Shown: positions 1 to 64,000 of the stretch, piece by piece
Layout: each line of letters opens with the position of its first letter
How positions within the stretch are numbered: position 1 is the stretch's first letter
NCBI RefSeq assembly: GCF_025175675.1
Contig: NZ_JANIOA010000012.1
Location: 1 to 64,000 of the forward strand
DNA from: Sedimenticola hydrogenitrophicus
GTDB lineage: Bacteria > Pseudomonadota > Gammaproteobacteria > Chromatiales > Chromatiaceae
Length of the DNA stretch: 64,000 nt
Reading direction: 5' to 3'
Notes under the pieces: model-generated
Database searches by the model: none
What the model saw: only the letters and a program-made list of their open reading frames with translations
Told to the model about the DNA's origin: nothing
Program-made: the position numbers and the translations under genes

Positions 1-251
1 AAATTCTGTTGCTGGATGAGATCGATGCCAATCTGGATGCCACCTCCTGCACCTTGCTCGATAGCGTGCTGCAGGAGTTTCAGGGGACCGTGCTGCTGAT
101 TAGCCACCGCCTCGAACTGGTTTTGAAAGCGGATATCATCTGGCATCTGGCCGGCGGTGTGGTGCTGGAGGCCGGCTCACCCGATATCCTTTTGGCGCGC
201 CCCGGCCCCACTCATCAGCTGTTCCACAGAAAATTAAAGAGTGTCGCCTGA
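1..251 (+). CDS. ABC exporter ATP-binding domain, C-terminal end (partial)
   Basis: Only the last ~83 codons are inside the window; the gene begins upstream. The fragment opens with a Walker B/D-loop segment (LLDEIDANLD) and continues to an H-loop (LLISHRLE), the usual end of an ABC nucleotide-binding domain. The spacing and the phrase 'ADIIWHLAGGVVLEAGSPD' resemble fused exporter ATPases (CydC/MsbA-like) rather than importer subunits, but the membrane domain is not visible. The substrate cannot be inferred. The gene ends with TGA at 249-251. Confidence 0.85.
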   Translation, partial: ILLLDEIDANLDATSCTLLDSVLQEFQGTVLLISHRLELVLKADIIWHLAGGVVLEAGSPDILLARPGPTHQLFHRKLKSVA

Positions 252-382
252 TCGGTGAACAGAATCGGTGAACAGTATCGCTGAACAGTTCCCGGCATGG
301 GCAGAACAGATAACCAGCCATGGGCCGCGATCGCTCCCCGATCCTGGGCGCCATGTCCGAGCAACCATGAGGGCAGCTGAAC

Positions 383-1329
383 ATGTCAAACACACCAATG
401 GCCACCTCGATCGAATCATCCTCCTGTGCGGCCGTGCCGCGCGAGCTTGAGCACACCCCCATGGCGGGCGTCATCACCCGACATGAACTGGGTTGCATCC
501 CCAGGCTGGGCTACTACCTCTATGTGCCCGCCAGCTGTGGTGAGGGCGCGCCCCTGATGGTGGCGGTACACGGGATCTCCTGTAATGCAAAAAGCCAGGT
601 GCGCCAGTTTGTCGTCCTCGCCGAACGCTATGGCGTGATACTCGCGGCACCCCGTTTTACCGCGGCGCAGTTTCCCGCCTACCAACGGTTGGGAGTCAGG
701 CGTGGTGCGGTTTGCAGTCGCCCCGATCAGGCCCTGCATGCCCTGGTGGAAGAGGTGGGTATGCTGACGGGTGCGCGAACCGATCGGTTGTTCCTGTTCG
801 GTCACTCGGGTGGGGGGCAGTTTGTGCACCGCTACGCCATGGCTTACCCGCAAAAGGTACAGGCTGTCACCATGGGGGCGCCGGGATGGTATACCTTCCC
901 CGATGATCGGCGGCGCTTTCCCCGCGGCGTTGCCACAGCAAACGCACCGCAGGTCGGTGAATTATGCCCTGAACAGTTTCTGCAGGTCCCGATGGCGGTA
1001 TTTGTCGGCGCGCGGGATATCTACCGGGACGAGGCCTCAACACCGCCAGGCGTATCGACACCCAACAGGGCAGGAACCGTTTGGAACGCGGCCATCGGTG
1101 GATTCGGGCCATGCGCGCCGCCGCGGGCAGCCGGGGCTATGGCACCCGCTTTGAGTTCCAACAACTGGAGGGGTGTGGCCATTCGTTTCATGAGTGCATG
1201 CTGCATGGACAGATGGGGCAGCGCGTATTTGAATTTCTCTTTGGCCAGTTCAAGGGCAACGACACCGGTTTGCCACAGCGGCCGGCAGCGAACTCCACCT
1301 CTCCCTTCGTGATGTTTCAGGAAGGGTAG
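383..1329 (+). pseudogene. alpha/beta hydrolase interrupted by a 1-nt frameshift
   Basis: The N-terminal part reads from ATG 383 with an oxyanion region (VAVHGISC) and a nucleophile elbow GHSGGG (Ser142), as in PHB-depolymerase/esterase-like alpha/beta hydrolases. Around 1034-1040 the coding sense moves to the next frame. There it continues as LNTARRIDTQQGRNRLERG and ends with GCGHSFHE, the expected catalytic-His block, stopping at 1329. One missing C in 'gcctcaac' would join the two halves into a ~315-residue enzyme. If left in the first frame, the protein runs into unrelated residues and stops at 1312 without the catalytic His. It may be a true pseudogene or a sequencing error. The substrate is unknown. 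Confidence 0.75.
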
Positions 1330-1541
1330 ATGGCCAGGGTGTTGATGGCGGTGAATTTCGACCAATTTTTCCGTGTACGCGGGATTGCGCGCTAACAGTG
1401 AGACTGAATCGAGTCTGTTTGGTTCTCCTGAAGGGTGGCGCTTTTTCACTTCATGGTTTCGAAATAGGGCGTAACCGTTGCGATTCGAGGCAGTTTCGAA
1501 GCGCCTCAGGCGACACGTGGCGCGATTGAAGTGCCCTCAGG

Positions 1542-2321
1542 CTAGCCTGAATCTGGCGGATGTGGCACCGGCCCCGCCGTCAGCCAGCCGATCAGGCGCT
1601 GCATCTGCTGGTAATGGGTCCCTTTCCAGTAGATCTTGCGGCACCGGTCACACTGTCCGAATACCTCCTGGTGGGCGCGGGTGTGGGGTAACAGCTGATC
1701 CTGGATCAGCGCCTTGGCCACCGGCCGGATCATGCCGTTGCAATGCATGCAGCGGCTAAACGGCCGCAGGTTGTTGCGCAGGTCGAAGCGGGTGACCACC
1801 TCCCGCAGTTGCTCGTGGGGCTGGCGTGAGCGCACGAAGTAGCCGTGGGTGATCTGTTTGCGCATCAGCAGTTTGCGGTCACAGGTCAGGAGGATGCGCC
1901 GCTGCTCCACCGAAATCCCGGCCAGCGTTGGATCGTCGTAGTCGTTGCGATACAGGGCGTCGAAACCGAGCATGCGCAGGTAGGCGGCCAGGCGGCCCAG
2001 GTGGCCGTCCAGCACAAAGCGGGGGTCGCGCAGGGGGCGGGGGCGCAACCGCGTGAGCGGGCTGATGTCGAGGGACTCGAACACCGGATAGACACTGATC
2101 TGGTCGCCGTCCTGCACCTGATAGTGAAAATCCACCGACCGGCCATTGACCAGGATGAGGTCGATCTCGGTGTGCGGCACCCCCAGTGATTCGACCAGAT
2201 CCTTGATCGAGCCGGTTTGCTTGTAGCGATGCACGAATTCCACCTTTTGCTTCTCCGCAGGCAGAAGGTCGTTCAGTTCTTCGTAGAAGCGCAGGCTGAC
2301 CTGGAGCGGCTGTGTCGCCAT
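1542..2321 (-). CDS. Mut7-C RNase domain protein with ubiquitin-like N-terminus
   Basis: About 259 residues from ATG 2321. Residues 1-80 look like the ubiquitin/ThiS-like beta-grasp domain (VSLRFYEELNDLL, then a VNGRSVDFHYQVQDGDQISVYP segment) that often precedes Mut7-C. The rest is the PIN-like Mut7-C RNase fold (FVLDGHLGRLAAYLRMLGFD, LLTCDRKLL) ending in a zinc ribbon with CxxC pairs (RCMHCNG, QCDRCRKIYW). The family is predicted to act on RNA; its substrate in bacteria is not established. The start lies 5 nt from the stop of pcm, so the two are probably co-transcribed. An in-frame ATG further upstream at 2339 would overlap pcm. Confidence 0.85.
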   Translation of the reverse strand: MATQPLQVSLRFYEELNDLLPAEKQKVEFVHRYKQTGSIKDLVESLGVPHTEIDLILVNGRSVDFHYQVQDGDQISVYPVFESLDISPLTRLRPRPLRDPRFVLDGHLGRLAAYLRMLGFDALYRNDYDDPTLAGISVEQRRILLTCDRKLLMRKQITHGYFVRSRQPHEQLREVVTRFDLRNNLRPFSRCMHCNGMIRPVAKALIQDQLLPHTRAHQEVFGQCDRCRKIYWKGTHYQQMQRLIGWLTAGPVPHPPDSG

Positions 2322-2325
2322 CCGC

Positions 2326-2991
2326 CTACTGCTCGTCACCCGTTGCTGTCGGGCTGTCCACCAGCGGCACGAAGGCGACGCTCAGGATATCGCGGCTGTG
2401 GGTACGCCCCTGCTCATCCTTGTTCACCAGCAGCAGTTGCTGGGTGAAATGGGGCAGGCCTACCGGGATGACCAGGCGTCCGCCGGGGGCAAGCTGGTCA
2501 ATCAACTCCTCCGGGACGTAGGGGGCGGCGGCGGTGACGATGATGCCGTGGTAGGGTGCGTGCTCCGGCCAGCCGTGATAGCCGTTGCCGCTGCGGATGT
2601 GGACATTGGCGTAGCCGAGACGGGCCAGCCGGCTGGCCGCGGCGGCGGTGAGTTTCGGGATCAGGTCCATGCTATACACCTGCCGGCACAGCAGCGACAG
2701 CACCGCGGTCTGGTAACCCGAGCCAGTGCCGATTTCGAGCACCTGCTGGTCGGCTTGCGGCAGCAGCAGGTCGGTCATCAGGGCGACAATATAGGGTTGG
2801 GAGATGGTCTGGCCATGGCCGATCGGCAGCGGGCCGTTATCGAAGGCCAGCTCCTTCATCTCATCGGGTACGAACTCATCGCGCGGCACCCGTGCCATGG
2901 CGTCCATGACCCGCCGCTCCAGTGCCGACTTGCCGATCAGACGGCGCGTGTAGCTCACTTCGCTGTCGATGTCGGCGAGCATCTGTCGCAT
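2326..2991 (-). CDS. pcm: protein-L-isoaspartate O-methyltransferase
   Basis: SAM-dependent repair enzyme that methylates isoaspartyl residues in damaged proteins in the cytoplasm. Family hallmarks are visible: PRDEFVPDEM, GHGQTISQPYIVALM, the SAM-binding loop VLEIGTGSGYQTAVL and IIVTAAAPYVPEELIDQLAPGG. I chose ATG 2991 (MRQMLADIDSEV) because it gives the usual length of ~220 residues; the frame stays open upstream to 3093 with arginine-rich residues unlike the family. Downstream is the Mut7-C gene, probably in one transcript. Confidence 0.92.
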   Translation of the reverse strand: MRQMLADIDSEVSYTRRLIGKSALERRVMDAMARVPRDEFVPDEMKELAFDNGPLPIGHGQTISQPYIVALMTDLLLPQADQQVLEIGTGSGYQTAVLSLLCRQVYSMDLIPKLTAAAASRLARLGYANVHIRSGNGYHGWPEHAPYHGIIVTAAAPYVPEELIDQLAPGGRLVIPVGLPHFTQQLLLVNKDEQGRTHSRDILSVAFVPLVDSPTATGDEQ

Positions 2992-3297
2992 GCCCCTGTC
3001 GCGTGAAAAGGGCATCAGGCGGTACCTTCGTGCCAGGCCCATCCGATGCGTTGCACGCCCCGTTCCGCGAGGGCAGGGTCTTTGATATCGCAATTGGCAT
3101 TCGGCATGGGCTGGCTCAGAGACTTGTCTTCTTCTCCTGATTAAAGGAGCTTATCCCGGGGGCGTCAAGCCGGGAGGGGGTAACTTTTGTCGCGTCAAAA
3201 CAGGGGAGTGTGTTGTGGCTCTGTGCTATTTTTTAGTTAGAGGTACCAGGCGGACAGCCAGGTATCAGGAGAGCCAAGAGGGAGGGTATCGGACGCC

Positions 3298-3876
3298 ATG
3301 AAAATTCCATTACAACTCACTTTCCGCAATATGGACCACTCGGATGCGGTGGAAGCCGATGTCCGCAATCATGCGGCAAAACTGGAGCAGCTGTTCCCGA
3401 ATATCATTACCAGCTGTCGCGTGATGGTGGAACGCCGCCACCGGCACCACCAACAGGGTAATCTGTTCCACGCGCGTGTCGATATCACGGTGAGAGGGCG
3501 GGAGCTGGTGGCGAGCCGGAAACCGGATCAGCATCACGCCCATGAAGAGATGCATGTGGCGATTCGCGATGCCTTTGCGGCTACGAAACGGCAGCTGAGG
3601 CAGTTCACTCACAAGCTTAGGCATGAGGTAAAGTCCCATCAGTCCCCACCCCATGGCCGGGTGGTCTCGCTCATGCCGATGGAGGATTTCGGACGCATCC
3701 GGACCGATGATGGCCGGGAGATCTATTTCCATCGCAACAGCGTGATCAATGGAGGTTTTGATCGGCTGGAGATCGGTGATCAGGTGCGCTTCAATGAAGG
3801 GCAGGGGGATGTAGGACCGCAAGCGACCACGGTCAAGGTGGCGGGCAAGCACCACATACTTCCGGACCGGCCCTAG
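3298..3876 (+). CDS. HPF/RaiA-type ribosome-associated protein with cold-shock-like tail
   Basis: 192 residues. Residues 1-105 match the sigma-54-modulation/ribosome hibernation fold (IPLQLTFRNMDHSDAVEADVRNHAAKLE, then VDITVRGRELVASRKPDQHHAHE, and a helical AIRDAFAATKRQLRQF). Residues ~117-190 match an S1/cold-shock OB domain: GRVVSLMPMEDFGRIRTDDGREIYFHRNS, with the aromatic FG and YFH residues expected of the RNA-binding face. It probably binds ribosomes under stress. The fusion is known from other proteobacteria but differs from the short enterobacterial HPF. It runs 26 nt ahead of a phosphoribosyltransferase gene. Confidence 0.88.
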   Translation: MKIPLQLTFRNMDHSDAVEADVRNHAAKLEQLFPNIITSCRVMVERRHRHHQQGNLFHARVDITVRGRELVASRKPDQHHAHEEMHVAIRDAFAATKRQLRQFTHKLRHEVKSHQSPPHGRVVSLMPMEDFGRIRTDDGREIYFHRNSVINGGFDRLEIGDQVRFNEGQGDVGPQATTVKVAGKHHILPDRP

Positions 3877-3902
3877 GGGGTAGGAGCGTTCGGGGGGATT
3901 CA

Positions 3903-4523
3903 ATGCCTGATACCATGCAGTGTCAGTTGATCAGCTGGCGGCAATTCCATGCACTCGCCCGCCAGCTGGCGCTACGGGTGCGTCAGGCCGGTTTTCAGCC
4001 CGACCTGATCGTGGCCATCGGCCGGGGCGGCTACCTGCCGGCGCGCGTCCTGGCGGACTACCTCGGCATCTTCGATCTCACCGGGTTCAGGATCGAACAC
4101 TATCGCGGCGCCCACAAGGAGCGGCTGGCCAGGGTGCGCGACCCCCTGACCGTCGATATTACCGGCAAACGGGTATTGCTGGTGGATGACGTCAGCGATT
4201 CCGGTGACACCTTTGTCGTGGCGCTCAGCCATCTGCAGGGACAGGGCGAGCCCGAGGTACTGAAAACGGCGGTGCTGCAGCATAAAACCGTCAGTGAATT
4301 CACCCCGGACTTCTACGCCGAACTGGTGCGTGAATGGTGCTGGATCATATACCCCTGGGCGCTGATGGAGGATCTGCGCGGTTTCCTGCGCGACATGCCG
4401 GGTCCCGCACCGACCGTTCAGTCGTTTGCCGCCTATCTGCGGGAACGGTATGGCATCGAGGTGGATCGGCAAAGCCTGGAGGATGTTCTGGGAGTCTGTC
4501 GGTCAAGCCCGACAGACTCCTAG
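3903..4523 (+). CDS. phosphoribosyltransferase (purine PRTase-like)
   Basis: 206 residues. The PRPP-binding motif VLLVDDVSDSGDT is complete, with an upstream IVAIGRGGYLPARVLADYL block as in xanthine/hypoxanthine and related type I PRTases. A C-terminal extension of ~55 residues follows the fold. It probably salvages a purine base using PRPP, but the base specificity cannot be read from sequence. It starts 26 nt after the HPF-like gene in the same direction. The last codons and stop lie inside a perfect 12-bp inverted repeat. Confidence 0.85.
   Translation: MPDTMQCQLISWRQFHALARQLALRVRQAGFQPDLIVAIGRGGYLPARVLADYLGIFDLTGFRIEHYRGAHKERLARVRDPLTVDITGKRVLLVDDVSDSGDTFVVALSHLQGQGEPEVLKTAVLQHKTVSEFTPDFYAELVREWCWIIYPWALMEDLRGFLRDMPGPAPTVQSFAAYLRERYGIEVDRQSLEDVLGVCRSSPTDS
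4491..4520. repeat. perfect 12-bp inverted repeat over the PRTase stop
   Basis: Arms 4491-4502 and 4509-4520 (GGAGTCTGTCGG and its exact complement) with a 6-nt loop. The 3' arm runs up to the TAG stop. No T-tract follows, so an intrinsic terminator is not supported; an mRNA 3'-end stabiliser or Rho-linked structure is possible. Confidence 0.7.
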
Positions 4524-4564
4524 CCAGCCCACGGTTGGCCGGTTGAACAGAACAGGAGGTTGAT

Positions 4565-4957
4565 ATGGCGGAACTGGAGATTAATCAAGACACGGTCTGC
4601 TTTCTCAGCGAAAAAGCACGGCTATTCCACTGCAAGGAGGAGGTGGTGATTCCCGAGGTACCCGACAGCCCGAGTGATGACTGGGCTCTGCAGGTGCTTG
4701 CGGATCATAGCGGCGACACCACCTTTCAGGAATTCAAGGCGACGATTGAGGACCTGGAACCGGATCAGCAGCAGGCGGTCGTGGCGCTGATGTGGGTCGG
4801 ACGCGGCGACTTCTCCGTCGCGGAGTGGCCGGCGGCGCTGGAGGAGGCGGCCGATAGCTGGAACGAGTACACGGCGGAGTACCTGATCGCCCATCCGTTG
4901 CTGGCCGATTACCTGGAGGAGGGGCTGGCCGCATTCGGCTACTCCTGTAATCCCTGA
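4565..4957 (+). CDS. DUF3775 family protein
   Basis: 130-residue acidic soluble protein starting at ATG 4565 behind a clear SD (ACAGGAGGTTGAT). It carries the DUF3775 pattern: an N-terminal VCFLSEKAR segment, a central LEPDQQQAVVALMWVGRGD block and a C-terminal TAEYLIAHPLLADYLEEGL helix. The family is widespread in alpha- and gammaproteobacteria with no assigned function. No signal peptide or membrane segment is seen. Confidence 0.8.
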   Translation: MAELEINQDTVCFLSEKARLFHCKEEVVIPEVPDSPSDDWALQVLADHSGDTTFQEFKATIEDLEPDQQQAVVALMWVGRGDFSVAEWPAALEEAADSWNEYTAEYLIAHPLLADYLEEGLAAFGYSCNP

Positions 4958-4984
4958 GGCCCCGCGCCCTGAGGATCCGCGCGG

Positions 4985-5455
4985 CTACTTCTGATAGGTC
5001 CCGATCAGCTCCGTCCGGGCCAGGATGTGGCCCTGCATGGCCGCTTCCAGTTGCTTCTTGGTGGGCTGCCGCAGGTCGGCGAGTATTCGGTCCAGGCCAT
5101 AGAGCTTGAAGAAGTAACGGTGCCGGCCGATCGGCGGACAGGGGCCGCCGTAACCGGTACGCTGCCAGTCGTTGAGCCCCTCCAGGGTACCGGTCGGTAG
5201 CTGCGCCGTGGTGACCTGCTCGGGCAGAGTGGTGGCGCTTGGCGGCAGGTTGTAGAGCAGCCAGTGCACCCAGGTCATCTTCGGGGCGGCGGGATCGGGG
5301 GCGTCGGGGTCGTCAACGATCAACACCAGGCTCCGGGCATTGGCGGGCACGTTCTCCCAGGCGAGCGAAGGCGAGCGGTCCTCGCCCGTGCAGGTGTATT
5401 GTCGGGGGATCTCGCCGCCATTCCCGAAGGCGTCGGATGTCAGAATAAGTGTCAT
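4985..5455 (-). CDS. YbhB/YbcL-family (PEBP-like) protein
   Basis: 156 residues from ATG 5455 (MTLILTSDAFGNGGEIP). PEBP-family signatures are present: the D-P-D-A-P loop (LVLIVDDPDAPDP), the WVHWLLYNLP strand and a GYGGPCPPIGRHRYFFKLYGLD block that forms the ligand pocket. Bacterial members bind small anions or phosphorylated ligands in structures, but their role is undefined. It is convergent with the DUF3775 gene (27-nt gap). Ten further in-frame codons upstream (to 5485) are less likely because they lack family similarity. Confidence 0.9.
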   Translation of the reverse strand: MTLILTSDAFGNGGEIPRQYTCTGEDRSPSLAWENVPANARSLVLIVDDPDAPDPAAPKMTWVHWLLYNLPPSATTLPEQVTTAQLPTGTLEGLNDWQRTGYGGPCPPIGRHRYFFKLYGLDRILADLRQPTKKQLEAAMQGHILARTELIGTYQK

Positions 5456-5748
5456 GGCTCTCTCCTTGTCGTGCGCCACGCGCACTCCCGCCGTGGCGTC
5501 CCGGCTTGCGTGGCTGAACGGGTGTTGAGTGGATCACGCGGTCGCTGTCGGCCAAGCCATACCTGATCAATACCATAGAACAAAATGGCGTGAATCGTCG
5601 ACGGATTGGGGCGGGGCGTGCCGGCCAACTGATTGCGGGGTCAAACATCGTTGAATCCGGCGCTGCCACGGCAGCGCTTTTGGGTCGACAGCCACCCGCG
5701 CATTTGCTTGAATAGCGGTCTGTATCGATTCGGGCAGTGATCTCCTCT

Positions 5749-6168
5749 ATGCCGGCACAACATCCACAACAGCGCAGCGGAGTCGTCCGGGTGGCCTACC
5801 TCACCGTGGGCTGGCTGTGCTTCGCGCTGGGCATGCTGGGCGTGGTGCTGCCGGTCCTACCGACAACGCCCTTTCTGCTGCTGGCACTCTGGGCGTTCTC
5901 CCGAAGTTCGCTCCGGTTGCACCGCTGGCTCTACCGGCAGCGGACTTTCGGTCCCGCGCTGCAGCGCTGGCACCAGCACCGGATCATCCCGCTGCATGCC
6001 AAGCTGTTGATTGCACTGACCATGTCGGCCAGTCTGGTCTACCTCACCGGATTCAGCCGCCTGCCGATGCTCATCATCTGGGCGGTCGCATTGATCATGC
6101 TGACGGTGGCGACCTATCTGTTGTCCCGGCCCTCCCGGCTCAAGGGAGAGAAGCAGCGGACCGAGTAA
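5749..6168 (+). CDS. DUF454 (YbaN-like) inner membrane protein
   Basis: About 139 residues from ATG 5749; a GTG four codons upstream is an alternative. It has the YbaN/DUF454 arrangement: an N-terminal hydrophobic hairpin with GVVLPVLPTTPFLLLALWAF, a basic cytoplasmic region (RSSLRLHRWLYRQRTFGP) and two further hydrophobic stretches ending in a positively charged tail. Its function is unknown. The next gene (OsmC-like) is 102 nt downstream. Confidence 0.88.
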   Translation: MPAQHPQQRSGVVRVAYLTVGWLCFALGMLGVVLPVLPTTPFLLLALWAFSRSSLRLHRWLYRQRTFGPALQRWHQHRIIPLHAKLLIALTMSASLVYLTGFSRLPMLIIWAVALIMLTVATYLLSRPSRLKGEKQRTE

Positions 6169-6269
6169 TCCGCTTTTGGCCCGTCACCCGGCATCCGTAT
6201 TACGTCCTCGCCACCCCGCCTGTGCGCTACACTACTTCTTGGTGGAGATGCAACGCGGGGGACAAGTCG

Positions 6270-6731
6270 ATGTCGGAGTACAGCGCCCGGGTAACCTGGC
6301 AACGGGGTGATGCCAATTTTCTGGATAACCGGTACAGCCGTGGCCATCGCTGGGAGTTCGATGGCGGGCTCAGTGTGCCTGCCTCGTCGTCGCCCCAGGT
6401 GGTGCCGGTGCCACTTTCGGTCGAGGCCAATGTGGACCCCGAAGAGGCGTTCGTCGCCTCGCTCTCCAGCTGCCACATGCTGTTCTTCCTCTCACTCGCC
6501 GCCCGGCAGGGATTTCGCGTGGATTCCTATGTTGACGATGCGCTCGGGGTGATGGGGAAGGATGCCGCGGGCAGGATGGCGATGTTGCGGGTGGTGTTGC
6601 GGCCGGCGATCGAGTTCGACGGCGAACACCAACCGACGGTCGCGCAACTGGAGGCGTTGCATCACCAGTCCCACGACCTCTGTTTTATTGCCAACTCGGT
6701 CAAGACGGAGGTGGCGGTGGAACCGGTATAA
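6270..6731 (+). CDS. OsmC-family peroxiredoxin-like protein
   Basis: 153 residues from ATG 6270. The frame stays open upstream into the DUF454 gene, but the conserved N-terminus (YSARVTWQRGD) begins here. The catalytic cysteine lies in ASLSSCHMLFFLSLA, and a second cysteine near the C-terminus (SHDLCFIANSVK) completes the OsmC/Ohr-type dithiol pair. These proteins reduce organic or fatty hydroperoxides. This member is closer to the general OsmC group with a VDPEEAFVAS motif than to Ohr. A CPXCG protein gene follows 34 nt downstream. Confidence 0.88.
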   Translation: MSEYSARVTWQRGDANFLDNRYSRGHRWEFDGGLSVPASSSPQVVPVPLSVEANVDPEEAFVASLSSCHMLFFLSLAARQGFRVDSYVDDALGVMGKDAAGRMAMLRVVLRPAIEFDGEHQPTVAQLEALHHQSHDLCFIANSVKTEVAVEPV

Positions 6732-6765
6732 GCCGTAAGGTCCCGTCACACCTGGGGGTATCGTT

Positions 6766-6957
6766 ATGGAACTGATCCAGCAGCGCACCGTGAACTGCCC
6801 GTACTGTGGAGAACCCCAATTGTTGCTCCTCGACTGCTCGGTATCCGAGCAGGAGTACATTGAGGATTGCCAGGTCTGCTGCCGCCCGATCACCATTACC
6901 ATGAACTGTGACGATCCGGCGGATCTCTACCTCTCGGTCAGGCGCGAAGACGACTGA
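6766..6957 (+). CDS. CPXCG-motif cysteine-rich protein
   Basis: 63 residues. It has the family zinc-ribbon pattern CPYCGE (residues 11-16) and CQVCC (35-39), followed by a strand with CDDPADLYLSVRRED. The family is a small conserved gammaproteobacterial protein with no assigned function, probably a structural Zn site. The SD is weak. It lies just ahead of the OlsF-like gene in the same direction. Confidence 0.88.
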   Translation: MELIQQRTVNCPYCGEPQLLLLDCSVSEQEYIEDCQVCCRPITITMNCDDPADLYLSVRREDD

Positions 6958-7046
6958 CCGGTGACTGTCATCATTCGTTAACCCCGGCGTAAATTCACCG
7001 TCACATCACCCGGTTACTCTGCTGCAAAACCGAGTGGAGATGACTT

Positions 7047-8762
7047 GTGCTGAACGTCGAACAGGTGCTGACCGACCGATTTCCGGATTTTTTTGAAACC
7101 AGGCCGAGGCTGTTTTCCCGGCCGCTGGTGCGTTTTCTCCGCATGCTCTTCAACGAGCGGGAGATCAACCATTTTCTGCAACACAACGCCGGCATCAAGG
7201 GTCTCGATTTCATCGAGAAGGTGCTGGAGTACTTCGACCTCGACTACTCGCTGGTCAGCAAGGAACTGGAGAACATCCCGCCCAGCGGCCGGGTGGTGAT
7301 CGTCGCCAATCACCCCCTGGGCGCACTGGACGCCCTGGCGCTGATCCTGATGATCAGCCGGGTGCGTAAGGATATCCGGGTGATTGCCAACGATCTGCTG
7401 GCGTCGCTCAAGCCGCTGGAGGAGCTGTTGTTGCCGGTGGATAACTTCGGTGGGGGTTCTCCCAGATCGCATATCAAACGGATCTATGATGCGCTGCACA
7501 GGGAACAGGCGGTGATTGTGTTTCCCGCCGGCGAGGTCTCCCGCCTGCGGCCGAACGGTGTGCGGGATGTGCACTGGAAACCGGGATTTCTGCAGTTTGC
7601 CCGACGCACCGCCTCGCCCATTGTGCCGGTGTACATCGATGCCAGAAATTCACCCCTGTTCTATGGCGTGTCCATGCTGTCCAAACCACTGGCGGCCCTG
7701 TTGCTGGTGCGAGAGATGTTTCGCCAGCGCCGGACCACCATCGGTTTTCGGATTGGTGAGGCGATTCCAATCCAGAGCATCAGTGAGTCGGGCATCACCC
7801 CCAATGCCCAGGTGAAGATGCTGCGCAAACATCTCTATCGCATCGGCCAGCGCCGGAGCGGCATTTTCTCCACCGAAAAAAGTATTGCCCATCCGGAATC
7901 GCGCCAGGCACTGAAGAGTGAGCTGCGCGGCGCGGACTTGCTGGGTACGACCACGGATGGCAAACAGATCATCCTCTCGGCCTGGAAGGCCGACTCCAGT
8001 TTTATTCGCGAGATCGGCCGCCTGCGGGAGCTGAGTTTCCGCAAGGTGGGGGAGGGTACGGGACAACGCCGCGACGTGGACGGCTATGACCAGTACTACC
8101 GGCATCTGGTGCTCTGGGATGACGCCGAGCTGGAGATCGCCGGGGCCTACCGGTTTGGTGAGGCCGCTTCCATCGTGGCGACCCGGGGGCTGGAAGGGCT
8201 CTACAGTGCCAGCCTGTTCAGGCTGGCCCCGGAGTTCACCGCCTTCTGTGAACAGGGTCTGGAACTGGGCCGCAGCTTTGTCCAACCGGCCTTCTGGGGT
8301 TCGCGGACGCTGGATTATCTGTGGCAGGGGCTGGGTGCCTATGTGCGGCACCATCCCGAAGTGCGCTACCTGTTCGGTCCCGTGAGTCTCAGTTCACGCT
8401 ACCCCACCCACGCCCGTGATCTGATCGTCTACCACTTCAGTCACTACTACGGTGCAAAACGGGCGCTGGCGGAGTCCTATAACCCTTACCGGATCAGCAA
8501 GGGATCATTGGCGGAGTGCCGGCGGATCTTTTCCGGCGGCGACGTGAAAGCGGATTTTCAGGAGCTGAAGCAGCAGCTCTCCCTGTTCAATCTGACGGTA
8601 CCCACCCTCTACAAACAGTACACCGAACTGTGCGAGGAGGGTGGGGTGCAGTTCCTGGCATTCGGGGTGGACCCCCAGTTTGCCGATTGTGTGGATGGTC
8701 TGATCCTGGTGGATCTGGACAAGGTGAAGGCCTCCAAGCGCAGACGTTATATCGGGGAGTGA
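7047..8762 (+). CDS. OlsF-like bifunctional acyltransferase (LPLAT + GNAT-type N-acyltransferase)
   Basis: 571 residues from GTG 7047. The N-terminal ~280 residues are a lysophospholipid acyltransferase domain: catalytic block NHPLGALD (His89 with Asp95) and the later acceptor-binding FPAGEVSRL. The C-terminal ~290 residues (LSAWKADSSFIREIGRLRELSFRKVGEGTGQRRDVDGYDQYYRHLVLWD...) match the OlsB/GNAT-like acyl-ACP N-acyltransferase family. The domain order is that of OlsF, which makes ornithine lipids in a single polypeptide by N- then O-acylation. Ornithine as acceptor is inference; other amine acceptors are possible. The protein should be membrane-associated. A DksA-like gene follows 31 nt downstream. 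Confidence 0.8.
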   Translation: MLNVEQVLTDRFPDFFETRPRLFSRPLVRFLRMLFNEREINHFLQHNAGIKGLDFIEKVLEYFDLDYSLVSKELENIPPSGRVVIVANHPLGALDALALILMISRVRKDIRVIANDLLASLKPLEELLLPVDNFGGGSPRSHIKRIYDALHREQAVIVFPAGEVSRLRPNGVRDVHWKPGFLQFARRTASPIVPVYIDARNSPLFYGVSMLSKPLAALLLVREMFRQRRTTIGFRIGEAIPIQSISESGITPNAQVKMLRKHLYRIGQRRSGIFSTEKSIAHPESRQALKSELRGADLLGTTTDGKQIILSAWKADSSFIREIGRLRELSFRKVGEGTGQRRDVDGYDQYYRHLVLWDDAELEIAGAYRFGEAASIVATRGLEGLYSASLFRLAPEFTAFCEQGLELGRSFVQPAFWGSRTLDYLWQGLGAYVRHHPEVRYLFGPVSLSSRYPTHARDLIVYHFSHYYGAKRALAESYNPYRISKGSLAECRRIFSGGDVKADFQELKQQLSLFNLTVPTLYKQYTELCEEGGVQFLAFGVDPQFADCVDGLILVDLDKVKASKRRRYIGE

Positions 8763-8793
8763 GCCCCGTAAGCAGATACAGAAGGAGAGAACG

Positions 8794-9084
8794 ATGGATA
8801 TGGCGGATATGGCGGATAAGTTTATCGAGGATCAGGTGTTGACCTCGGTGATGAGGATCCGTGAACAAGACGTGGCCCAGGCGGGTCGGAAACAGAGCAC
8901 CAAGCGGTATTGTGAAGTCTGTGGCGGAGTGATTCCCCGGGCGCGCCTGAAGGCGGTGCCCGGCTGCTCATGCTGTGTCAATTGCGCCTCGAAGCGGGAG
9001 CGGGAACGGGCGGGACTGTTTACCGCCGGCGACCGTCAGCGCATCAACGCCGAGCTGGACGATTACCTGCTGAGTATCTATTAG
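8794..9084 (+). CDS. TraR/DksA-family zinc-finger protein
   Basis: 96 residues with an N-terminal helical part and a C4-type zinc finger (YCEVCGGVIPRARLKAVPGCSCCVNCASKRE). It is shorter than DksA (~150) and lacks the long coiled-coil tip, so it resembles TraR-size members that bind the RNA polymerase secondary channel. A strong SD (GAAGGAGAGAACG) precedes ATG 8794. It is probably co-transcribed with the acyltransferase upstream. Confidence 0.88.
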   Translation: MDMADMADKFIEDQVLTSVMRIREQDVAQAGRKQSTKRYCEVCGGVIPRARLKAVPGCSCCVNCASKRERERAGLFTAGDRQRINAELDDYLLSIY

Positions 9085-9089
9085 CCCAA

Positions 9090-9752
9090 TTAACCAGTCA
9101 TAGGCCGCAACAGATAGACCCGTTCGCGCATCGCCGTGACCCCGCGGTTCCTGAACCGGGGGCTGTCGTCCAGGATATCCCGGGTGAGGATGTTTTCGAT
9201 CGTGAAGCGGCCGGCATAGAGTCCATGGACCTCCACCTCCTGTACCGAGAAGGGCGGGCCGTCCATTTGCTGCTGCGGATACTCCATGCTCACCAGCAGG
9301 ATGGGACGGGCCGCAGGGAACAGGGATTGCAGCTTCTCCGCATAGGCCGGGCGCATGGCCGGGGGCATGGCGATCAGGGAGGCGCGATCATAGACCGCGC
9401 CGCAGTGGGCGACATCCGCGGCCCGCAATGTGAAGAAGTCGCCACACAGGATCACCAGCTCATCACAGGACCAGCGTGCTATACCGTCCTGGGAAGTGAC
9501 CTCGGGAGCGAGGCCGTTCTCGCGGAAAAAATCGGCTACGGCTATCGGACTGATCTCGATGCCCAGTACCCGGTATCCCTGCTCCAGCAGCCAGAGCATG
9601 TCACGGCTTTTGCCGCACAACGGCACGAAGACCGTGGCGCCGGCGGGAAGCTGTAGCCGTGACCAGAACTGCTGCAGGTAGCTGTTGATCTCCTGCTGGT
9701 GAAAACCGATCTGGTTGTTCTCCCAGCGCTCATGCCAGAATTTTTTGTCCAT
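9090..9752 (-). CDS. tpm: thiopurine S-methyltransferase
   Basis: 220 residues, full family length. It contains the SAM-binding VFVPLCGKSRDMLWLLEQGYRVLGIEIS block, DRASLIAMPPAMRPAYAEKL and the N-terminal FWHERWENNQIGFH typical of bacterial TPMTs. In bacteria the enzyme methylates thiopurines and oxyanions of selenium/tellurium, giving volatile products. It is convergent with the DksA-like gene (6-nt gap), and hemF lies upstream on the same strand. Confidence 0.93.
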   Translation of the reverse strand: MDKKFWHERWENNQIGFHQQEINSYLQQFWSRLQLPAGATVFVPLCGKSRDMLWLLEQGYRVLGIEISPIAVADFFRENGLAPEVTSQDGIARWSCDELVILCGDFFTLRAADVAHCGAVYDRASLIAMPPAMRPAYAEKLQSLFPAARPILLVSMEYPQQQMDGPPFSVQEVEVHGLYAGRFTIENILTRDILDDSPRFRNRGVTAMRERVYLLRPMTG

Positions 9753-9798
9753 ACAACACCCCGCTTGTCTGTTGTTCGGTCGATCCGTTCCGAGATAG

Positions 9799-10752
<954 letters not shown>

Positions 10753-11367
10753 TTACATGCCGTTGGCGAATTTTTTGTGCAGGGCGACGCCACTGTCGCG
10801 CACCGTTTTCAGCGCCGATGCGTACTGGCCGAGCAGGCTCAGGGCCCAGGCAATGCGCTCCTGGTAATAGGGGTCGGAGCGGGGATCGTTCTTCTCGGGA
10901 TCGGCATTGAGTACCGTTTCCACGTGGCGCACGATAATCTGCTCGGGAATGTAGCAGATGCGGTTGTTCTTGTAGCTGCTCATGCGCAGTTCGGCCACCG
11001 GATAGGCGCCGCCGTCGCCGGCGGAGACGGTCACGATCAGCGCCGGTTTGTGCCCCACCTCGTTTTTGCTACAGAGCAGAAAAAGATTCTTTAATCCCGC
11101 CGGCACCTGGCCGTGCCATTCCGGCGAGACCACCACGAAGGCATCGCTGGCGCCGAACAGGGAACGCATCGGTTGTAGTATCTCCCGCCACTCGGGATCG
11201 TCCTCCCAGATGCGCTGGTCCCACAGCGGGAGTGGATTACCGGCGAGGCTGAAGATCTCTGCCTCGACGCAGTAATCGGCTTGCCGTAGCACCCGTTGGA
11301 TATGTTGCGCGACCTTCATGCTCTGGGAGGGATCGCGATGGCTGCCGCTGATTATGGTTATTTTCAT
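10753..11367 (-). CDS. NADPH-dependent FMN reductase-like flavoprotein
   Basis: 204 residues from ATG 11367 (MKITIISGSHRDPSQSMKVA). It has the flavodoxin-like fold of the FMN_red family: phosphate-binding loop GSHRDPSQS and the flavin-contact segment VVVSPEWHGQVPAGLKNLF. The C-terminal ~60 residues are longer than in SsuE-type enzymes. It may be a quinone or azo-type reductase; the partner is unknown. It starts 28 nt upstream of hemF. Confidence 0.87.
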   Translation of the reverse strand: MKITIISGSHRDPSQSMKVAQHIQRVLRQADYCVEAEIFSLAGNPLPLWDQRIWEDDPEWREILQPMRSLFGASDAFVVVSPEWHGQVPAGLKNLFLLCSKNEVGHKPALIVTVSAGDGGAYPVAELRMSSYKNNRICYIPEQIIVRHVETVLNADPEKNDPRSDPYYQERIAWALSLLGQYASALKTVRDSGVALHKKFANGM

Positions 11368-11423
11368 GTGACTACCCGACTGAAAAACGCCCACGGTTTG
11401 TGGGCTGTTAAAAACCGACGATA

Positions 11424-12030
11424 ATGGTAGGGTATTGGAATGTCAATCCTGCAGAGCAATGGTATGTCGACGGTCGTCCGAACCCTGAAAATCTCAATTT
11501 CGATAACAGCTACGTCAGGTTGCCGGGGCACTTCTACCAACGTATCGATCCCAGTCCGCTGGAAGGGGCGCACCTGATCAGCATCAATCCGGATGTGGCC
11601 CGGCTGCTTGATCTTGACCTGGAATTGTTAAATCCGGATGAACTGGCCCGCTATTTTGGCGGCCATGTCACCCTCCCGGGGACCGAGAGCATCGCCATGA
11701 AATACACCGGACATCAGTTCGGTGTCTACAATCCCGATCTGGGGGACCACCATTGCTCACTGGATCGAGCGCTATGCCGCGCGGACCGCACGGGAGGCCG
11801 CCACGCCGCCGCTAAGAGCGGCCCGGATGCGGGCCGTGAACCCAAAGTTTATCCTGCGTAATTACATGGCCGAGGAGGCGATTCGTGCGGTCGATGCCGG
11901 TGATTATCGACTGGTGAATGAGTTATCGGCGCTGCTGCGCCACCCCTTCAGCGAGCACCCGGAACATCAGCACTACGCCGGAGAGATCCCCGACTGGGCC
12001 GGCTGGATCAGCCTCAGCTGTTCGTCATGA
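11424..12030 (+). pseudogene. selO: selO (YdiU) remnant with large internal deletion
   Basis: The 5' part encodes the SelO N-terminus (LNFDNSYVRLPGHFY, then IAMKYTGHQFGVYNPDLGD). Near 11738-11752 the sequence jumps, in another frame, to the SelO C-terminus (IAHWIERYAAR, ARMRAVNPKFILRNYMAEEAI, GEIPDWAGWISLSCSS). Intact SelO is ~480-490 residues; here ~105 N-terminal and ~95 C-terminal residues remain. The whole pseudokinase core that binds ATP for protein AMPylation is therefore missing, and the frames do not match. Both termini are well conserved, so the deletion appears recent. Start and end are approximate. Confidence 0.88.
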
Positions 12031-12033
12031 GGA

Positions 12034-12402
12034 TCAGGTAATGGAGATTTCGAGATTGCGCCGACGCTTGCAAGCGGTCTGGCCGTCGGGGAGTTTTTTC
12101 TTTCCACCCACCATCAGCGTGCGATCGGCCCATTTCCTCACCGAGAGCCGATAACCGTGAAGTTTTTTTCCATCGAGTGAGCGGATCACCTTCTCCGCCG
12201 TCCGTTCCGGGTAAACATCCACCAGGCCATGAATCTCGACCCCCCCGCTATCCACATCGAGGATACGGATCAGGCTGCACTTGGCGACGGTGCCGCCCTT
12301 TTTGAGGGGCATGAACCATCTGGGTTTTACGGCGCGCTGAACAACCGAAAGGAGTTCCTGGCGCTTTATTTCGGAGGGAATATGGGGTATCAGAATTTTC
12401 AT
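12034..12402 (-). CDS. RRM-like RNA-binding protein
   Basis: 122 residues from ATG 12402 (MKILIPHIPSEIKRQELL). Residues ~40-95 read as an RNA recognition motif: CSLIRILDVDSGGVEIHGLVDV, then a helix ERTAEKVIRSLDGKKL and the RNP-like HGYRLSVRKW strand, followed by a basic tail. It is probably a small RNA-binding protein; targets are unknown. The frame remains open to 12474, but the upstream residues do not look conserved. It faces the selO remnant tail to tail with a 3-nt gap. Confidence 0.7.
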   Translation of the reverse strand: MKILIPHIPSEIKRQELLSVVQRAVKPRWFMPLKKGGTVAKCSLIRILDVDSGGVEIHGLVDVYPERTAEKVIRSLDGKKLHGYRLSVRKWADRTLMVGGKKKLPDGQTACKRRRNLEISIT

Positions 12403-12562
12403 CGGATCCTGGATGTTTACTACTCTTGGATCCAGTATAAGCGACAATGCCGACATGCTTGATGAATTAACCAACTATTCCGCTATTTTTTCTGTAAATA
12501 AGCATGAAGTCGCTTGAGACTTGCCGCCCCTGCGGAAGGGCAACGTCAGGATCCTGCGGGGA

Positions 12563-13189
12563 TTAGTAGGTGGCGTCGAGTTCCAGTTTCGCCAGGATCA
12601 GTTCGAAATCTTCAAACCCGGACTGGGGCGCCGGTTCCAGCTCGGCCAGTATCCGATCGAACTTTTCAAACCGGGGGTGGGCATCGAGCAACCGGTCATC
12701 CCGATAGACCTGTCCATTGGCATCCAGTTGATAGACCGGCCGGTAACCGGATGCCGACAGGGTCTTGATCTCATTAAACAGATTGTCCAGCACCAGCGCC
12801 TTATCGCCCTGGCCGATGATCAATACCATGTGGGGCAGTCCCGCCGGGGTGTGGACATAGCTCAGCCTGAGCTGTTCCGGCGGAATGGATTTCCGGATAG
12901 CGGGGTCCAGCATCTTGGCAATGCTGATATCCTCGCAATCACCGGTTTTGAGCTCCACTGTTTCCGACGGGGATTGCCAGTGATCCTCCAGGCTATCCTC
13001 CTTGTAGGTGACCAGCAGGTTCCATTGGCGGTTGATCTCGACCAGTTCGGCCGCGCTGAGGCTGGCCTGCAGTTTTTTCTGGTGGACTTTCTGCTGAACC
13101 GTCTGTGACTTGATTTTATAGGAGGCGCAGCCGCCCAGCAGGGCGGGTGCGGCAAGGCCGATGAGGAGTAAACGAAACAGGAATTTCAC
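12563..13189 (-). CDS. transglutaminase-like cysteine protease, LapG-type, lipoprotein
   Basis: 208 residues. A lipoprotein signal (LLIGLAAPALLGGC, Cys21) suggests anchoring to a membrane on the periplasmic side. The BTLCP/LapG catalytic triad is visible as GDCED (Cys85), HMVL (His120) and LDNL (Asp135), with the W-QSPSET segment before the nucleophile. LapG-type enzymes cleave the N-terminus of large surface adhesins under c-di-GMP control. No lapA or lapD homologue is present in the window. The lipid anchor is not typical of soluble LapG. A general envelope protease role is the alternative. Confidence 0.83.
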   Translation of the reverse strand: MKFLFRLLLIGLAAPALLGGCASYKIKSQTVQQKVHQKKLQASLSAAELVEINRQWNLLVTYKEDSLEDHWQSPSETVELKTGDCEDISIAKMLDPAIRKSIPPEQLRLSYVHTPAGLPHMVLIIGQGDKALVLDNLFNEIKTLSASGYRPVYQLDANGQVYRDDRLLDAHPRFEKFDRILAELEPAPQSGFEDFELILAKLELDATY

Positions 13190-13561
13190 CAGTCAGTCAC
13201 CATGAATCCAGAGGTTCAACGCAGTGATTAGCGTCTATAACTGTACAAAAACTGGTCCAAGGCTAACAAAATATATCCAATTAATCCACCGCTAAATAAC
13301 TCACTAACTTACTGTATTATTGGGAAAAAAGAACCTTGATCCGAATTTCGGCCGGAGCGGCATTTGCGCCGTTGATCTCGCCGAGAGTCTGTCTATCAAC
13401 CCGGCAGGCTCCCGGTTGCCACTTCCGTTACCATCGGAGTACGCAGTAACATCGTGATAAGCCGGCTCCGGTTTCCCCGGCTGTTTGACCGCTCCGCGGG
13501 GCTGGACACCGGTAGCGTTGCCGGTCCAGGCCACCTATTGACGATCACTCGGTATTTTCCT
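13190..13561. other. 372-nt intergenic region
   Basis: Divergent region between the lipoprotein protease (minus) and the SHOCT protein (plus). The first ~130 nt are AT-rich with short in-frame stops in every frame, then composition returns to GC-rich. No convincing promoter, RNA or repeat was recognised. Confidence 0.5.
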
Positions 13562-13786
13562 ATGGACACTTCTGAATTCGGATTCTGGGCTATGCTGCTC
13601 TTCTGGGGCAGCGCGATCGGCGGTATTGCCCTGGGTATCAGCTGGGCCAGGATGAAGGGGCGCAATCCGGTCAACCGGGAACTACTGGAAAAATCCCTGA
13701 AACGCCGCCTGGAGGCGGGCGAGATTACCCGGGAACTCTACAACCAGAAGCTGGCAGAGCTGCAAAAGCCTGATAAGCCGCAATAG
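13562..13786 (+). CDS. small membrane protein with SHOCT domain
   Basis: 74 residues from ATG 13562: one hydrophobic segment (GFWAMLLFWGSAIGGIALGISWA) followed by a short C-terminal SHOCT helix pair (LLEKSLKRRLEAGEITRELYNQKLAEL). SHOCT motifs are thought to mediate oligomerisation; the function is unknown. The frame extends upstream to 13454, but those residues are not conserved-looking. Confidence 0.8.
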   Translation: MDTSEFGFWAMLLFWGSAIGGIALGISWARMKGRNPVNRELLEKSLKRRLEAGEITRELYNQKLAELQKPDKPQ

Positions 13787-13820
13787 CCGCCGCTCTCCTC
13801 TTCGGTAACAGGAGCATCAG

Positions 13821-14258
13821 ATGCATAACAAAAGAGAATTTCCGCTGCGCGGCCAATGTCTCTGCGGTGCGGTGAAATATGAGGTGGAAGCCATCGGGCC
13901 GCGGATGGCCCACTGCCACTGTTCCATGTGCCGTAAGTTTCACGGCGCCGCCTTTGCCACCTTTGGCGAGGCGAGGGTGGAGGATTTTCGCTGGTTGGAG
14001 GGAGCGCCACTGCTCAGCAGCTATCAGGCAGCCAATGGCACGGTACGTCGCTTCTGTTCCCGTTGCGGATCCAGCATGACCTTCGCCCCGGCCGATGACC
14101 CGGGGGAGTTTGTCCAGTTTACCCTGGGTACCCTGACCGGTCCTCCCGGGGTCGATCCGGATGCGCATATCTTTGTCGGTTCCAAGGCCGCCTGGGATCA
14201 TATCTGCGACCAATTGCCCCAGTATGAAGCGGGGCGGGACAGCAAACGGATCGACTGA
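13821..14258 (+). CDS. GFA-family zinc-binding protein
   Basis: 145 residues. It has the glutathione-dependent formaldehyde-activating (GFA)/CENP-V-like fold with zinc cysteines CLCGAVKYE, HCHCSMCRKFHGAAFATF and FCSRCGSSM. Members are annotated after the formaldehyde-activating enzyme, but most have no proven reaction. ATG 13821 is preceded by AGGAGCATCAG. A second, unrelated-looking GFA gene lies at 35475. Confidence 0.9.
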   Translation: MHNKREFPLRGQCLCGAVKYEVEAIGPRMAHCHCSMCRKFHGAAFATFGEARVEDFRWLEGAPLLSSYQAANGTVRRFCSRCGSSMTFAPADDPGEFVQFTLGTLTGPPGVDPDAHIFVGSKAAWDHICDQLPQYEAGRDSKRID

Positions 14259-14284
14259 CTCCAGTTTCGAAATTCGCCGTATCT

Positions 14285-14359
14285 GTAGGGTGGGTTAGCG
14301 GCGCATAGGCACCCCACTTCCAGGCCACGATAATACCCGGGCGCCGCGTAACCCACCAA
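14285..14359 (+). repeat. GTAG-type palindromic element, family 1, copy 1
   Basis: Starts GTAGGGTGGGTTAGCGGCGC and ends GGGCGCCGCGTAACCCACC, so the outer ~18 nt pair with each other. Further copies occur at 19006-19080 (same orientation) and 46434-46506 (inverted), with the same inner CAC-ACTTCC segment. Confidence 0.85.
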
Positions 14360-14438
14360 AAAACCGCCCCTCGTCGTTCTTTGATCCACGGCCGGATATC
14401 CGGTACTCGCCGATCCCGAAATAACCCCTCCAGTGGGG

Positions 14439-14455
14439 TTGGCACAGTCGCTGCA
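14439..14455 (+). promoter_or_regulatory. sigma-54 promoter for nasT
   Basis: TTGGCACAGTCGCTGCA matches the -24/-12 consensus (TGGCAC...TTGC) with the required 12-nt spacing between the GG and GC doublets. Transcription would start near 14466, leaving a ~109-nt leader before nasT. No clear NtrC dyad was found just upstream, where repeat copy 1 sits. Confidence 0.65.
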
Positions 14456-14574
14456 TAACCCTGTAGGTGTTGTTGATTGCCCTGGAGTTAGCAAGTGACC
14501 TGTTCTGTCCATTCCCATCAAGATATCGTCCTGCGCGGGCGGCGCCTGGCGCTCGCCAGGGAGAGGGGCTAATC

Positions 14575-15150
14575 ATGCCGCGCGTATTGGTGATCAATGA
14601 ATGTGTGGAGCATGCCGGACGGCTGCAACAGGCGCTGCTGGAGAATGGTCACGAGGTGCTGGCGACGCGCCTGCTGTCCGAGCAGTGGATCGGGCAGATT
14701 GAGGCCCTGCAACCCGATCTGGTGGTGATGGATATCGCGCTTCCCGATTCGCGGCTGCTGGATCAGATCCGCACCATCAGCAGCCGATGGCCGCGTCCGG
14801 TGGTGATATTTGCCGATCAGGACGACAGTGAAATCATGGCCGCGGCGGTGGATGCCGGCGTGCATGCCTATGTGGTGGATGGGTTTGATGGCCGGCGCCT
14901 GGGATCCATCCTCGACGTGGCGGTGGCGCGTTTTCGCGTGTACCAGACCCTGCGCGATGAGCTGGACCGAACCCGCAGTTCGTTACGGGAACGCAAGCTT
15001 GTGGACCGCGCCAAGGGCATCCTGATGAACAAACGCCACTGGTCTGAGGAGCAGGCCTATCGGGCATTGCAGAAGATGGCCATGGACCAGAATCGGCGCC
15101 TGGCGGATGTGGCCGAGCGGCTGATCGAGATGTCTGAGCTTTTCGAATGA
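14575..15150 (+). CDS. nasT: ANTAR-domain response regulator (NasT-type antiterminator)
   Basis: 191 residues from ATG 14575 (SD GGGAGAGGGG). The N-terminal pseudo-receiver domain (VLVINECVEHAGRLQQALLENGHEV, LVVMDIALPDSRLLDQI) is followed by a helical linker and the RNA-binding ANTAR domain (LVDRAKGILMNKRHWSEEQAYRALQKMAMDQNRRLADVAERLI). NasT-type proteins bind paired hexaloop hairpins in nitrate-assimilation leaders and prevent termination. Exactly such hairpins lie 207 nt downstream, in front of nrtA. Its usual sensor partner NasS is not adjacent, although the NrtA homologue resembles NasS. Confidence 0.93.
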   Translation: MPRVLVINECVEHAGRLQQALLENGHEVLATRLLSEQWIGQIEALQPDLVVMDIALPDSRLLDQIRTISSRWPRPVVIFADQDDSEIMAAAVDAGVHAYVVDGFDGRRLGSILDVAVARFRVYQTLRDELDRTRSSLRERKLVDRAKGILMNKRHWSEEQAYRALQKMAMDQNRRLADVAERLIEMSELFE

Positions 15151-15163
15151 AGTGCACGCTCCC

Positions 15164-15199
15164 TGGGCGCCAGCGGTGCACAGGCACCGGAATTGTGCA
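15164..15199 (+). promoter_or_regulatory. tandem candidate NtrC sites upstream of nrtA
   Basis: Two 17-bp dyads fit TGCACC-N5-GGTGCA: 15164-15180 with a perfect right half (GGTGCA) and a degenerate left half, and 15183-15199 (GGCACCGGAATTGTGCA) with both halves good. Their centres lie about 140 and 120 nt upstream of the predicted start, a normal enhancer distance for NtrC. Confidence 0.55.
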
Positions 15200-15284
15200 G
15201 GGCGGCGGGGTGGATGTTCAGCCAGGAGGGGGGGCACGGGCGCTATCCATTAAACAAGGGGTGAAATCCACGGGATTTGAAAAG

Positions 15285-15301
15285 TTGGCCCGCACCTTGC
15301 A
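15285..15301 (+). promoter_or_regulatory. sigma-54 promoter for nrtABD
   Basis: TTGGCCCGCACCTTGCA has the GG/GC doublets 12 nt apart and a perfect TTGCA at -12. The predicted start is near 15312, placing both ANTAR hairpins and the terminator in the leader. An additional hairpin (15322-15344, arms CGAAAC/GTTTCG) lies between start and hairpin 1. Confidence 0.7.
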
Positions 15302-15356
15302 GTAACAGCGGTTAACTGAATCGAAACGCCCGCGGGCGGTTTCGAAGCTGATCAAC

Positions 15357-15397
15357 GACAGGCCAACGGCGGTCTGTCAAAACGGACAAAGGCGTCC
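15357..15397 (+). promoter_or_regulatory. ANTAR target: two hexaloop hairpins
   Basis: Hairpin 1 spans 15357-15378: 8-bp stem GACAGGCC/GGTCTGTC (one G-U) with loop AACGGC. Hairpin 2 spans 15384-15397: stem GGAC/GTCC with loop AAAGGC. Both six-base loops have A at position 1 and G at position 4, the two invariant bases of ANTAR-recognised RNA, and a 5-nt linker joins them. A terminator follows 15 nt later. Confidence 0.9.
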
Positions 15398-15412
15398 ATT
15401 ACAACGGGTCTG

Positions 15413-15438
15413 GCACCCGCTGTGGTGGGCGCTTTTTT
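15413..15438 (+). terminator. intrinsic terminator of the nrt leader (attenuator)
   Basis: GC-rich stem 15413-15432 (GCACCCGC...GGTGGGCGC with one A-C mismatch, TGTG loop) followed directly by six T residues. Lying between the ANTAR hairpins and nrtA, it should stop transcription unless NasT binds the leader. Confidence 0.88.
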
Positions 15439-15466
15439 ATTTTCTGGCCATTTAGGAGAGCAAGAG

Positions 15467-16900
15467 ATGAAAAAGTGCCATCAAGTGGGTGATACAACAG
15501 CAAGTCAGGCGCTGCCGGCGCGGCGGGGTCCCCTCCGCGCCATGCGCTCGGTGCTGCTGTGCGCGGGGATTGTCGCCGCTGCGGCGCTGACTGCGAACAG
15601 CGCGGCCGCCGCAGTGGGACCGGCCGAAAAGGAGGATCTCAAATTCGGCTTCATCAAGTTGACGGACATGGCACCGCTGGCCATCGCCTATGAGAAAGGC
15701 TACTTCGAGGATGAGGGGCTCTATGTCACGCTGGAAGCGCAGGCCAACTGGAAAGTGCTGCTCGACCGGGTGATCGACGGCGAGCTGGACGGGGCGCACA
15801 TGCTCGCCGGTCAGCCGCTCGGCGCCACCATCGGCTTCGGTACCCAGGCGCATGTCATTACCGCCTTTTCCATGGACCTGAACGGTAACGCGATCACCGT
15901 CTCCAACGATATCTGGGAACAGATGAAGCCGCATGTGCCGCACGAGAACGGCCTACCGGTGCATCCGATCAAGGCGGATGCCCTGAAGCCGGTGGTGGAG
16001 AAATTCAAGGACCAGGGCAAGCCGTTCAAGATGGGTATGGTGTTCCCGGTCTCCACTCACAACTACGAACTGCGCTACTGGCTGGCCGCCGGCGGCATCC
16101 ACCCCGGCTTCTATGCACCGGCCAAGGGCGACACCAGCGGTAATATCAATGCGGATGCCCTGCTTTCGGTCACGCCGCCGCCACAGATGCCATCCACCAT
16201 GGAGGCCGGCACCATCAACGGTTACTGCGTGGGCGAACCCTGGAACCAGCAGGCGGTGTTCAAGGGTATCGGCGTGCCGGTGATTACCGATTACGAGATC
16301 TGGAAGGACAATCCGGAGAAGGTGTTCGGCGTGTCCAAGAGCTGGGCCGATGAAAATCCCAACACCCATATCCGGGTGGTCAAGGCGATGATCCGTGCCG
16401 CCAAGTGGCTGGACGACAACAACAATGCCAATCGCCCCGAGGCGGTGAAGATCCTCTCCCAGCCCAACTATGTGGGCGCCGACTACGAGGTGATCGCCAA
16501 CTCCATGACCGGTACCTTCGAGTACGAGAAGGGCGACAAACGTGAGGTGCCGGACTTCAACGTCTTCTTCCGTTACAACGCCACCTATCCCTACTACTCC
16601 GATGCCATCTGGTACCTGACCCAGATGCGCCGCTGGGGGCAGATCGGCGAGCAGAAGGCGGACAGCTGGTACATGGACATCGCCAAAAAGGTGTATCGCC
16701 CGGATATCTATCAGACGGCGGCCAGGGAACTGATTGCCGAAGGCAAGATTGCCGCCGGCGAATTCCCCGACTTCGCGGCTGAAGATGGCTTCCGTGCGCC
16801 CCAGACCCACTTCATCGACGGCATTACCTACAACGGCAAACAGCCGAATGAATACCTGGAGCAGTTCAAGATCGGACTCAAGGGTGCTGACAAAATCTAA
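15467..16900 (+). CDS. nrtA: nitrate ABC transporter substrate-binding protein (NrtA-like)
   Basis: 477 residues from ATG 15467 behind AGGAGAGCAAGAG. A long N-region with an RR pair and a hydrophobic core ([22 protein letters not shown]) forms an export signal. The mature part is of the NrtA/CmpA family: [28 protein letters not shown], a ligand-pocket [10 protein letters not shown] region and [13 protein letters not shown]. It would capture nitrate (or nitrite/cyanate) in the periplasm. The ANTAR leader in front argues for nitrate/nitrite. No assimilatory reductase genes are nearby. Confidence 0.9.
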
Positions 16901-16908
16901 CCGCAATC

Positions 16909-16933
16909 GCCCCCGCCGCCGGTTGGCGGGGGC
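16909..16933 (+). other. intercistronic hairpin nrtA-nrtB
   Basis: Perfect 9-bp stem GCCCCCGCC/GGCGGGGGC with a 7-nt loop, no T-tract. Such structures behind binding-protein genes commonly protect the upstream message and lower downstream expression. Confidence 0.6.
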
Positions 16934-16962
16934 ATGCAGAACGGATAACGCAGGATACGACT

Positions 16963-17985
16963 ATGAGCACAACAATCATCAATCCAGGCAAGAGTTTTGA
17001 CTTTAAGTGGCTGCAGTTGCTGTTCGCCTTTCTCGAGGGCGATCGGCTGGTCAAGGCCACCTCGTCACTGGTCAGGCAACTGCTGATTCCCCTCGCCGCG
17101 CTGGGTCTGTTCCTGATGCTGTGGAGTGCCGGGGCCGCCTCGGTCACCACCTCGCTGGGACAGCTGCCCGGGCCGGCGCAGGTGTGGGATCAGGGTGTGC
17201 AACTGTACCAGGAGCATCAGGCGGAGCGGCAGAAGGAAGTCGCCTTTTACCAGCGCCAGGAGCAGCGCAACCAGGCCAAACTGGCGAAGAACCCGGATGC
17301 CGAGGTCAAGGTGCGCCCCTATACCGGCAAGCCGACCTTCCTGGATCAGATTGCCACCAGTCTGGTGACCGTGGCGACCGGCTTTATCATCGCCTCGTTG
17401 ATCGCCATCCCGATCGGCATCATCTGTGGCATGAGCGCCACCCTGTACCGGGCGATCAATCCGCTCATCCAGCTGTTCAAGCCGGTCTCGCCGCTGGCCT
17501 GGCTGCCGATCGTCACCATGGTGGTGAGCGCGGTCTACATCAGCGATGAACCAATGTTCGACAAGGCGTTCATCACCTCGGCCATCACCGTCACCCTGTG
17601 CTGTATCTGGCCCACCATTATCAATACCACGGTGGGAGTCTCCTCGATCGACCGGGACCTGATCAACGTCAGCCGGGTGCTGCGTCTCGGCTGGTTGACC
17701 AAGACCATCAAGATTGTCATCCCGTCATCGATACCGATGATGTTTGCCGGCCTGCGCCTCTCCCTGGGCATCGGCTGGATGGTGCTGATCGCCGCCGAGA
17801 TGCTGGCGCAGAATCCCGGGCTCGGCAAGTTTGTCTGGGACGAATTTCAGAACGGCAGCTCCAATTCACTGTCGCGCATCATGGTCGCGGTACTGGTGAT
17901 CGGTTGTCTTGGTTTCATACTGGATCGCGGCATGCTGCTGTTGCAGCGCTGGGCCACCTGGGACCGCAATGCGGTACTGCGATAA
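16963..17985 (+). CDS. nrtB: nitrate ABC transporter permease (NrtB-like)
   Basis: 340 residues. It has the inner-membrane permease fold of the NrtB/SsuC/TauC family with the EAA-like loop DLINVSRVLRLGWLTKTIKIVIPSSIPMMFAGLRLSLGIGWMVLIAAEML. It is longer than typical NrtB (~280). The excess is a charged segment of ~55 residues after the first membrane span (LYQEHQAERQKEVAFYQRQEQRNQAKL...), probably a soluble loop. It follows nrtA by 62 nt and precedes the ATPase by 11 nt. Confidence 0.92.
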   Translation: MSTTIINPGKSFDFKWLQLLFAFLEGDRLVKATSSLVRQLLIPLAALGLFLMLWSAGAASVTTSLGQLPGPAQVWDQGVQLYQEHQAERQKEVAFYQRQEQRNQAKLAKNPDAEVKVRPYTGKPTFLDQIATSLVTVATGFIIASLIAIPIGIICGMSATLYRAINPLIQLFKPVSPLAWLPIVTMVVSAVYISDEPMFDKAFITSAITVTLCCIWPTIINTTVGVSSIDRDLINVSRVLRLGWLTKTIKIVIPSSIPMMFAGLRLSLGIGWMVLIAAEMLAQNPGLGKFVWDEFQNGSSNSLSRIMVAVLVIGCLGFILDRGMLLLQRWATWDRNAVLR

Positions 17986-17996
17986 GGAGCAATCAC

Positions 17997-18875
17997 ATGA
18001 ATAATTACCTGAGTCTGGAAAATATCAGTATCACTTTCGCCACCGACAATGGGCCGTTGAATGTGCTCGATGATGTCTCGCTGAAGGTGGATCAGGGGGA
18101 GTTTATCTCCCTGATTGGCCACTCCGGTTGCGGCAAGTCGACGGTGCTCAATATCGTCGCCGGGCTGCTCAATGCCACCACCGGTGGGGTGCTGCTGGAG
18201 AACCGCGAAGTGACGGAACCGGGACCGGATCGCGCGGTGGTGTTTCAGAATCACTCCCTGCTGCCCTGGCTCTCGGTCTACGACAACGTAAGACTGGCGG
18301 TCGACCAGGTGTTCGGCAAGCAGAAGAGCCGGCAGGAGCGTCACGAGTGGACCCTGCACAACCTGGAACTGGTGCATATGGGGCACGCCATCGAACGGCG
18401 CCCCGACGAGATCTCCGGCGGCATGAAACAGCGGGTCGGTATCGCCCGGGCCCTGGCCATGGAGCCCAAGGTGCTGCTGATGGACGAACCCTTCGGCGCG
18501 CTGGACTCATTGACCCGCACCCACATGCAGGACTCCCTGATGGAGATCCAGGGCGAGCTCAACAACACGGTGATCATGATCACCCATGACGTGGACGAGG
18601 CGGTGCTGCTCTCGGACCGTATCGTGATGATGACCAATGGCCCGTCCGCCACGATCGGCGAGATCCTCGCCATCGAGCTGGAGCGCCCGCGTCTGCGCCT
18701 GCAACTGGCGGATGATCCGACCTACAACCACTACCGTGCCGAGGTGCTGCGCTTCCTGCATGACCGCCACGCCCAGCCGGATGTGCCCACCGGAAAACCG
18801 GCCAAGACTCCGGAAGTGGCAGCCGAAGCGCCGGCGGAAGAGCGGCCCGCCAGGCTGAAACTGGCCACGGGTTGA
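17997..18875 (+). CDS. nrtD: nitrate ABC transporter ATP-binding protein (NrtD-like)
   Basis: 292 residues from ATG 17997 (SD AAGGAGCAATC). Walker A is GHSGCGKST, the signature is ISGGMKQRVGIARALAMEPKVLLMDEPFGALDSLTR with Walker B, and the H-loop is ITHDVDEAV. It lacks the binding-protein-like extension of cyanobacterial NrtC, so one ATPase probably serves the whole transporter as a homodimer. A Pro/Ala-rich C-terminal tail of ~35 residues is unusual for the family. Confidence 0.92.
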   Translation: MNNYLSLENISITFATDNGPLNVLDDVSLKVDQGEFISLIGHSGCGKSTVLNIVAGLLNATTGGVLLENREVTEPGPDRAVVFQNHSLLPWLSVYDNVRLAVDQVFGKQKSRQERHEWTLHNLELVHMGHAIERRPDEISGGMKQRVGIARALAMEPKVLLMDEPFGALDSLTRTHMQDSLMEIQGELNNTVIMITHDVDEAVLLSDRIVMMTNGPSATIGEILAIELERPRLRLQLADDPTYNHYRAEVLRFLHDRHAQPDVPTGKPAKTPEVAAEAPAEERPARLKLATG

Positions 18876-18897
18876 CGTCGGGTGGGCGTGTTTTAAC

Positions 18898-18970
18898 CAG
18901 GGGTCGGAGTCAAGCCGCGGAAAGTAGGACAACATGCCATTTGGACCGGCCGGCTTGACTCCGACCCCTG
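18898..18970. repeat. perfect 20-bp inverted repeat downstream of nrtD
   Basis: Arms 18898-18917 (CAGGGGTCGGAGTCAAGCCG) and 18951-18970 are exact complements around a 33-nt loop. A half copy of the same motif (TTTGACTCCGACCCCTG) sits at 46332-46348 near another repeat. No T-tract follows, so it looks like a dispersed palindromic element more than a terminator. Confidence 0.8.
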
Positions 18971-19005
18971 CTGGCGTGCCGCACCGGCATCCTAACGGCA
19001 CCTTC

Positions 19006-19080
19006 GTAGGGTGGGTTAGCGGCGCACAGGCACCACACTTCCAGACCACGACAACACCCGGGCACCGCGTAACCCACCAA
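19006..19080 (+). repeat. GTAG-type palindromic element, family 1, copy 2
   Basis: Nearly the same 73-75 nt as the element at 14285 (GTAGGGTGGGTTAGCGGCGC start, GCACCGCGTAACCCACC end), in the same orientation. With the preceding inverted repeat it fills most of the 392-nt gap between nrtD and cbpA. Confidence 0.85.
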
Positions 19081-19201
19081 GTCCCCAGCCGCCCTACAAT
19101 TACCGATCCCTCCTGGCCATACCTGAACAGGGCGTCACCGACGACTATAGTTCAGGTGTGGGGAGTGCCATGACAGGGTCCGCCGATGGTCGATCAGACC
19201 G

Positions 19202-19230
19202 CTGGAAAATGCATCGCCTTAACCCCACCT
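19202..19230 (+). promoter_or_regulatory. sigma-32-type heat-shock promoter for cbpAM
   Basis: CTGGAAA (19202-19208) and CCCCACCT (19223-19230) each differ by one base from the RpoH consensus CTTGAAA/CCCCATNT, and the 14-nt spacer is within its range. Transcription would start near 19237, ~30 nt before cbpA. Confidence 0.55.
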
Positions 19231-19267
19231 CATATAACAACAACGTTGCCACTCTCAGGTGGGGGTC

Positions 19268-20224
19268 ATGCAATACAAAGACTATTACGCGGTCATGGGG
19301 GTCGACAAGGGTGCGGCCCAGGATGAGATCAAGCGCGCCTATCGTCGGCTGGCGAGAAAATACCATCCGGACGTGAGCAAGGAGACGGATGCCGAGAAGC
19401 ACTTCAAGGAGGTGGGGGAGGCCTACGAGGTGCTCAAGGACCCGGAGAAACGCGCCGCCTACGACCAGTTGGGCGCCAACTGGAAGGCCGGACAGGATTT
19501 CCGTCCGCCACCGGACTGGGATGCCGGATTCGAATTCAGCGGCGGCGGTTTCACCGACGGCGACGCCTCGCAATACAGCGACTTCTTCGAGTCCCTGTTC
19601 GGCCAGGGATTTGGTTCGGCGTTCCGTTCGAGCCAACGCGGTGGCGGTGGATTCCACGCCCCGGGACAGGACCACCACGCCAAGGTGCTGATCGATCTGG
19701 AGGACGCCTTTCACGGCGCTACCCGCAGCATCACCCTGCATGCCCCCGAGCTGGATCCGCGCGGGCATATGATCACCCGCGAGCGCACCCTCAACGTACG
19801 CATTCCCAAGGGGGTCCGTCAGGGCCAACAGATCCGCCTGGCCGGGCAGGGTGCCCCCGGCATCGGCCGGGGCGCGGCCGGGGATCTCTACCTGGAGATC
19901 GAGTTCAGGCCCCATCCGCTCTACCGGGTGGACGGGCGGGATATCTATCTCGACCTGCCGGTGTCGCCCTGGGAGGCCGCGCTGGGTGCCAAGGTGAAGC
20001 TGCCGACCCCGGCTGGGGTGATCGATCTCACCATACCGGCCGGCTCCAACAGCGGCCGCAAGCTGCGACTGAAGGGGCGTGGCATTCCCGCTGCCAGCTC
20101 CGGTGATCTGTATGCGGTGCTGCAGATCGCTCTGCCGCCGGCGGACAACGCCAAGGCGAATGAGCTATACCGTAAAATGGCAGAGGAACTGGCGTTCAAT
20201 CCACGTGCCGGACTGGGGGTGTAG
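19268..20224 (+). CDS. cbpA: DnaJ-family co-chaperone CbpA
   Basis: 318 residues from ATG 19268. A J domain (residues 1-70) carries the HPD tripeptide in KYHPDVSKE. A Gly/Phe-rich linker (residues ~75-135) follows, then two type II DnaJ C-terminal beta domains with no zinc fingers, as in CbpA. It stimulates DnaK and in E. coli also binds curved DNA. The next gene, overlapping by adjacency (stop then ATG), is its modulator CbpM. Confidence 0.93.
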   Translation: MQYKDYYAVMGVDKGAAQDEIKRAYRRLARKYHPDVSKETDAEKHFKEVGEAYEVLKDPEKRAAYDQLGANWKAGQDFRPPPDWDAGFEFSGGGFTDGDASQYSDFFESLFGQGFGSAFRSSQRGGGGFHAPGQDHHAKVLIDLEDAFHGATRSITLHAPELDPRGHMITRERTLNVRIPKGVRQGQQIRLAGQGAPGIGRGAAGDLYLEIEFRPHPLYRVDGRDIYLDLPVSPWEAALGAKVKLPTPAGVIDLTIPAGSNSGRKLRLKGRGIPAASSGDLYAVLQIALPPADNAKANELYRKMAEELAFNPRAGLGV

Positions 20225-20542
20225 ATGAGACGGGAAGAGGAGATTCTGGTCGGCCTGCTGCTGGATGAGGAGTGCCAGCTGACCCTGGGTGAGCTGAGTC
20301 GGGCCTGCCGGGTGCACGCCGAGTGGATCGTCGAGCTGGTGGAACAGGGCATAATCGAGCCGCGCGGCGACGATCTGTGTCACTGGCGGTTCAGCGGCAG
20401 CAGCCTCGGCCGGGTGATGCGGGTGCAGCGGCTGCAGCACGACCTGGGGGTCAACCTGGCTGGTGCCGCCCTGGCGCTGGAACTACTGGATGAGATCCGG
20501 CGGCTGCGCAACCGGTTGTCGATCATCGATCGCGAGCTGTAG
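20225..20542 (+). CDS. cbpM: chaperone modulator CbpM
   Basis: 105 residues starting directly after the cbpA stop. The sequence fits the MerR-like small CbpM family that binds the J domain of CbpA and inhibits its co-chaperone and DNA-binding activity: an N-terminal LGELSRACRVHAEWIVELVEQGIIEP helix-turn-helix-like part and a C-terminal coiled helix LALELLDEIRRLRNRLSIIDREL. Confidence 0.92.
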   Translation: MRREEEILVGLLLDEECQLTLGELSRACRVHAEWIVELVEQGIIEPRGDDLCHWRFSGSSLGRVMRVQRLQHDLGVNLAGAALALELLDEIRRLRNRLSIIDREL

Positions 20543-20605
20543 GAGGCTCGCCCCGGGCCGATCGGCGGCGCAGCCACACCCGCCTCCGACCCCCAGCACG
20601 AAAAC

Positions 20606-20652
20606 CATAGGGCGGGCCGTGCCCGCCGATGGCGCCCACGGGGCGCCCTATG
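20606..20652. repeat. short palindrome (CATAGGGCG arms)
   Basis: CATAGGGCG at 20606-20614 pairs exactly with CGCCCTATG at 20644-20652; a GGGC-rich inner hairpin fills the loop. It is one of two palindromes between cbpM and brnT. Confidence 0.65.
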
Positions 20653-20671
20653 ACGGATTTTGGGGGGGCGC

Positions 20672-20826
20672 GTAGCCTGGATGCAGCCGCCATTCCCCCA
20701 TCCGCATAGACCGCCAGTGCCTATGACGGCGGAATCCGGCGGCTCGGCGCAACACCGCCCCGGATTCCGCCCGTCGCGGGCCGTGCGCCTGTCAGGCTTC
20801 CCGGGAGCGGGCTCCATCCAGGCTAC
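20672..20826. repeat. GTAG...CTAC nested palindrome, 155 nt
   Basis: Ends GTAGCCTGGATG and CATCCAGGCTAC are exact complements. Inside lies a second inverted repeat (GGCGGAATCCGG / CCGGATTCCGCC). The ends follow the same GTAG/CTAC rule as the other elements in this window, but the sequence belongs to a different family. Confidence 0.75.
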
Positions 20827-20845
20827 AAACTAACTGATAAGGTTA

Positions 20846-20880
20846 TTGACCCTCCTCATGAGTGTACATACAATGTACAT
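20846..20880 (+). promoter_or_regulatory. brnTA promoter with overlapping operator
   Basis: -35 TTGACC (20846-20851) and -10 TACAAT (20869-20874) are separated by 17 nt. A perfect dyad TGTACAT-ACA-ATGTACA (20863-20879) covers the -10 box, the expected place for autorepression by the BrnA-BrnT complex. The predicted start coincides with the brnT ATG at 20881, so the mRNA may be leaderless. Confidence 0.75.
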
Positions 20881-21168
20881 ATGATTGATTTCGAATGGGA
20901 CCCTACTAAAGCCCGGTCCAACCTCAGAAAGCATGGCGTATCCTTCGAGGAAGCCAAATCGGTGTTCTATGATGAATACGCTATCCAATTTGATGATGTA
21001 GAAAACTCTGAGGAAGAAGACCGTTTTTTGATGCTGGGCCTGAGCAATGAGTTACGCGTTCTCATAGTTGCACATTGTGAAAGACAGTCTGGAAAAATTA
21101 TCCGGATTATATCTGCGCGCAAAGCAACCAAGAAGGAGCGCAAGTTCTATAGAGGTGGCGCATTATGA
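20881..21168 (+). CDS. brnT: BrnT-family toxin (type II toxin-antitoxin)
   Basis: 95 residues with the BrnT pattern: FEWDPTKARSNLRKHGVSFEEAKSVF, D-E-E-DRFLMLG and RIISARKATKKERKFY, where the Arg/His residues form the RelE-like RNase site. The toxin inhibits growth by cleaving RNA and is neutralised by BrnA. GC content is clearly lower than in flanking genes, consistent with horizontal acquisition. The stop overlaps the start of brnA. Confidence 0.95.
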   Translation: MIDFEWDPTKARSNLRKHGVSFEEAKSVFYDEYAIQFDDVENSEEEDRFLMLGLSNELRVLIVAHCERQSGKIIRIISARKATKKERKFYRGGAL

Positions 21169-21389
21169 AGAAAGAGTATGACCTTTCAAAAATGAAGTCC
21201 CGGAAGAATCCTTATGCTTCCAAACTAAAGAAGCCTGTCACAATGCGGTTAAGCGAGGATGTGATTGAATACTTTAAAGAAATGGCCGAAGAAAAGGATG
21301 TTCCGTACCAAAGTCTCATTAATCTTTACCTGCGAGATTGCGTTGTCCATCATCGCAAAGTCGATATTTCTTGGCGAGACAAACCTTAA
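21165..21389 (+). CDS. brnA: BrnA-family antitoxin
   Basis: 74 residues, ATG overlapping the brnT stop (ATGA). The C-terminal half is a ribbon-helix-helix-like DNA-binding unit (KPVTMRLSEDVIEYFKEMAEEKDVPYQSLINLYLRDCV), and the N-terminal basic stretch should contact the toxin. Gene order toxin-antitoxin is normal for brnTA. It probably represses through the dyad at 20863-20879. Confidence 0.93.
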   Translation: MKKEYDLSKMKSRKNPYASKLKKPVTMRLSEDVIEYFKEMAEEKDVPYQSLINLYLRDCVVHHRKVDISWRDKP

Positions 21390-21390
21390 C

Positions 21391-21472
21391 CCGAACTCAT
21401 TCCGGTGGAGTTGTTACTCTAACCCAGAACTCCGCTGACCCCGAACTCCGAACTCCGAACTCCGCGAACTCC
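21391..21472. repeat. short GAACTCC direct repeats
   Basis: GAACTCC occurs at 21427, 21443, 21450, 21457 and 21466, three of them back to back. They lie in the first part of the ~350-nt gap between brnA and the cfa remnant; the rest of that gap shows no gene. Too short and unspaced for a CRISPR array. Confidence 0.75.
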
Positions 21473-21698
21473 TACTGACAGGGACGTTATCGGCGACACA
21501 GGGCAAGGGTGGCGTTCGGATGCCAGTCTGGTTTTGGCGAATCAAAGCGCCGAAATTCGGCCAGTTTCTCCGGTCAGGCAACCGCGACGGGTGATATTGG
21601 CGAAACCTGGCCGCGAAATGGCCTGGTTGATGGGGGTTGTCAGGGTGGTTTTTTAGCGAAAAGGGTGGGTTATATTACCTATACTTAAAGTGTGGCTT

Positions 21699-21749
21699 TT
21701 CAAGGGGCAAGAACTCTGGGGACCGAGGGCGCTCGGAAGATGAACGTGA
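21699..21749 (+). repeat. copy of the leader of the gene at 23904
   Basis: This stretch (CAAGGGGCAAGAAC... CTCGGAAGATGAACG) aligns with 23837-23884 just upstream of the secreted-protein gene, with several mismatches and one or two 1-nt indels. It ends where the cfa-derived sequence begins, so the region upstream of the cfa fragment is a rearranged piece of another locus. Confidence 0.6.
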
Positions 21750-21910
21750 AGTGGGCCGGCCTGGAAACCAGGTACGACAAGCGTTTCTACCGTATGTGGA
21801 AGTACTACCTGCTGTGCTGCGCCGGATTCTTCCGCTCCAGGCAGGGGCAGCTCTGGCAGTTGGTGCTGAGCAAGCGCCAGCGATCCGGCGTCTATCGTTC
21901 GGTGCGCTGA
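21740..21910 (+). pseudogene. 3' fragment of cyclopropane-fatty-acid synthase gene
   Basis: From ~21756 this is a copy of the last ~50 codons of the cfa gene at 28478 (KRFYRMWKYYLLCCAGFF..., ending SGVYRSVR). The methyltransferase domain is absent. Over 21776-21910 it differs from the intact gene at only one or two positions. An ATG at 21740, from the unrelated leader sequence, could yield a 56-residue peptide, but there is no evidence that it is made. Confidence 0.85.
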
Positions 21911-22894
21911 ATATGGACATGGCGACGCCCATTCCAAAGGAGAGCGGAGAGTGCTATGACGCACGCAATGGAACATTGTCAGCGGCGCTGGTGGAAGCGA
22001 CCGCCAGTGTGGTTTATCGCCATCGCGGCGGTGATGCTGCTCAGCGTGGCCGCGATCGAACGGATCGACAAACCGGTCGACACGATGCCCGTTGAGCGGA
22101 ATACCCCGCAAGGGTATGATTTGGCCTTCCGCGAAGTCGCGATCCCGACTGAAAACGGCAAGCACCTGCTCGGCTGGTTCATTCCCGCGGCGGGGTCCGA
22201 GTCCGCCCCGGCCGTGGCCGTGCTGCACGGCTGGGGCAGCAATGCCGGGATGATGTTGCCGCTGGCGCCGCCGCTGCATCGGGCCGGTTACGCCGTGCTC
22301 CTGTTCGACGCGCGCAATCATGGCCAAAGCGACGGCGACGGCTCGTCCTCGCTGCCGAGTTTTGCTGAAGACCTCGAACATGCGCTCAACTGGCTGGCGC
22401 TTCAACCCGATGTGGATGTTGCCAGACTGGCTGCGCTGGGCCATTCGCTGGGGGCGGGGGCGGCCCTGCTGGTGGCCTCGCACCGCGATCTGGCCGCTGT
22501 GGTGAGCATCTCCGCCTTCGCCGACCCGGAGAGCAATATGCGGCGCTTTCTGGCCAGCAACCACATCCCCGATTTTCCCATCGGCACGGTGTTCCGCTAC
22601 GTCAAGCAGCACACCATGGGCTACAACTTCAGCGACATCGCCCCGCGCAATACCATTCGGAAAATCCGCTACCCGGTGCTGCTGGTGCATGGCAGCGAGG
22701 ATGAGACCGTGCCAGTTGCGGATGCCAAGGCCATCTATGCGGAGCGCCCCGGCGAGAACGTCCGGCTGGTGATTCTGCCCGGCGGCCACGACCTGACTCA
22801 GCAAGTGGAACGCCACACCGGGGAATTGATTGATTTCCTTGATGAGGCGACGGGGCGGGGAAGGGGCGCTCAATCCGGATCGAGCGACAGGTAA
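21756..22894 (+). repeat. long direct repeat, copy A (cfa 3' end + hydrolase)
   Basis: 1139 bp matching 29481-30619 at a constant offset of 7725 bp, with no net indel. Identity is near complete over the cfa part and lower over the hydrolase gene (proteins roughly four fifths identical). Together the copies bound a 7.7-kb module. Confidence 0.9.
21956..22894 (+). CDS. membrane-anchored alpha/beta hydrolase (paralog A)
   Basis: 312 residues. An N-terminal hydrophobic segment (WFIAIAAVMLLSVAAIE) after a basic stretch suggests a membrane anchor with the enzyme outside the cytoplasm. Hydrolase landmarks: AVLHGWGSNAG (oxyanion), LLFDARNHGQSDG, nucleophile elbow GHSLGAGAA, acid HGSEDETVP and catalytic His in PGGHDLTQ. 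The substrate is unknown; a neighbouring cfa in the other copy hints at a lipid or ester. The SD precedes ATG 21956 (GGAGAGCGGAGAG). Paralog of the gene at 29681. Confidence 0.87.
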   Translation: MTHAMEHCQRRWWKRPPVWFIAIAAVMLLSVAAIERIDKPVDTMPVERNTPQGYDLAFREVAIPTENGKHLLGWFIPAAGSESAPAVAVLHGWGSNAGMMLPLAPPLHRAGYAVLLFDARNHGQSDGDGSSSLPSFAEDLEHALNWLALQPDVDVARLAALGHSLGAGAALLVASHRDLAAVVSISAFADPESNMRRFLASNHIPDFPIGTVFRYVKQHTMGYNFSDIAPRNTIRKIRYPVLLVHGSEDETVPVADAKAIYAERPGENVRLVILPGGHDLTQQVERHTGELIDFLDEATGRGRGAQSGSSDR

Positions 22895-22972
22895 TGCACC
22901 TCCGTATGGGGTGCCGCCGTTCGGGCCGGTTGCCGCCGTGCCCAGGGTCAACATTCAATTTGGGATTTTGCC

Positions 22973-23692
22973 ATGCAAATTTTCAATAGCTCAGGGGAGT
23001 GCGCCCCAACGGATTTTTCGCAATCCGTTCCGTGGCTTGCCGGTCTGAAACCGGGCGCGCTCGCGGCGTTCGCCGGCCTGTGCCAATCGAAGTCGCTTGG
23101 AGAAGGCCAATCCATCTTCAGGGAAGGTGCCCCGTGCAACGAACTCTACATCCTCGAATCGGGACGCGTGAAATGCTACCGGTCAAGCTTGGAAGGTCGC
23201 GAGCAGGTGCTGAACGTGTTCGATCGGCCAGGGGATACCTTCTGCATCGCGTCCGCCTTCAGCACCGGCAGGCATATCGTGAGCGCCACGGCGGTGACTG
23301 CGGCCAGACTGTACGTGCTCGAACTTGATGATGCCCGCTGTCTGGCGCATGAGCAGCCGTCTGTAATGCTGAAGATGCTCATCGCCGCCGGCAATCAAAT
23401 GAACCACCTCGCAATGCTGGCCGGGGATCTCTCGCTGAAAACCGTGACAGCGCGCCTGGCGAAATTGCTCTACGAACGAGCGATTAAACACGGCGTGCGA
23501 AACGGCAAGGAGATCCATCTGCGCCGCGATCTACTCCGGCAAGAGGAGCTTGCAGCGTTGGTTGGCACCGTGCGGGTCCACATCTCGCGGGCTTTGACGG
23601 GTCTGGTCCGGGCCGGCGGCATCAAGCTCAGCAGACAGACCATCCACATCGTCGACCTCGCGCTCCTGGAGCGGCTGGGCGAAGAGCGGTAG
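22973..23692 (+). CDS. Crp/Fnr-family transcriptional regulator
   Basis: 239 residues: a cyclic-nucleotide-binding-like beta barrel (LGEGQSIFREGAPCNELYILESGRVKCYR...GREQVLNVFDRPGDTFCIASAF), a dimer helix and a C-terminal winged helix (LLRQEELAALVGTVRVHISRALTGLVRAGGIKLSRQTIHI). FNR-type iron-sulfur cysteines are not evident. It lies between the hydrolase A gene and the secreted-protein gene in the same direction and could control the exporter module; the ligand is unknown. Confidence 0.9.
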   Translation: MQIFNSSGECAPTDFSQSVPWLAGLKPGALAAFAGLCQSKSLGEGQSIFREGAPCNELYILESGRVKCYRSSLEGREQVLNVFDRPGDTFCIASAFSTGRHIVSATAVTAARLYVLELDDARCLAHEQPSVMLKMLIAAGNQMNHLAMLAGDLSLKTVTARLAKLLYERAIKHGVRNGKEIHLRRDLLRQEELAALVGTVRVHISRALTGLVRAGGIKLSRQTIHIVDLALLERLGEER

Positions 23693-23903
23693 CCCCGATC
23701 TGTCGCCGGAAACGTCGTTCACGCAGGCCCTCCTGACGGCAGCAAGCCGGTTACAGCCGGATACACGTCCGCTCTCCTCACTACCCGTAACTTTTGTTAC
23801 AGACAGCTTGGGACTTTTGCCTTGAAATAGGGATTCTCAAGGGGCAGAACCTATGGGAGCCGGCGTCACTCGGAAGATGAACGAGCCAGTGGAGGAGATA
23901 CAA

Positions 23904-25112
23904 ATGAGACAAATGGTCGGAACAAGGTTTAGTGCGATTGTGGCGTGTGCACTTCTGTATGGGATCGGGTCTCTCGCGCCCGCAAGGGCGGCTGAGGCGT
24001 CTCCGTACACGGTGGAAGGCGACATACCGATGTTTTCCTTCGAAGAACCCGTGAAGCTACGGGTCAAGGTTTTCGATAGTTCCCGCCGGGAGGTTCGCGA
24101 TGCGAAAGTGATCTTCGAGATAGTTCCGGCCGCAGGGCCGCCGCCGTACGACCACATGACGGAAATGGGTTTCAAGGAGAAGATGGCTCACGGAGATATG
24201 AGTCATCCTGGTGTCAAAGATTACCGGCAGCACCTGCACACGATGGAGCTCAATCAGAACATCAAGGCTCCCCATGTCCAGAAGATAGCGGCGTACGACC
24301 TTTCTACGGGCTATTACACCGCGATTCATACCTTTCCCAGATTGCCTTGGGGAGTCAGGGTTTACGTAGCGGGACCGGACGGCCGCCTGCAAAGAACGGG
24401 TCCGGTCTTCCCGCATCGCTCCCACTGCGCGTATTTCGACGCGACGAATGTGGAACTCGTGAAGACGTATCTTCACCAAGCGGCTACGCTGGCAAGCAGG
24501 CAGCAGTGGTCGGATGTCGAAGGAAAACTTCGGGTGATGAGTGCCTCCGTGAGCGGTAAGCACGGTCTGTACTACATGACCGAGCGCCATCACGGCTACG
24601 ATATATCGAAAGTCAAGCAGGAAATGACCCGGCTCCAGGAGGCCGTGACCCGCAAGTCAAAGGAAGCGGTTCTTCAGTCGATAGGCGCGGTGCTGACGGA
24701 AGTGCAGCGCGCGGAGGACTTCTTCGGGGCGATCGAGGTGAAGCAGACGGCTGAACCGGGCCGCTATGAAATCGTGGTAACGGACAACGCCAACGAAAAG
24801 GGTGTGACCGGGGCGCTCGTGGTCGTCCAGGAAGATTACGAAGTCGAGAGCAATCTTACGAACCCTGTGATCGTGCCGTTCCAAGCTCCAGCCGACGGTA
24901 TGAACCACGCGAAGGTCGCATACCTGCCCGAAGGAATTCTTGCCGCGGAAGTGGGGAACGGCCGCTACAGGTTCGAAAGCAAGAAGTTCGGGACCGCGGG
25001 GAAACCGAAAAGGATTTTCGTGTACTACGCACTGCATCAGCCGGGGATTCCGAGCAAGTTCATTACGAAGGAGATGGACGTGCCCTATGTGCAAACAGCC
25101 GCTGGCCTTTAG
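23904..25112 (+). CDS. secreted protein of unknown function, His/Met-rich region
   Basis: 402 residues from ATG 23904, which has a good SD (GGAGGAGATACAA); in-frame ATGs upstream at 23853 and 23880 are less likely. A signal peptide (FSAIVACALLYGIGSLAPARA) precedes the mature protein. The first ~150 residues look like a beta-sandwich, with a His/Met-containing stretch DHMTEMGFKEKMAHGDMSHPGV that could bind metal. A helical segment follows (residues ~190-270, including KHGLYYMTERHHGYD), then another beta-rich domain. I do not recognise the family. It sits directly upstream of a three-gene exporter. Confidence 0.75.
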   Translation: MRQMVGTRFSAIVACALLYGIGSLAPARAAEASPYTVEGDIPMFSFEEPVKLRVKVFDSSRREVRDAKVIFEIVPAAGPPPYDHMTEMGFKEKMAHGDMSHPGVKDYRQHLHTMELNQNIKAPHVQKIAAYDLSTGYYTAIHTFPRLPWGVRVYVAGPDGRLQRTGPVFPHRSHCAYFDATNVELVKTYLHQAATLASRQQWSDVEGKLRVMSASVSGKHGLYYMTERHHGYDISKVKQEMTRLQEAVTRKSKEAVLQSIGAVLTEVQRAEDFFGAIEVKQTAEPGRYEIVVTDNANEKGVTGALVVVQEDYEVESNLTNPVIVPFQAPADGMNHAKVAYLPEGILAAEVGNGRYRFESKKFGTAGKPKRIFVYYALHQPGIPSKFITKEMDVPYVQTAAGL

Positions 25113-25467
25113 GCTGGCCCTTTAGAAAAGGGCATCGGCATGCCGCTGGCGCCGGCATGCCGAGGCTCACGTTTCTGAGGGATAGGAAGCCGGGAGGCGT
25201 TTCAACCGCATGGAGTGCAGGTTTACTGGAAGACGTAAACTCAACATCCTCAGTGTTATTGCGAGCGACCCTAACCGCGCTTGCCAGACCGCCTTTCCGC
25301 CAGACCTTCACCGCCGGACGCGCCGCCTCTTGGGCTTCGAGTGCGAGCGTTGGTGACCATGTAGCACGACAACGGCCGCGCGTCCCTTTGAGGGGCGTGC
25401 TGGAGCCACTACAGATCTCCAACTGATTTTATTTATTTATTTTTGGCAGAGGCTGGGCCGATGGTCC
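25113..25467. other. 355-nt intergenic region with hairpin
   Basis: Contains a perfect 11-bp stem (25135-25145 TCGGCATGCCG with 25153-25163) just after the stop of the secreted-protein gene, without a T-tract. The rest has an open frame (25157-25426) rich in Ser/Arg/Ala that does not resemble a protein. An AT stretch (TTTATTTATTTATTTT, 25428-25443) precedes the exporter genes. Confidence 0.6.
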
Positions 25468-26634
25468 ATGAAACATAAACGCTTACTACAATTTGTGGTC
25501 CTGCTCCTGGTCCCTGCAATCGTCGCAGGCGGCGCATGGGCATTGATGCTCAGGCCTGTGGGCATCCAGGTCGCCGAAACCGACCGCAATGTGCCGATCC
25601 AGGTCTTCGGTTTGGGGACGGTGGAGACAAGAATCCTGTCGCGGGTGGGTTTCGAGGCGGCTGGCACGCTCATCGAGCTGCACGCGGATTATGGCGATCG
25701 GGTCGTGGCCGGAACCTTGCTCGCGCGGCTCGACAGCCGCGAGCAGGAGGCCCGGGTCGCGCAGGCACGGGCTGCGGTAGCGCAAGCCGAATCAGCGATC
25801 CATCAGGCCGCCGCCACGATCAAGCGCGCGCAGGCGAATCTGACACAAAAAGCACAGGCCAATGAGCGGCGTCAGGATCTGGTCCAGGAGGGCAGCGTGT
25901 CGATCGAAGCAGCGCAGGACGCGCAATCGGCGTACGACATGGCCCGCGCCGAGCTTGCGCAGGCGCAGAGCGCCTTGGAGGTTGCGCGTGCCAACCTCGA
26001 GCAGGAGAAGGCTCAGGCGGCGTTCGAAAAAGCGCGGCTCGCGAAATACGCGCTCTACACGCCTTACGATGCCATCGTGGTTTCGCGCAATCGCGAATTG
26101 GGCTCGATGCTGACCCCGGGTGAACAGCTCTTTACGCTGGTGGACCCCAAGACGGTCTGGGTGCTTGCTTATGTCGATGAGGCGAAGGCCGGTCAGTTGC
26201 ACGTCGGCCAGCAGGCGGAGGTCACCTTCCGCTCCCTGGCCGACCGCCGGTTCTCGGGACGGGTCGCGCGGATCGATATCGAGAGTGACCGGGTTAACGA
26301 GGAGCGGCGGGTCTATGTCCGGTGCGATGCTTGTCCCGCCGAGTTCTATCTCGGCGAACAGGCGGAGGTGGTCATCACGGTCAATGAGCTCGCCGAGGCA
26401 CGCCTCGTGCCGCAGATCGCCGTGACCGGCCTGGAGGGACGGCATGGCGTCGTCTGGACGGTCGAAGACGGCCAACTTGCCCAGCACGCCGTCGTGTTCG
26501 GCCAGCGTACACTGGACGGGCGCCTGGAGATTGTTGACGGGCTTCCGCCCGGCGCTGAGGTCATCGTCCAACCTGAGGCGGGGCTCAGGGTCGGCCGGAA
26601 GGTCACTGTGAATCGCGCCGGAGGGCAGCCATGA
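25468..26634 (+). CDS. DevB-like membrane fusion protein of an ABC exporter
   Basis: 388 residues. An N-terminal membrane anchor (LLQFVVLLLVPAIVAGGAWALML) is followed by a biotinyl-lipoyl half motif (GFEAAGTLIELHADYGDRVVAGTLLARLDSRE), a long alpha-hairpin coiled coil (residues ~85-200, Ala/Gln/Glu heptads) and beta-barrel domains. This is the HlyD/MacA-type adaptor that links an inner-membrane ABC pump to an outer-membrane channel. The next gene overlaps by 4 nt. Order adaptor-permease-ATPase equals devBCA. Confidence 0.88.
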   Translation: MKHKRLLQFVVLLLVPAIVAGGAWALMLRPVGIQVAETDRNVPIQVFGLGTVETRILSRVGFEAAGTLIELHADYGDRVVAGTLLARLDSREQEARVAQARAAVAQAESAIHQAAATIKRAQANLTQKAQANERRQDLVQEGSVSIEAAQDAQSAYDMARAELAQAQSALEVARANLEQEKAQAAFEKARLAKYALYTPYDAIVVSRNRELGSMLTPGEQLFTLVDPKTVWVLAYVDEAKAGQLHVGQQAEVTFRSLADRRFSGRVARIDIESDRVNEERRVYVRCDACPAEFYLGEQAEVVITVNELAEARLVPQIAVTGLEGRHGVVWTVEDGQLAQHAVVFGQRTLDGRLEIVDGLPPGAEVIVQPEAGLRVGRKVTVNRAGGQP

Positions 26635-27764
26635 ATCTTGCCTTCCGCGATATGCGCCACAAGTTGGGGCGTTTCGTCGTAACCTGGTTGGGCCTGAGCC
26701 TGCTGCTTGGCGTGGTCGTGACGATGGCCGGCATCTACCGCGGGATGATCGCCGACGCGTTGGCGTTGCCTGTGTCAATCGATGCGGACCTTTGGGTCGT
26801 CCAAGGGGGCACGAACGGTCCGTTTGCCGAAATCTCCCGTATGCCCGGTGCGACGCGCGAGATGATCGCACGCATCCACGGCATCGTTATGGCCGGCGCG
26901 GTGACCTTCCAGCCCGTGCAGATTGATCATGCCGGCCGGCGTCTCAAGTTGGAGGTCGTGGGCTTTGAGCCAGGGCGACCCGGCGGTCCTGTGAACTTGA
27001 CCGCTGGGCGGGGCATTACCCGCAGTCATTACGAGCTGATCGCCGATCGCAAGACCGGCTTTGCCGTCGGGGATAGGCTGGAACTCGGTCGAGACGTCTA
27101 TACCGTTGTCGGACTCACCCAGGGGAGCGTCACGGCTTCCGCAGATCCTGTGGTGTACATGACCCTGCAGGACGCCCAGGATCTGCAGTTTGATCTCTCG
27201 CCACCCGAGGCCCGGCGGGAGACCGCGCGCGGAGCCGAGCGAGCCGACACGGATATCGTCAATGCCGTTGTCGCACGCATCTCACCCAATATCCCCGTCG
27301 AGGCCGTGGCCGCCGATGTCCGTCGCTGGAAGCACTTGTCGGTGCTCAGCGAGGCTGAGCAGGAGGCGATCCTGACCAGCGTCGTCATCGAACACGCGCG
27401 CCACCAGCTCGGCCTGTTCATGGGCGTCCTGACCGTCGTTTCGGCCGTCATCATCGCCCTCATCATCTACACGCTGACGATGGACAAGCTGCGCGAGATC
27501 GCCACCTTGAAGCTTATCGGCGCGTCGGACCGCACTATCATCGGCCTCATCGTCCAGCAGGCCCTGCTTATGGGGGTGGTGGGCTTCGCCGTGGGTACCG
27601 CCCTGGTCTGGTCGGCGAAAGACCGATTCCCGCGGCGTGTCGTCTTGGAGTCGACCGATCTTGGAATCCTGTTCGGCGTGGTGGTGGTCGTTTGCCTGCT
27701 AGCAACCGCCTTGGCTGTGCGCGTTGCGGTGCGTGTCGATCCGGCCCGCGCCCTGGCCGGCTGA
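26631..27764 (+). CDS. ABC exporter permease, DevC/FtsX-MacB type
   Basis: 377 residues. One N-terminal membrane span (FVVTWLGLSLLLGVVVTMAGIY) is followed by a ~200-residue periplasmic domain and three C-terminal spans typical of FtsX-fold permeases (VLTVVSAVIIALIIYTLTMDKLREIATLKLIGAS, QALLMGVVGFAVGTALVW, ILFGVVVVVCLLATALAV). DevC/MacB-type transporters move lipids or peptides from the outer leaflet or periplasm rather than through the membrane. ATG overlaps the adaptor stop; its own stop overlaps an ATG for the ATPase (TGATG). Confidence 0.88.
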   Translation: MNLAFRDMRHKLGRFVVTWLGLSLLLGVVVTMAGIYRGMIADALALPVSIDADLWVVQGGTNGPFAEISRMPGATREMIARIHGIVMAGAVTFQPVQIDHAGRRLKLEVVGFEPGRPGGPVNLTAGRGITRSHYELIADRKTGFAVGDRLELGRDVYTVVGLTQGSVTASADPVVYMTLQDAQDLQFDLSPPEARRETARGAERADTDIVNAVVARISPNIPVEAVAADVRRWKHLSVLSEAEQEAILTSVVIEHARHQLGLFMGVLTVVSAVIIALIIYTLTMDKLREIATLKLIGASDRTIIGLIVQQALLMGVVGFAVGTALVWSAKDRFPRRVVLESTDLGILFGVVVVVCLLATALAVRVAVRVDPARALAG

Positions 27765-27781
27765 TGCAGGGTCCGACCTTT

Positions 27782-28462
27782 ATGAACGCGCTGATTGAGC
27801 TACGCGACATTTCCAAACATTTCGGCGAAGGCGAGACGCGCGTCGATGCGCTGCGCGAGGTGACGCTCAGTGTGGGTGCGGGCGAGGTGGTGGGGCTGCT
27901 CGGGCCGAGTGGTTCGGGAAAGAGCACACTGCTCAACGTCATCGGCTGCATCGTAGAGCCGAACAAAGGATCAATGAATCTCGACGGCGAGGTCGTCTAT
28001 GCGAACCAATGGCTGCGCCGGGACCTGCGCCGGCTGAGGCTGGAAAAGATCGGTTTCATTTTCCAGTTCCATAACCTGTTGCCGTTCCTTGACAGTACCG
28101 ACAATGTCGCGCTGGTGCTTCACTTGGCGGGCTATCCGAAGGCCGACGCGAGGCGGCGCGCGATGGATCTTATCGAGTACCTGCAAGTCGGCCATCGCCG
28201 GCACGCCATGCCGGCCCACCTTTCGGGCGGCGAGGCACAACGCGTGGCGATCGCCCGGGCGCTCGCCAACCGGCCGCGAATTATCCTCGCCGACGAGCCG
28301 ACCGCTGCGCTCGACTCCGAGAGGGCCGGCATCGTCATGGACCTCCTTCGCAAGCTCGCCGCTGAGCAGCAGGCGGCGATCATCGCGGTTACCCACGACG
28401 AAAAGATCATCGGCCGCTTCGACCGGATTTTTCGATTGCGGGATGGCAGACTTGAGAGCTGA
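27782..28462 (+). CDS. ABC exporter ATPase, DevA/LolD type
   Basis: 226 residues from ATG 27782; ATG 27764, overlapping the permease stop, adds six residues. Walker A GPSGSGKST, Q-loop FQFHNLLPF, signature LSGGEAQRVAIARALANRP, Walker B IILADEPTAALD and H-loop VTHDEK are intact. It belongs to the small MacB/LolD-type ATPase group. Its last codons (DGRLES) come from the first copy of a 35-bp tandem repeat whose second copy forms the start of cfa. Confidence 0.92.
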   Translation: MNALIELRDISKHFGEGETRVDALREVTLSVGAGEVVGLLGPSGSGKSTLLNVIGCIVEPNKGSMNLDGEVVYANQWLRRDLRRLRLEKIGFIFQFHNLLPFLDSTDNVALVLHLAGYPKADARRRAMDLIEYLQVGHRRHAMPAHLSGGEAQRVAIARALANRPRIILADEPTAALDSERAGIVMDLLRKLAAEQQAAIIAVTHDEKIIGRFDRIFRLRDGRLES

Positions 28463-28512
28463 TTGGGAGATATCGAAATGGCAGACTTGAGCACTGATTG
28501 GGTGATATCGAA
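28443..28512 (+). repeat. 35-bp tandem duplication at the ATPase-cfa junction
   Basis: 28443-28477 and 28478-28512 match at 32 of 35 positions, each beginning ATGGCAGACTTGAG. Copy 1 contains the ATPase stop (28460-28462); copy 2 begins with the cfa ATG. The duplication supplies both the end of one gene and the beginning of the next. Confidence 0.9.
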
Positions 28513-29635
28513 GCGGCCGGAGCCGCCCGCCGTGCTTCGCGATCTTGCGGCCGAAGCGGGCGTGCGGTTCAGCGGCGACGCGCACTGGGACATCCAGGTC
28601 AACGACGAAAGGGTCTATCGGAGGATCCTCACCCAAGGCTCCCGCGGGTTCGGCGAAGCCTACATGGACGGCCTGTGGAAGTGCGAAAGCCTGGACCAGC
28701 TCTTCTGCCGTCTGCTGAGCACCGACACCGATCAAAAGCTCGGGGGCTGGGCGCGAGTGCGCCTGCTGGGCGAAGTCGTCCGCCACCGCCTGTTCAATCT
28801 GCAGTCCAGCCGGCGCGCCTTTCAGGTGGGAGAACAGCATTACGACATCGGCAACGACATCTTCAAGGCCATGCTCGATCCCACCATGAGTTATTCCTGC
28901 GCCTATTGGGACAAGGCCACCGACCTGGAGGAGGCGCAGCGTGACAAACTCGACCTCATCTGCCGCAAACTGGAATTGCAGCCCGGTGAGCGTCTGCTCG
29001 ATATAGGCTGCGGCTGGGGCGGGCTCGCCCGCTTCGCGGCGGAGCATTACGGGGCGGAGGTCATCGGCATCACCGTGTCGAAGGAACAGCAGAAACTGGC
29101 CCGGGAACGCTGCGCCGGCCTGCCGGTGACCATCGAGCTCATGGACTATCGCGATCTCGCCGGGCAATACGACAAGGTGGTCTCCGTGGGCATGTTCGAG
29201 CACGTCGGCCCCAGAAACTACGACAGCTACTTCGACACGGTACGGCGCCTGCTCAAGGACGAGGGGCTGTTCCTGCTGCACACCATCGGCAACTATGCCA
29301 CCTCGCCCAAGACCGACGCCTGGATCGACCAATACATCTTCCCCAATGGCAAGCTGCCTTCGGCCCGGGAGATCGCTGCGGCGCTGGAAGGTCGCTTCCT
29401 GATCGAGGACTGGCACAACTTCGGCGCGGACTACGATCGCACCCTGATGGCCTGGTGGGCGAACTTCGATCGCGCCTGGCCCGGCCTGGAAGCCAAGTAC
29501 GGCAAGCGTTTCTACCGTATGTGGAAGTACTACCTGCTGTGCTGCGCCGGTTTCTTCCGCTCCAGGCAGGGGCAGCTCTGGCAGTTGGTGCTGAGCAAGC
29601 GCCAGCGATCCGGCGTCTATCGTTCGGTGCGCTGA
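28478..29635 (+). CDS. cfa: cyclopropane-fatty-acyl-phospholipid synthase family protein
   Basis: 385 residues from ATG 28478. It has the CFA synthase layout: an N-terminal substrate domain (FSGDAHWDIQVNDERVYRRILTQGSRGFGEAYMDGLWKCE), then VGEQHYDIGNDIFKAMLDPTMSYSCAYW, SAM loop LLDIGCGWGGLARFAAEHYG and FEHVGPRNYDSYF. It adds a methylene group from SAM to unsaturated acyl chains of membrane phospholipids. It follows the exporter with 15 nt spacing, and an alpha/beta hydrolase follows it by 45 nt. Its last ~50 codons are duplicated at 21756. Confidence 0.95.
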   Translation: MADLSTDWVISKRPEPPAVLRDLAAEAGVRFSGDAHWDIQVNDERVYRRILTQGSRGFGEAYMDGLWKCESLDQLFCRLLSTDTDQKLGGWARVRLLGEVVRHRLFNLQSSRRAFQVGEQHYDIGNDIFKAMLDPTMSYSCAYWDKATDLEEAQRDKLDLICRKLELQPGERLLDIGCGWGGLARFAAEHYGAEVIGITVSKEQQKLARERCAGLPVTIELMDYRDLAGQYDKVVSVGMFEHVGPRNYDSYFDTVRRLLKDEGLFLLHTIGNYATSPKTDAWIDQYIFPNGKLPSAREIAAALEGRFLIEDWHNFGADYDRTLMAWWANFDRAWPGLEAKYGKRFYRMWKYYLLCCAGFFRSRQGQLWQLVLSKRQRSGVYRSVR

Positions 29636-30619
29636 ACACGGAAATCCCTATGCCCATTCCAAAAGCGAGAGGAGAGAGCTATGACACACGCAAAGGAGCA
29701 TCGTCGCCGGCCATGGTGGAAGCGTTGGCCATTGTGGCTCACCGCCAGCGCGGCGGTGTTGCTGCTCAGCGTGGCCGCGATCGAACTAACCGACAAACCG
29801 GTCGGCGCGATGCCCGTTGAGCGGAATGCCCCGCAAGCGGTTGGCTTGGCCTACCGCGAAGTCGCGATCCCGACTGAAGGCGGCAAGCATCTGTTCGGCT
29901 GGTTCATTCCCGCTGAGGGAACCGAACCCGCCCCTACTGTGGCCGTGCTGCACGGCTGGGGCGGCAATGCCGGGATGCTGCTGCCGCTGGCGCCGCTGCT
30001 GCATCGGGCCGGTTACGCCGTGCTCCTGTTCGACGCGCGCAATCATGGCAACAGCGACAGCGACGGCTCTTCCACTCTGCCGAGCTTTGCCGAAGACCTC
30101 GAACATGCGCTCGACTGGCTGGCGCTTCAACCCGATGTGGATGCTGCCAGACTGGCCGCGCTGGGCCATTCACTTGGGGCGGCGGCGGCCCTGCTGGTGG
30201 CCTCGCGCCGCGATCTGGCCGCCGTGGTGAGCATCTCGGCCTTCGCCGACCCGCAGAGCAATATACGTCGCATTCTGGCTGCCTACCACATCCCCTATTT
30301 CCCGATCGGCACTGTGTTCCGCTACTACAAGCAGCACACCATGGGTCAGCGCATCAGCGACATCGCCCCGCGCAACGCCATTCGGAAAATCCACTACCCG
30401 GTGCTGCTGGTGCATGGCAGCGAGGATGAGACCGTGCCAATTGCGGATGCCAAGACCATCTACGCGGAGCGCCCCGGCGAAAACGTCCGGCTGGTGATTC
30501 TGGCCGGCGGCCACGACTTGACTCAGCAAGCGGAACGCTACGCCGGGGAATTGATTGATTTCCTTGATCAGGCGACCGGGCGGGGAAGGGGCGCTCAATC
30601 CGGGTCGAGCGACAGGTAA
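29481..30619 (+). repeat. long direct repeat, copy B (cfa 3' end + hydrolase)
   Basis: Counterpart of 21756-22894 at an offset of exactly 7725 bp. Copy B carries the continuous cfa gene, so copy A was probably derived from it. Homology ends right after the hydrolase stop in both copies (CGAGCGACAGGTAA). Confidence 0.9.
29681..30619 (+). CDS. membrane-anchored alpha/beta hydrolase (paralog B)
   Basis: 312 residues, same length and motifs as the paralog at 21956: N-terminal anchor (LWLTASAAVLLLSVAAIE), AVLHGWGGNAG, DARNHGNSD, nucleophile GHSLGAAAA, HGSEDETVP and GGHDLTQ. Differences are spread over the N-terminus and the cap region (residues ~195-225), which shapes substrate choice; the catalytic core is nearly unchanged. 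It is probably in one operon with the exporter and cfa. The substrate is unknown. Confidence 0.88.
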   Translation: MTHAKEHRRRPWWKRWPLWLTASAAVLLLSVAAIELTDKPVGAMPVERNAPQAVGLAYREVAIPTEGGKHLFGWFIPAEGTEPAPTVAVLHGWGGNAGMLLPLAPLLHRAGYAVLLFDARNHGNSDSDGSSTLPSFAEDLEHALDWLALQPDVDAARLAALGHSLGAAAALLVASRRDLAAVVSISAFADPQSNIRRILAAYHIPYFPIGTVFRYYKQHTMGQRISDIAPRNAIRKIHYPVLLVHGSEDETVPIADAKTIYAERPGENVRLVILAGGHDLTQQAERYAGELIDFLDQATGRGRGAQSGSSDR

Positions 30620-30880
30620 GCTGCCAGCATGTGAGGATGGGCGGTACCCCTCACGTCCGGCCCGCGTTGTGCGCCTTGAGGAGTACGGGGTCAGGAGTAC
30701 GGGGTCCGAGTAACAACTCAAGATTAGTGGCGTCGGCCGAACTTGCCGATACCGGATCAATCAGAACACTTGAACCGACTCAGCGCCTCGCCGGTTTCGT
30801 CGTCATCGCCATCGGTGCGCGACCCTGATCAGGGCAATGACACCCACCTGGCGGGCATAAGCGATGTCCTGCCTGCGGCT

Positions 30881-31492
30881 TCAGCGTTGCGGCGACATCG
30901 AGCACTGGCCCCGGTCGTAGTTGGGGTCCACCAACTGGTGAACGATCTCGCTGAGCTGGTCAGCACCCCCGACATACGCCCCGTCAATCCAGATCTGCGG
31001 CACGGTTATCGGCGTCCTGGGGCCGACAATCGGTTTCACCCGGGCCAGCATTTCGTAGAGTGCCCGCGCATCCCTGACCACATCATGGTAGCTGTAGTCG
31101 ATACCCGCATCATCCAGATAGCCCTTCGCACGGATACAGTGGGGGCAGGTTGCCTTGCCGAAAAGATGGTTGCCGGTGATAACCTCCCGTCGCGAATGAA
31201 CCTCTATCACCGCTTGGGTCAGCAATCCCCGGTTCAGCGCGTGGCCCTGGCTGATGACCCGTCCGTCGACGATCACGATCGGTGCATGCCAGCCCCCCCT
31301 GAGCAGCGGCAACCACCACTCGCTGAGCCATTCACGCATATCGAGCCGCACCGGGATATCGGCCAGTTCGTGCTCGCATGTATCCAAAATCACATCCTTG
31401 GTTAGGGCGCATTCACCACAGGGCACCTTAACCTTGAAAGGCCCCCAGGCACCGGCCCAGCGGAATACGGTTACTTCAACGGGTTCACTCAT
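30881..31492 (-). CDS. two-domain thioredoxin-fold protein with C-terminal glutaredoxin
   Basis: 203 residues from ATG 31492. The C-terminal half is a glutaredoxin (active site ATCPHC, then TVPQIWIDGAYVGGADQL, the GSH-binding TVP and GG motifs). The N-terminal half has a CGEC motif in VPCGECALTKDVI followed by an IVIVDGRVISQGHAL segment reminiscent of a second thioredoxin-fold domain. It could reduce disulfides or glutathionylated proteins in the cytoplasm. It lies downstream of the copper genes on the same strand but 420 nt away. Confidence 0.82.
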   Translation of the reverse strand: MSEPVEVTVFRWAGAWGPFKVKVPCGECALTKDVILDTCEHELADIPVRLDMREWLSEWWLPLLRGGWHAPIVIVDGRVISQGHALNRGLLTQAVIEVHSRREVITGNHLFGKATCPHCIRAKGYLDDAGIDYSYHDVVRDARALYEMLARVKPIVGPRTPITVPQIWIDGAYVGGADQLSEIVHQLVDPNYDRGQCSMSPQR

Positions 31493-31559
31493 GCTCAACC
31501 TCTCCAGTTACTTACTCAAGTTTCGGAATTCATTTCACAAAGCCCGAATCGCTGAATTC

Positions 31560-31631
31560 GTAGGGTGGATAAGCATCAGCGCATCCACCATGAATCGGAT
31601 GGCGGTGGATGCGCAAGCTTATCCACCCTAC
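31560..31631. repeat. GTAG...CTAC palindrome, family 2, copy 1
   Basis: 72 nt: GTAGGGTGGATAAGC at the left pairs with GCTTATCCACCCTAC at the right, and inner GCGCATCCACC pairs with GGTGGATGCGC. It is flanked by a further outer repeat (AAGTTTCGGA at 31518 and TCCGAAACTT at 31645). Family 2 copy 2 is at 55827. Confidence 0.88.
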
Positions 31632-31839
31632 AAGTACGGCGAACTCCGAAACTTATGTTTGAACACAATCGGTTTACCATGCGTGGGATCCACTTGTTTT
31701 TGCTATCAACAGGTTAAGCAATATTTATTGCTGAATTTGAACTTCGAATCTTGAGTTACTTATAGCACGTCGTCAAAGCGATATCGGTACCGTCAGAGCA
31801 CTTGATATCCCCCATGAATTGCTGCCCTATAACTGGAAA

Positions 31840-31870
31840 CCGGCGATCACGGACAAGGTGTGATCGCCGG
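31840..31870 (-). terminator. putative terminator downstream of copB
   Basis: Perfect 11-bp stem CCGGCGATCAC/GTGATCGCCGG with a 9-nt loop, ~40 nt after the copB stop. On the minus strand only a short TTTCC follows, so termination may be weak. Confidence 0.5.
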
Positions 31871-31912
31871 ACGGTTACAGTAGGAAAGATAAGGTGTCAG
31901 TTCATCGTCATA

Positions 31913-32611
31913 TCAGAACCAGATCCGAAGACCGGCTACGAGCTGTACATCGCTGGTATCGTCACCTCCAGCCTTGGCAAAATCCGCTGTCTGGCCAAAC
32001 TTCCTGGTCCAGTTCACACCGATATAGGGGGCAAACTCGCGTCGCACCTCATAGCGCAACCGTAATCCCAACTCCATATCAGAGAGACCAGAGCCGATCC
32101 CCAGTTGTGCATCGTCCTCGCTGAATACATTGACCTCTATCTCGGGCGAAAGAATCCATTTCTGAGTAAACAGATATTCATACTCGGCATTCAGTCGCAC
32201 ATTCACTTGTCCCGATTCACCAATAAACAGACCGGCGTCCACCTCGAATTGGTAGGGAGACAATCCTTTGAATCCGAGTGCCAAATAGTCGCGTGTCGGT
32301 TTTGGTTTGATGTCGTGCCGCCATCCGGCCTGAAAATCCCAGAAGGGGGCGATGGCACGGCTATAAAGAAACTGTACCTCTGCTTCTTCGGTATTGCCGT
32401 TGACACGCTCCACATCCGTTTTAAGCCAGAACTTATTGAGGTCATAGCCGATCCAGGCATCGGCATCCAGCACCAGGGCATTGGGTCCGCTGGTGTTTCT
32501 TAATTCCATTTTGTCGATCATCACCTTGTAAAGCAGTGGATCATCCGCCCCACCGGCCATCGCCGTTGAAGAGAGACCGACAAACATTATTGCAGCAATT
32601 ATGTTTTTCAT
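31913..32611 (-). CDS. copB: copper resistance protein CopB, outer membrane
   Basis: 232 residues from ATG 32611. Signal peptide MKNIIAAIMFVGLSSTAMAGG. The mature chain has the CopB beta-barrel pattern (DDPLLYKVMIDKMELR, DADAWIGYDLNKFWLKTDVERVNG, FAPYIGVNWTRKFG) and a terminal aromatic residue as in outer-membrane proteins. It is shorter than Pseudomonas CopB because the Met/His-rich N-terminal repeats are missing; comparable repeats are in CopA here. It lies 10 nt after the copA stop and is co-transcribed. Confidence 0.93.
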   Translation of the reverse strand: MKNIIAAIMFVGLSSTAMAGGADDPLLYKVMIDKMELRNTSGPNALVLDADAWIGYDLNKFWLKTDVERVNGNTEEAEVQFLYSRAIAPFWDFQAGWRHDIKPKPTRDYLALGFKGLSPYQFEVDAGLFIGESGQVNVRLNAEYEYLFTQKWILSPEIEVNVFSEDDAQLGIGSGLSDMELGLRLRYEVRREFAPYIGVNWTRKFGQTADFAKAGGDDTSDVQLVAGLRIWF

Positions 32612-32621
32612 TTTTACTTCC

Positions 32622-34607
32622 TCAACTGACGATGACGGTGCGGAACATGCCCGGCATGTGATAAAGCAGATGGCAGTGATAGGCCCAGCCGCCTTCCGCA
32701 TCAACGGTCACGCGATAGCTGATACGTGCCCCGGGTTGCACAATCACCGTATGTTTACGGGGCAGATAGTTGTTATCCCCCGTTTCCAGATCACTCCACA
32801 TGCCATGCAGATGCATCGGGTGATTCATCATGGTGTCATTCACAAACGTAATACGAATACGCTCTCCAAGCCTCCAGCGCAGTGGTTCGGCATCGCTGTG
32901 CTTCACGCCATTGATGGACCACATATAGCGGCCCATATTGCCCGTCAGGTGGAGTTCCAGTTCGCGATCCGGATCACGGTGATCATACGTGGTGCGCAAG
33001 TTGCGCAGATCGGAATAGGTTAAAACACGCCGTCCGTTATTACGCAGACCGACACCCGGATCATCGAGCCGGTACTGTGGCTCATCCGATCGCATATCGA
33101 CTTGGGGGCCATACTCGGTTGGGGCATGATGCACGGGGCCTGCGGTGAAATCGGAGGGGTTGGGTTTCAGTGGTTTAATCTCCATGCGCCCATCCGCCAT
33201 CATCTGGTGTTGGCCTTGCCCCATACCGGGCATCAAGCTGCCGCCGGACATCTCGTGTTGACTATGATCCATGCCGGGCATCATTCCTCCAGCCGGCATT
33301 TGCTGCTCTTCGTGTTTCATCCCGGGCATCATTTGCCCGCCACCCATCTGATGTTGGCTGTGATCCATACCGGGCATCACCGTTCCCGAAGGCATCTGAT
33401 GCTGACCTTCGTTCATGCTGCCCATATCATGACCAGCGCCGCCCATCATGTTCATGCCCATGTCGCCATGTTCCAGATTGGGCAGGGAGTCGATCTCAGG
33501 GACAGCGGCTGTCAGCGAGATATCCGGTGTCAGGGTTCCCCGGGCAAATCCCGAACGGGCGATATCCTGGGCAAAAATGGTGTAGGCCTGGTCATCCTCT
33601 GGCTCCACAATTACGTCATAGGTTTCTGCTACGCCCATGCGGAATTCATCGACAAGGACAGGTTCGATGTTTTGTCCATCCGCCGCGACTACCGTCATCT
33701 TCAAGCCGGGAATGCGCACATCGAAAAAAGTCATGGCCGATCCGTTGATAAAGCGGAGTCGTACCTTCTCACCTTTCCTGAACAGCCCTGTCCAGCCGTC
33801 AGCCGGCGTCTGGCCGTTGGTTAGAAAGGTATAGGTTTGACCGGTCACATCGGAAAAGTCACGCTGACTCATGCGCATCTGGCTCCACATCTTGCGATCG
33901 TTCCAGGTGGCCGTCAGTCCCTTCTCCTTGAGGTCCTTCATCAGATCGCTGTGAGTACGTTCATTGAAGTTGTAGTAGTGGCTAAGCTTCTTCAGTTTTG
34001 CGTACACATCCGTTGGATCTTCATCCGTCCAGTCGGAGAACATCACCACATAGTCGCGGTCATAGGTGAAAGGGTCGGGGTCTCTTGGATCGATGACGAT
34101 AGGACCATAGAGCCCCGTTTGCTCCTGAAAACCGGAGTGACTGTGGTACCAGTAGGTGCCACTTTGGGTGACCGGGAATTGGTAGGTGAAGGTCTCACCC
34201 GGTTTTATGCCGGTAAAACCATTGGCAATGCCGGGTACGCCATCCATTGCACTGGGCAAAATGATGCCGTGCCAATGGATGGAACTGGTCTCTGGCAACA
34301 GGTTGGTCACTCTCAAAGTCACGATATCGCCTTCACGCCAACGCAAGATTGGCGCCGGCAGTGAACCATTGACCGTTGTGCCGATTCGGGGTGTACCGGT
34401 AAAGTTGACGGCCTGTTGGCCAATGGTCAAATTGAAATCCGTGCCACGCAGGGTTTGCGGTCCTTGTTGTTGCAAGGCGGCGGCCAGCACGGAACCGGCC
34501 CCCAATCCCATGCCGGTGAAGGCACCTCCCATAGCCAATCCCTGTACAAATCGGCGACGCGTCAGCATGACGCTCCCCTTATATTTGGGGCGATTATTAT
34601 CATTCAT
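32622..34607 (-). CDS. copA: multicopper oxidase CopA
   Basis: 661 residues from ATG 34607; ATG 34568 (after AAGGGGAGC) is an alternative. A Tat signal (LTRRRFVQGLAMGG) exports it folded. The copper motifs of a laccase-type oxidase are present: IHWHGI, WYHSHSGFQ, HPMHLHG and HCHLLYHM. Residues ~380-470 form a Met/His-rich insert of about four repeats of an 18-residue unit around MPGMDHSQHQM, a likely Cu(I) store. It detoxifies periplasmic copper with CopB. Confidence 0.96.
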   Translation of the reverse strand: MNDNNRPKYKGSVMLTRRRFVQGLAMGGAFTGMGLGAGSVLAAALQQQGPQTLRGTDFNLTIGQQAVNFTGTPRIGTTVNGSLPAPILRWREGDIVTLRVTNLLPETSSIHWHGIILPSAMDGVPGIANGFTGIKPGETFTYQFPVTQSGTYWYHSHSGFQEQTGLYGPIVIDPRDPDPFTYDRDYVVMFSDWTDEDPTDVYAKLKKLSHYYNFNERTHSDLMKDLKEKGLTATWNDRKMWSQMRMSQRDFSDVTGQTYTFLTNGQTPADGWTGLFRKGEKVRLRFINGSAMTFFDVRIPGLKMTVVAADGQNIEPVLVDEFRMGVAETYDVIVEPEDDQAYTIFAQDIARSGFARGTLTPDISLTAAVPEIDSLPNLEHGDMGMNMMGGAGHDMGSMNEGQHQMPSGTVMPGMDHSQHQMGGGQMMPGMKHEEQQMPAGGMMPGMDHSQHEMSGGSLMPGMGQGQHQMMADGRMEIKPLKPNPSDFTAGPVHHAPTEYGPQVDMRSDEPQYRLDDPGVGLRNNGRRVLTYSDLRNLRTTYDHRDPDRELELHLTGNMGRYMWSINGVKHSDAEPLRWRLGERIRITFVNDTMMNHPMHLHGMWSDLETGDNNYLPRKHTVIVQPGARISYRVTVDAEGGWAYHCHLLYHMPGMFRTVIVS

Positions 34608-34718
34608 GAAATATATTTCCTCTACAAGTCAGTGGCATACACAACACCGCTGACAAATAATCAACCAATTAGTCGCATCAGGTGATCCCTGATGATTCGG
34701 TAATCACGGGTAGGGAAA

Positions 34719-35084
34719 TCAGGACTTGGGCGGTCGAAAAAGAGAGGCCGAAGGAGGGCTTGCAAAGTGTCCGCTTAGTTGGAGCAGCAAGGGTTTTGAG
34801 GTGTGGATTGTAGAAAGGATTGGTGTCTGAGTCAGTACCAGTGCGCAAGCGGCGCAATGACCAGATAAACAACTGGTATTCGTACTGCCTGTGTCGGTAT
34901 CAAATTGGCCGGAATCCTGGAATGGCTGGCTATCTTCAATACCATTGTCGCCCTGTATACCCACTAACTGATGCGCATGCCCCATTGGTTGAGGCAATGA
35001 AGTCAATTCCGCTATTGCACCCTGCACTGGGGATAGGCCCAGTAGCAGTGTCAACAGAATGGCCAGAAATTTTTTAGCGTACAT
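34719..35084 (-). CDS. small exported cysteine protein upstream of copAB (DUF2946-like)
   Basis: 121 residues from ATG 35084. Signal peptide FLAILLTLLLGLSPVQGAIA. The mature part has His and Gln-rich stretches and a SCLSGHCAACAL motif with three cysteines and a histidine, a plausible metal site seen in DUF2946-like proteins near copper genes. Family assignment is tentative. It is the first gene of the cop cluster, 111 nt ahead of copA. Confidence 0.65.
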   Translation of the reverse strand: MYAKKFLAILLTLLLGLSPVQGAIAELTSLPQPMGHAHQLVGIQGDNGIEDSQPFQDSGQFDTDTGSTNTSCLSGHCAACALVLTQTPILSTIHTSKPLLLQLSGHFASPPSASLFRPPKS

Positions 35085-35474
35085 AGGGGACAACGGCACG
35101 ATTCATAATTCTTGTTCAATAGTGTCTGTTTGGTTGTGTGCAGTAGAAATAGTTCAACTATCACATAAACTAACACCACGACTTAGATTGTGTCTATCAA
35201 AACGGGGTACCCGGTGGACCGGAAAAAAACCGGAAAAAAACCGGGAAAATACCGTGACGCCCAAGATCTGATTGGTATGGCTAAAAGATTACCGCTGGGG
35301 CCAAGCTATTCGTAGTGGACTAAAATCACGTAATCAAGTTGTCCACCGGTTGTAAAAACCTCCGTTTTGCTGCGGTTTTGTCACCGGTGATGGCGGGCGT
35401 TGGGCACAAGGGCGCGCTATATACAATAGGCGTTATGGTATTAATTAATTCTCAAGAATGAGAGGAGCCAGGAA
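35085..35474. other. 390-nt divergent region between cop cluster and GFA gene
   Basis: AT-rich compared with the chromosome. It must contain the promoter of the cop cluster (minus), but no convincing regulator dyad was identified. At 35215-35252 short CCGGAAAAAAA units are repeated next to a GGTACCCGGTGGACCGG segment. Confidence 0.5.
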
Positions 35475-35822
35475 ATGAATTATAAAGGTAGCTGTCACTG
35501 TGGTCAGATTGCCTTCGAAGCAGAAGGCGAAATTTCCGAGGTCATGGAATGCAACTGCTCTATCTGTTCTCGCAAGGGTTCTCTTATGTGGTTTGTCCCA
35601 AGAGATAAATTGCACTTGCTTACTCCTGAAGAAAACCTGGCCACTTACATGTTCGGCGAACATACTATCAGGCATCATTTCTGCCCCAAGTGCGGCATCC
35701 ACCCTTTCGGTGAAGCAACTGATCCATCAGGAAACAGGATGGCAGCAATCAATGTTCGCTGCCTGGAAGACTTTGATTTTTCATCGTTGCCGGTGAAGCA
35801 TTTCGATGGCCGCTCGCTATAA
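35475..35822 (+). CDS. GFA-family zinc-binding protein
   Basis: 115 residues, complete GFA/CENP-V fold: GSCHCGQIAFEAEG, ECNCSICSRKG and FCPKCGIHPFGE provide the zinc cysteines. ATG 35475 follows an AGGAGCCAGGAA Shine-Dalgarno. GC content is well below that of the housekeeping genes, as for the next gene, suggesting a separately acquired pair. The substrate is unknown. Confidence 0.92.
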   Translation: MNYKGSCHCGQIAFEAEGEISEVMECNCSICSRKGSLMWFVPRDKLHLLTPEENLATYMFGEHTIRHHFCPKCGIHPFGEATDPSGNRMAAINVRCLEDFDFSSLPVKHFDGRSL

Positions 35823-35922
35823 TCATCACTACGCCCAACAAGGCCATCACCCTACCCGAAAACGCGTAATATTATCGGGTCGGTTGATGGCAAGCATTAG
35901 CGCATTTATGGGCTGATTCGGC

Positions 35923-36474
35923 ATGATACAAAGCGACACAAAATCTCAGTTCAAAGCAAAACTGCTTCGTCCGGCCGAGTTGGGCGGCGATGTTCCGTGG
36001 GCTTTTGTAATTCTGCCCAAGAGCGCGAGCGCAAAGCTTCCCAGACGAGGAAGGACGACGGTAGAGGGTACCCTCAATGCTCATGGCTTCCGGGCTATGC
36101 TTGAGCCGGATGGTCAATTGAGTCATTGGTTGAGGGTAAACAAGGCGCTACTCGAAACCGCAGGCGCGAACTTCGGCGACATTGTCACGTTTGAGATCAT
36201 GTCAGTGGAGCAAGAACCAGAACCTGAGATCCCCTCTGACCTACACGAAGCCCTGGCGGCTGCTCCCGAGGCCCGAGCCGTTTGGGACGATACAACCACC
36301 ATCGCACGCCTGGACTGGATACATTGGATTACTTCAGCCAAGCAGCCCAAGACTCGGGCGAAGCGGATTAGTAATGCTTGTGACATGCTTGCTTCCGGAA
36401 AACGGCGGGTTTGCTGTTTCGATCAATCTGGCTACTACAGTAAAGCCTTCAGCGCGCCCAAAGCGGCAGATTAG
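35923..36474 (+). CDS. DUF1905/YdeI-type protein
   Basis: 183 residues. N-terminal DUF1905 beta-barrel (FKAKLLRPAELGGDVPWAFVILPKSASAKLPRRGRTTVEGTLNAHGFRAMLEPDGQ, ending LLETAGANFGDIVTFEI) and a C-terminal YdeI/OmpD-associated helical part (PSDLHEALAAAPEARAVWDDTT, DWIHWITSAKQPKTRAKRI). Members are common in lower-GC accessory DNA and have no defined role. Confidence 0.88.
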   Translation: MIQSDTKSQFKAKLLRPAELGGDVPWAFVILPKSASAKLPRRGRTTVEGTLNAHGFRAMLEPDGQLSHWLRVNKALLETAGANFGDIVTFEIMSVEQEPEPEIPSDLHEALAAAPEARAVWDDTTTIARLDWIHWITSAKQPKTRAKRISNACDMLASGKRRVCCFDQSGYYSKAFSAPKAAD

Positions 36475-36628
36475 GTCAATCTTTTTTTAAGATTGAAAAA
36501 ACCAAAAAAACCCGCACACCCAAGATCTGATTACTGTTTTATCAAGGGGTTGGGGGAGTCGAGTCGAAACGGCTGCATCTCGCCTTGCCCGTGTAAGCAT
36601 CCGACCTCTCCCTTCCGATCGGTATTCA

Positions 36629-37948
36629 TCAACCCAGCAGCCGCGGCAGCAGCAGGGTGATGGAGGGGAACAGGATCAGGATCACCACCCGTACGATGTC
36701 GGAGATCAGGAACGGCATCACCCCCTTGAAGCTCTCGATCATCGGCACCTCCCTGGCCATCTTGTTGATGATGAAGACGTTCATCCCCACCGGCGGGGTG
36801 ATCAGTCCCACCTCCACCACGATCAGGGCGATGATGCCGAACCAAACCTTGAGATCCTCCGGGTCCATGGCGAAATCCAGCCCCATCAGGATCGGCCAGA
36901 AGATCGGGATGGTGAGCAGGATCATGGAGAGCGAGTCCATGACGCAGCCGAAGATCAGGTAGAGCACCAGCATGGTGGCCAGCACCAGGTAGGGGGAGAG
37001 GCTGCTCTCGCCGATCATGCTGGCCGCTTCGGCTGGCATCTGGGTGAGCGCCAGGAAGGCGTTGAAGAGATCGGCGCCGAACACGATCAGAAAGATCATG
37101 CCGGTGGCGCTGGCGGTGCCGAGCAGACACTCGCGCAGACCTTCCCAGCGCAGCCGGCCATGAAAAAATGCCAGTACGCCGGTGGCCACGGCGCCCACGG
37201 CGGCCCCCTCGGTGGGGGTGAAGGCGCCGGCGTAGATGCCGCCGATCACCACCAGGAAGATGGTGGCCACCGCCCAGATATCGCCCAGGCTGGCGAACTT
37301 CTCCGACCAGCTGCTGGCCTCGCCGGCGGGACCGGCCTCCGGATACAGCCGCACATAGATCGAGATGACGATCAGGTAACCCAGGGCGGCGAGAAAGCCG
37401 GGGATGAAGGCGGCCTGGAACATGGTGGCGATATTGCCTTCGGTGAGGATGGCGTAGATCACCAGGATGACCGACGGCGGGATCAGGATCCCCAGGGTGC
37501 CGCCGGCCGCCAGCGCCCCGGTGGCCAGGGCGCCGGAATAGCCGTGGCGCTTCAGCTCCGGCAGGGCCACCTGGCCGATGGTGGCGGCGGTGGCCAGGGA
37601 CGAGCCGCAGATGGCGCCGAAGCCGGCACAGCCACCGATGGCCGCCATGGCGATACCGCCGCGGCGATGCCCCATCCAGACGCTGGCGGTGTGGAACAGG
37701 GCGCGACTGAGCCCCGCCTTGCTGGCGAACTGGCCCATCAGCAGAAACAGCGGCACCACGGAGAGATCGTAAGTGCTGAAACGCCAGTAGGCGGCGGTCT
37801 TCAGATAGTTGATCAGGGGGTCCCATCCGGAGAGATAGACATAGCCGATCATGCCCACCAGCAGCATGGCGACCCCGATGGAGAGTCGCAGTGCAATCAG
37901 CAGTAACAGAACGGCGAACATCAGGGATCCGATAGCGATACCACTCAT
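36629..37948 (-). CDS. dctM: TRAP transporter large permease (DctM)
   Basis: 439 residues with about 12 hydrophobic segments. DctM signatures: PLFLLMGQFASKAGLSRALFHTAS, GCAGFGAICGSSLATAATIGQVALPELKRHGYSGALATGALAAGGTLGILIPPS and VEVGLITPPVGMNVFIINKMA. It is the transport channel of a sodium-driven TRAP system. The start overlaps the dctQ stop by 4 nt. It is last in the operon ligase-dctP-dctQ-dctM. Confidence 0.95.
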   Translation of the reverse strand: MSGIAIGSLMFAVLLLLIALRLSIGVAMLLVGMIGYVYLSGWDPLINYLKTAAYWRFSTYDLSVVPLFLLMGQFASKAGLSRALFHTASVWMGHRRGGIAMAAIGGCAGFGAICGSSLATAATIGQVALPELKRHGYSGALATGALAAGGTLGILIPPSVILVIYAILTEGNIATMFQAAFIPGFLAALGYLIVISIYVRLYPEAGPAGEASSWSEKFASLGDIWAVATIFLVVIGGIYAGAFTPTEGAAVGAVATGVLAFFHGRLRWEGLRECLLGTASATGMIFLIVFGADLFNAFLALTQMPAEAASMIGESSLSPYLVLATMLVLYLIFGCVMDSLSMILLTIPIFWPILMGLDFAMDPEDLKVWFGIIALIVVEVGLITPPVGMNVFIINKMAREVPMIESFKGVMPFLISDIVRVVILILFPSITLLLPRLLG

Positions 37949-38460
37949 AGCGTTCGGTTACTCCATTGGCGGGCACAGGTATAGAAACAGACCAGGGTCA
38001 GCAGGGCGAGGGAGGCAACGATGGGTATGAAACCCCACCAGCGCGAGAGACCCAGGATCATGGTCTGCTCGCCGTAGCGGTACATGTCATAGCCGCCCAG
38101 GGCGAGCCGCCAGGTCAGCAGTGCGGCGATCAGCCCGAACACCAGGCTGCCGACACTGTCCATGCGGCCGCGGGTGCGCGGGTGGATGTGCAGGGTGAAG
38201 AAATCCACCACCACATTGCCGTTGTGCAGCTGACAATAGGGGAGGAAGGCGAACACCGCGATGGCGCAACCGATCTCCACCAGCTCGAAATCACCGGGGA
38301 CCGGCAGGCTGAACAGGTAACGGCCGACAATGCTGGCCACCGTCATAACCGCCAGGCCCAGCAGGACCAGTCCGCCGCCGGTGGCAAACAGGTTACACAG
38401 GGTGTGCAGAATCCGGCCCGGGAACCCGGGCCGGATCGTGTCGGCGGATGCTGAACTCAT
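37945..38460 (-). CDS. dctQ: TRAP transporter small permease (DctQ)
   Basis: 171 residues, four hydrophobic segments and the DctQ core (ELVEIGCAIAVFAFLPYCQLHNGNVVVDFF). It bridges the binding protein and large permease. Both ends overlap neighbours by 4 nt, indicating translational coupling with dctP and dctM. Confidence 0.94.
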   Translation of the reverse strand: MSSASADTIRPGFPGRILHTLCNLFATGGGLVLLGLAVMTVASIVGRYLFSLPVPGDFELVEIGCAIAVFAFLPYCQLHNGNVVVDFFTLHIHPRTRGRMDSVGSLVFGLIAALLTWRLALGGYDMYRYGEQTMILGLSRWWGFIPIVASLALLTLVCFYTCARQWSNRTL

Positions 38461-39515
38461 TTTTGCGCTTGTTTCGGCTCTTCCCGGCTGTACTTGCCGA
38501 CCAGTGCCCTGGCGTCATCGTACATCTGTTGGCCGTTCAGGCCGCGCTCGTCCATCGCCTTGATCCAGTTGTCCACCACCGGCCGGGTGGCGATCTTCCA
38601 CCGCTCCAGCTCCTCGCCCTCGATGGTGTTGAACTGGTTGCCGTTTTTCCGTGCCGCTTCCCGACCCGGGTTGTCGGCCTGGTCCCAGGTGGCGCCGATC
38701 TGTTTGGCCAGCGCCAAGCCGGAGTTGTTGTCGATCACCTGCTTCAGGTCATCCGGCAGGCTGTCGTACTTCTGCTTGTTCATGGCGAACAGGAACATCG
38801 CGGTATAGATGCCCCGGCCTCCACCAATCTCGGTGTGGAACTTGACCAGTTGATGCACCTTCAAAGGCAGGGTCACCTCGTAGGGCAACATGGCGCCGTC
38901 CACCACGCCCTTGGAGAGGGCCTGGGGCACCGCCGGCACCGGCATACCCACCGGGGTGGCGCCGATCACGTTCAGCGCCTCGTTGATGGTGCGGGTGGGG
39001 GCTCGGACCTTGGTGTTCTGCAGATCGGCGAGGGTCTTGATCGGCTTGTCACGCATGTGGAACTGACCGGGGGCGTGGGTATGGATCAGGATCGGGTGCA
39101 CATCCTGGTACTCCTCCTGCATGTATTTTTCGTAGAACTCCCAGGCCGCCTGGCTGGTCGCCTCGGCACTGCCGGCAACGAAGGGCAGCTCAAACACCTC
39201 GGTCAGCGGGAAGCGGCCGCGGGTATAGCCGGGCACGGTCCAGACGATATCCGCGACCCCGTCGCGCACCTGGTCGAACAGTTGCGGGGGCTTGCCGCCC
39301 AGTTGCATGGCCGGGTAGATCTTGATATCGATCCGCCCGTTGGACTCCTTCATCACCTTGTCGGCCCAGGGCTGGATGAACTGGCTGTGGGCGGTGGATG
39401 GGGGTGGCAGGAAGTGGTGGATCTTGAGTTCCACTTCCGCTGCCATGGCCGAAGCCGCCGATAGCGACAGGGTCATGAGCAGTGGCTTCCACAGGGTGCT
39501 GGTGTGCATTTTCAT
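38457..39515 (-). CDS. dctP: TRAP transporter substrate-binding protein (DctP)
   Basis: 352 residues from ATG 39515. Signal peptide LLMTLSLSAASAMAAE. Mature DctP family sequence: LKIHHFLPPPSTAHSQFIQPWADKVMKESNGRIDIKIYPAMQLGG, then the conserved KVRAPTRTINEALNVIGATPVGMPVPAVPQALSKGVVDGAMLPYE block containing the carboxylate-binding arginine. The co-transcribed benzoate-CoA-ligase-family gene suggests an aromatic carboxylate as ligand (inference). Confidence 0.94.
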   Translation of the reverse strand: MKMHTSTLWKPLLMTLSLSAASAMAAEVELKIHHFLPPPSTAHSQFIQPWADKVMKESNGRIDIKIYPAMQLGGKPPQLFDQVRDGVADIVWTVPGYTRGRFPLTEVFELPFVAGSAEATSQAAWEFYEKYMQEEYQDVHPILIHTHAPGQFHMRDKPIKTLADLQNTKVRAPTRTINEALNVIGATPVGMPVPAVPQALSKGVVDGAMLPYEVTLPLKVHQLVKFHTEIGGGRGIYTAMFLFAMNKQKYDSLPDDLKQVIDNNSGLALAKQIGATWDQADNPGREAARKNGNQFNTIEGEELERWKIATRPVVDNWIKAMDERGLNGQQMYDDARALVGKYSREEPKQAQK

Positions 39516-39563
39516 CGATCTCCTCCTAATGTAATTATCCTGCCGGATGTGGCTGATCGCCGT

Positions 39564-41141
39564 TCAGCCGGCCGGTGTGGGCTCTTCAAGCAGCTGTTGT
39601 AATTTGTATTTCTGAATCTTTCCCGTTGCCGTTCTCGGCACATGGTCAATAATGCGCACATCCTGTGGGCACTTGAAATGGGCCAGCTGGCTGCGCAGCG
39701 TCTGCTGCACCTGCAGCGCCAGGGCCTGCGGGTCCAGGTCCGCCTGTTGCGGCTCCAGGAACAGGACGATGCGGGCCGGTCCGTCACCGCGAGGCACCTC
39801 CACCACCGCCGCCTCGGCTACGTTGGGCACCGACAGGGCGCAATATTCGATCTCGCTGGGGCTGACCCACTGCCCGGATATCTTCAGCATGTGGTCGGCC
39901 CGGCCCTGGTGATACCACCAGCCCTCGGCGTCGAAACTGAAGATGTCGCCGGTGCGATACCAGACGCCGTTGAAGGCGTGGCGCGTCATATCCTGGCGAT
40001 TCCAGTAGCGGTCGCATACCGAGGGCATGCGCAGCCAGGCGACCCCGGGGGTATCGGGCGTCTCGATCGGGTTGCCGTGCTCGTCGGTCAGGCGCACCTC
40101 CGCCCAGGGCACCACCCGGCCGCTGGCGCCGGGACGGCACGCCTCCGGGGTGTTGACGATGAACAGGATCAGGGTCTCGGTGGTGCCGATCCCCTCATAG
40201 ATCAGCTTGCCGGTGGCGGCATGCCACTCGCTGAACAGCGCCTTGGGCAACTGCTCGCCGGCGGAGACGCAGCAGCGCAGGTTCTTGAACGCGGGGCTCG
40301 CCGCGATCCCTTGGTTCAGCAGTTTGCGGTAGAAGGTGGGCACGCTGAACAGCAGGTCCGGCCGGTGTTGCTCGACCAGTTCGCCGGTGCGCTCGGGTGT
40401 GGGCCAGCCGTCGAACAGGATCAGGGTGGCGCCGCAGCGCAGCCCGGCAAACAGGCCGTGCGCCAACGGGTAGGCAAAGAAGAGTTTCGAGGTGCAGAGG
40501 ATCTTTTCCCCCGGCTGGACTTTGAGATTTTCCCGCAGGTGCAGGTCGCTGACGATCAGGTCGTGATGCAGGTGGACGGCCGCCTTGGGCTTGCCGGTGG
40601 TGCCCGAGGTGTAGATCCAGAAGGCCATGTCGTCGGGCGACATGGGGGTGGATTCAAGTTCGGGGCTGCTGTCGGCGAGCAGCGCCTGGATACTCAGGTG
40701 ATCGCTGCTTTCCGGGCCGCGCACGATCAGGGTGAACGGGTGCTGGATCCGCGGGCGTAGCGCCTCGATGGCGGCGACGTAGTCGGCCTCGACAAACAGA
40801 TAGCGCGCCCGGCTCTCATTGATGGTGAACAGCAGATCCCGCTGCACCGCCATCCTGTTGTAGGCGATGGCCACCGCGCCGATGCGCAGGGTACCGATGT
40901 AGGCGGCCACCAGATCGGCGGAATCCTCCAGCAGGAACATCACCCGCTCTTCCGGGCGGACGCCGCGGGAGCGCAGGGCGTTGCCGAAACGGCCGGCGCG
41001 TTGGTTCAGTTGGGAATAGGTGAGGGTTCCCTGTTCATCAATGACGGCGATCCGCTCGCCCAGTCCCAGACCGAGGGCGGGACCGAGGATCTCATCTCCC
41101 GCGTTCATTGCGCTTTCGATATAGGGCTGCTGAGGTGTCAT
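39564..41141 (-). CDS. benzoate-CoA ligase family protein
   Basis: 525 residues from ATG 41141 (MTPQQPYIESAM). AMP-forming acyl-CoA synthetase with the P-loop-like YTSGTTGKPKAAVHLHHDL, the YEGIGTTETLILFIVN motif, WYRTGDIF and the C-terminal lysine segment PRTATGKIQKYKL. The order of motifs and length match the benzoate/hydroxybenzoate-CoA ligase group, which activates aromatic acids for (often anaerobic) ring degradation. Exact substrate is not determinable. First gene of the operon with the TRAP transporter; the sigma-54 promoter is at 41216-41232. Confidence 0.9.
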   Translation of the reverse strand: MTPQQPYIESAMNAGDEILGPALGLGLGERIAVIDEQGTLTYSQLNQRAGRFGNALRSRGVRPEERVMFLLEDSADLVAAYIGTLRIGAVAIAYNRMAVQRDLLFTINESRARYLFVEADYVAAIEALRPRIQHPFTLIVRGPESSDHLSIQALLADSSPELESTPMSPDDMAFWIYTSGTTGKPKAAVHLHHDLIVSDLHLRENLKVQPGEKILCTSKLFFAYPLAHGLFAGLRCGATLILFDGWPTPERTGELVEQHRPDLLFSVPTFYRKLLNQGIAASPAFKNLRCCVSAGEQLPKALFSEWHAATGKLIYEGIGTTETLILFIVNTPEACRPGASGRVVPWAEVRLTDEHGNPIETPDTPGVAWLRMPSVCDRYWNRQDMTRHAFNGVWYRTGDIFSFDAEGWWYHQGRADHMLKISGQWVSPSEIEYCALSVPNVAEAAVVEVPRGDGPARIVLFLEPQQADLDPQALALQVQQTLRSQLAHFKCPQDVRIIDHVPRTATGKIQKYKLQQLLEEPTPAG

Positions 41142-41215
41142 GCAGACTCTCGTTCGTTTATCGGCATGCAATATGATAAATAATGCATGCCATGGTTATA
41201 TGTGCGGAATAATAA

Positions 41216-41232
41216 TGCATCTACTGGGCCAA
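41216..41232 (-). promoter_or_regulatory. sigma-54 promoter of the ligase-TRAP operon
   Basis: Minus strand TTGGCCCAGTAGATGCA: GG and GC doublets 12 nt apart, close to YTGGCAC-N5-TTGCW. The start is expected near 41206, giving a ~65-nt leader to ATG 41141. The neighbouring gene encodes a sigma-54 activator. Confidence 0.7.
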
Positions 41233-41331
41233 TATCACTACTCAATGCAGGGTAGTTTGCCAATGCATTGTAAACAAAAGGAAATTATGGCGCGCGGAGT
41301 GGTGTCGCGAATCACGGTAAGTAGGCGGCAG

Positions 41332-41348
41332 TGTCCATAAAATGGACA
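41332..41348. promoter_or_regulatory. upstream activator site 1
   Basis: Perfect dyad TGTCCAT-AAA-ATGGACA, about 134 nt upstream of the predicted sigma-54 start. A related dyad lies 102 nt further upstream. Confidence 0.65.
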
Positions 41349-41433
41349 TGTATTGTAGGGTATTTTTCCCGGCAGCGATTTAAGCCACGTAATTTAAAAG
41401 GAATTTGGGATGACTTGACCATTGTGAACACAC

Positions 41434-41450
41434 TGTTCAGGAAATGGACA
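41434..41450. promoter_or_regulatory. upstream activator site 2
   Basis: TGTTCAG-GAA-ATGGACA: same half-site and 3-nt spacer as site 1 with a degenerate left arm, about 236 nt upstream of the predicted start and just downstream of the activator gene. Confidence 0.55.
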
Positions 41451-41484
41451 GTTATTTTTTTGTGGGGGGGATATGCAGTATTGT

Positions 41485-42450
41485 TCAGTTTTTGGTGGAT
41501 TTCAGAATCCGGTAGATCGTGGTGCGCGAGACTTCCAGGGCCTTGGAGACCTTGCTGATGTTGCCGTTGCACTGTTCGAGTACCCACTCCACATAGGCCT
41601 TCTCAAGCTGGGACAGGGGCATGACCCGGGCGAATGACCGTGCTGATTCATCGGCCGGCTCGCCATTCTGACGGTTCAGTATCGAATCGATATTGACCGC
41701 CCTGATCTCCGCGTCGCAATGCACGCGCAGCCGTTCGATGATGTTCTTCAGTTCGCGTACATTGCCGGGCCAGTGGTGGGCCATCAGTTGCTGCATGGCC
41801 TCCGGGGTAATGGTTTGCCGCGGGGTGTTGCCCAGGGGTTGCCCCAGAAAATGGTCCACCAGCAGCGGAATATCCTCCGCCCGTTGGCTGAGTGGCGGGA
41901 TATCGATGGTGAGTACATTGAGCCGGTAGTAGAGATCCTGGCGGAAACGTCCCTGGGAGATCATCTTCTCCAGGTCACGATGGGTGGCGGCGATGATGCG
42001 CGCGTTGGTGCGCCGGATGGTGGTGCTGCCCAGGGGGCGGTATTCGCCGGTCTCCAGTACCCGCAGCAGTTTGGCCTGGCAGGAGGCGGTCAACTCGCCG
42101 ATCTCGTCCAGGAACAGGGTACCGTCACTGGCCGCGTGAAACAGCCCGTCGTGGTCGTGGCTCGCGCTGGTGAACGCCCCCTTGCGGTGGCCGAACAGTT
42201 CGCTCTCCAGCAACTGGTCCTGGAGCAGGCCGCAGTTCAGCGGGATGAAGTTCCTGCCCTCACGCTCACTCCAATGGTGCAGCATCTGGGCGATGACCTC
42301 CTTGCCGACCCCGCTCTGACCGGTAATCAGCACCGGCATCTGCAGCGGCGCCATCTTTTTCGCCATCGCCATGGCGCGACACCAGGAGGCGCTGCGGCCG
42401 ATGGCCGAAGGCGGGTTGCCGTGTGCGCCGTTAGTTGCGTGGGTAAGCAT
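41485..42450 (-). CDS. sigma-54-dependent enhancer-binding protein, Fis-type HTH
   Basis: 321 residues from ATG 42450; the frame is open to 42621 but the extra residues are basic and unlike a sensor domain. It consists of a bare AAA+ domain (Walker A GQSGVGKE, Walker B TLFLDEIGEL, R-finger region RFRQDLYYRLNV) and a C-terminal Fis helix-turn-helix (GNISKVSKALEVSRTTIYRILK). As in PspF, no N-terminal regulatory domain exists. The sigma-54-contacting loop reads GAFTSA instead of GAFTGA. It probably activates the ligase-TRAP operon downstream. Confidence 0.9.
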   Translation of the reverse strand: MLTHATNGAHGNPPSAIGRSASWCRAMAMAKKMAPLQMPVLITGQSGVGKEVIAQMLHHWSEREGRNFIPLNCGLLQDQLLESELFGHRKGAFTSASHDHDGLFHAASDGTLFLDEIGELTASCQAKLLRVLETGEYRPLGSTTIRRTNARIIAATHRDLEKMISQGRFRQDLYYRLNVLTIDIPPLSQRAEDIPLLVDHFLGQPLGNTPRQTITPEAMQQLMAHHWPGNVRELKNIIERLRVHCDAEIRAVNIDSILNRQNGEPADESARSFARVMPLSQLEKAYVEWVLEQCNGNISKVSKALEVSRTTIYRILKSTKN

Positions 42451-42658
42451 ATCAGCGTAATTCCAAGCCCCGACAGTGATTTTCGGTGGTTCAGAATAGC
42501 AACATCGACGCGCCCATTGCAAAGACCCGTGCGTCCCCGACCCCGGGCCAGCACCCTTTTTCCGCCAACCTTGCGCGGGACCAGTTGCGGATCCTTCATG
42601 CAAGGCGGCACCGTTTCGCATATGCTTCTGTTTTTACCCGGCCACGTTGATCCGCGCC

Positions 42659-43906
42659 ATGACACCGACAATTCTGATACTGCTGAGTGGCTTGGGGCTC
42701 CTGCTGGTGGGCGTAGGACTGCTGGGTACCCTGCTCGGCGTGCGCGCCACCCTCGCCAGTTTCAGCAATATCGATATCGGCCTGATCATGGCCGGTTACT
42801 ATGCTGGTTACATCGTCGGCACCCTGGCCGTCCCCGGGGTGATCCGCAATGTCGGGCACATCCGCTCTTTCGCCGCCTTCGCCGCGGTGGGGGCGGCCGC
42901 CAGTCTGGCCTTCGGTCTGCTGGTGCATCCCTGGGTCTGGCTGGTGTTGCGCGTGCTCAGCGGCCTCTGCGTGGTGGGACTCTACATGGTGGTCGAAAGC
43001 TGGCTCAACGAGCAGAGCGCCGGCCCCGTCCGGGGCCGCATCTTCTCCCTCTACATGATGAGCACCCTGGTCGCGCTGGGAGCCGGCCAGCTGCTGCTGT
43101 TGGCCGGGGACACGACCGAGCTGACACTGTTCGCCCTGGCTGCCATCCTGATCTCACTCGGGGTGGTGCCGGTGGCGCTGGCGCGGGTGCAAGAGCCGAC
43201 GATAGAGAAGGAGGTGTCGGCGAAATTCACCGAGCTGATGCGGATGACGCCCCTGGGTTTTATCGGCGCGCTGATTGCCGGCGTGGTCAATGGCGTGTTC
43301 TGGGGCATGACGCCGGTTTTCGGCCAGCGACTGGAGTTGGGGGACGGGCAGATCGCCATGCTGATGAGCGCCACCATTTTCGGTGGTGCCATCCTGCAGT
43401 GGCCGATCGGTCATCTCTCGGACCGGATCGATCGCCGCACCGTACTGACCCTGACCAGCCTGGCCACCGCCGCAGCGGCGGCGGCGACCGCCCTGATTGT
43501 CATCCGGGGCTATCCGGGACTGACCGTGTCTGCCTTCCTGCACGGCGGATTGATGTTCTCACTCTACGGCATCAGCGTCGCCTACGCCTATGATCACCTG
43601 GCGCCGGGACAGGTGCTGGAGACCACCCGCGGACTGCTGCTGATCTATGGGATCGGTGCGCTCTTCGGGCCGTTGCTGGCCGGCATCGCCATGGACCTGA
43701 TCGGCCCGGTCGGTCTGCCGGTGGTGTCGGCCACCAGCGCCGGCATATTGGCGCTGTTCGGGCTTTATCGCATGTCCAGGCGCTCTGCCATCCCGGTGGC
43801 GGAGCAAACCGTGTTCGTGCCCATGGTGCGCACCTCGCCGCTGGTGCTGGAGATGCATCCGGACGTGGATCCGGCACCGGAGCTGGATTTGTCGGGGCGG
43901 GAGTGA
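42659..43906 (+). CDS. MFS transporter (YcaD-like)
   Basis: 415 residues from ATG 42659; GTG/TTG codons four residues upstream are possible. Twelve predicted spans. It has features of the YcaD/UMF subgroup: N-terminal LLLVGVGLLGTLLGVRATLASFSNIDIGLIMAGYYAGYIVGTL, VVESWLNEQSAGPVRGRIFSLYMMSTLVALGAGQLLL and QWPIGHLSDRIDRRTV (motif A-like). The substrate is unknown. It is divergent from the sigma-54 activator gene. Confidence 0.88.
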   Translation: MTPTILILLSGLGLLLVGVGLLGTLLGVRATLASFSNIDIGLIMAGYYAGYIVGTLAVPGVIRNVGHIRSFAAFAAVGAAASLAFGLLVHPWVWLVLRVLSGLCVVGLYMVVESWLNEQSAGPVRGRIFSLYMMSTLVALGAGQLLLLAGDTTELTLFALAAILISLGVVPVALARVQEPTIEKEVSAKFTELMRMTPLGFIGALIAGVVNGVFWGMTPVFGQRLELGDGQIAMLMSATIFGGAILQWPIGHLSDRIDRRTVLTLTSLATAAAAAATALIVIRGYPGLTVSAFLHGGLMFSLYGISVAYAYDHLAPGQVLETTRGLLLIYGIGALFGPLLAGIAMDLIGPVGLPVVSATSAGILALFGLYRMSRRSAIPVAEQTVFVPMVRTSPLVLEMHPDVDPAPELDLSGRE

Positions 43907-44083
43907 GCGGCTCAGCGCCGCCGGCCCGCCGGCCAAATACCCGGGGGTTGTAGTGTTTGCAAAATCGGGGTAGTGTGCGGCGGCTGGAATGGTCCAGAAA
44001 AGCGCGGCCGAAGGAACTAAGAACAAAAATGGGCAGGTGGTTACTCCGACCATCGCGCTGTTCTCCGTCGCGTCTACCAAATT

Positions 44084-46276
44084 ATGCTGGCGTCAGGGCT
44101 GATGCGGCGTATCCACAACGCAGCCCCAGAACCGGTCATCATGAGCAGCCGTTTCACGCCTCGTCCGCCGGCGGAAGACTCCGTGTCCCTCCATTTTAAT
44201 CATCGGTTCTGGCTCGCCTCGGTCATCCTGGCCCTGTTCCTGGTCCTCACTATCTGGGGCTGGCTCATTGCATTGGAGATCAAAACCTTCTCCTTCCTCT
44301 CCAATTTTGAAGCACTTATTGTCGGCCAGCGCCCGACCCTGGTGCTATTGATCTGGCTACTGGCGGAGGCGGCGTTGTTGCTCCTGCTTCTTCAGCTCTG
44401 GCGCCGGCGGCGCAGGGAACAGCAGTTGCTGCGGTATCAACAGTCGGAGGAGACCGCCCGGCGCCTGGAAACGCTGATCGAGGCGCTTCCCGATGCCATC
44501 TTTTTCAAGGATGGGGAGGGGTGCTGGCAGGTGGTCAATTCGGCCGGTTTACGGCTTTTCGGTCTCGAGGGCGAGGCGTGGCGGGGGAAGAGCGACCTGG
44601 AACTGGCCGATCGCTATCCGCAAATGGAGGAGGCGTACCGGAATTGCGCACTGGATGATGAACAGGCGTGGCAGCGGCGGGAGCGGTTCGACAACATTGA
44701 AGAGATTCCCGACCGGAACGGCGTGCGTACCTTCGAGGTCAGCAAAGTCCCGCTGTTCAAGCCTGACGGCAGTCGCCAGGGCCTAGTGGTGATTGGACGC
44801 GACATCAGCGAGCGCCGTCGCAACGAGGAGACCACTCAACGGCTGCTGGACAGCCTCCGGCACCTGAGCGAGGTAGCTGCCCTGTCCCACCTGCCGCTGG
44901 ATGAGCGGCTGCGGCGCGCTTTGACGGTAGGCATGAATCACTTGGGCCTGGAGTTCGCCATCGTCAGTCGCGTGGTTGGCAGTGAGTACCGTATCGTCTC
45001 CCAGGTATCGCCCCCGAACACGCTGCAGGACAATCAGCTCTTCGAGCTGGCCAATACCTACTGCAGCATCACCCTCGCCCATAACGGGGTGCTGGCGATA
45101 AATGAGATGGGCGACTCGCCCTACCATGGCCATCCCTGTTACCAGTCCGTCGCGCTGGAGTGCTATATCGGCGCCCCGGTAACGGTCGGCGACCAGGTCT
45201 ACGGCACGGTGAACTTCAGCTCACCCACCCCCTATCGGCGGCGCTTCGATGACGGCGACCGGGAGTTCGTCACCCTGCTGGCGCGCTGGGTCGGTTCGAC
45301 CCTAGAGGCGCACCTGGCGGCACAGAGCCTAGCCGCCAATGAGCTGCAGCTGCAGACCATTATCGACAACGAGCCCGGCTGCGTGAAGCTGCTGGACCGT
45401 GAGGGGCGGGTGCTGCAGATGAACCGCGCCGGTCTGGAGATGATCGAGGCCGACAGCCTGGATCAGGTACTTGGCTGCGACCTGGCGGAGCTGGTGCTGC
45501 CGCCCGACCGGGGGGCATTCACCAATCTGACGCAGCGGGTGTTCGCCGGTGAATCGGCTACCCTGGAGTTCCAGCTCCGCGGCCTCAAAAACAACCAGCG
45601 CTGGCTGGAAACCCATGCCGTGCCGCTACGCACGCCGGCGGGTGATATCTCCGCCTTGCTGGCGGTCACCCTGGATATCACCGAGCGCAAGGCGGCGGAG
45701 GCGGAGATCCACCGGCTCGCCTACTTCGACCCCCTGACCAACCTGGCCAATCGGCGCCTGCTGCTGGACCGTCTGCAGCAACTGCTGCGTTCCTGCACCC
45801 GGCGCAACTCCCTGAATGCCTTGCTGGTTATAGACCTTGATCACTTCAAGGCATTGAACGACGGCCTGGGCCACCTCAAGGGCGATCAGCTGTTGCAGGA
45901 GGTGGCGGGTCGGCTGACCGGCTCGGTCCGCGCCGATGACACCGTGGCGAGGATTGGCGGGGATGAATTCGTGGTGGTGCTGGAAAATCTCGATCCGGAT
46001 GAACATATTGCCGGACGCCAGGTGGCCGAGATCGCCGAGAAGATCCGTGCCGCCACTGCCCGTCCCTACGAGATGGACGCTCAGCGACAATATCCGGTCA
46101 CTGCCAGTATTGGTGCCTGTCTCTTTTCCGGCGATGGCGGAGACTTGGATGTGCTGTTTGGCCATGCCGACCGGGCGCTTTACCAGGCCAAGGAACGGGG
46201 ACGTGATCAGGTCTGCCTGTATCAATCACCCTCCCCGGTGGTGCCCCTGCTGCTGAAGTGGCAGGCCGACCGCTGA
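44084..46276 (+). CDS. membrane PAS-GAF-PAS-GGDEF diguanylate cyclase
   Basis: 730 residues from ATG 44084; ATG 44141 (MSSRFTPRPPAED) is a reasonable alternative start. Two spans (FWLASVILALFLVLTIWGWLIAL; TLVLLIWLLAEAALLLLLLQLW) are followed by a PAS domain (LIEALPDAIFFKDGEGCWQVVN...), a GAF domain (LRRALTVGMNHLGLEFAIVSRV...GAPVTVGDQVYGTVNF), a second PAS (IIDNEPGCVKLLDREGRVLQMN) and GGDEF. The active site GGDEF is intact, and the product-inhibition I-site RADD lies five residues before it. It should make c-di-GMP. No EAL domain. Confidence 0.92.
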   Translation: MLASGLMRRIHNAAPEPVIMSSRFTPRPPAEDSVSLHFNHRFWLASVILALFLVLTIWGWLIALEIKTFSFLSNFEALIVGQRPTLVLLIWLLAEAALLLLLLQLWRRRRREQQLLRYQQSEETARRLETLIEALPDAIFFKDGEGCWQVVNSAGLRLFGLEGEAWRGKSDLELADRYPQMEEAYRNCALDDEQAWQRRERFDNIEEIPDRNGVRTFEVSKVPLFKPDGSRQGLVVIGRDISERRRNEETTQRLLDSLRHLSEVAALSHLPLDERLRRALTVGMNHLGLEFAIVSRVVGSEYRIVSQVSPPNTLQDNQLFELANTYCSITLAHNGVLAINEMGDSPYHGHPCYQSVALECYIGAPVTVGDQVYGTVNFSSPTPYRRRFDDGDREFVTLLARWVGSTLEAHLAAQSLAANELQLQTIIDNEPGCVKLLDREGRVLQMNRAGLEMIEADSLDQVLGCDLAELVLPPDRGAFTNLTQRVFAGESATLEFQLRGLKNNQRWLETHAVPLRTPAGDISALLAVTLDITERKAAEAEIHRLAYFDPLTNLANRRLLLDRLQQLLRSCTRRNSLNALLVIDLDHFKALNDGLGHLKGDQLLQEVAGRLTGSVRADDTVARIGGDEFVVVLENLDPDEHIAGRQVAEIAEKIRAATARPYEMDAQRQYPVTASIGACLFSGDGGDLDVLFGHADRALYQAKERGRDQVCLYQSPSPVVPLLLKWQADR

Positions 46277-46433
46277 GGTGCCGCGGTTGATGCGGTGGCT
46301 GGAGGCTTGGCTTGCTGTTTCCTAAATCAAATTTGACTCCGACCCCTGTCCTGAGGCGCGCCCTGCGCCGGGGGTGGCCGTTTGCATTGCACCGTGCGCG
46401 CGCCGTAACCCACCGTTTGGCGGTTGAGGAATC

Positions 46434-46506
46434 GGTGGGTTACGCGGCGCCCGGGTGGTGTAGCAGCCGGGAAGTGTGGTGCCTGCGCGCCGCTAACCCA
46501 CCCTAC
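46434..46506 (-). repeat. GTAG-type palindromic element, family 1, copy 3 (inverted)
   Basis: Reverse complement begins GTAGGGTGGGTTAGCGGCGC and ends GGCGCCGCGTAACCCACC. It lies beside a half copy of the GTCGGAGTCAA palindrome (46332-46348) in the 265-nt gap between the diguanylate cyclase and the VWA gene. Confidence 0.85.
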
Positions 46507-46541
46507 GAAACTGGCCCTTGGGGATCGCTACTCCTCCTCGC

Positions 46542-47756
46542 TCAGTAGGCCGGTGCATCGGATTCGTAATGCAATCCTTTTTTCGCGGCCTGCTTCCTGA
46601 CCGTGTCATAGAGCTGGTTGTCCAGCGACGTATCGGCGTCGCCGCGCTCCTCCACCCGCTCCCTGATGAAGTCCGCGCGCGCCCCGGCCAGTTCACCGAT
46701 CTGCCGTTTCAGCGATTGGCGTGTCGCCGCCTTCCCCGCGATCACGGCCTGCTGTTCGGCCGGGGCCATTGCCTGCAGCGCGGCGGGGAGTTTTTCCCGT
46801 TCAATGGCGGTGATGTCGACCCGGCCGCTGGCGACATCATCCACCAGTTCCCCCTCGCCGAGGAAGTTCTCCTTGCCGCTCTTTGACGCGTTGAAGGTGG
46901 CACGGCGCGCGCGCGACGCGACCGACGCTTCGGCATGCAGTTTCTCGCTGGCGGCGAGCTTCTTCTGCTGCGCCCGCCGCTCCTCCTCGCTACCGTAATA
47001 GAGCCGTGTCTGGTCCAGTTTTTCCGAGAGTCTGGCGATCTGTTCATCGAACGGCGTGGCGATGGCCAGGGCGCCGCCGCTCTGTTCGACCTGGAAGTAG
47101 CTGCCGCTGCCCAGCTGGGCGATCCGCTGCCAGTCGTCCAGGGTGGCGCGGTCGTCGCCACACTGGATGGCGTTGATGACGATGCCGCGCTGCCTGGCTT
47201 TAACGATGGTCTCGGGATATTTCACCTCATCCGGGTAGTCCATGTGGGGCGCGGCGTCGCCGACCAGAAACACCACCTTGTAGCTGTTGTCGTCCCGGCT
47301 CCAGGAGATCCGGTTGACGGCGTCGCTGAGCGCTTGGTTGACGCTCTCCGGGCCGTCGCCTCCACCGGCCGCCTGGAACTCCATGAGTGCCGCATACATG
47401 CTGTCCAGGTCGCCCGACAGGTCCAGCACCCGGGTCACATAACTGTCGCCACGGTCGCGGTAGGCCACCAGCCCCATGCGGATCTCCGGGGCCGACCGGG
47501 CCGACGCCATGGAGCTGGCGATGGACCAGATCTTCTCCTTGGCCGCCTCGATCATGCCGCCCATGCTGCCGGTGGTATCCAGCACGAACACCACCTCGAT
47601 GCGTTGAGCCTTCCGGGCGATCTGCTCAATCAGCGGCGGCTGGTCCGGATGGACCACAAGCGGTGTCGCCGCGCCGCTGCTCTGATAGACCGGGAAGAGG
47701 GCGATCGCCCCGGCGGTGGTGGTAAACAGTGACAGGGCAATGATTTTGGATTTCAT
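46542..47756 (-). CDS. exported von Willebrand factor A domain protein
   Basis: 404 residues. N-terminal signal or anchor (IIALSLFTTTAGAIALFPVY). The VWA domain (residues ~50-230) has a complete MIDAS: DTTGSMGG, the later YRDRGDSYVT region and FLVGDAAPHMD. The C-terminal half is helical and charged, rich in Gln/Arg/Ala (EEERRAQQKKLAASEKLHAE...), probably coiled coil. It may mediate metal-dependent protein contacts in the periplasm. Last gene of the PspA-membrane protein-VWA operon. Confidence 0.85.
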   Translation of the reverse strand: MKSKIIALSLFTTTAGAIALFPVYQSSGAATPLVVHPDQPPLIEQIARKAQRIEVVFVLDTTGSMGGMIEAAKEKIWSIASSMASARSAPEIRMGLVAYRDRGDSYVTRVLDLSGDLDSMYAALMEFQAAGGGDGPESVNQALSDAVNRISWSRDDNSYKVVFLVGDAAPHMDYPDEVKYPETIVKARQRGIVINAIQCGDDRATLDDWQRIAQLGSGSYFQVEQSGGALAIATPFDEQIARLSEKLDQTRLYYGSEEERRAQQKKLAASEKLHAEASVASRARRATFNASKSGKENFLGEGELVDDVASGRVDITAIEREKLPAALQAMAPAEQQAVIAGKAATRQSLKRQIGELAGARADFIRERVEERGDADTSLDNQLYDTVRKQAAKKGLHYESDAPAY

Positions 47757-47774
47757 GATGTGGCTCCTTGGGTG

Positions 47775-48344
47775 TCAATGGATCGATGAGAGTCGACGCA
47801 GGGCGGTTTCGGCGGCCTGCTCGGCCTGCTGAAAACGGTCGCCTGTTTCGTCGCCGGCCGCGCCGGGACCCGGGCGTTTTTTCATCTCGGACGGGATGGC
47901 GCAGAACAGTGCCTGGAGCAGGAAAAAACACCAGATGCCGAGCAGCAGGCTGCCGGTCTGCAGCAGCGCCCAGCTGGCTGCCGCCAGGCCCAGCCCACTC
48001 AGGCCCAGGTCGGCCAGCGCGGAGAACAGGCTGCTGTAGAAATAGAGCGAACGGATCAGCCAGATCAGCCCGATGTGCAGCAGCAGGTAGAGCGTGAGGG
48101 GAGGATCGAGCAACCAGATGATGGCCGAACTGAGGAGCCAGGCGGAGAGTGTGACCACGCGGCCGAGCCGCTGTCCGCTGCGCCTGAGCAGGTAGAGGGT
48201 GTAGGTGAGGCCGAGTCCGGCGATCAACAGTTTGAGGATGGTCGAATGGCCGACCACGGGCGCCAGGGCGCTGAACAGGATCGCGCCACTCAGGCTGGCC
48301 GCCAGGGCGAGGCCCACCCCTTCGAGAAAAGTGGGCCGCTTCAT
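47775..48344 (-). CDS. multi-span inner membrane protein
   Basis: 189 residues, five to six hydrophobic segments (GVGLALAASLSGAILFSAL, TILKLLIAGLGLTYTLYLL, VVTLSAWLLSSAIIWLL, LTLYLLLHIGLIWLI, LLLGIWCFFLLQALFCAI) and a charged cytoplasmic tail. No family recognised. Start overlaps the stop of the PspA-like gene by 4 nt and it precedes the VWA gene by 18 nt, so the three are one operon. Confidence 0.82.
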   Translation of the reverse strand: MKRPTFLEGVGLALAASLSGAILFSALAPVVGHSTILKLLIAGLGLTYTLYLLRRSGQRLGRVVTLSAWLLSSAIIWLLDPPLTLYLLLHIGLIWLIRSLYFYSSLFSALADLGLSGLGLAAASWALLQTGSLLLGIWCFFLLQALFCAIPSEMKKRPGPGAAGDETGDRFQQAEQAAETALRRLSSIH

Positions 48345-48877
48345 GAGTGACTCCGCTTGCGCTTTTCGCGCAGCAAGGCGATCTCCACATCGGCGTCGCT
48401 GATGTGGATGCCGGCCGGTTCCCGGCGGTCCTGCGCCCGGCTGTCGCCAGGCTGGGGCTCCAGCAGCTGCGCCTTCTGGCGCAGGCCCTCCAGCCGGGTG
48501 CGGTTATCGCTCAGTCGCCGCGACAGCTCGGTGAGCGCCTGTTGCAGCGTCTGCCGACGACCCTCCAGTTGCTCGCTAAACCGTTCCAGCTCCAGTTTTT
48601 TGCGCATCAGCTGTTTTGTCAGCGACTCCTGGTCCGACTGGAAACAGATGTCCAGCTCCTCGTCCATAGCGGCCAGCTTGCCGTGGCAGCTCTGCTGTTG
48701 GCCGCTCAGTTGGGCCAGTTCGTGTTGCAGCAGCCGGCTGCGCTGTTCATCCTCGGCAAACGCCGCCTCCATTTCCCGGATGGCCTGGCGAAGCAGCAGG
48801 TCCGGTTCTTCGATGCGGTCGAGTACGGCGTGCAGGTCGGCGCGGAAGAGCCGAGTTATCCGGTTGATCAATGCCAT
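48341..48877 (-). CDS. PspA/IM30-family protein
   Basis: 178 residues, almost entirely helical. The N-terminus MALINRITRLFRADLHAVLDRIEEPDLLLRQAIREME is the amphipathic PspA membrane-binding helix and hinge, followed by a long coiled coil. It is shorter than E. coli PspA (222) and ends in a charged tail. It probably binds stressed inner membrane. First gene of the operon, divergent from the two-component genes. Confidence 0.88.
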   Translation of the reverse strand: MALINRITRLFRADLHAVLDRIEEPDLLLRQAIREMEAAFAEDEQRSRLLQHELAQLSGQQQSCHGKLAAMDEELDICFQSDQESLTKQLMRKKLELERFSEQLEGRRQTLQQALTELSRRLSDNRTRLEGLRQKAQLLEPQPGDSRAQDRREPAGIHISDADVEIALLREKRKRSHS

Positions 48878-48955
48878 GGATTACCTCCCGATAGCGGGTT
48901 TCGTGGATTGCGTGGGGAGAGTCTAGGATGGCGCGTCGGCGCGTTGTAGACAGGG

Positions 48956-48996
48956 TTTTGTAAAATCATCCGCGGACGGTTTACAAAAGTTTTACA
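48956..48996. promoter_or_regulatory. TGTAAA boxes in the pspA/two-component intergenic region
   Basis: On the minus strand TGTAAA occurs at 48996-48991 and 48985-48980, 11 bp apart on the same helix face; a third TGTAAA is on the plus strand at 48959-48964, making a TTTTGTAAA/TTTACAAAA dyad. Tandem GTAAA repeats are the layout used by OmpR-family regulators such as CpxR, and an OmpR-family gene starts 99 nt away. Confidence 0.6.
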
Positions 48997-49094
48997 TGTC
49001 TGCCATGGCTGAAACTGATAGGCTTTCAGGCAGCGCGAACGACCACTTCGGTGAGCCAAAGAAGCCAAATCAGAGAAGCCATACCAGAGCAACC

Positions 49095-49796
49095 ATGTCC
49101 CGCAAGATTCGCTTATTGATTGTTGAAGACGAAAAGGCCATCCGCGGCGGCCTGGTGGATCTGTTCGTGTTTCACGGCTATGCGGTGGATGCCGCCGACG
49201 ATGGCCGGGAGGGGTTGCGGCTGGCGTTGAGTGGCCGCTATGACCTGATCCTGCTGGATGTCATGCTGCCCGGTGTCAACGGCTTCGATATCTGTGCGCG
49301 GATAAGGGAGCAGGACCGGGAACAGCCGGTCATCATGCTGACCGCCAAGAGCGGCGATGAGGATGTGATCCAGGGACTCTCCCTGGGCGCGGACGATTAC
49401 GTGGCCAAGCCCTTCTCCGTCACCCAGTTGGTGTTGCGGGTGCAGGCGGTGTTGCGCCGCTCGCGTATCGGCACGCAAGGGGAGAGCCGGATAAGGCTGG
49501 GCGATGCGGTGGAACTGGACTGCCTGAATCTCTCCGGCCGCTGCGGTGATAGCGAACACGCCTTTACCCGGCGGGAGATGGAGCTGCTGCAGTATCTGCA
49601 TGCCAATGCCGAGCGCCCGGTCTCCCGCGATGAACTGCTGACCCGGGTCTGGGGCTATGCGAAAAATCTCGATCTGGAGACCCGCACGGTGGATATTCAT
49701 ATCGCCAGGCTGCGCCGCAAGATCGAGCCGGACGCCGCCCATCCACGTTACCTGGTGACGGTGCGCGGTGCCGGTTACCGGCTGCTGGTGGAGTGA
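49095..49796 (+). CDS. OmpR-family response regulator
   Basis: 233 residues from ATG 49095. Receiver domain with acidic pair ED (11-12), phosphoacceptor Asp55 (LILLDVMLPG) and the conserved Lys in YVAKPFS. Winged-helix DNA-binding domain at the C-terminus (FTRREMELLQYLHANAERPVSRDELLTRVWGY...RTVDIHIARLRRKIE). It pairs with the kinase gene immediately downstream and likely acts on the TGTAAA boxes at 48956-48996. Confidence 0.94.
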   Translation: MSRKIRLLIVEDEKAIRGGLVDLFVFHGYAVDAADDGREGLRLALSGRYDLILLDVMLPGVNGFDICARIREQDREQPVIMLTAKSGDEDVIQGLSLGADDYVAKPFSVTQLVLRVQAVLRRSRIGTQGESRIRLGDAVELDCLNLSGRCGDSEHAFTRREMELLQYLHANAERPVSRDELLTRVWGYAKNLDLETRTVDIHIARLRRKIEPDAAHPRYLVTVRGAGYRLLVE

Positions 49797-49798
49797 CC

Positions 49799-51874
49799 AT
49801 GGGACATGGCAACCGGCTTACCGGCCTGGACCCGTCCCGGTTGCGGCGCTGGCTGCTGCTGTTTTTCCTGGCGCTGCTGATCCCCTCCGGGGTGCTGATC
49901 AGGCAATCCTACAGCCAGCTCAAGTGGGAGGCATTTCACCAGTATCGGCTGCAGGCGGAGGCGTTGAGCGCGCGCATCGATGACCGGCTCAGACGCTTGG
50001 TGAACAGCGAAGAGAATCGCCGTTTCAGCGATTATGCCTTCCTGGTGGTGAGCGGGGATCCGGGCGCCGGTTTTCTGCAGCGTTCGGCCCTGTCGAACTA
50101 TCCGGTCGACACCTCAGTCCCCGGCGTGATCGGCTATTTTCAGGTGGATGACACCGGGCGTTTCAGCACGCCGTTGTTGCCCGCCCAGCCGGAGCAGGCG
50201 ATCCGCTACGGCATTGCCGGGGATGAGGTGAACCGGCGGCTGGCGCTGCATGAGCGGGTGCAACAGATCCTCGGTGAGAACCGGCTGGTGCGGAGCAACG
50301 GGAGCGGACGCGACCGGACACCCGCCGGGAAGGAGGCGGAACGGACGCCTGGAGAGCCGTCCCTTGGGGCGCCCGCGGTCGGCCTATTCGATAGCGCTAG
50401 CGGGTCGGCGATGGAGGCGGAGCGTGCCGACCAGCCTCAGGCGGCCTTTGACCGGCTCACCGAGAACTTCAGCAAGCGCAAACAGGTGCAATCGCCCGCT
50501 GCCGCCGCACAGCTGGGCCGGGTGGAGGATCTGAAGCTGGACCGGCGTTTCGAGGCGCGGCTTGCCGAGGAGCAGGTTGCCGCGGCGGAGGAGCAGCAGC
50601 GGGGCGCGCAGCGCAGTGTCCGCAAGGAGCGCGGTATGCTGCCGGTGCCGGCGCCGGTCATGGACGAGGATGCGGCAGCGCGGCCGCCGGCAAGCCAGAC
50701 CGGGGTGCGCATCCACACCTTCGAGAGCGAACTGGACCCGTTCGAGTTCAGCCTTCTGGACAGTGGGCATCTGGTGCTGTTTCGCAAGGTGTGGCGAGAC
50801 GGTCGGCGCCTGGTCCAGGGGCTGCTGATCGAACGCCAGCCGTTTCTGCAGGCGACCGTTGCCGACCTGTTCAGGGAGAGCGCCCTGTCCGGCATGAGTG
50901 AGCTGACCCTGGCCTACCGGGGTGATCTGTTCAGCACCTTCCGCGGCAAAAACGCCCAGGGCTATTACAGCCGCGCCGAGGAGTTGTCCGGGGCGCTGCT
51001 CTACCGCAATCGCCTCGCCGCCCCGCTGAGCGAGATGGAACTGATCTACAGCATCCGGCAGCTGCCGGCCGGCCCCGGGGGCCGCCTCGTCCTCTGGGTG
51101 GCGGCCACCCTGCTGCTGGTGCTATGTGGCGGGTTCTATCTGCTGTACCGCCTGGGCCTGCGGCAGATTGAGCTGACCCGGCAGCAGCAGGATTTCGTTT
51201 CCGCCATCAGCCATGAGCTGAAGACGCCGCTGACCTCGATCCGCATGTATGGGGAGATGCTGCACGAGGGCTGGGCCAGCGAGGAGAAAAAGCTCAGCTA
51301 TTACGACTATATCCATGACGAGAGTGAACGCCTCACCCGCCTGATCAACAATGTGCTGCAGCTGGCCCGCATGACGCGTAACGGTTTGGTGCTGGAGTGC
51401 CGGCCGGCCCGTGTGGCGGAGCTGCTGGACGGCATCCACTCGAAAATCGCCTCCGTGGTGGAGCGGGCGGATTTCGAACTCAGGCTGCAGGCCGATGAGG
51501 CGGCGGCGGCCGTGGTGAAGATCGACAGTGACAGCTTCAGCCAGATCATGATCAACCTGGTGGACAATGCGCTGAAGTTTTCCCGCGGCGCCGCGACCCG
51601 CCGGATCGATATCACGGCGGCGCTGGAGCGCGATAACCGGCTGGTGTTCACGGTCAGGGATTATGGTCCCGGGGTGCCCCGGGACCAGATGAAGAAGATA
51701 TTTCGCCTGTTCTACCGCTCCGAGAATGAACTGACCCGCGAGACTATCGGTACCGGTATCGGCCTGGCCCTGGTCAGTCAGCTGGCCACCGCCATGGGGG
51801 GGCGGGTGGAGGTGATCAACCAACGGCCTGGCGCGGCGTTCCGGGTGATCTTTCCGGTCTGCGCGAGTCCTTAG
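49799..51874 (+). CDS. sensor histidine kinase with large periplasmic domain
   Basis: 691 residues from ATG 49799 (SD TGGAG); GTG 49793 would overlap the regulator stop. Two spans (WLLLFFLALLIPSGVLI near residues 15-31 and LVLWVAATLLLVLCGGFYLLY near 425-445) enclose ~390 periplasmic residues. The central part of that domain (residues ~160-300) is low-complexity and charged. The kinase core has phosphoacceptor His472 (SAISHELKTPL), N box NLVDNALKFS, G1 DYGPGVPRD and G2 GTGIGLALV. No HAMP domain is evident between span 2 and the kinase. Confidence 0.93.
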   Translation: MGHGNRLTGLDPSRLRRWLLLFFLALLIPSGVLIRQSYSQLKWEAFHQYRLQAEALSARIDDRLRRLVNSEENRRFSDYAFLVVSGDPGAGFLQRSALSNYPVDTSVPGVIGYFQVDDTGRFSTPLLPAQPEQAIRYGIAGDEVNRRLALHERVQQILGENRLVRSNGSGRDRTPAGKEAERTPGEPSLGAPAVGLFDSASGSAMEAERADQPQAAFDRLTENFSKRKQVQSPAAAAQLGRVEDLKLDRRFEARLAEEQVAAAEEQQRGAQRSVRKERGMLPVPAPVMDEDAAARPPASQTGVRIHTFESELDPFEFSLLDSGHLVLFRKVWRDGRRLVQGLLIERQPFLQATVADLFRESALSGMSELTLAYRGDLFSTFRGKNAQGYYSRAEELSGALLYRNRLAAPLSEMELIYSIRQLPAGPGGRLVLWVAATLLLVLCGGFYLLYRLGLRQIELTRQQQDFVSAISHELKTPLTSIRMYGEMLHEGWASEEKKLSYYDYIHDESERLTRLINNVLQLARMTRNGLVLECRPARVAELLDGIHSKIASVVERADFELRLQADEAAAAVVKIDSDSFSQIMINLVDNALKFSRGAATRRIDITAALERDNRLVFTVRDYGPGVPRDQMKKIFRLFYRSENELTRETIGTGIGLALVSQLATAMGGRVEVINQRPGAAFRVIFPVCASP

Positions 51875-52314
51875 TGCGGTGAGTAGTAGACCCCGTTGAT
51901 GTAGTTGTACAGGTCGTCGATGACGATCTCCTGTTCGCTGATGATGGCCTTGACCACATCGCCGATACTCACCAGGCCGATCAGCCGGTTTTGCTCCATT
52001 ACCGGCAGGTGGCGAATGTGTTTTTCGGTCATGATCGCGAGACACTCATCCATGTTCGTCTTTTTGTCCACATAACAGACCTCGTTGGTCATCACCTCCT
52101 GTACCAGGGTCTCCTTGGATGATTTGCCCTTGATGATGATCTTGCGCGCGTAGTCCCGCTCCGAGAGAATCCCGATCAGCTTGTTCCCCTGCATCACCAG
52201 CAGGGCACCGATATCCTTCTGGTCCATCAGCACCAGTGCCTCATAAACCGTAGCGTCCGGTGTGATGGACCAGATCTGACCATCTTTTTCCGCCAGTAAA
52301 TTTTCCACGAACAT
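51871..52314 (-). CDS. CBS-domain pair protein
   Basis: 147 residues with two CBS motifs: ITPDATVYEALVLMDQKDIGALLVMQGNKLIGILSERDYARKI and VDKKTNMDECLAIMTEKHIRHLPVMEQNRLIGLVSIGDVVKAII. Stand-alone CBS pairs bind adenine nucleotides and act as energy or redox sensors for partner proteins. It is convergent with the kinase gene (4-nt overlap of stops). Confidence 0.93.
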   Translation of the reverse strand: MFVENLLAEKDGQIWSITPDATVYEALVLMDQKDIGALLVMQGNKLIGILSERDYARKIIIKGKSSKETLVQEVMTNEVCYVDKKTNMDECLAIMTEKHIRHLPVMEQNRLIGLVSIGDVVKAIISEQEIVIDDLYNYINGVYYSPH

Positions 52315-52436
52315 GGCAACACCTCTCTACTCTTACCGCTGGATATACATTTGAGTATAGTTACCGGATGAGTAGTGGTCTATCTGACCCAACGGAGATA
52401 GGCATGGGGGCAAGGGTGTCACCTGGTGAGTCAAGT

Positions 52437-52745
52437 TCAGCTCTCCGCCGGGTAGTATTCGATCAGGGCATCACCCACCACGGGATCGGATATGCCGAGT
52501 CCGGGGCCCTGGTCTTCGAGCGTGTCCCTGAAGCGGTCGAGCAGCCCGACCATCTCCTCTTCCGCCTGAATCGAGTCGGCGGCGTGCTCCCATTCACCGA
52601 TAAAGCAGTAGCCACGCTCTCCGGTGTGGATGACGTAGCCCCGCCTGAAACCCGGAAACCGGGGCTGAAACGTGCGGTGTTCCGCGAGGAATTTTTCTTC
52701 CATTCCCGGCTTGACCTTGAAACGGACCACATTGAATGCCGTCAT
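52437..52745 (-). CDS. small ferredoxin-fold (ABM-like) protein
   Basis: 102 residues from ATG 52745 (MTAFNVVRFKVKPGMEEKFLAEHRTF). The pattern is that of dimeric alpha/beta-barrel ('antibiotic biosynthesis monooxygenase'-type) proteins: an N-terminal strand VVRFKVKPGMEEKF, GYVIHTGERGYCFIGEWEHAADSI and a long helix EEMVGLLDRFRDTL. The function is unknown. Confidence 0.78.
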   Translation of the reverse strand: MTAFNVVRFKVKPGMEEKFLAEHRTFQPRFPGFRRGYVIHTGERGYCFIGEWEHAADSIQAEEEMVGLLDRFRDTLEDQGPGLGISDPVVGDALIEYYPAES

Positions 52746-53009
52746 GATGTCTCCTCCCGCTGGTAGAAAACAGACTGCATACCGCAAGTATAATTTATTA
52801 CTCGGCATATTTCGTTGCGCCACCTGCCGAACCCGCCGCGCTCCAGCGACCGGGTCAACCGGCAGGGTGTCGAATTGATTATTCTTAAGGACAGCGTCGC
52901 ACGATAACCCTATCCTGTGTCAGAATTACTAACCCGGCGGCGGCCCCCGGATCGGTGCGGCGCCTCGGGCGTGTTTTCAACTCACTGGAACGGTTGCTGA
53001 AACTCTGTC

Positions 53010-54221
53010 ATGAAGCGGTTATGGCCGATGCTCTGGCTGCTGGCGGGCTGCCTGCTATCCACTTCGGGATATGCGCTGCCGCCGCTGCAGCTGTTTGTCG
53101 ATATTACGCCGCCGGGGGGCGTGCTGACCCTGCCGGCGGGCCGCTATGCCGGTCCGGCGGTGATCCGGCGGCCGATCACCATCGACGGCCGCGGCGAGGT
53201 GACGGTTGATGGCGAGGGCAGCGGCACCGTGCTCACGGTCCAGGCCGACGGGGTCACGCTGCGCGGCCTGCACCTGACCAACTCCGGCCACTCGCATGAT
53301 CAGGTGGATGCCGCACTGCTGCTGGCGGCGGATGACGCGCTGGTGGAGGATAACCGCATTGACGATGTGCTGTTCGGTATCCATATCCGCCAGTCGAACG
53401 GCAATGCGGTGCGCAACAACCGGATTGAATCCCGTGGCGACGCGCCGAGCCTGCGCGGGGAGGGGATTCGCCTCTGGTACAGCTCCGACAATCTGCTGGA
53501 AGGGAATCACATCAGCGGCGTGCGGGATGTGCTGTTCACCAACTCCACCGACAACCGCTTTGTCGGCAACACCATCGAGAACAGCCGCATCGGCATGGAG
53601 CTGATCTTCTCGCACAATAACGAGATAGAGAACAACACCCTGGCCGGCAATACCAGCGGCATCGTGCTGATCTACTCCAATGAGGTGATCATCCGCAACA
53701 ACCGGCTGCTGAACATGCCCGATGCCACCAGTTCCGCGCTGGCGGTAAAGGGGAGTTCCCAGGTGCGGCTGGAGGCCAACGACATCGTCCGCTGCGCCGT
53801 CGGCCTGACCGCCAACTCGCCGACCCACCCGGAGAATATCCTCTATCTTAACGACAACCACTTCGCCTACAACGATGTGGCGATGTATTTCTATGGCGAG
53901 AAGGGCGGGCATATCATTCACGGCAACCGCTTCACTGGCAATATCATTCCGGTCGCGGTGAGCGCCGCCACCAGCGCGCGCGGCAATGACTGGCGCGATA
54001 ACGCCTGGGATACCTATGAGGGTTTCGACCGCGATCGGGACGGTACCGGCGACACCCCGCACAACATCTATCTCTACTCCGACCGGCTGTGGATGGACCG
54101 ACCCATGGCCCGCTTCTTCCGTGCCTCCCCGGTCCTGGAAATGGTGGATTTCATCGAGCGCCTGGCCCCCTTCTCCACACCGGAGCTGATCCTCTCCGAT
54201 CCCTCGCCGCGCACGCACTGA
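53010..54221 (+). CDS. nosD: NosD-like periplasmic copper-processing protein
   Basis: 403 residues with a signal peptide (LWLLAGCLLSTSGYA). The mature chain is a right-handed parallel beta-helix of repeated carbohydrate-binding-like rungs (VEDNRIDDVLFGIHI, NAVRNNRIESRGD, NNLLEGNHISG, RFVGNTIENSRIGMEL, NEIENNTLAGNTSGI) and the NosD C-terminal block AWDTYEGFDRDRDGTGDTPHNIYLYSDRLWMDRPMARFFRASPVLEMVDFIERLAPF. In denitrifiers NosD works with NosF and NosY to supply copper/sulfur for N2O reductase. None of nosZ, nosF, nosY or nosL is adjacent. Confidence 0.87.
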   Translation: MKRLWPMLWLLAGCLLSTSGYALPPLQLFVDITPPGGVLTLPAGRYAGPAVIRRPITIDGRGEVTVDGEGSGTVLTVQADGVTLRGLHLTNSGHSHDQVDAALLLAADDALVEDNRIDDVLFGIHIRQSNGNAVRNNRIESRGDAPSLRGEGIRLWYSSDNLLEGNHISGVRDVLFTNSTDNRFVGNTIENSRIGMELIFSHNNEIENNTLAGNTSGIVLIYSNEVIIRNNRLLNMPDATSSALAVKGSSQVRLEANDIVRCAVGLTANSPTHPENILYLNDNHFAYNDVAMYFYGEKGGHIIHGNRFTGNIIPVAVSAATSARGNDWRDNAWDTYEGFDRDRDGTGDTPHNIYLYSDRLWMDRPMARFFRASPVLEMVDFIERLAPFSTPELILSDPSPRTH

Positions 54222-54225
54222 ATTC

Positions 54226-54486
54226 CGGGGGTAACTACTCACTCTGAGCGTCCGTCAAAGTTCCTCCATTGCACCACGGAGGCACAGAGGACGCAGAGGT
54301 TAACGAAACAATATACCGCCGCGGATACCGTAGGGTGCCGGTGAGCTTGCGAACCGCACCGTTGCCGCCCCCCATGCGATGCGGTTCGTTTCACTCACCG
54401 CATCCTACGATGCTGCGGAAGGATCTTGTGGTTTCTCTGTGCTCTCTGTGTCTCCGTGGTGCAGATGGGGCGAGTAGTTACCCCGG
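54226..54486. repeat. nested palindromic element, 261 nt
   Basis: Three shells: outer GGGGTAACTACTC / GAGTAGTTACCCC at the ends; middle GCACCACGGAGGCACAGAGG / CTCTGTGTCTCCGTGGTGC; core 54330-54408 beginning GTAGGGTGC and ending GCATCCTAC with GGTGAG/CTCACC and GCGAACCGCA/TGCGGTTCGT arms. It occupies the gap between nosD and the HugZ-like gene and contains no plausible gene. Confidence 0.85.
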
Positions 54487-54553
54487 GGTTTATCTCCGCG
54501 CCGGGTCGTGTCAGCATGAAGGCCTGTTTTTTCTGACCTGCGAGCGAGCCTTC

Positions 54554-55060
54554 ATGACCACCCCTGAATCAACCGACCCGCGACAGGCGGAGGCGGACTA
54601 TCAGGCACTGATCGATTCCCAGCGGACCCTGCTGCTCTCCACCGTCACCGCCGCCGGCGAGCCGGAGATCAGTTATGCCCCCTATCTTCGGGATGAATTC
54701 AGGTGCTTCTATATCTTCGTCAGCGAGCTGGCCGCGCACACGCGGAACCTGCGGCACCAGGGGCGCGCCGCGATCCTGTTCATCCGGCCGGAGGAGGAGA
54801 CCCGTAACCCCTTCGCCCGGGAGCGGGTGATCCTGCAGTGCCGGGCGGAGGAGCTCCCTCCCGACGCCCCGGAGCAGGCCGGCCTGCTGTCGCGGATGGA
54901 GCAGCGCTTCGGCGAGACCGTGGCCCTGCTGCGTCGCCTGCCAGACTTCCATCTGTTTGTCCTGACGCCACAAACCGGGCGCTATGTGGCGGGGTTCGGC
55001 AAGGCCTATGACCTGGTGCTGCCAGCGGGCGGACTGCGCCCCGTCACCCCGCCGGACTGA
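54554..55060 (+). CDS. HugZ-like / pyridoxamine 5'-phosphate oxidase family protein
   Basis: 168 residues from ATG 54554; the open frame upstream runs through the palindrome and is not coding. Split-barrel flavin/heme fold: QRTLLLSTVTAAGEPEISYAPYLRDEFRCFYIFVSELAAHTRNLRHQGRAAILFI, then the RERVILQCRAEELP and LPDFHLFVLTPQTGRYVAGFGKAYDL blocks seen in HugZ-type heme-degrading proteins. Heme utilisation is inference. The stop lies 5 nt before the tRNA methyltransferase start. Confidence 0.85.
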   Translation: MTTPESTDPRQAEADYQALIDSQRTLLLSTVTAAGEPEISYAPYLRDEFRCFYIFVSELAAHTRNLRHQGRAAILFIRPEEETRNPFARERVILQCRAEELPPDAPEQAGLLSRMEQRFGETVALLRRLPDFHLFVLTPQTGRYVAGFGKAYDLVLPAGGLRPVTPPD

Positions 55061-55065
55061 GCGCG

Positions 55066-55782
55066 GTGTCGATTTTCCGCTTTCAGCAGTTCGGTGTGCG
55101 GCAGGGCGAAACGGCCATGAAGGTATGCACCGATGCCACCCTGTTCGGCGCCATGGCCCCGGTCGCCGGTGGTGAACGGGTGCTGGATATCGGCGCCGGC
55201 AGCGGCCTGCTGTCGCTGATGCTGATGCAACTGGGGGCGGGGCGGGTCACTGCCGTGGAACTGGCCGCGTCGGCGTGTCGTGACGCCGCTGCCAATTTCG
55301 CCGCCAGCCCCTGGTCCGGGCGGCTGGAGTTGGTGCGGCGGTCGATACAGGCCTACGCGACCGACTGCGACCGGCGCTTCGATCTGATCATCAGCAATCC
55401 GCCCTTTTTCGAACAACACACCAAAAGCGGCACAAACCTGCGCCGCCTAGCCCGGCACGCCGACCGCCTGCCCTATGCCGAACTGGTGCCGATCGCCGCC
55501 CGCCTGTTGCGCGAGGACGGATGTTTCTACCTGCTGATCCCGGTGCACGGGGTGACCCGGGTTAGCGCGCTGGCGGCGGCGGCCGGCCTGCGGCTGAACG
55601 GGCGCATCGACTTTGCCGGGCATGGCCACAGTCAGGCCAAGGTGGCCGTGCTCAGCTTCAGTCGCCGGCCCGAATTGTTCGTCTCCCGCCGGCTGGTCAT
55701 CTATAATGCACCGCGCACCTACAGTGAAGAGAGTACCCGTTATCTCGCCCCCTTTTTGTTGCGGTTTGCCGTCCCGGCCTAA
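55066..55782 (+). CDS. trmN6: tRNA1(Val) (adenine-N6)-methyltransferase-like (TrmN6)
   Basis: 238 residues. Class I SAM methyltransferase with the opening FRFQQFGVRQGETAMKVCTDATLFGAMAP, SAM loop VLDIGAGSGLLSLMLMQ and catalytic NPPFF tetrapeptide. The layout equals YfiC/TrmN6, which modifies A37 of tRNA-Val. Starts with GTG or ATG-equivalent at 55066 just after the HugZ-like gene; probably one transcript. Confidence 0.9.
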   Translation: MSIFRFQQFGVRQGETAMKVCTDATLFGAMAPVAGGERVLDIGAGSGLLSLMLMQLGAGRVTAVELAASACRDAAANFAASPWSGRLELVRRSIQAYATDCDRRFDLIISNPPFFEQHTKSGTNLRRLARHADRLPYAELVPIAARLLREDGCFYLLIPVHGVTRVSALAAAAGLRLNGRIDFAGHGHSQAKVAVLSFSRRPELFVSRRLVIYNAPRTYSEESTRYLAPFLLRFAVPA

Positions 55783-55826
55783 AGGAGTCTTCCAATTTAA
55801 TATGTCGGGTAAAGCTGTTCGGTTTC

Positions 55827-55896
55827 GTAGGGTGGATAAGCCAAAGCGCATCCACCATTATTGCGGTGGATGCGCCTACCGGCTTATCCACCCTAC
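55827..55896. repeat. GTAG...CTAC palindrome, family 2, copy 2
   Basis: 70 nt, GTAGGGTGGATAAGCC at the left and GGCTTATCCACCCTAC at the right, inner GCGCATCCACC / GGTGGATGCGC, closely matching 31560-31631. It ends 69 nt before the ppc start, so it may lie in the ppc leader or just upstream of its promoter. Confidence 0.9.
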
Positions 55897-55965
55897 AAAG
55901 TACTTCATCGAATTGAAGTAGTACTAGTCGCCGATATTATCGCCCTTGTTGGAGTTTGGAAGTCT

Positions 55966-58569
55966 ATGACCAATCTGGATGAATCATTACGCGACGACGT
56001 GCGCATGCTGGGTGAGAGTCTGGGGCGAACCATCGAAAACCATCTGGGTCCGGCGTTTCTGCGGAAGATCGAACGCATTCGCCGCCTGGCCAAGGCGGGG
56101 CGGCTGGATGCCGGTTCGGATCACCAGGCGCTGTTGCGGGAGCTCTCTGCTCTGAGCGAGGCGGAGATGCTGCCGGTGGCGCGCGCCTTCACCCAGTTTC
56201 TCAACCTGGCCAATATCGCCGAGGAGTTTCATCGTGTGCGGCTGCATCAGGATGTTTGCGAGCTGGATGCGGAGGACTCCTTCGCCCGGCAACTGAAACA
56301 GCTGCAGGCGGATGGCCTCGACAATGAACAGATCCTGCGGGCGATCGGCCGCATGGAGGTGGACCTGGTGCTTACTGCCCACCCCACCGAGGTAAACCGC
56401 CGTACCCTGATCAAGAAATACAACGCCATCACCGACTGTCTGCGCAAGCTGGAGCGGGGCGAGTACCGCCAGCGGCGCCTGAATGAACTGGTCAGCCAGA
56501 TCTGGCACACCAACGAGATCCGGCGCCAGCGCCCCACGCCCATCGACGAGGCGAAGTGGGGCTTTGCCGTGATCGAGGGCTCGCTGTGGCAAGCGGTGCC
56601 AAACTATCTGCGCCAGCTGGACGAGTCGATGCAGGCGGTGCTGGGGCAGCCGCTGCCCCTCGACTGGTCACCGGTCCGCTTCTCCTCCTGGATGGGCGGG
56701 GACCGGGACGGCAATCCCCATGTCACGGCGGCGGTGACCCGGGAGGTGCTGCAGCTGGCGCGCTGGATGGCCGCCGATCTGTATGACCGCGATCTGGATG
56801 AACTGCGCTCCGAACTCTCCATGTATCAGTGCAACGATGAGCTGCGGGAGCGGGCCGGCGATACGGCCGAACCCTATCGGCATATCCTGGCCGGGCTGCG
56901 GCGTCGCCTGGACCAGACCAAGACCCTGATCCAGCAGGGGCTGTCCGGACACCACATCATCGCGGAGACGCTGCTGACGGCCGAGGAGCTGCTGGAGCCG
57001 CTGATGCTCTGCCATCGCTCGCTCATCGAGTGCGGCATGCAGATCATCGCCGGCGGGCTGCTGGAGGATATCATCCGCCGCATCGCCTGTTTTGGGGTCA
57101 CCCTGGTGCGGCTGGATATCCGGCAGAATGCCGACCGTCACGCGGCGGTGTTCGAGGCCCTCACCCGGTTCTACGATCTCGGCTCCTACCTGGCGTGGGA
57201 CGAGGCGGAGAAGCAGCGCTTCCTGCTGGGTGAGCTGCGCAGCAAGCGGCCGCTGATCCCGGCTAACTGGCAGCCGGACGGGGAGATCAATGAGGTGCTG
57301 GAGACCTGCCGGGTGATCGCCCAGGCCGATCCCAGCGCCCTCGGTTCCTATGTCATCTCCATGGCCAGCCAACCCTCCGATGTGCTCTCGGTCATCCTGC
57401 TGCTGCGGGAGATGGGGGTGGGTCACGACATGCGGGTGGTGCCGCTGTTCGAGACCCTGGTGGACCTGCAGGAGGCCCACCACTGTATCGACCAGCTGCT
57501 CGCCATCGACTGGTACCGGGACTACACCCACGGGCATCAGGAGGTGATGATCGGCTACTCCGACTCCTCCAAGGATGCCGGCCAGCTGGCGGCGGTCTGG
57601 GGACAGTACCAGGCCCAGGAGGCGTTGACCGCCACCTGCCGCGGCCGCGAGGTGCACCTGACTCTGTTCCATGGCCGCGGCGGCACGGTCGGCCGCGGTG
57701 GCGGTCCCACCCACCGGGCGATCCTGGCCCAGCCGCCCGGATCGGTGGATCACACCCTGCGGGTGACCGAGCAGGGCGAGGTGATCCGCTTCAAGTTCGG
57801 CATCCCGGAGATTGCCGAGCGCAACCTGGAGCGCTATACCGGCGCCGTGCTGGCCGCCACCCTCTGTCCCTTGCCGGCGCCCCGGCCGGAGTGGCGGGCG
57901 ATGATGGAATCCCTGGCCGAGACCGCCTTTCACGAATACCGGGCGGTGGTGCGGGATGATCCGCGCTTTGTGCCGTTCTTCCGCGCCTCCACGCCGGAGC
58001 ATGAGCTGGGCAAGCTGCCGCTGGGATCGCGGCCGGCGAAACGCCGTGCCGATGGCGGGGTGGAGAGCCTGCGCGCCATCCCCTGGGTGTTCGCCTGGAC
58101 CCAGATCCGGCTCATGCTGCCGGCCTGGCTGGGCTCCGACAGCGCCTTGGGGCAGGCGATCGAGTCCGGCCGGCTGGCGCAACTGCACGAGATGTACGCG
58201 GCCTGGCCCTTCTTCGCCAGTTATGTGGATATGCTGGAGATGGTGCTGGCCAAGAGTGACCCGGTGATTGCCGAGTACTATGCCGCCCGGCTGGTGCCGG
58301 AGGCGCTGCAACCCCTGGGCGATACCCTGCGGGAGCGTCTCTGTGGCACCTTCGATCAGGTGTTGAAGATCAAGCAGACCCGCAAGCTGCTGGCGGATTT
58401 CCCCCTGATCCGGCGCTCCATCAATGTGCGCAACCCCTATATCGATCCGCTCCACTACCTGCAGGCGGAACTGCTACATCGCGACCGCAACGCCCCGGAT
58501 GAGCGCCTGGAGCAGGCGTTGATGGTGACCATGGCGGGGATCTCCGCCGGTATGCAGAATACCGGCTAG
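55966..58569 (+). CDS. ppc: phosphoenolpyruvate carboxylase
   Basis: 867 residues from ATG 55966, normal bacterial length. Catalytic motifs: VLTAHPTEVNRRT (catalytic His), SSWMGGDRDGNPHVT, GYSDSSKDAG and FHGRGGTVGRGGGPTHRAI, and the C-terminal ISAGMQNTG end. It carboxylates PEP to oxaloacetate, refilling the TCA cycle and supporting autotrophic or mixotrophic growth. It reads alone; the next gene on the plus strand is 3 kb away. Confidence 0.97.
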   Translation: MTNLDESLRDDVRMLGESLGRTIENHLGPAFLRKIERIRRLAKAGRLDAGSDHQALLRELSALSEAEMLPVARAFTQFLNLANIAEEFHRVRLHQDVCELDAEDSFARQLKQLQADGLDNEQILRAIGRMEVDLVLTAHPTEVNRRTLIKKYNAITDCLRKLERGEYRQRRLNELVSQIWHTNEIRRQRPTPIDEAKWGFAVIEGSLWQAVPNYLRQLDESMQAVLGQPLPLDWSPVRFSSWMGGDRDGNPHVTAAVTREVLQLARWMAADLYDRDLDELRSELSMYQCNDELRERAGDTAEPYRHILAGLRRRLDQTKTLIQQGLSGHHIIAETLLTAEELLEPLMLCHRSLIECGMQIIAGGLLEDIIRRIACFGVTLVRLDIRQNADRHAAVFEALTRFYDLGSYLAWDEAEKQRFLLGELRSKRPLIPANWQPDGEINEVLETCRVIAQADPSALGSYVISMASQPSDVLSVILLLREMGVGHDMRVVPLFETLVDLQEAHHCIDQLLAIDWYRDYTHGHQEVMIGYSDSSKDAGQLAAVWGQYQAQEALTATCRGREVHLTLFHGRGGTVGRGGGPTHRAILAQPPGSVDHTLRVTEQGEVIRFKFGIPEIAERNLERYTGAVLAATLCPLPAPRPEWRAMMESLAETAFHEYRAVVRDDPRFVPFFRASTPEHELGKLPLGSRPAKRRADGGVESLRAIPWVFAWTQIRLMLPAWLGSDSALGQAIESGRLAQLHEMYAAWPFFASYVDMLEMVLAKSDPVIAEYYAARLVPEALQPLGDTLRERLCGTFDQVLKIKQTRKLLADFPLIRRSINVRNPYIDPLHYLQAELLHRDRNAPDERLEQALMVTMAGISAGMQNTG

Positions 58570-58724
58570 CAGCTGCGTGGGCACAAAAAGCGTACCCACC
58601 CTACGCGCCCTATGGATGTCGTTATAACCACAAAGAACGCCAAGAGCGCAAAGGAAAAGCTACTCGTCTTCCTTCGTGTACTTTGCGTTCTTCGCGGTTA
58701 CTTGCTTTTTGCCGGTTCCAGTTC

Positions 58725-58880
58725 GTAGGATGGGTGGAGCGCTTCCATGAACTCTCCGCCGGCTCCGTCTCCGGCGCGCAACCCATCGTGCACCTGCATC
58801 CGCATCCGAAGATGGGTTACGGCGCGCCCGACCGCCGCGAATAGCCGTCAATAATGGTGCCGCGCCTCCACCCATCCTAC
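58725..58880. repeat. GTAG...CTAC palindrome, 156 nt
   Basis: GTAGGATGGGTGGAG at the left pairs perfectly over 15 bp with CTCCACCCATCCTAC at the right. The interior has shorter inverted pieces. It shares the end rule but not the sequence of families 1 and 2. Confidence 0.8.
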
Positions 58881-58930
58881 ACGCTCGGGCACAAACAGCG
58901 GGTCACCCTGGTAGACGCGATTCGGTACTT

Positions 58931-59006
58931 GTAGGGGCAACCTCCCGTGGTTGTTCGTGGGCGGTGATTGCATCGGACCAGGGCAGGCACGGGGGCCTGC
59001 CCCTAC
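58931..59006. repeat. GTAG...CTAC palindrome, 76 nt
   Basis: GTAGGGGCA (58931-58939) pairs with TGCCCCTAC (58998-59006); inner GGCAGGC/GCCTGCC pairing is also possible. It is the fourth palindrome of the ppc-phnA gap. Confidence 0.7.
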
Positions 59007-59039
59007 GATCCGTATTTGGCCTGTGAAGTAAGGTAGCGT

Positions 59040-59621
59040 TCAGCCCGACTTCTTCACGAACTGGGTCAGGATAACGATCTGCTGGCCGTTCACCCGGCCC
59101 TCGATCTGTCCGGGATTGTCAGCCACCAGGGAGATGCCGCGTACCGCGGTGCCGCGCTTGGCGGTAAAGTTGGCCCCCTTGACGTTCAGATCCTTGGTCA
59201 GGGTGACCGTATCACCCGCTTCGAGCCGAGCGCCGTTGCAGTCCAGATGCGGCGCTGACTGCTCACCGCCGCCGCTTTCACTGCCGGCCTCCGCCCAGGC
59301 CAGGGTCGACTCGTCCAGGTAGAGCATATCCAGCAGATCCTGCGGCCAGCCCTCGGCGCTGAGGCGCTTGAGCATGCGCCAGGCCACCACTTGCACCGCC
59401 GGCACCTGGCTCCACATGCTGTCGTTGAGGCAGCGCCAGTGGTTGGGGTCGGTCTTCTCCGGCGCCTCGATCTGTTCGCGACAGGTGTCACAGAGCAGCA
59501 GGGACTGCTCGGCGCTGTCTTCGGAGGCGGGCGGGACCGGGTAGGGCTGGAGATTTTCCGTGGCCGCGCAGAGTTCGCATTTGGATTCGCTGCGCTCAAG
59601 TAACGCCTGTTCTGTACTCAT
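59040..59621 (-). CDS. PhnA/YjdM-family zinc ribbon protein
   Basis: 193 residues. N-terminal zinc ribbon (SKCELCAATENLQ...LLCDTCREQI) and the C-terminal SH3-like PhnA domain (LEAGDTVTLTKDLNVKGANFTAKRGTAVRGISLVADNPGQIEGRVNGQQIVILTQFVKK). The extra ~70 residues between the two are usual for the long form. Despite the name, it is not required for phosphonate use in E. coli; the function is uncertain. Confidence 0.92.
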   Translation of the reverse strand: MSTEQALLERSESKCELCAATENLQPYPVPPASEDSAEQSLLLCDTCREQIEAPEKTDPNHWRCLNDSMWSQVPAVQVVAWRMLKRLSAEGWPQDLLDMLYLDESTLAWAEAGSESGGGEQSAPHLDCNGARLEAGDTVTLTKDLNVKGANFTAKRGTAVRGISLVADNPGQIEGRVNGQQIVILTQFVKKSG

Positions 59622-59661
59622 GGTATGGCCTTGTCCGTTGTTAATGGGTGAATTCGGGCGC

Positions 59662-60639
59662 CTATTCTACCATCTTCCCGTCGATGGCCCGTTCCAGTTT
59701 TTCCAGATCGCGGCTGAACAGGCGGATCCCCTCGGCCAGTTTTTCCGTGGCCATGGCGTCCTCGTTCAGCAGCCAGCGGAAGCGTGTCTCATCGATCTCC
59801 AGCTGTTCGATGTCCGCCTGGCGGGCGTGCTCGGCCGAGAGCGCCCGGGGTAGGGGGTCGTGCTGGCCGGCCAGCTCGTTGAGCAGTGCCGGGCTGATGG
59901 TGAGGCGGTCGCAGCCGGCCAGCGCCTCGATCTCCCCCAGATTGCGGAAGCTGGCGCCCATGACAATGGTGGGGTGGTCGAACTTCTTGAAATAGTCGTA
60001 GATGCGCCGTACCGAGAGTACCCCGGGATCTTCATTGGCGGGATAGCTGTCGCGGCCGCTCTGCTGCTTGTGCCAGTCGAGGATGCGGCCGACAAACGGG
60101 GAGACCAGGGTGATGCCGGCCGCGGCGCAGGCCACCGCCTGGACGAAGCTGAACAGCAGGGTGAGGTTGCAGTGGATGCCCTCGGCCTCCAGCACCTCGC
60201 CGGCGCGGATACCTTCCCAGGTCGAGGCGATCTTGATCAGGATGCGCTCACGGGCGATGCCCTGCTGCTCATACAGCTCGATCAGGCGGCGGGCGCGCCG
60301 GATGGTGGCGTCGCGATCGAACGAGAGGCGGGCGTCCACTTCGGTGGAGACCCGCCCCGGAATCAGCTTGAGCAACTCACAGCCGAAGCTGACCGACAGC
60401 TTGTCGACCGCATTGTCCATGAAGCGCTCCTGATCGCCCTGTGCCCTGGCCCAGCGGATGGCCTGGTCCGTCAGCCCGGCATATTGCGGCTGCTGCGAGG
60501 CCTTCAGAATCAGCGAGGGGTTGGTGGTGGCATCTTCCGGGGTGTACTGTTTTACCAGCTCAAACTCGCCGGTGTCCGCCACGACAACCGTCATGCGTTT
60601 CAATTGATCCAGTTTGCTGAGGGTGGTGGTCTGATCCAT
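59662..60639 (-). CDS. tal: transaldolase
   Basis: 325 residues, type I TalB-like. Schiff-base lysine in [21 protein letters not shown]-terminal [12 protein letters not shown] motif and FVGRILDW. It exchanges the dihydroxyacetone unit between sedoheptulose-7-P and glyceraldehyde-3-P in the pentose phosphate pathway. It lies 40 nt downstream-facing of the PhnA gene and may share its transcript. Confidence 0.97.
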
Positions 60640-60688
60640 CGTGGTGCTCTCTGTCTGCCGTGCGGGTAGTGGGGTGCCCTGATTGGCA

Positions 60689-61162
60689 CTATGTCAGGTA
60701 ATCCAGCGGCAGTTCGGTCTTGTGGATGATCTGTCGCATGATGAAGCTGGATTGTACCCCGGAGACGCCGGCGATGCGCGTGATCTTGCCCAGCAAAAAC
60801 TCCTGGTAGGCCTCCATGTCGGGTACCACCACCTTGACCAGGTAATCCGCCGACTGTCCGGTGATCAAACTGCATTCGATCACCTCGGGGTACTCCGCCA
60901 CCCGGGCTTGAAAATTCTCGAAGCGGTCGGGGGTGTGCCGGTCCATGCTGATCTGGATCAGCGCGGTGAGTTTCAGGTTCAGCCGCGCGGGATTGAGCAG
61001 GGTGACGTGCTTGTCGATGATGCCGGCCTCCTCCAGCTGCCGGACCCGCCGCGCGCAGGGGGTGGGGGAGAGACCTACCCGCTCCGCCAGCTCCAGATTG
61101 CTGATGCGGCCGTCGTGTTGCATCTCCGTGAGGATGCGTCGGTCTATGCGGTCCAGTTTCAT
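60689..61162 (-). CDS. Lrp/AsnC-family transcriptional regulator
   Basis: 157 residues: N-terminal helix-turn-helix ([47 protein letters not shown]) and C-terminal RAM domain ([52 protein letters not shown]). It responds to an amino acid or related ligand. It is upstream of tal on the same strand, 49 nt away. Confidence 0.94.
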
Positions 61163-61642
61163 ATTGGATATTCGACAGTAGGGTCTGGTTTGTACATTAT
61201 TAGAATAATCTGAATAATATCACTATAAATAGCCAATATTATAGTTAAAAAATCTATATTAAAGTGAATCATGGGCTGTATTTGCATCCATTCACTCAAC
61301 TTTTTTCCCTATACTGGTGCCACTGAACAAGCCTGTCCCGGCCGTCTCCCAGCCACCACCCCACAAGGGTCTGTTGCCCGAGTCGTTTCATGAGAGCGAC
61401 AAAGGTCAAAATCGCGGAGACCGGTCACTCAGGGCAGGCGGCTTGGTAGCAGGGAAAACCTGATCTGAGGTGGGCCGTACCCGGCCCACCGATTTCCCCC
61501 GCCGCTTTACGCTATCGGTCCAGCACACCGGAACCCCACGCTTTTTAATGTTTTTTTCATCAATAAATCGTCAACTCACTGGGTTATAATCCGCACCTGA
61601 ACGACCGGCCGTGGCGCCGATACTTATCAGGAGAGTGATCAG
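61163..61642. other. 480-nt divergent region with possible RNA structure
   Basis: The first 130 nt are strongly AT-rich. At 61375-61436 a branched fold is possible: outer TGCCCGA/TCAGGGCA, hairpin GTCG...CGAC (61382-61400) and hairpin GGTC...GACC (61404-61422). A perfect 9-bp hairpin GGTGGGCCG/CGGCCCACC lies at 61469-61490. T-runs occur at 61541-61558, and a TATAAT at 61585-61590 could be the -10 box of bdhA, without a good -35. Confidence 0.5.
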
Positions 61643-62609
<967 letters not shown>

Positions 62610-62631
62610 GGCTCGTCTCGTCGCCTTCTGT

Positions 62632-63099
62632 ATGTCCTCTAAACCCACCGCCCGTAAGCTGAAGAACCCTCATATGGCAGCAGAACAACCGCCTTTCATG
62701 AACTATCGCGCCCTGTTGCTCGGCGCGTTGATGCTGGTAACACTCTCCCTGGGGCTGATCGTGCTGGCCCTGTGGCTGGGCGTGCAGCAGGCGACCGCAC
62801 CGCAACTGCTCACGCTCTCCGCACTGTGGATCGCCCCCGGCGTCTTCACCGCCCTGAAGGCACGCGATGGCCGGCTGCTGCACGGTATGGCGATGGGACT
62901 GATCGGCGCGCTGCTGTTATCCCTGCTGATCCACCTCATGCTCTACCCGATGCCCCAACCCACCTTTCTGCAACAGCTGGCCGGCGACAAAGCGGTGGTG
63001 GTGATCATTCTTGGTGGCCTCTGGGGCGCTATCGGCGGCATCTTTGCCGAGATTGTGCAGCTGCGGCGTATCAGAAAGGCGCAAAAACCAGGCCGCTAA
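62632..63099 (+). CDS. small membrane protein, DUF4199-like layout
   Basis: 155 residues with four hydrophobic segments (ALLLGALMLVTLSLGLIVLALWL, LLTLSALWIAPGVFTALKA, GMAMGLIGALLLSLLIHLML, VVVIILGGLWGAIGGIFAEI) and a basic C-terminus. The likely start is ATG 62632 or 62674. No family was recognised with confidence; the DUF label in the call describes only the layout. It is the third plus-strand gene after bdhA. Confidence 0.7.
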   Translation: MSSKPTARKLKNPHMAAEQPPFMNYRALLLGALMLVTLSLGLIVLALWLGVQQATAPQLLTLSALWIAPGVFTALKARDGRLLHGMAMGLIGALLLSLLIHLMLYPMPQPTFLQQLAGDKAVVVIILGGLWGAIGGIFAEIVQLRRIRKAQKPGR

Positions 63100-63280
63100 G
63101 GGCATTCTTGAACTGCCACGTGGGATTAAGTACTATCCGGGAGGTCAGACTCCCGGGCGGGTTCGTCCTGTCGACGAATTTGTCGATTGGGTGCTGATCA
63201 GGGAATGGAGGTCTATGGATAGAATAATAATCCGGTCAATCCGGTACTTAGTCTATAACCAGCCAAAAGGACAGCCAAAA

Positions 63281-63454
63281 ATGATCAGGGGAATCAGCGC
63301 TTTTCTCAGGGATCTGTTCGGTTCTTTCATCAGCGATGTCCCGGCTGAATGCGCACGTTGTGAATTCATCTGCGATAAGCTGGATTGCCCGCCCGAGCTT
63401 TTTGACAATTGCAATAAGCGAATCCAGTATCAGGATTGGCTGCGGGATAACTGA
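63281..63454 (+). CDS. small cysteine-containing protein
   Basis: 57 residues from ATG 63281; ATG 63215, which has a stronger SD (TGGAGG), would add 22 residues. The sequence contains five cysteines (ECARCEFICDKLDCPPELFDNC), suggesting a metal or disulfide-bonded fold. Function unknown. A hairpin CCGGGAG/CTCCCGG (63137-63156) lies between it and the membrane protein gene. Confidence 0.6.
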   Translation: MIRGISAFLRDLFGSFISDVPAECARCEFICDKLDCPPELFDNCNKRIQYQDWLRDN

Positions 63455-63686
63455 GCCGGGCGGCTCACAACCACTCCGGATGATGGTGAGGCGGCGGTGC
63501 CCGGTCGCACTCCCCATTGGTATTCACCCCCTCGTGTAGGCGATTTCGCCGTCCTGCCTAAATAATTGCGTTTGTAACCGATAAGCCGTAGCGCTTTGTT
63601 TGACGAAGTAATAGCGGTCCTCTCTGTCGGGTTTTATCTCCCTGCAACACAGGCTATAGTGACGTGAACGTCAATAGGGATAATTC

Positions 63687-64000
63687 ATGAATGCTGTAGC
63701 CTTTCCACCACTGCGCCTGGCCTGGATGATCTGGGGACTTGGGGCGGCACTCTACCTCATCGGTTTCTATCAGCGGGTGGCTCCGGGGGTAATGACCACC
63801 GAGCTGATGACCGATTTTCAGCTCAACGCCACGGCACTGGGGAATCTTTCTGCCTTCTATTTCTACAGCTATGTGGCGATGCAGGTGCCCACCGGGCTGC
63901 TGGCGGATCACTGGGGACCGCGGCGACTGCTGGCCAGCGGGGCGACCATTGCCGGGCTCGGCACCCTGCTGTTTGCCATGGCCCCGGATGCGCTCTGGGC
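63687..64000 (+). CDS. MFS transporter, N-terminal part (partial)
   Basis: The gene runs off the window; 104 codons are visible from ATG 63687. Three membrane segments are seen (AWMIWGLGAALYLIGFYQRV, ALGNLSAFYFYSYVAMQVPTGLLAD and LLASGATIAGLGTLLFAMAP), with the motif A region ADHWGPRRLL between the second and third. It resembles the proteobacterial MFS group that begins with an aromatic YQRVAPG segment. The substrate is unknown. Confidence 0.87.
   Translation, partial: MNAVAFPPLRLAWMIWGLGAALYLIGFYQRVAPGVMTTELMTDFQLNATALGNLSAFYFYSYVAMQVPTGLLADHWGPRRLLASGATIAGLGTLLFAMAPDALW

Follow-up and report, generated by a model that had tools for sequence, protein, structure and literature searches.

How is an antiterminator that is known to be sequestered by NasS controlled where NasS is missing? 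In Paracoccus, cytoplasmic NasS senses nitrate and holds NasT inactive (PMC3795266). The question is raised here by a 64,000-nt window (the whole stretch of DNA that was analysed), in which nasT is followed by the genes of the nitrate importer nrtABD, and we consider it very likely that the stretch between them is a sigma-54-driven ANTAR attenuator of these genes. The original prediction had described two hairpins with hexaloops AACGGC and AAAGGC, A1 and G4 being present in both, and these were confirmed base for base. The 5-nt linker and the intrinsic terminator with six T that it had also described were found in the sequence as stated, and the ANTAR-protein gene that it had placed directly upstream of the leader is nasT (Table 1). 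The product of nasT is 95% identical to the NasT of the close relative Sedimenticola hydrogenitrophicus.

Table 1. Features of the nasT-nrtABD locus (positions are those of the window).
Feature	Position	Strand	Details
Sigma-54 (-24/-12) type promoter of nasT (predicted)	14440-14455	+	TGGCACAGTCGCTGCA; 10 of 12 specified positions
nasT	14575-15150	+	Receiver-like domain PF00072 (E 7e-9); ANTAR PF03861 (E 1.9e-21, 76 bits)
nasT-nrtA gap			316 nt; leader with P1, linker, P2 and terminator
Candidate NtrC site	15184-15198	+	GCACC-N5-TGTGC; also in L032 and L033
Sigma-54 promoter of leader/nrtABD (predicted)	15286-15301	+	TGGCCCGCACCTTGCA; 11 of 12; best-scoring in window; predicted start ~15312
5' hairpin P0	15321-15345	+	TCGAAAC...GTTTCGA; between promoter and P1; genus-level only
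P1 hairpin	15357-15378	+	8 bp; GACAGGCC-AACGGC-GGTCTGTC; hexaloop 15365-15370, A1 and G4
P1-P2 linker	15379-15383	+	AAAAC; 5 nt
P2 hairpin (antiterminator half)	15384-15397	+	4 bp; GGAC-AAAGGC-GTCC; hexaloop 15388-15393, A1 and G4
Intrinsic terminator	15388-15438	+	49-nt hairpin 15388-15436; T6 at 15433-15438
nrtA ribosome-binding site	15454-15458	+	AGGAG; nrtA ATG at 15467
nrtA	15467-16900	+	Nitrate-binding protein, NMT1_2 PF13379 (E 7e-100); N-terminal signal sequence, exported
nrtB permease	16963-17985	+	PF00528; TIGR01183 161 bits, under cut-off 209
nrtD ATPase	17994-18875	+	TIGR01184 341 bits, over cut-off 292 (nitrate-ATPase model)

Since the 5' arm of the terminator is made up of the loop and 3' arm of P2, while the P2 5' arm lies outside the terminator, P2 and the terminator are mutually exclusive. 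The minimum free energy fold of 15355-15442 comprised P1 and the terminator (-45.1 kcal/mol, z = -5.9, equalled by 0 of 200 shuffles), and when P2 was held closed the best fold reached -31.3 kcal/mol, as against -45.3 kcal/mol with the terminator. Folding of the growing transcript gave P1 and P2 until the RNA end reached ~15426 and the terminator fold by 15430. A pattern scan for paired A1/G4 hexaloop hairpins (P1 at least 5 bp, P2 at least 4 bp, linker 3-15 nt) returned this pair as its sole match on both strands of the 64 kb; 30 Markov-shuffled windows, scanned on one strand each, gave 12 pairs in total, none with a T run after it. Judged by its sequence, the leader between nasT and nrtABD is thus a real, textbook-like RNA switch for stopping or permitting transcription, with NasT binding and antitermination predicted, and its geometry fits that described for ANTAR targets (PMC3369931, PMC8934654). 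A P0-like hairpin occurs in L032 and L033 and is absent from the other leaders, i.e., it is present in three Sedimenticola leaders only.

Near-consensus predicted sigma-54 promoters stand ahead of nasT as well as ahead of the leader; the original prediction had overlooked them. On both strands of the window only three sites scored at least 10; the third (TGGCCGGAACCTTGCT, position 25706) lies inside an ORF (25468-26634) and is probably due to chance. A sigma-54 site was found at the matching place in leaders L032, L033, L034, L023, L038, L039, and L043. Within 360 nt upstream of nasT, a site scoring at least 10 was present in 30 of 38 loci; the reverse strand had one in 2 of 38, and the adjoining 360 nt further upstream had one in 0 of 38. 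Since these sites precede nasT so often, its expression is itself probably nitrogen-regulated. The GCACC-N5-TGTGC element is a tentative candidate NtrC site, by its resemblance to the NtrC consensus. Since nasT has its own sigma-54 promoter, nitrogen limitation, probably acting via NtrC, would raise NasT and the leader together, and the locus would then behave as a feed-forward AND gate. RNA polymerase would start near 15312, and the emerging RNA would fold P1 and then P2, as in the stepwise folding. If P2 is left unheld, the energies suggest that the growing terminator arm would capture the loop of P2 together with its 3' arm, and that transcription would stop at T6. By analogy with the ANTAR family, a NasT dimer seated on the A1/G4 hexaloops would hold P2 and block the terminator, and nrtABD would be transcribed.

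Conservation of the leader was examined by locating NasT orthologues in relatives, whose NasT is only 35-55% identical beyond the closest species, and by a pattern search of 369 gammaproteobacterial genomes. Despite this divergence of NasT, the leader was kept. The pattern matched in 17 genomes, compared with 6 for the reversed pattern, among the matches listed. Fifteen of the 17 matches lay directly before NrtA-like, NirB-like, NasA-like, or NarK-like genes by ORF list or alignment, and in the remaining two (L084 and L085) protein alignment showed the leader to be closely followed by an NrtA-like gene. For 26 leaders, 11 found by orthology and 15 by pattern, A1 and G4 were invariant in both loops (26/26), a conservation that is partly selected in the 15 pattern-found rows, whose loops are fixed by the pattern, and cleanly tested by the 11 orthology rows. 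Folding built the terminator from the 3' half of P2 in all 26. Stem cells of the alignment were 96.4% paired, and 29 changes were two-sided. These counts were reached by 0 of 500 shuffles, and slid registers fell far below the true register. Compensatory changes affected both P1 and P2: pair 1 of P2 varied among GC, AU, and CG, and pair 3 changed from A-U to G-C in two orthology-found rows. Since the P2 5' arm is outside the terminator, these pair changes support P2 itself as a selected hairpin. The comparison of orthologous leaders thus bore out the original prediction in that both hexaloops were kept, both stems covaried, and the terminator swallowed P2.

In one orthology row (G020) P1 was only 2 bp; the genome behind this row is of poor quality, being 40% complete and having broken genes. 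A linker of 40-55 nt, often with an inserted hairpin, separated P1 from P2 in L034, L039, L040, L043, L091, and L092, an observation that bears on whether the two hexaloops must sit close together. At L095 (G360), two different nasT genes stand in tandem upstream of a single leader and of an nrtA-like gene with a Tat signal.

Since the hairpin is a strong intrinsic terminator downstream of nasT, it might be regarded as nothing but the nasT terminator, the hexaloop pair being incidental. However, it lies 240 nt beyond the end of nasT and has a separate predicted promoter upstream of it; both loops are kept and both stems covary across families; and the leader recurs ahead of narK-like, nirB, and nasA-like genes, in some genomes with no nasT in front. 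We regard this explanation as very improbable, and read the element as an attenuator.

The relation of the leader to described RNA families was examined with Rfam, which has no family named ANTAR. At gathering thresholds no match was obtained in the window, and a relaxed search was therefore run. RF03032 (narK RNA) then matched 15335-15398 with 33.8 bits (E 6.5e-5), below its gathering score of 43.2, so that the leader is not a formal member; this was nevertheless the best RF03032 match of the genome (next E 0.23), and the covariance-model hit by which the original prediction was to be checked was in this sense obtained. The dual-hexaloop element is what the RF03032 consensus (CCAACGGCGG...GACAAAGACGUC) represents, although its structure line pairs P1 only. 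L094, a leader located downstream of nasS-nasT and upstream of a narK-like gene, scored 55.1, over the threshold of 43.2. RF03032 is therefore the NasT-type ANTAR leader class under another name, the same element with its P2 and terminator unannotated in Rfam.

A second family, RF00625 (P11, a Pseudomonas sRNA), has a consensus that combines a TTGGCAC...CTGCA promoter box, the CAACGNNG loop (CAACG), GGACAAAGGCGUCC, and a terminator. To judge from this consensus, RF00625 probably represents the same ANTAR leader class, which may already be known; its matches to the compared leaders were sub-threshold (31 bits vs 70). The two families were seen on L034, L096, and L094 and at 15335-15398 of the window. 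The leader would thereby connect both families, which bear other names in Rfam, with NasT control. RF00625, entered in Rfam as a gene, describes this same arrangement, and terminated leaders would build up as short RNAs, so the leader could be conceived of as an independently acting small RNA. However, its parts match an attenuator and no target is known for such an sRNA, which makes this a most improbable reading, and we retain the attenuator.

To define the regulon, we built a model (R1) from 16 leaders including the one under study, which scored 59 bits by construction because it was in the training set. Genome-wide, R1 found no second leader-like target, the next matches lying inside coding sequence. 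The weaker RF03032 and R1 matches elsewhere in the genome were attributed to chance, since they fall in coding sequence with no matching terminator. Inspection of the sequence at the divergent nirB/narK-like pair of this genome revealed no hexaloops, and hence no ANTAR leader. From these results, NasT probably regulates nrtABD alone in this genome. The leader is an unusually compact and fully mappable ANTAR attenuator, with its regulator, the two promoters, and what is probably its only target in the genome all lying together. Between the divergent nirB and narK-like genes there is a strong sigma-54 box (TGGCACGGGCAATGCT; L135 5777-5792, G000:C1). A further observation concerns the minus strand of L016 (G000:C67:26000-38000) at ~5570-5760: a second ANTAR gene, AmiR-like and beside an AmiC-like gene, has transporter and amidase-like genes after it, and the gap contains two tandem terminators, each with ANTAR-like hexaloops (GAGC-AAGGGA-GCTC and GGGC-AAAGAA-GCCC).

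The original prediction went too far in placing every part of the NasT mechanism in this one stretch, since NasS is missing from both locus and genome. No NasS was found in this genome, which is an estimated 100% complete, and the single NMT1_2 protein over the Pfam cut-off is the exported NrtA. A weak NMT1_2 match (C54) was considered as a hidden NasS and rejected: judged from its sequence, it is another kind of binding protein, the TAXI type. We also surveyed 80 NasT-bearing gammaproteobacterial genomes, classing each NasT copy by its distance from strong NMT1_2 matches (E 1e-25, a level that a very divergent NasS would escape). A NasS-like neighbour accompanied 17 copies, and for 26 copies in 25 of the 80 genomes the lone strong NMT1_2 gene of the genome lay 246-1447 nt downstream of nasT. 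Of the other copies, 10 had a downstream NrtA plus further family members, 21 had a member elsewhere (a class that may include NasS), and 8 had none. N-termini were read in 19 genomes, and 18, including all 11 that were read among the 25 with a lone downstream gene, showed a Sec- or Tat-like signal; the NasS control (G045) showed no export signal. NasS is thus missing here and from many related NasT-bearing genomes; the resolution of the NasT tree is too low for NasS losses to be counted on it.

With NasS absent, other inputs to NasT come into question. Phosphorylation was considered as a means of control and judged unlikely, since the receiver lysine position is D or G in 38 of 38 aligned NasT and the Asp is also missing from some of the NasS-less ones. 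One answer is that NasT does not sense nitrate at all: NtrC and sigma-54 would set the amounts of NasT and leader RNA, and the attenuator would delay nrtABD until NasT accumulates. The genome without NasS and the sigma-54 sites found upstream of nasT at 30 of the 38 loci favour this answer, as do the nasS mutants of Paracoccus, which are constitutive for nitrate and still off in ammonium (PMC3795266, PMC5424462), but the kept receiver-like domain suggests that a partner still binds; we rate its chances just short of even. The other answer is that NasS has been replaced, the NrtBD/NrtA transporter or another nitrate-binding protein freeing NasT on nitrate. In keeping with a replacement, nasT stays beside leader and nrtA across large distances, NrtA is homologous to NasS (PMC3795266), and the receiver-like shape is conserved although phosphorylation is unlikely. 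However, since NrtA bears a Sec or Tat signal in these genomes, it should be extracytoplasmic, and a cytoplasmic NrtA made from a later start codon was rejected because the later starts fall inside or before the export signal and none leaves an intact cytoplasmic domain. We hold a replacement of NasS to be possible but rather doubtful.

In a NasS-less genome NasT might be permanently active, in which case the attenuator would mostly track the NasT level. As the main input we favour the amount of NasT together with nitrogen status, at roughly even odds; a partner, whether linked to the transporter or not, would come second. We give an even chance to the broader proposal that in much of Gammaproteobacteria NasT works without NasS in a compact nasT-leader-nrtA unit, NasT being controlled by nitrogen status via sigma-54 alone or by the transporter. 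If this were true, the NasS-NasT paradigm would be a minority arrangement.

The nitrate-assimilation operon nasF of Klebsiella oxytoca is also nitrogen-regulated. In the locus studied here, a predicted -24/-12 promoter, conserved in relatives, precedes the leader. With its A1/G4 hexaloops, compensatory stems, short linker, and a P2 that excludes the terminator, the leader belongs to the known class of ANTAR-target leaders, as a newly recognised copy. In the NasS-NasT systems with a nasA leader (Paracoccus denitrificans, Azotobacter, Pseudomonas), a NasT-type ANTAR gene also adjoins a hairpin/terminator leader before nitrate-assimilation genes (PMC3795266, PMC5424462). Of that two-component arrangement, NasT with its receiver-like and ANTAR domains is present here while a cytoplasmic NasS is not, and the target genes (nrtABD) encode an ABC importer instead of belonging to the reductase operon. 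The NasR/nasF leader of K. oxytoca is similarly a dual-hexaloop ANTAR attenuator of nitrate assimilation (PMC3369931); however, NasR carries its own nitrate-sensing NIT domain, whereas NasT here has a receiver-like domain and no sensor. The EutV/eut leaders of Enterococcus faecalis share the order of P1, short linker, and terminator-overlapping P2, with A1/G4 loops (PMC3369931, PMC8934654). Linkers of eut leaders measure 5-12 nt, and lengths of 3 and 14 nt impair induction (PMC3369931); the 5-nt linker of this leader falls within that range, unlike the 40-55 nt of several relatives. EutV is activated by phosphorylation, whereas NasT is without the receiver lysine.
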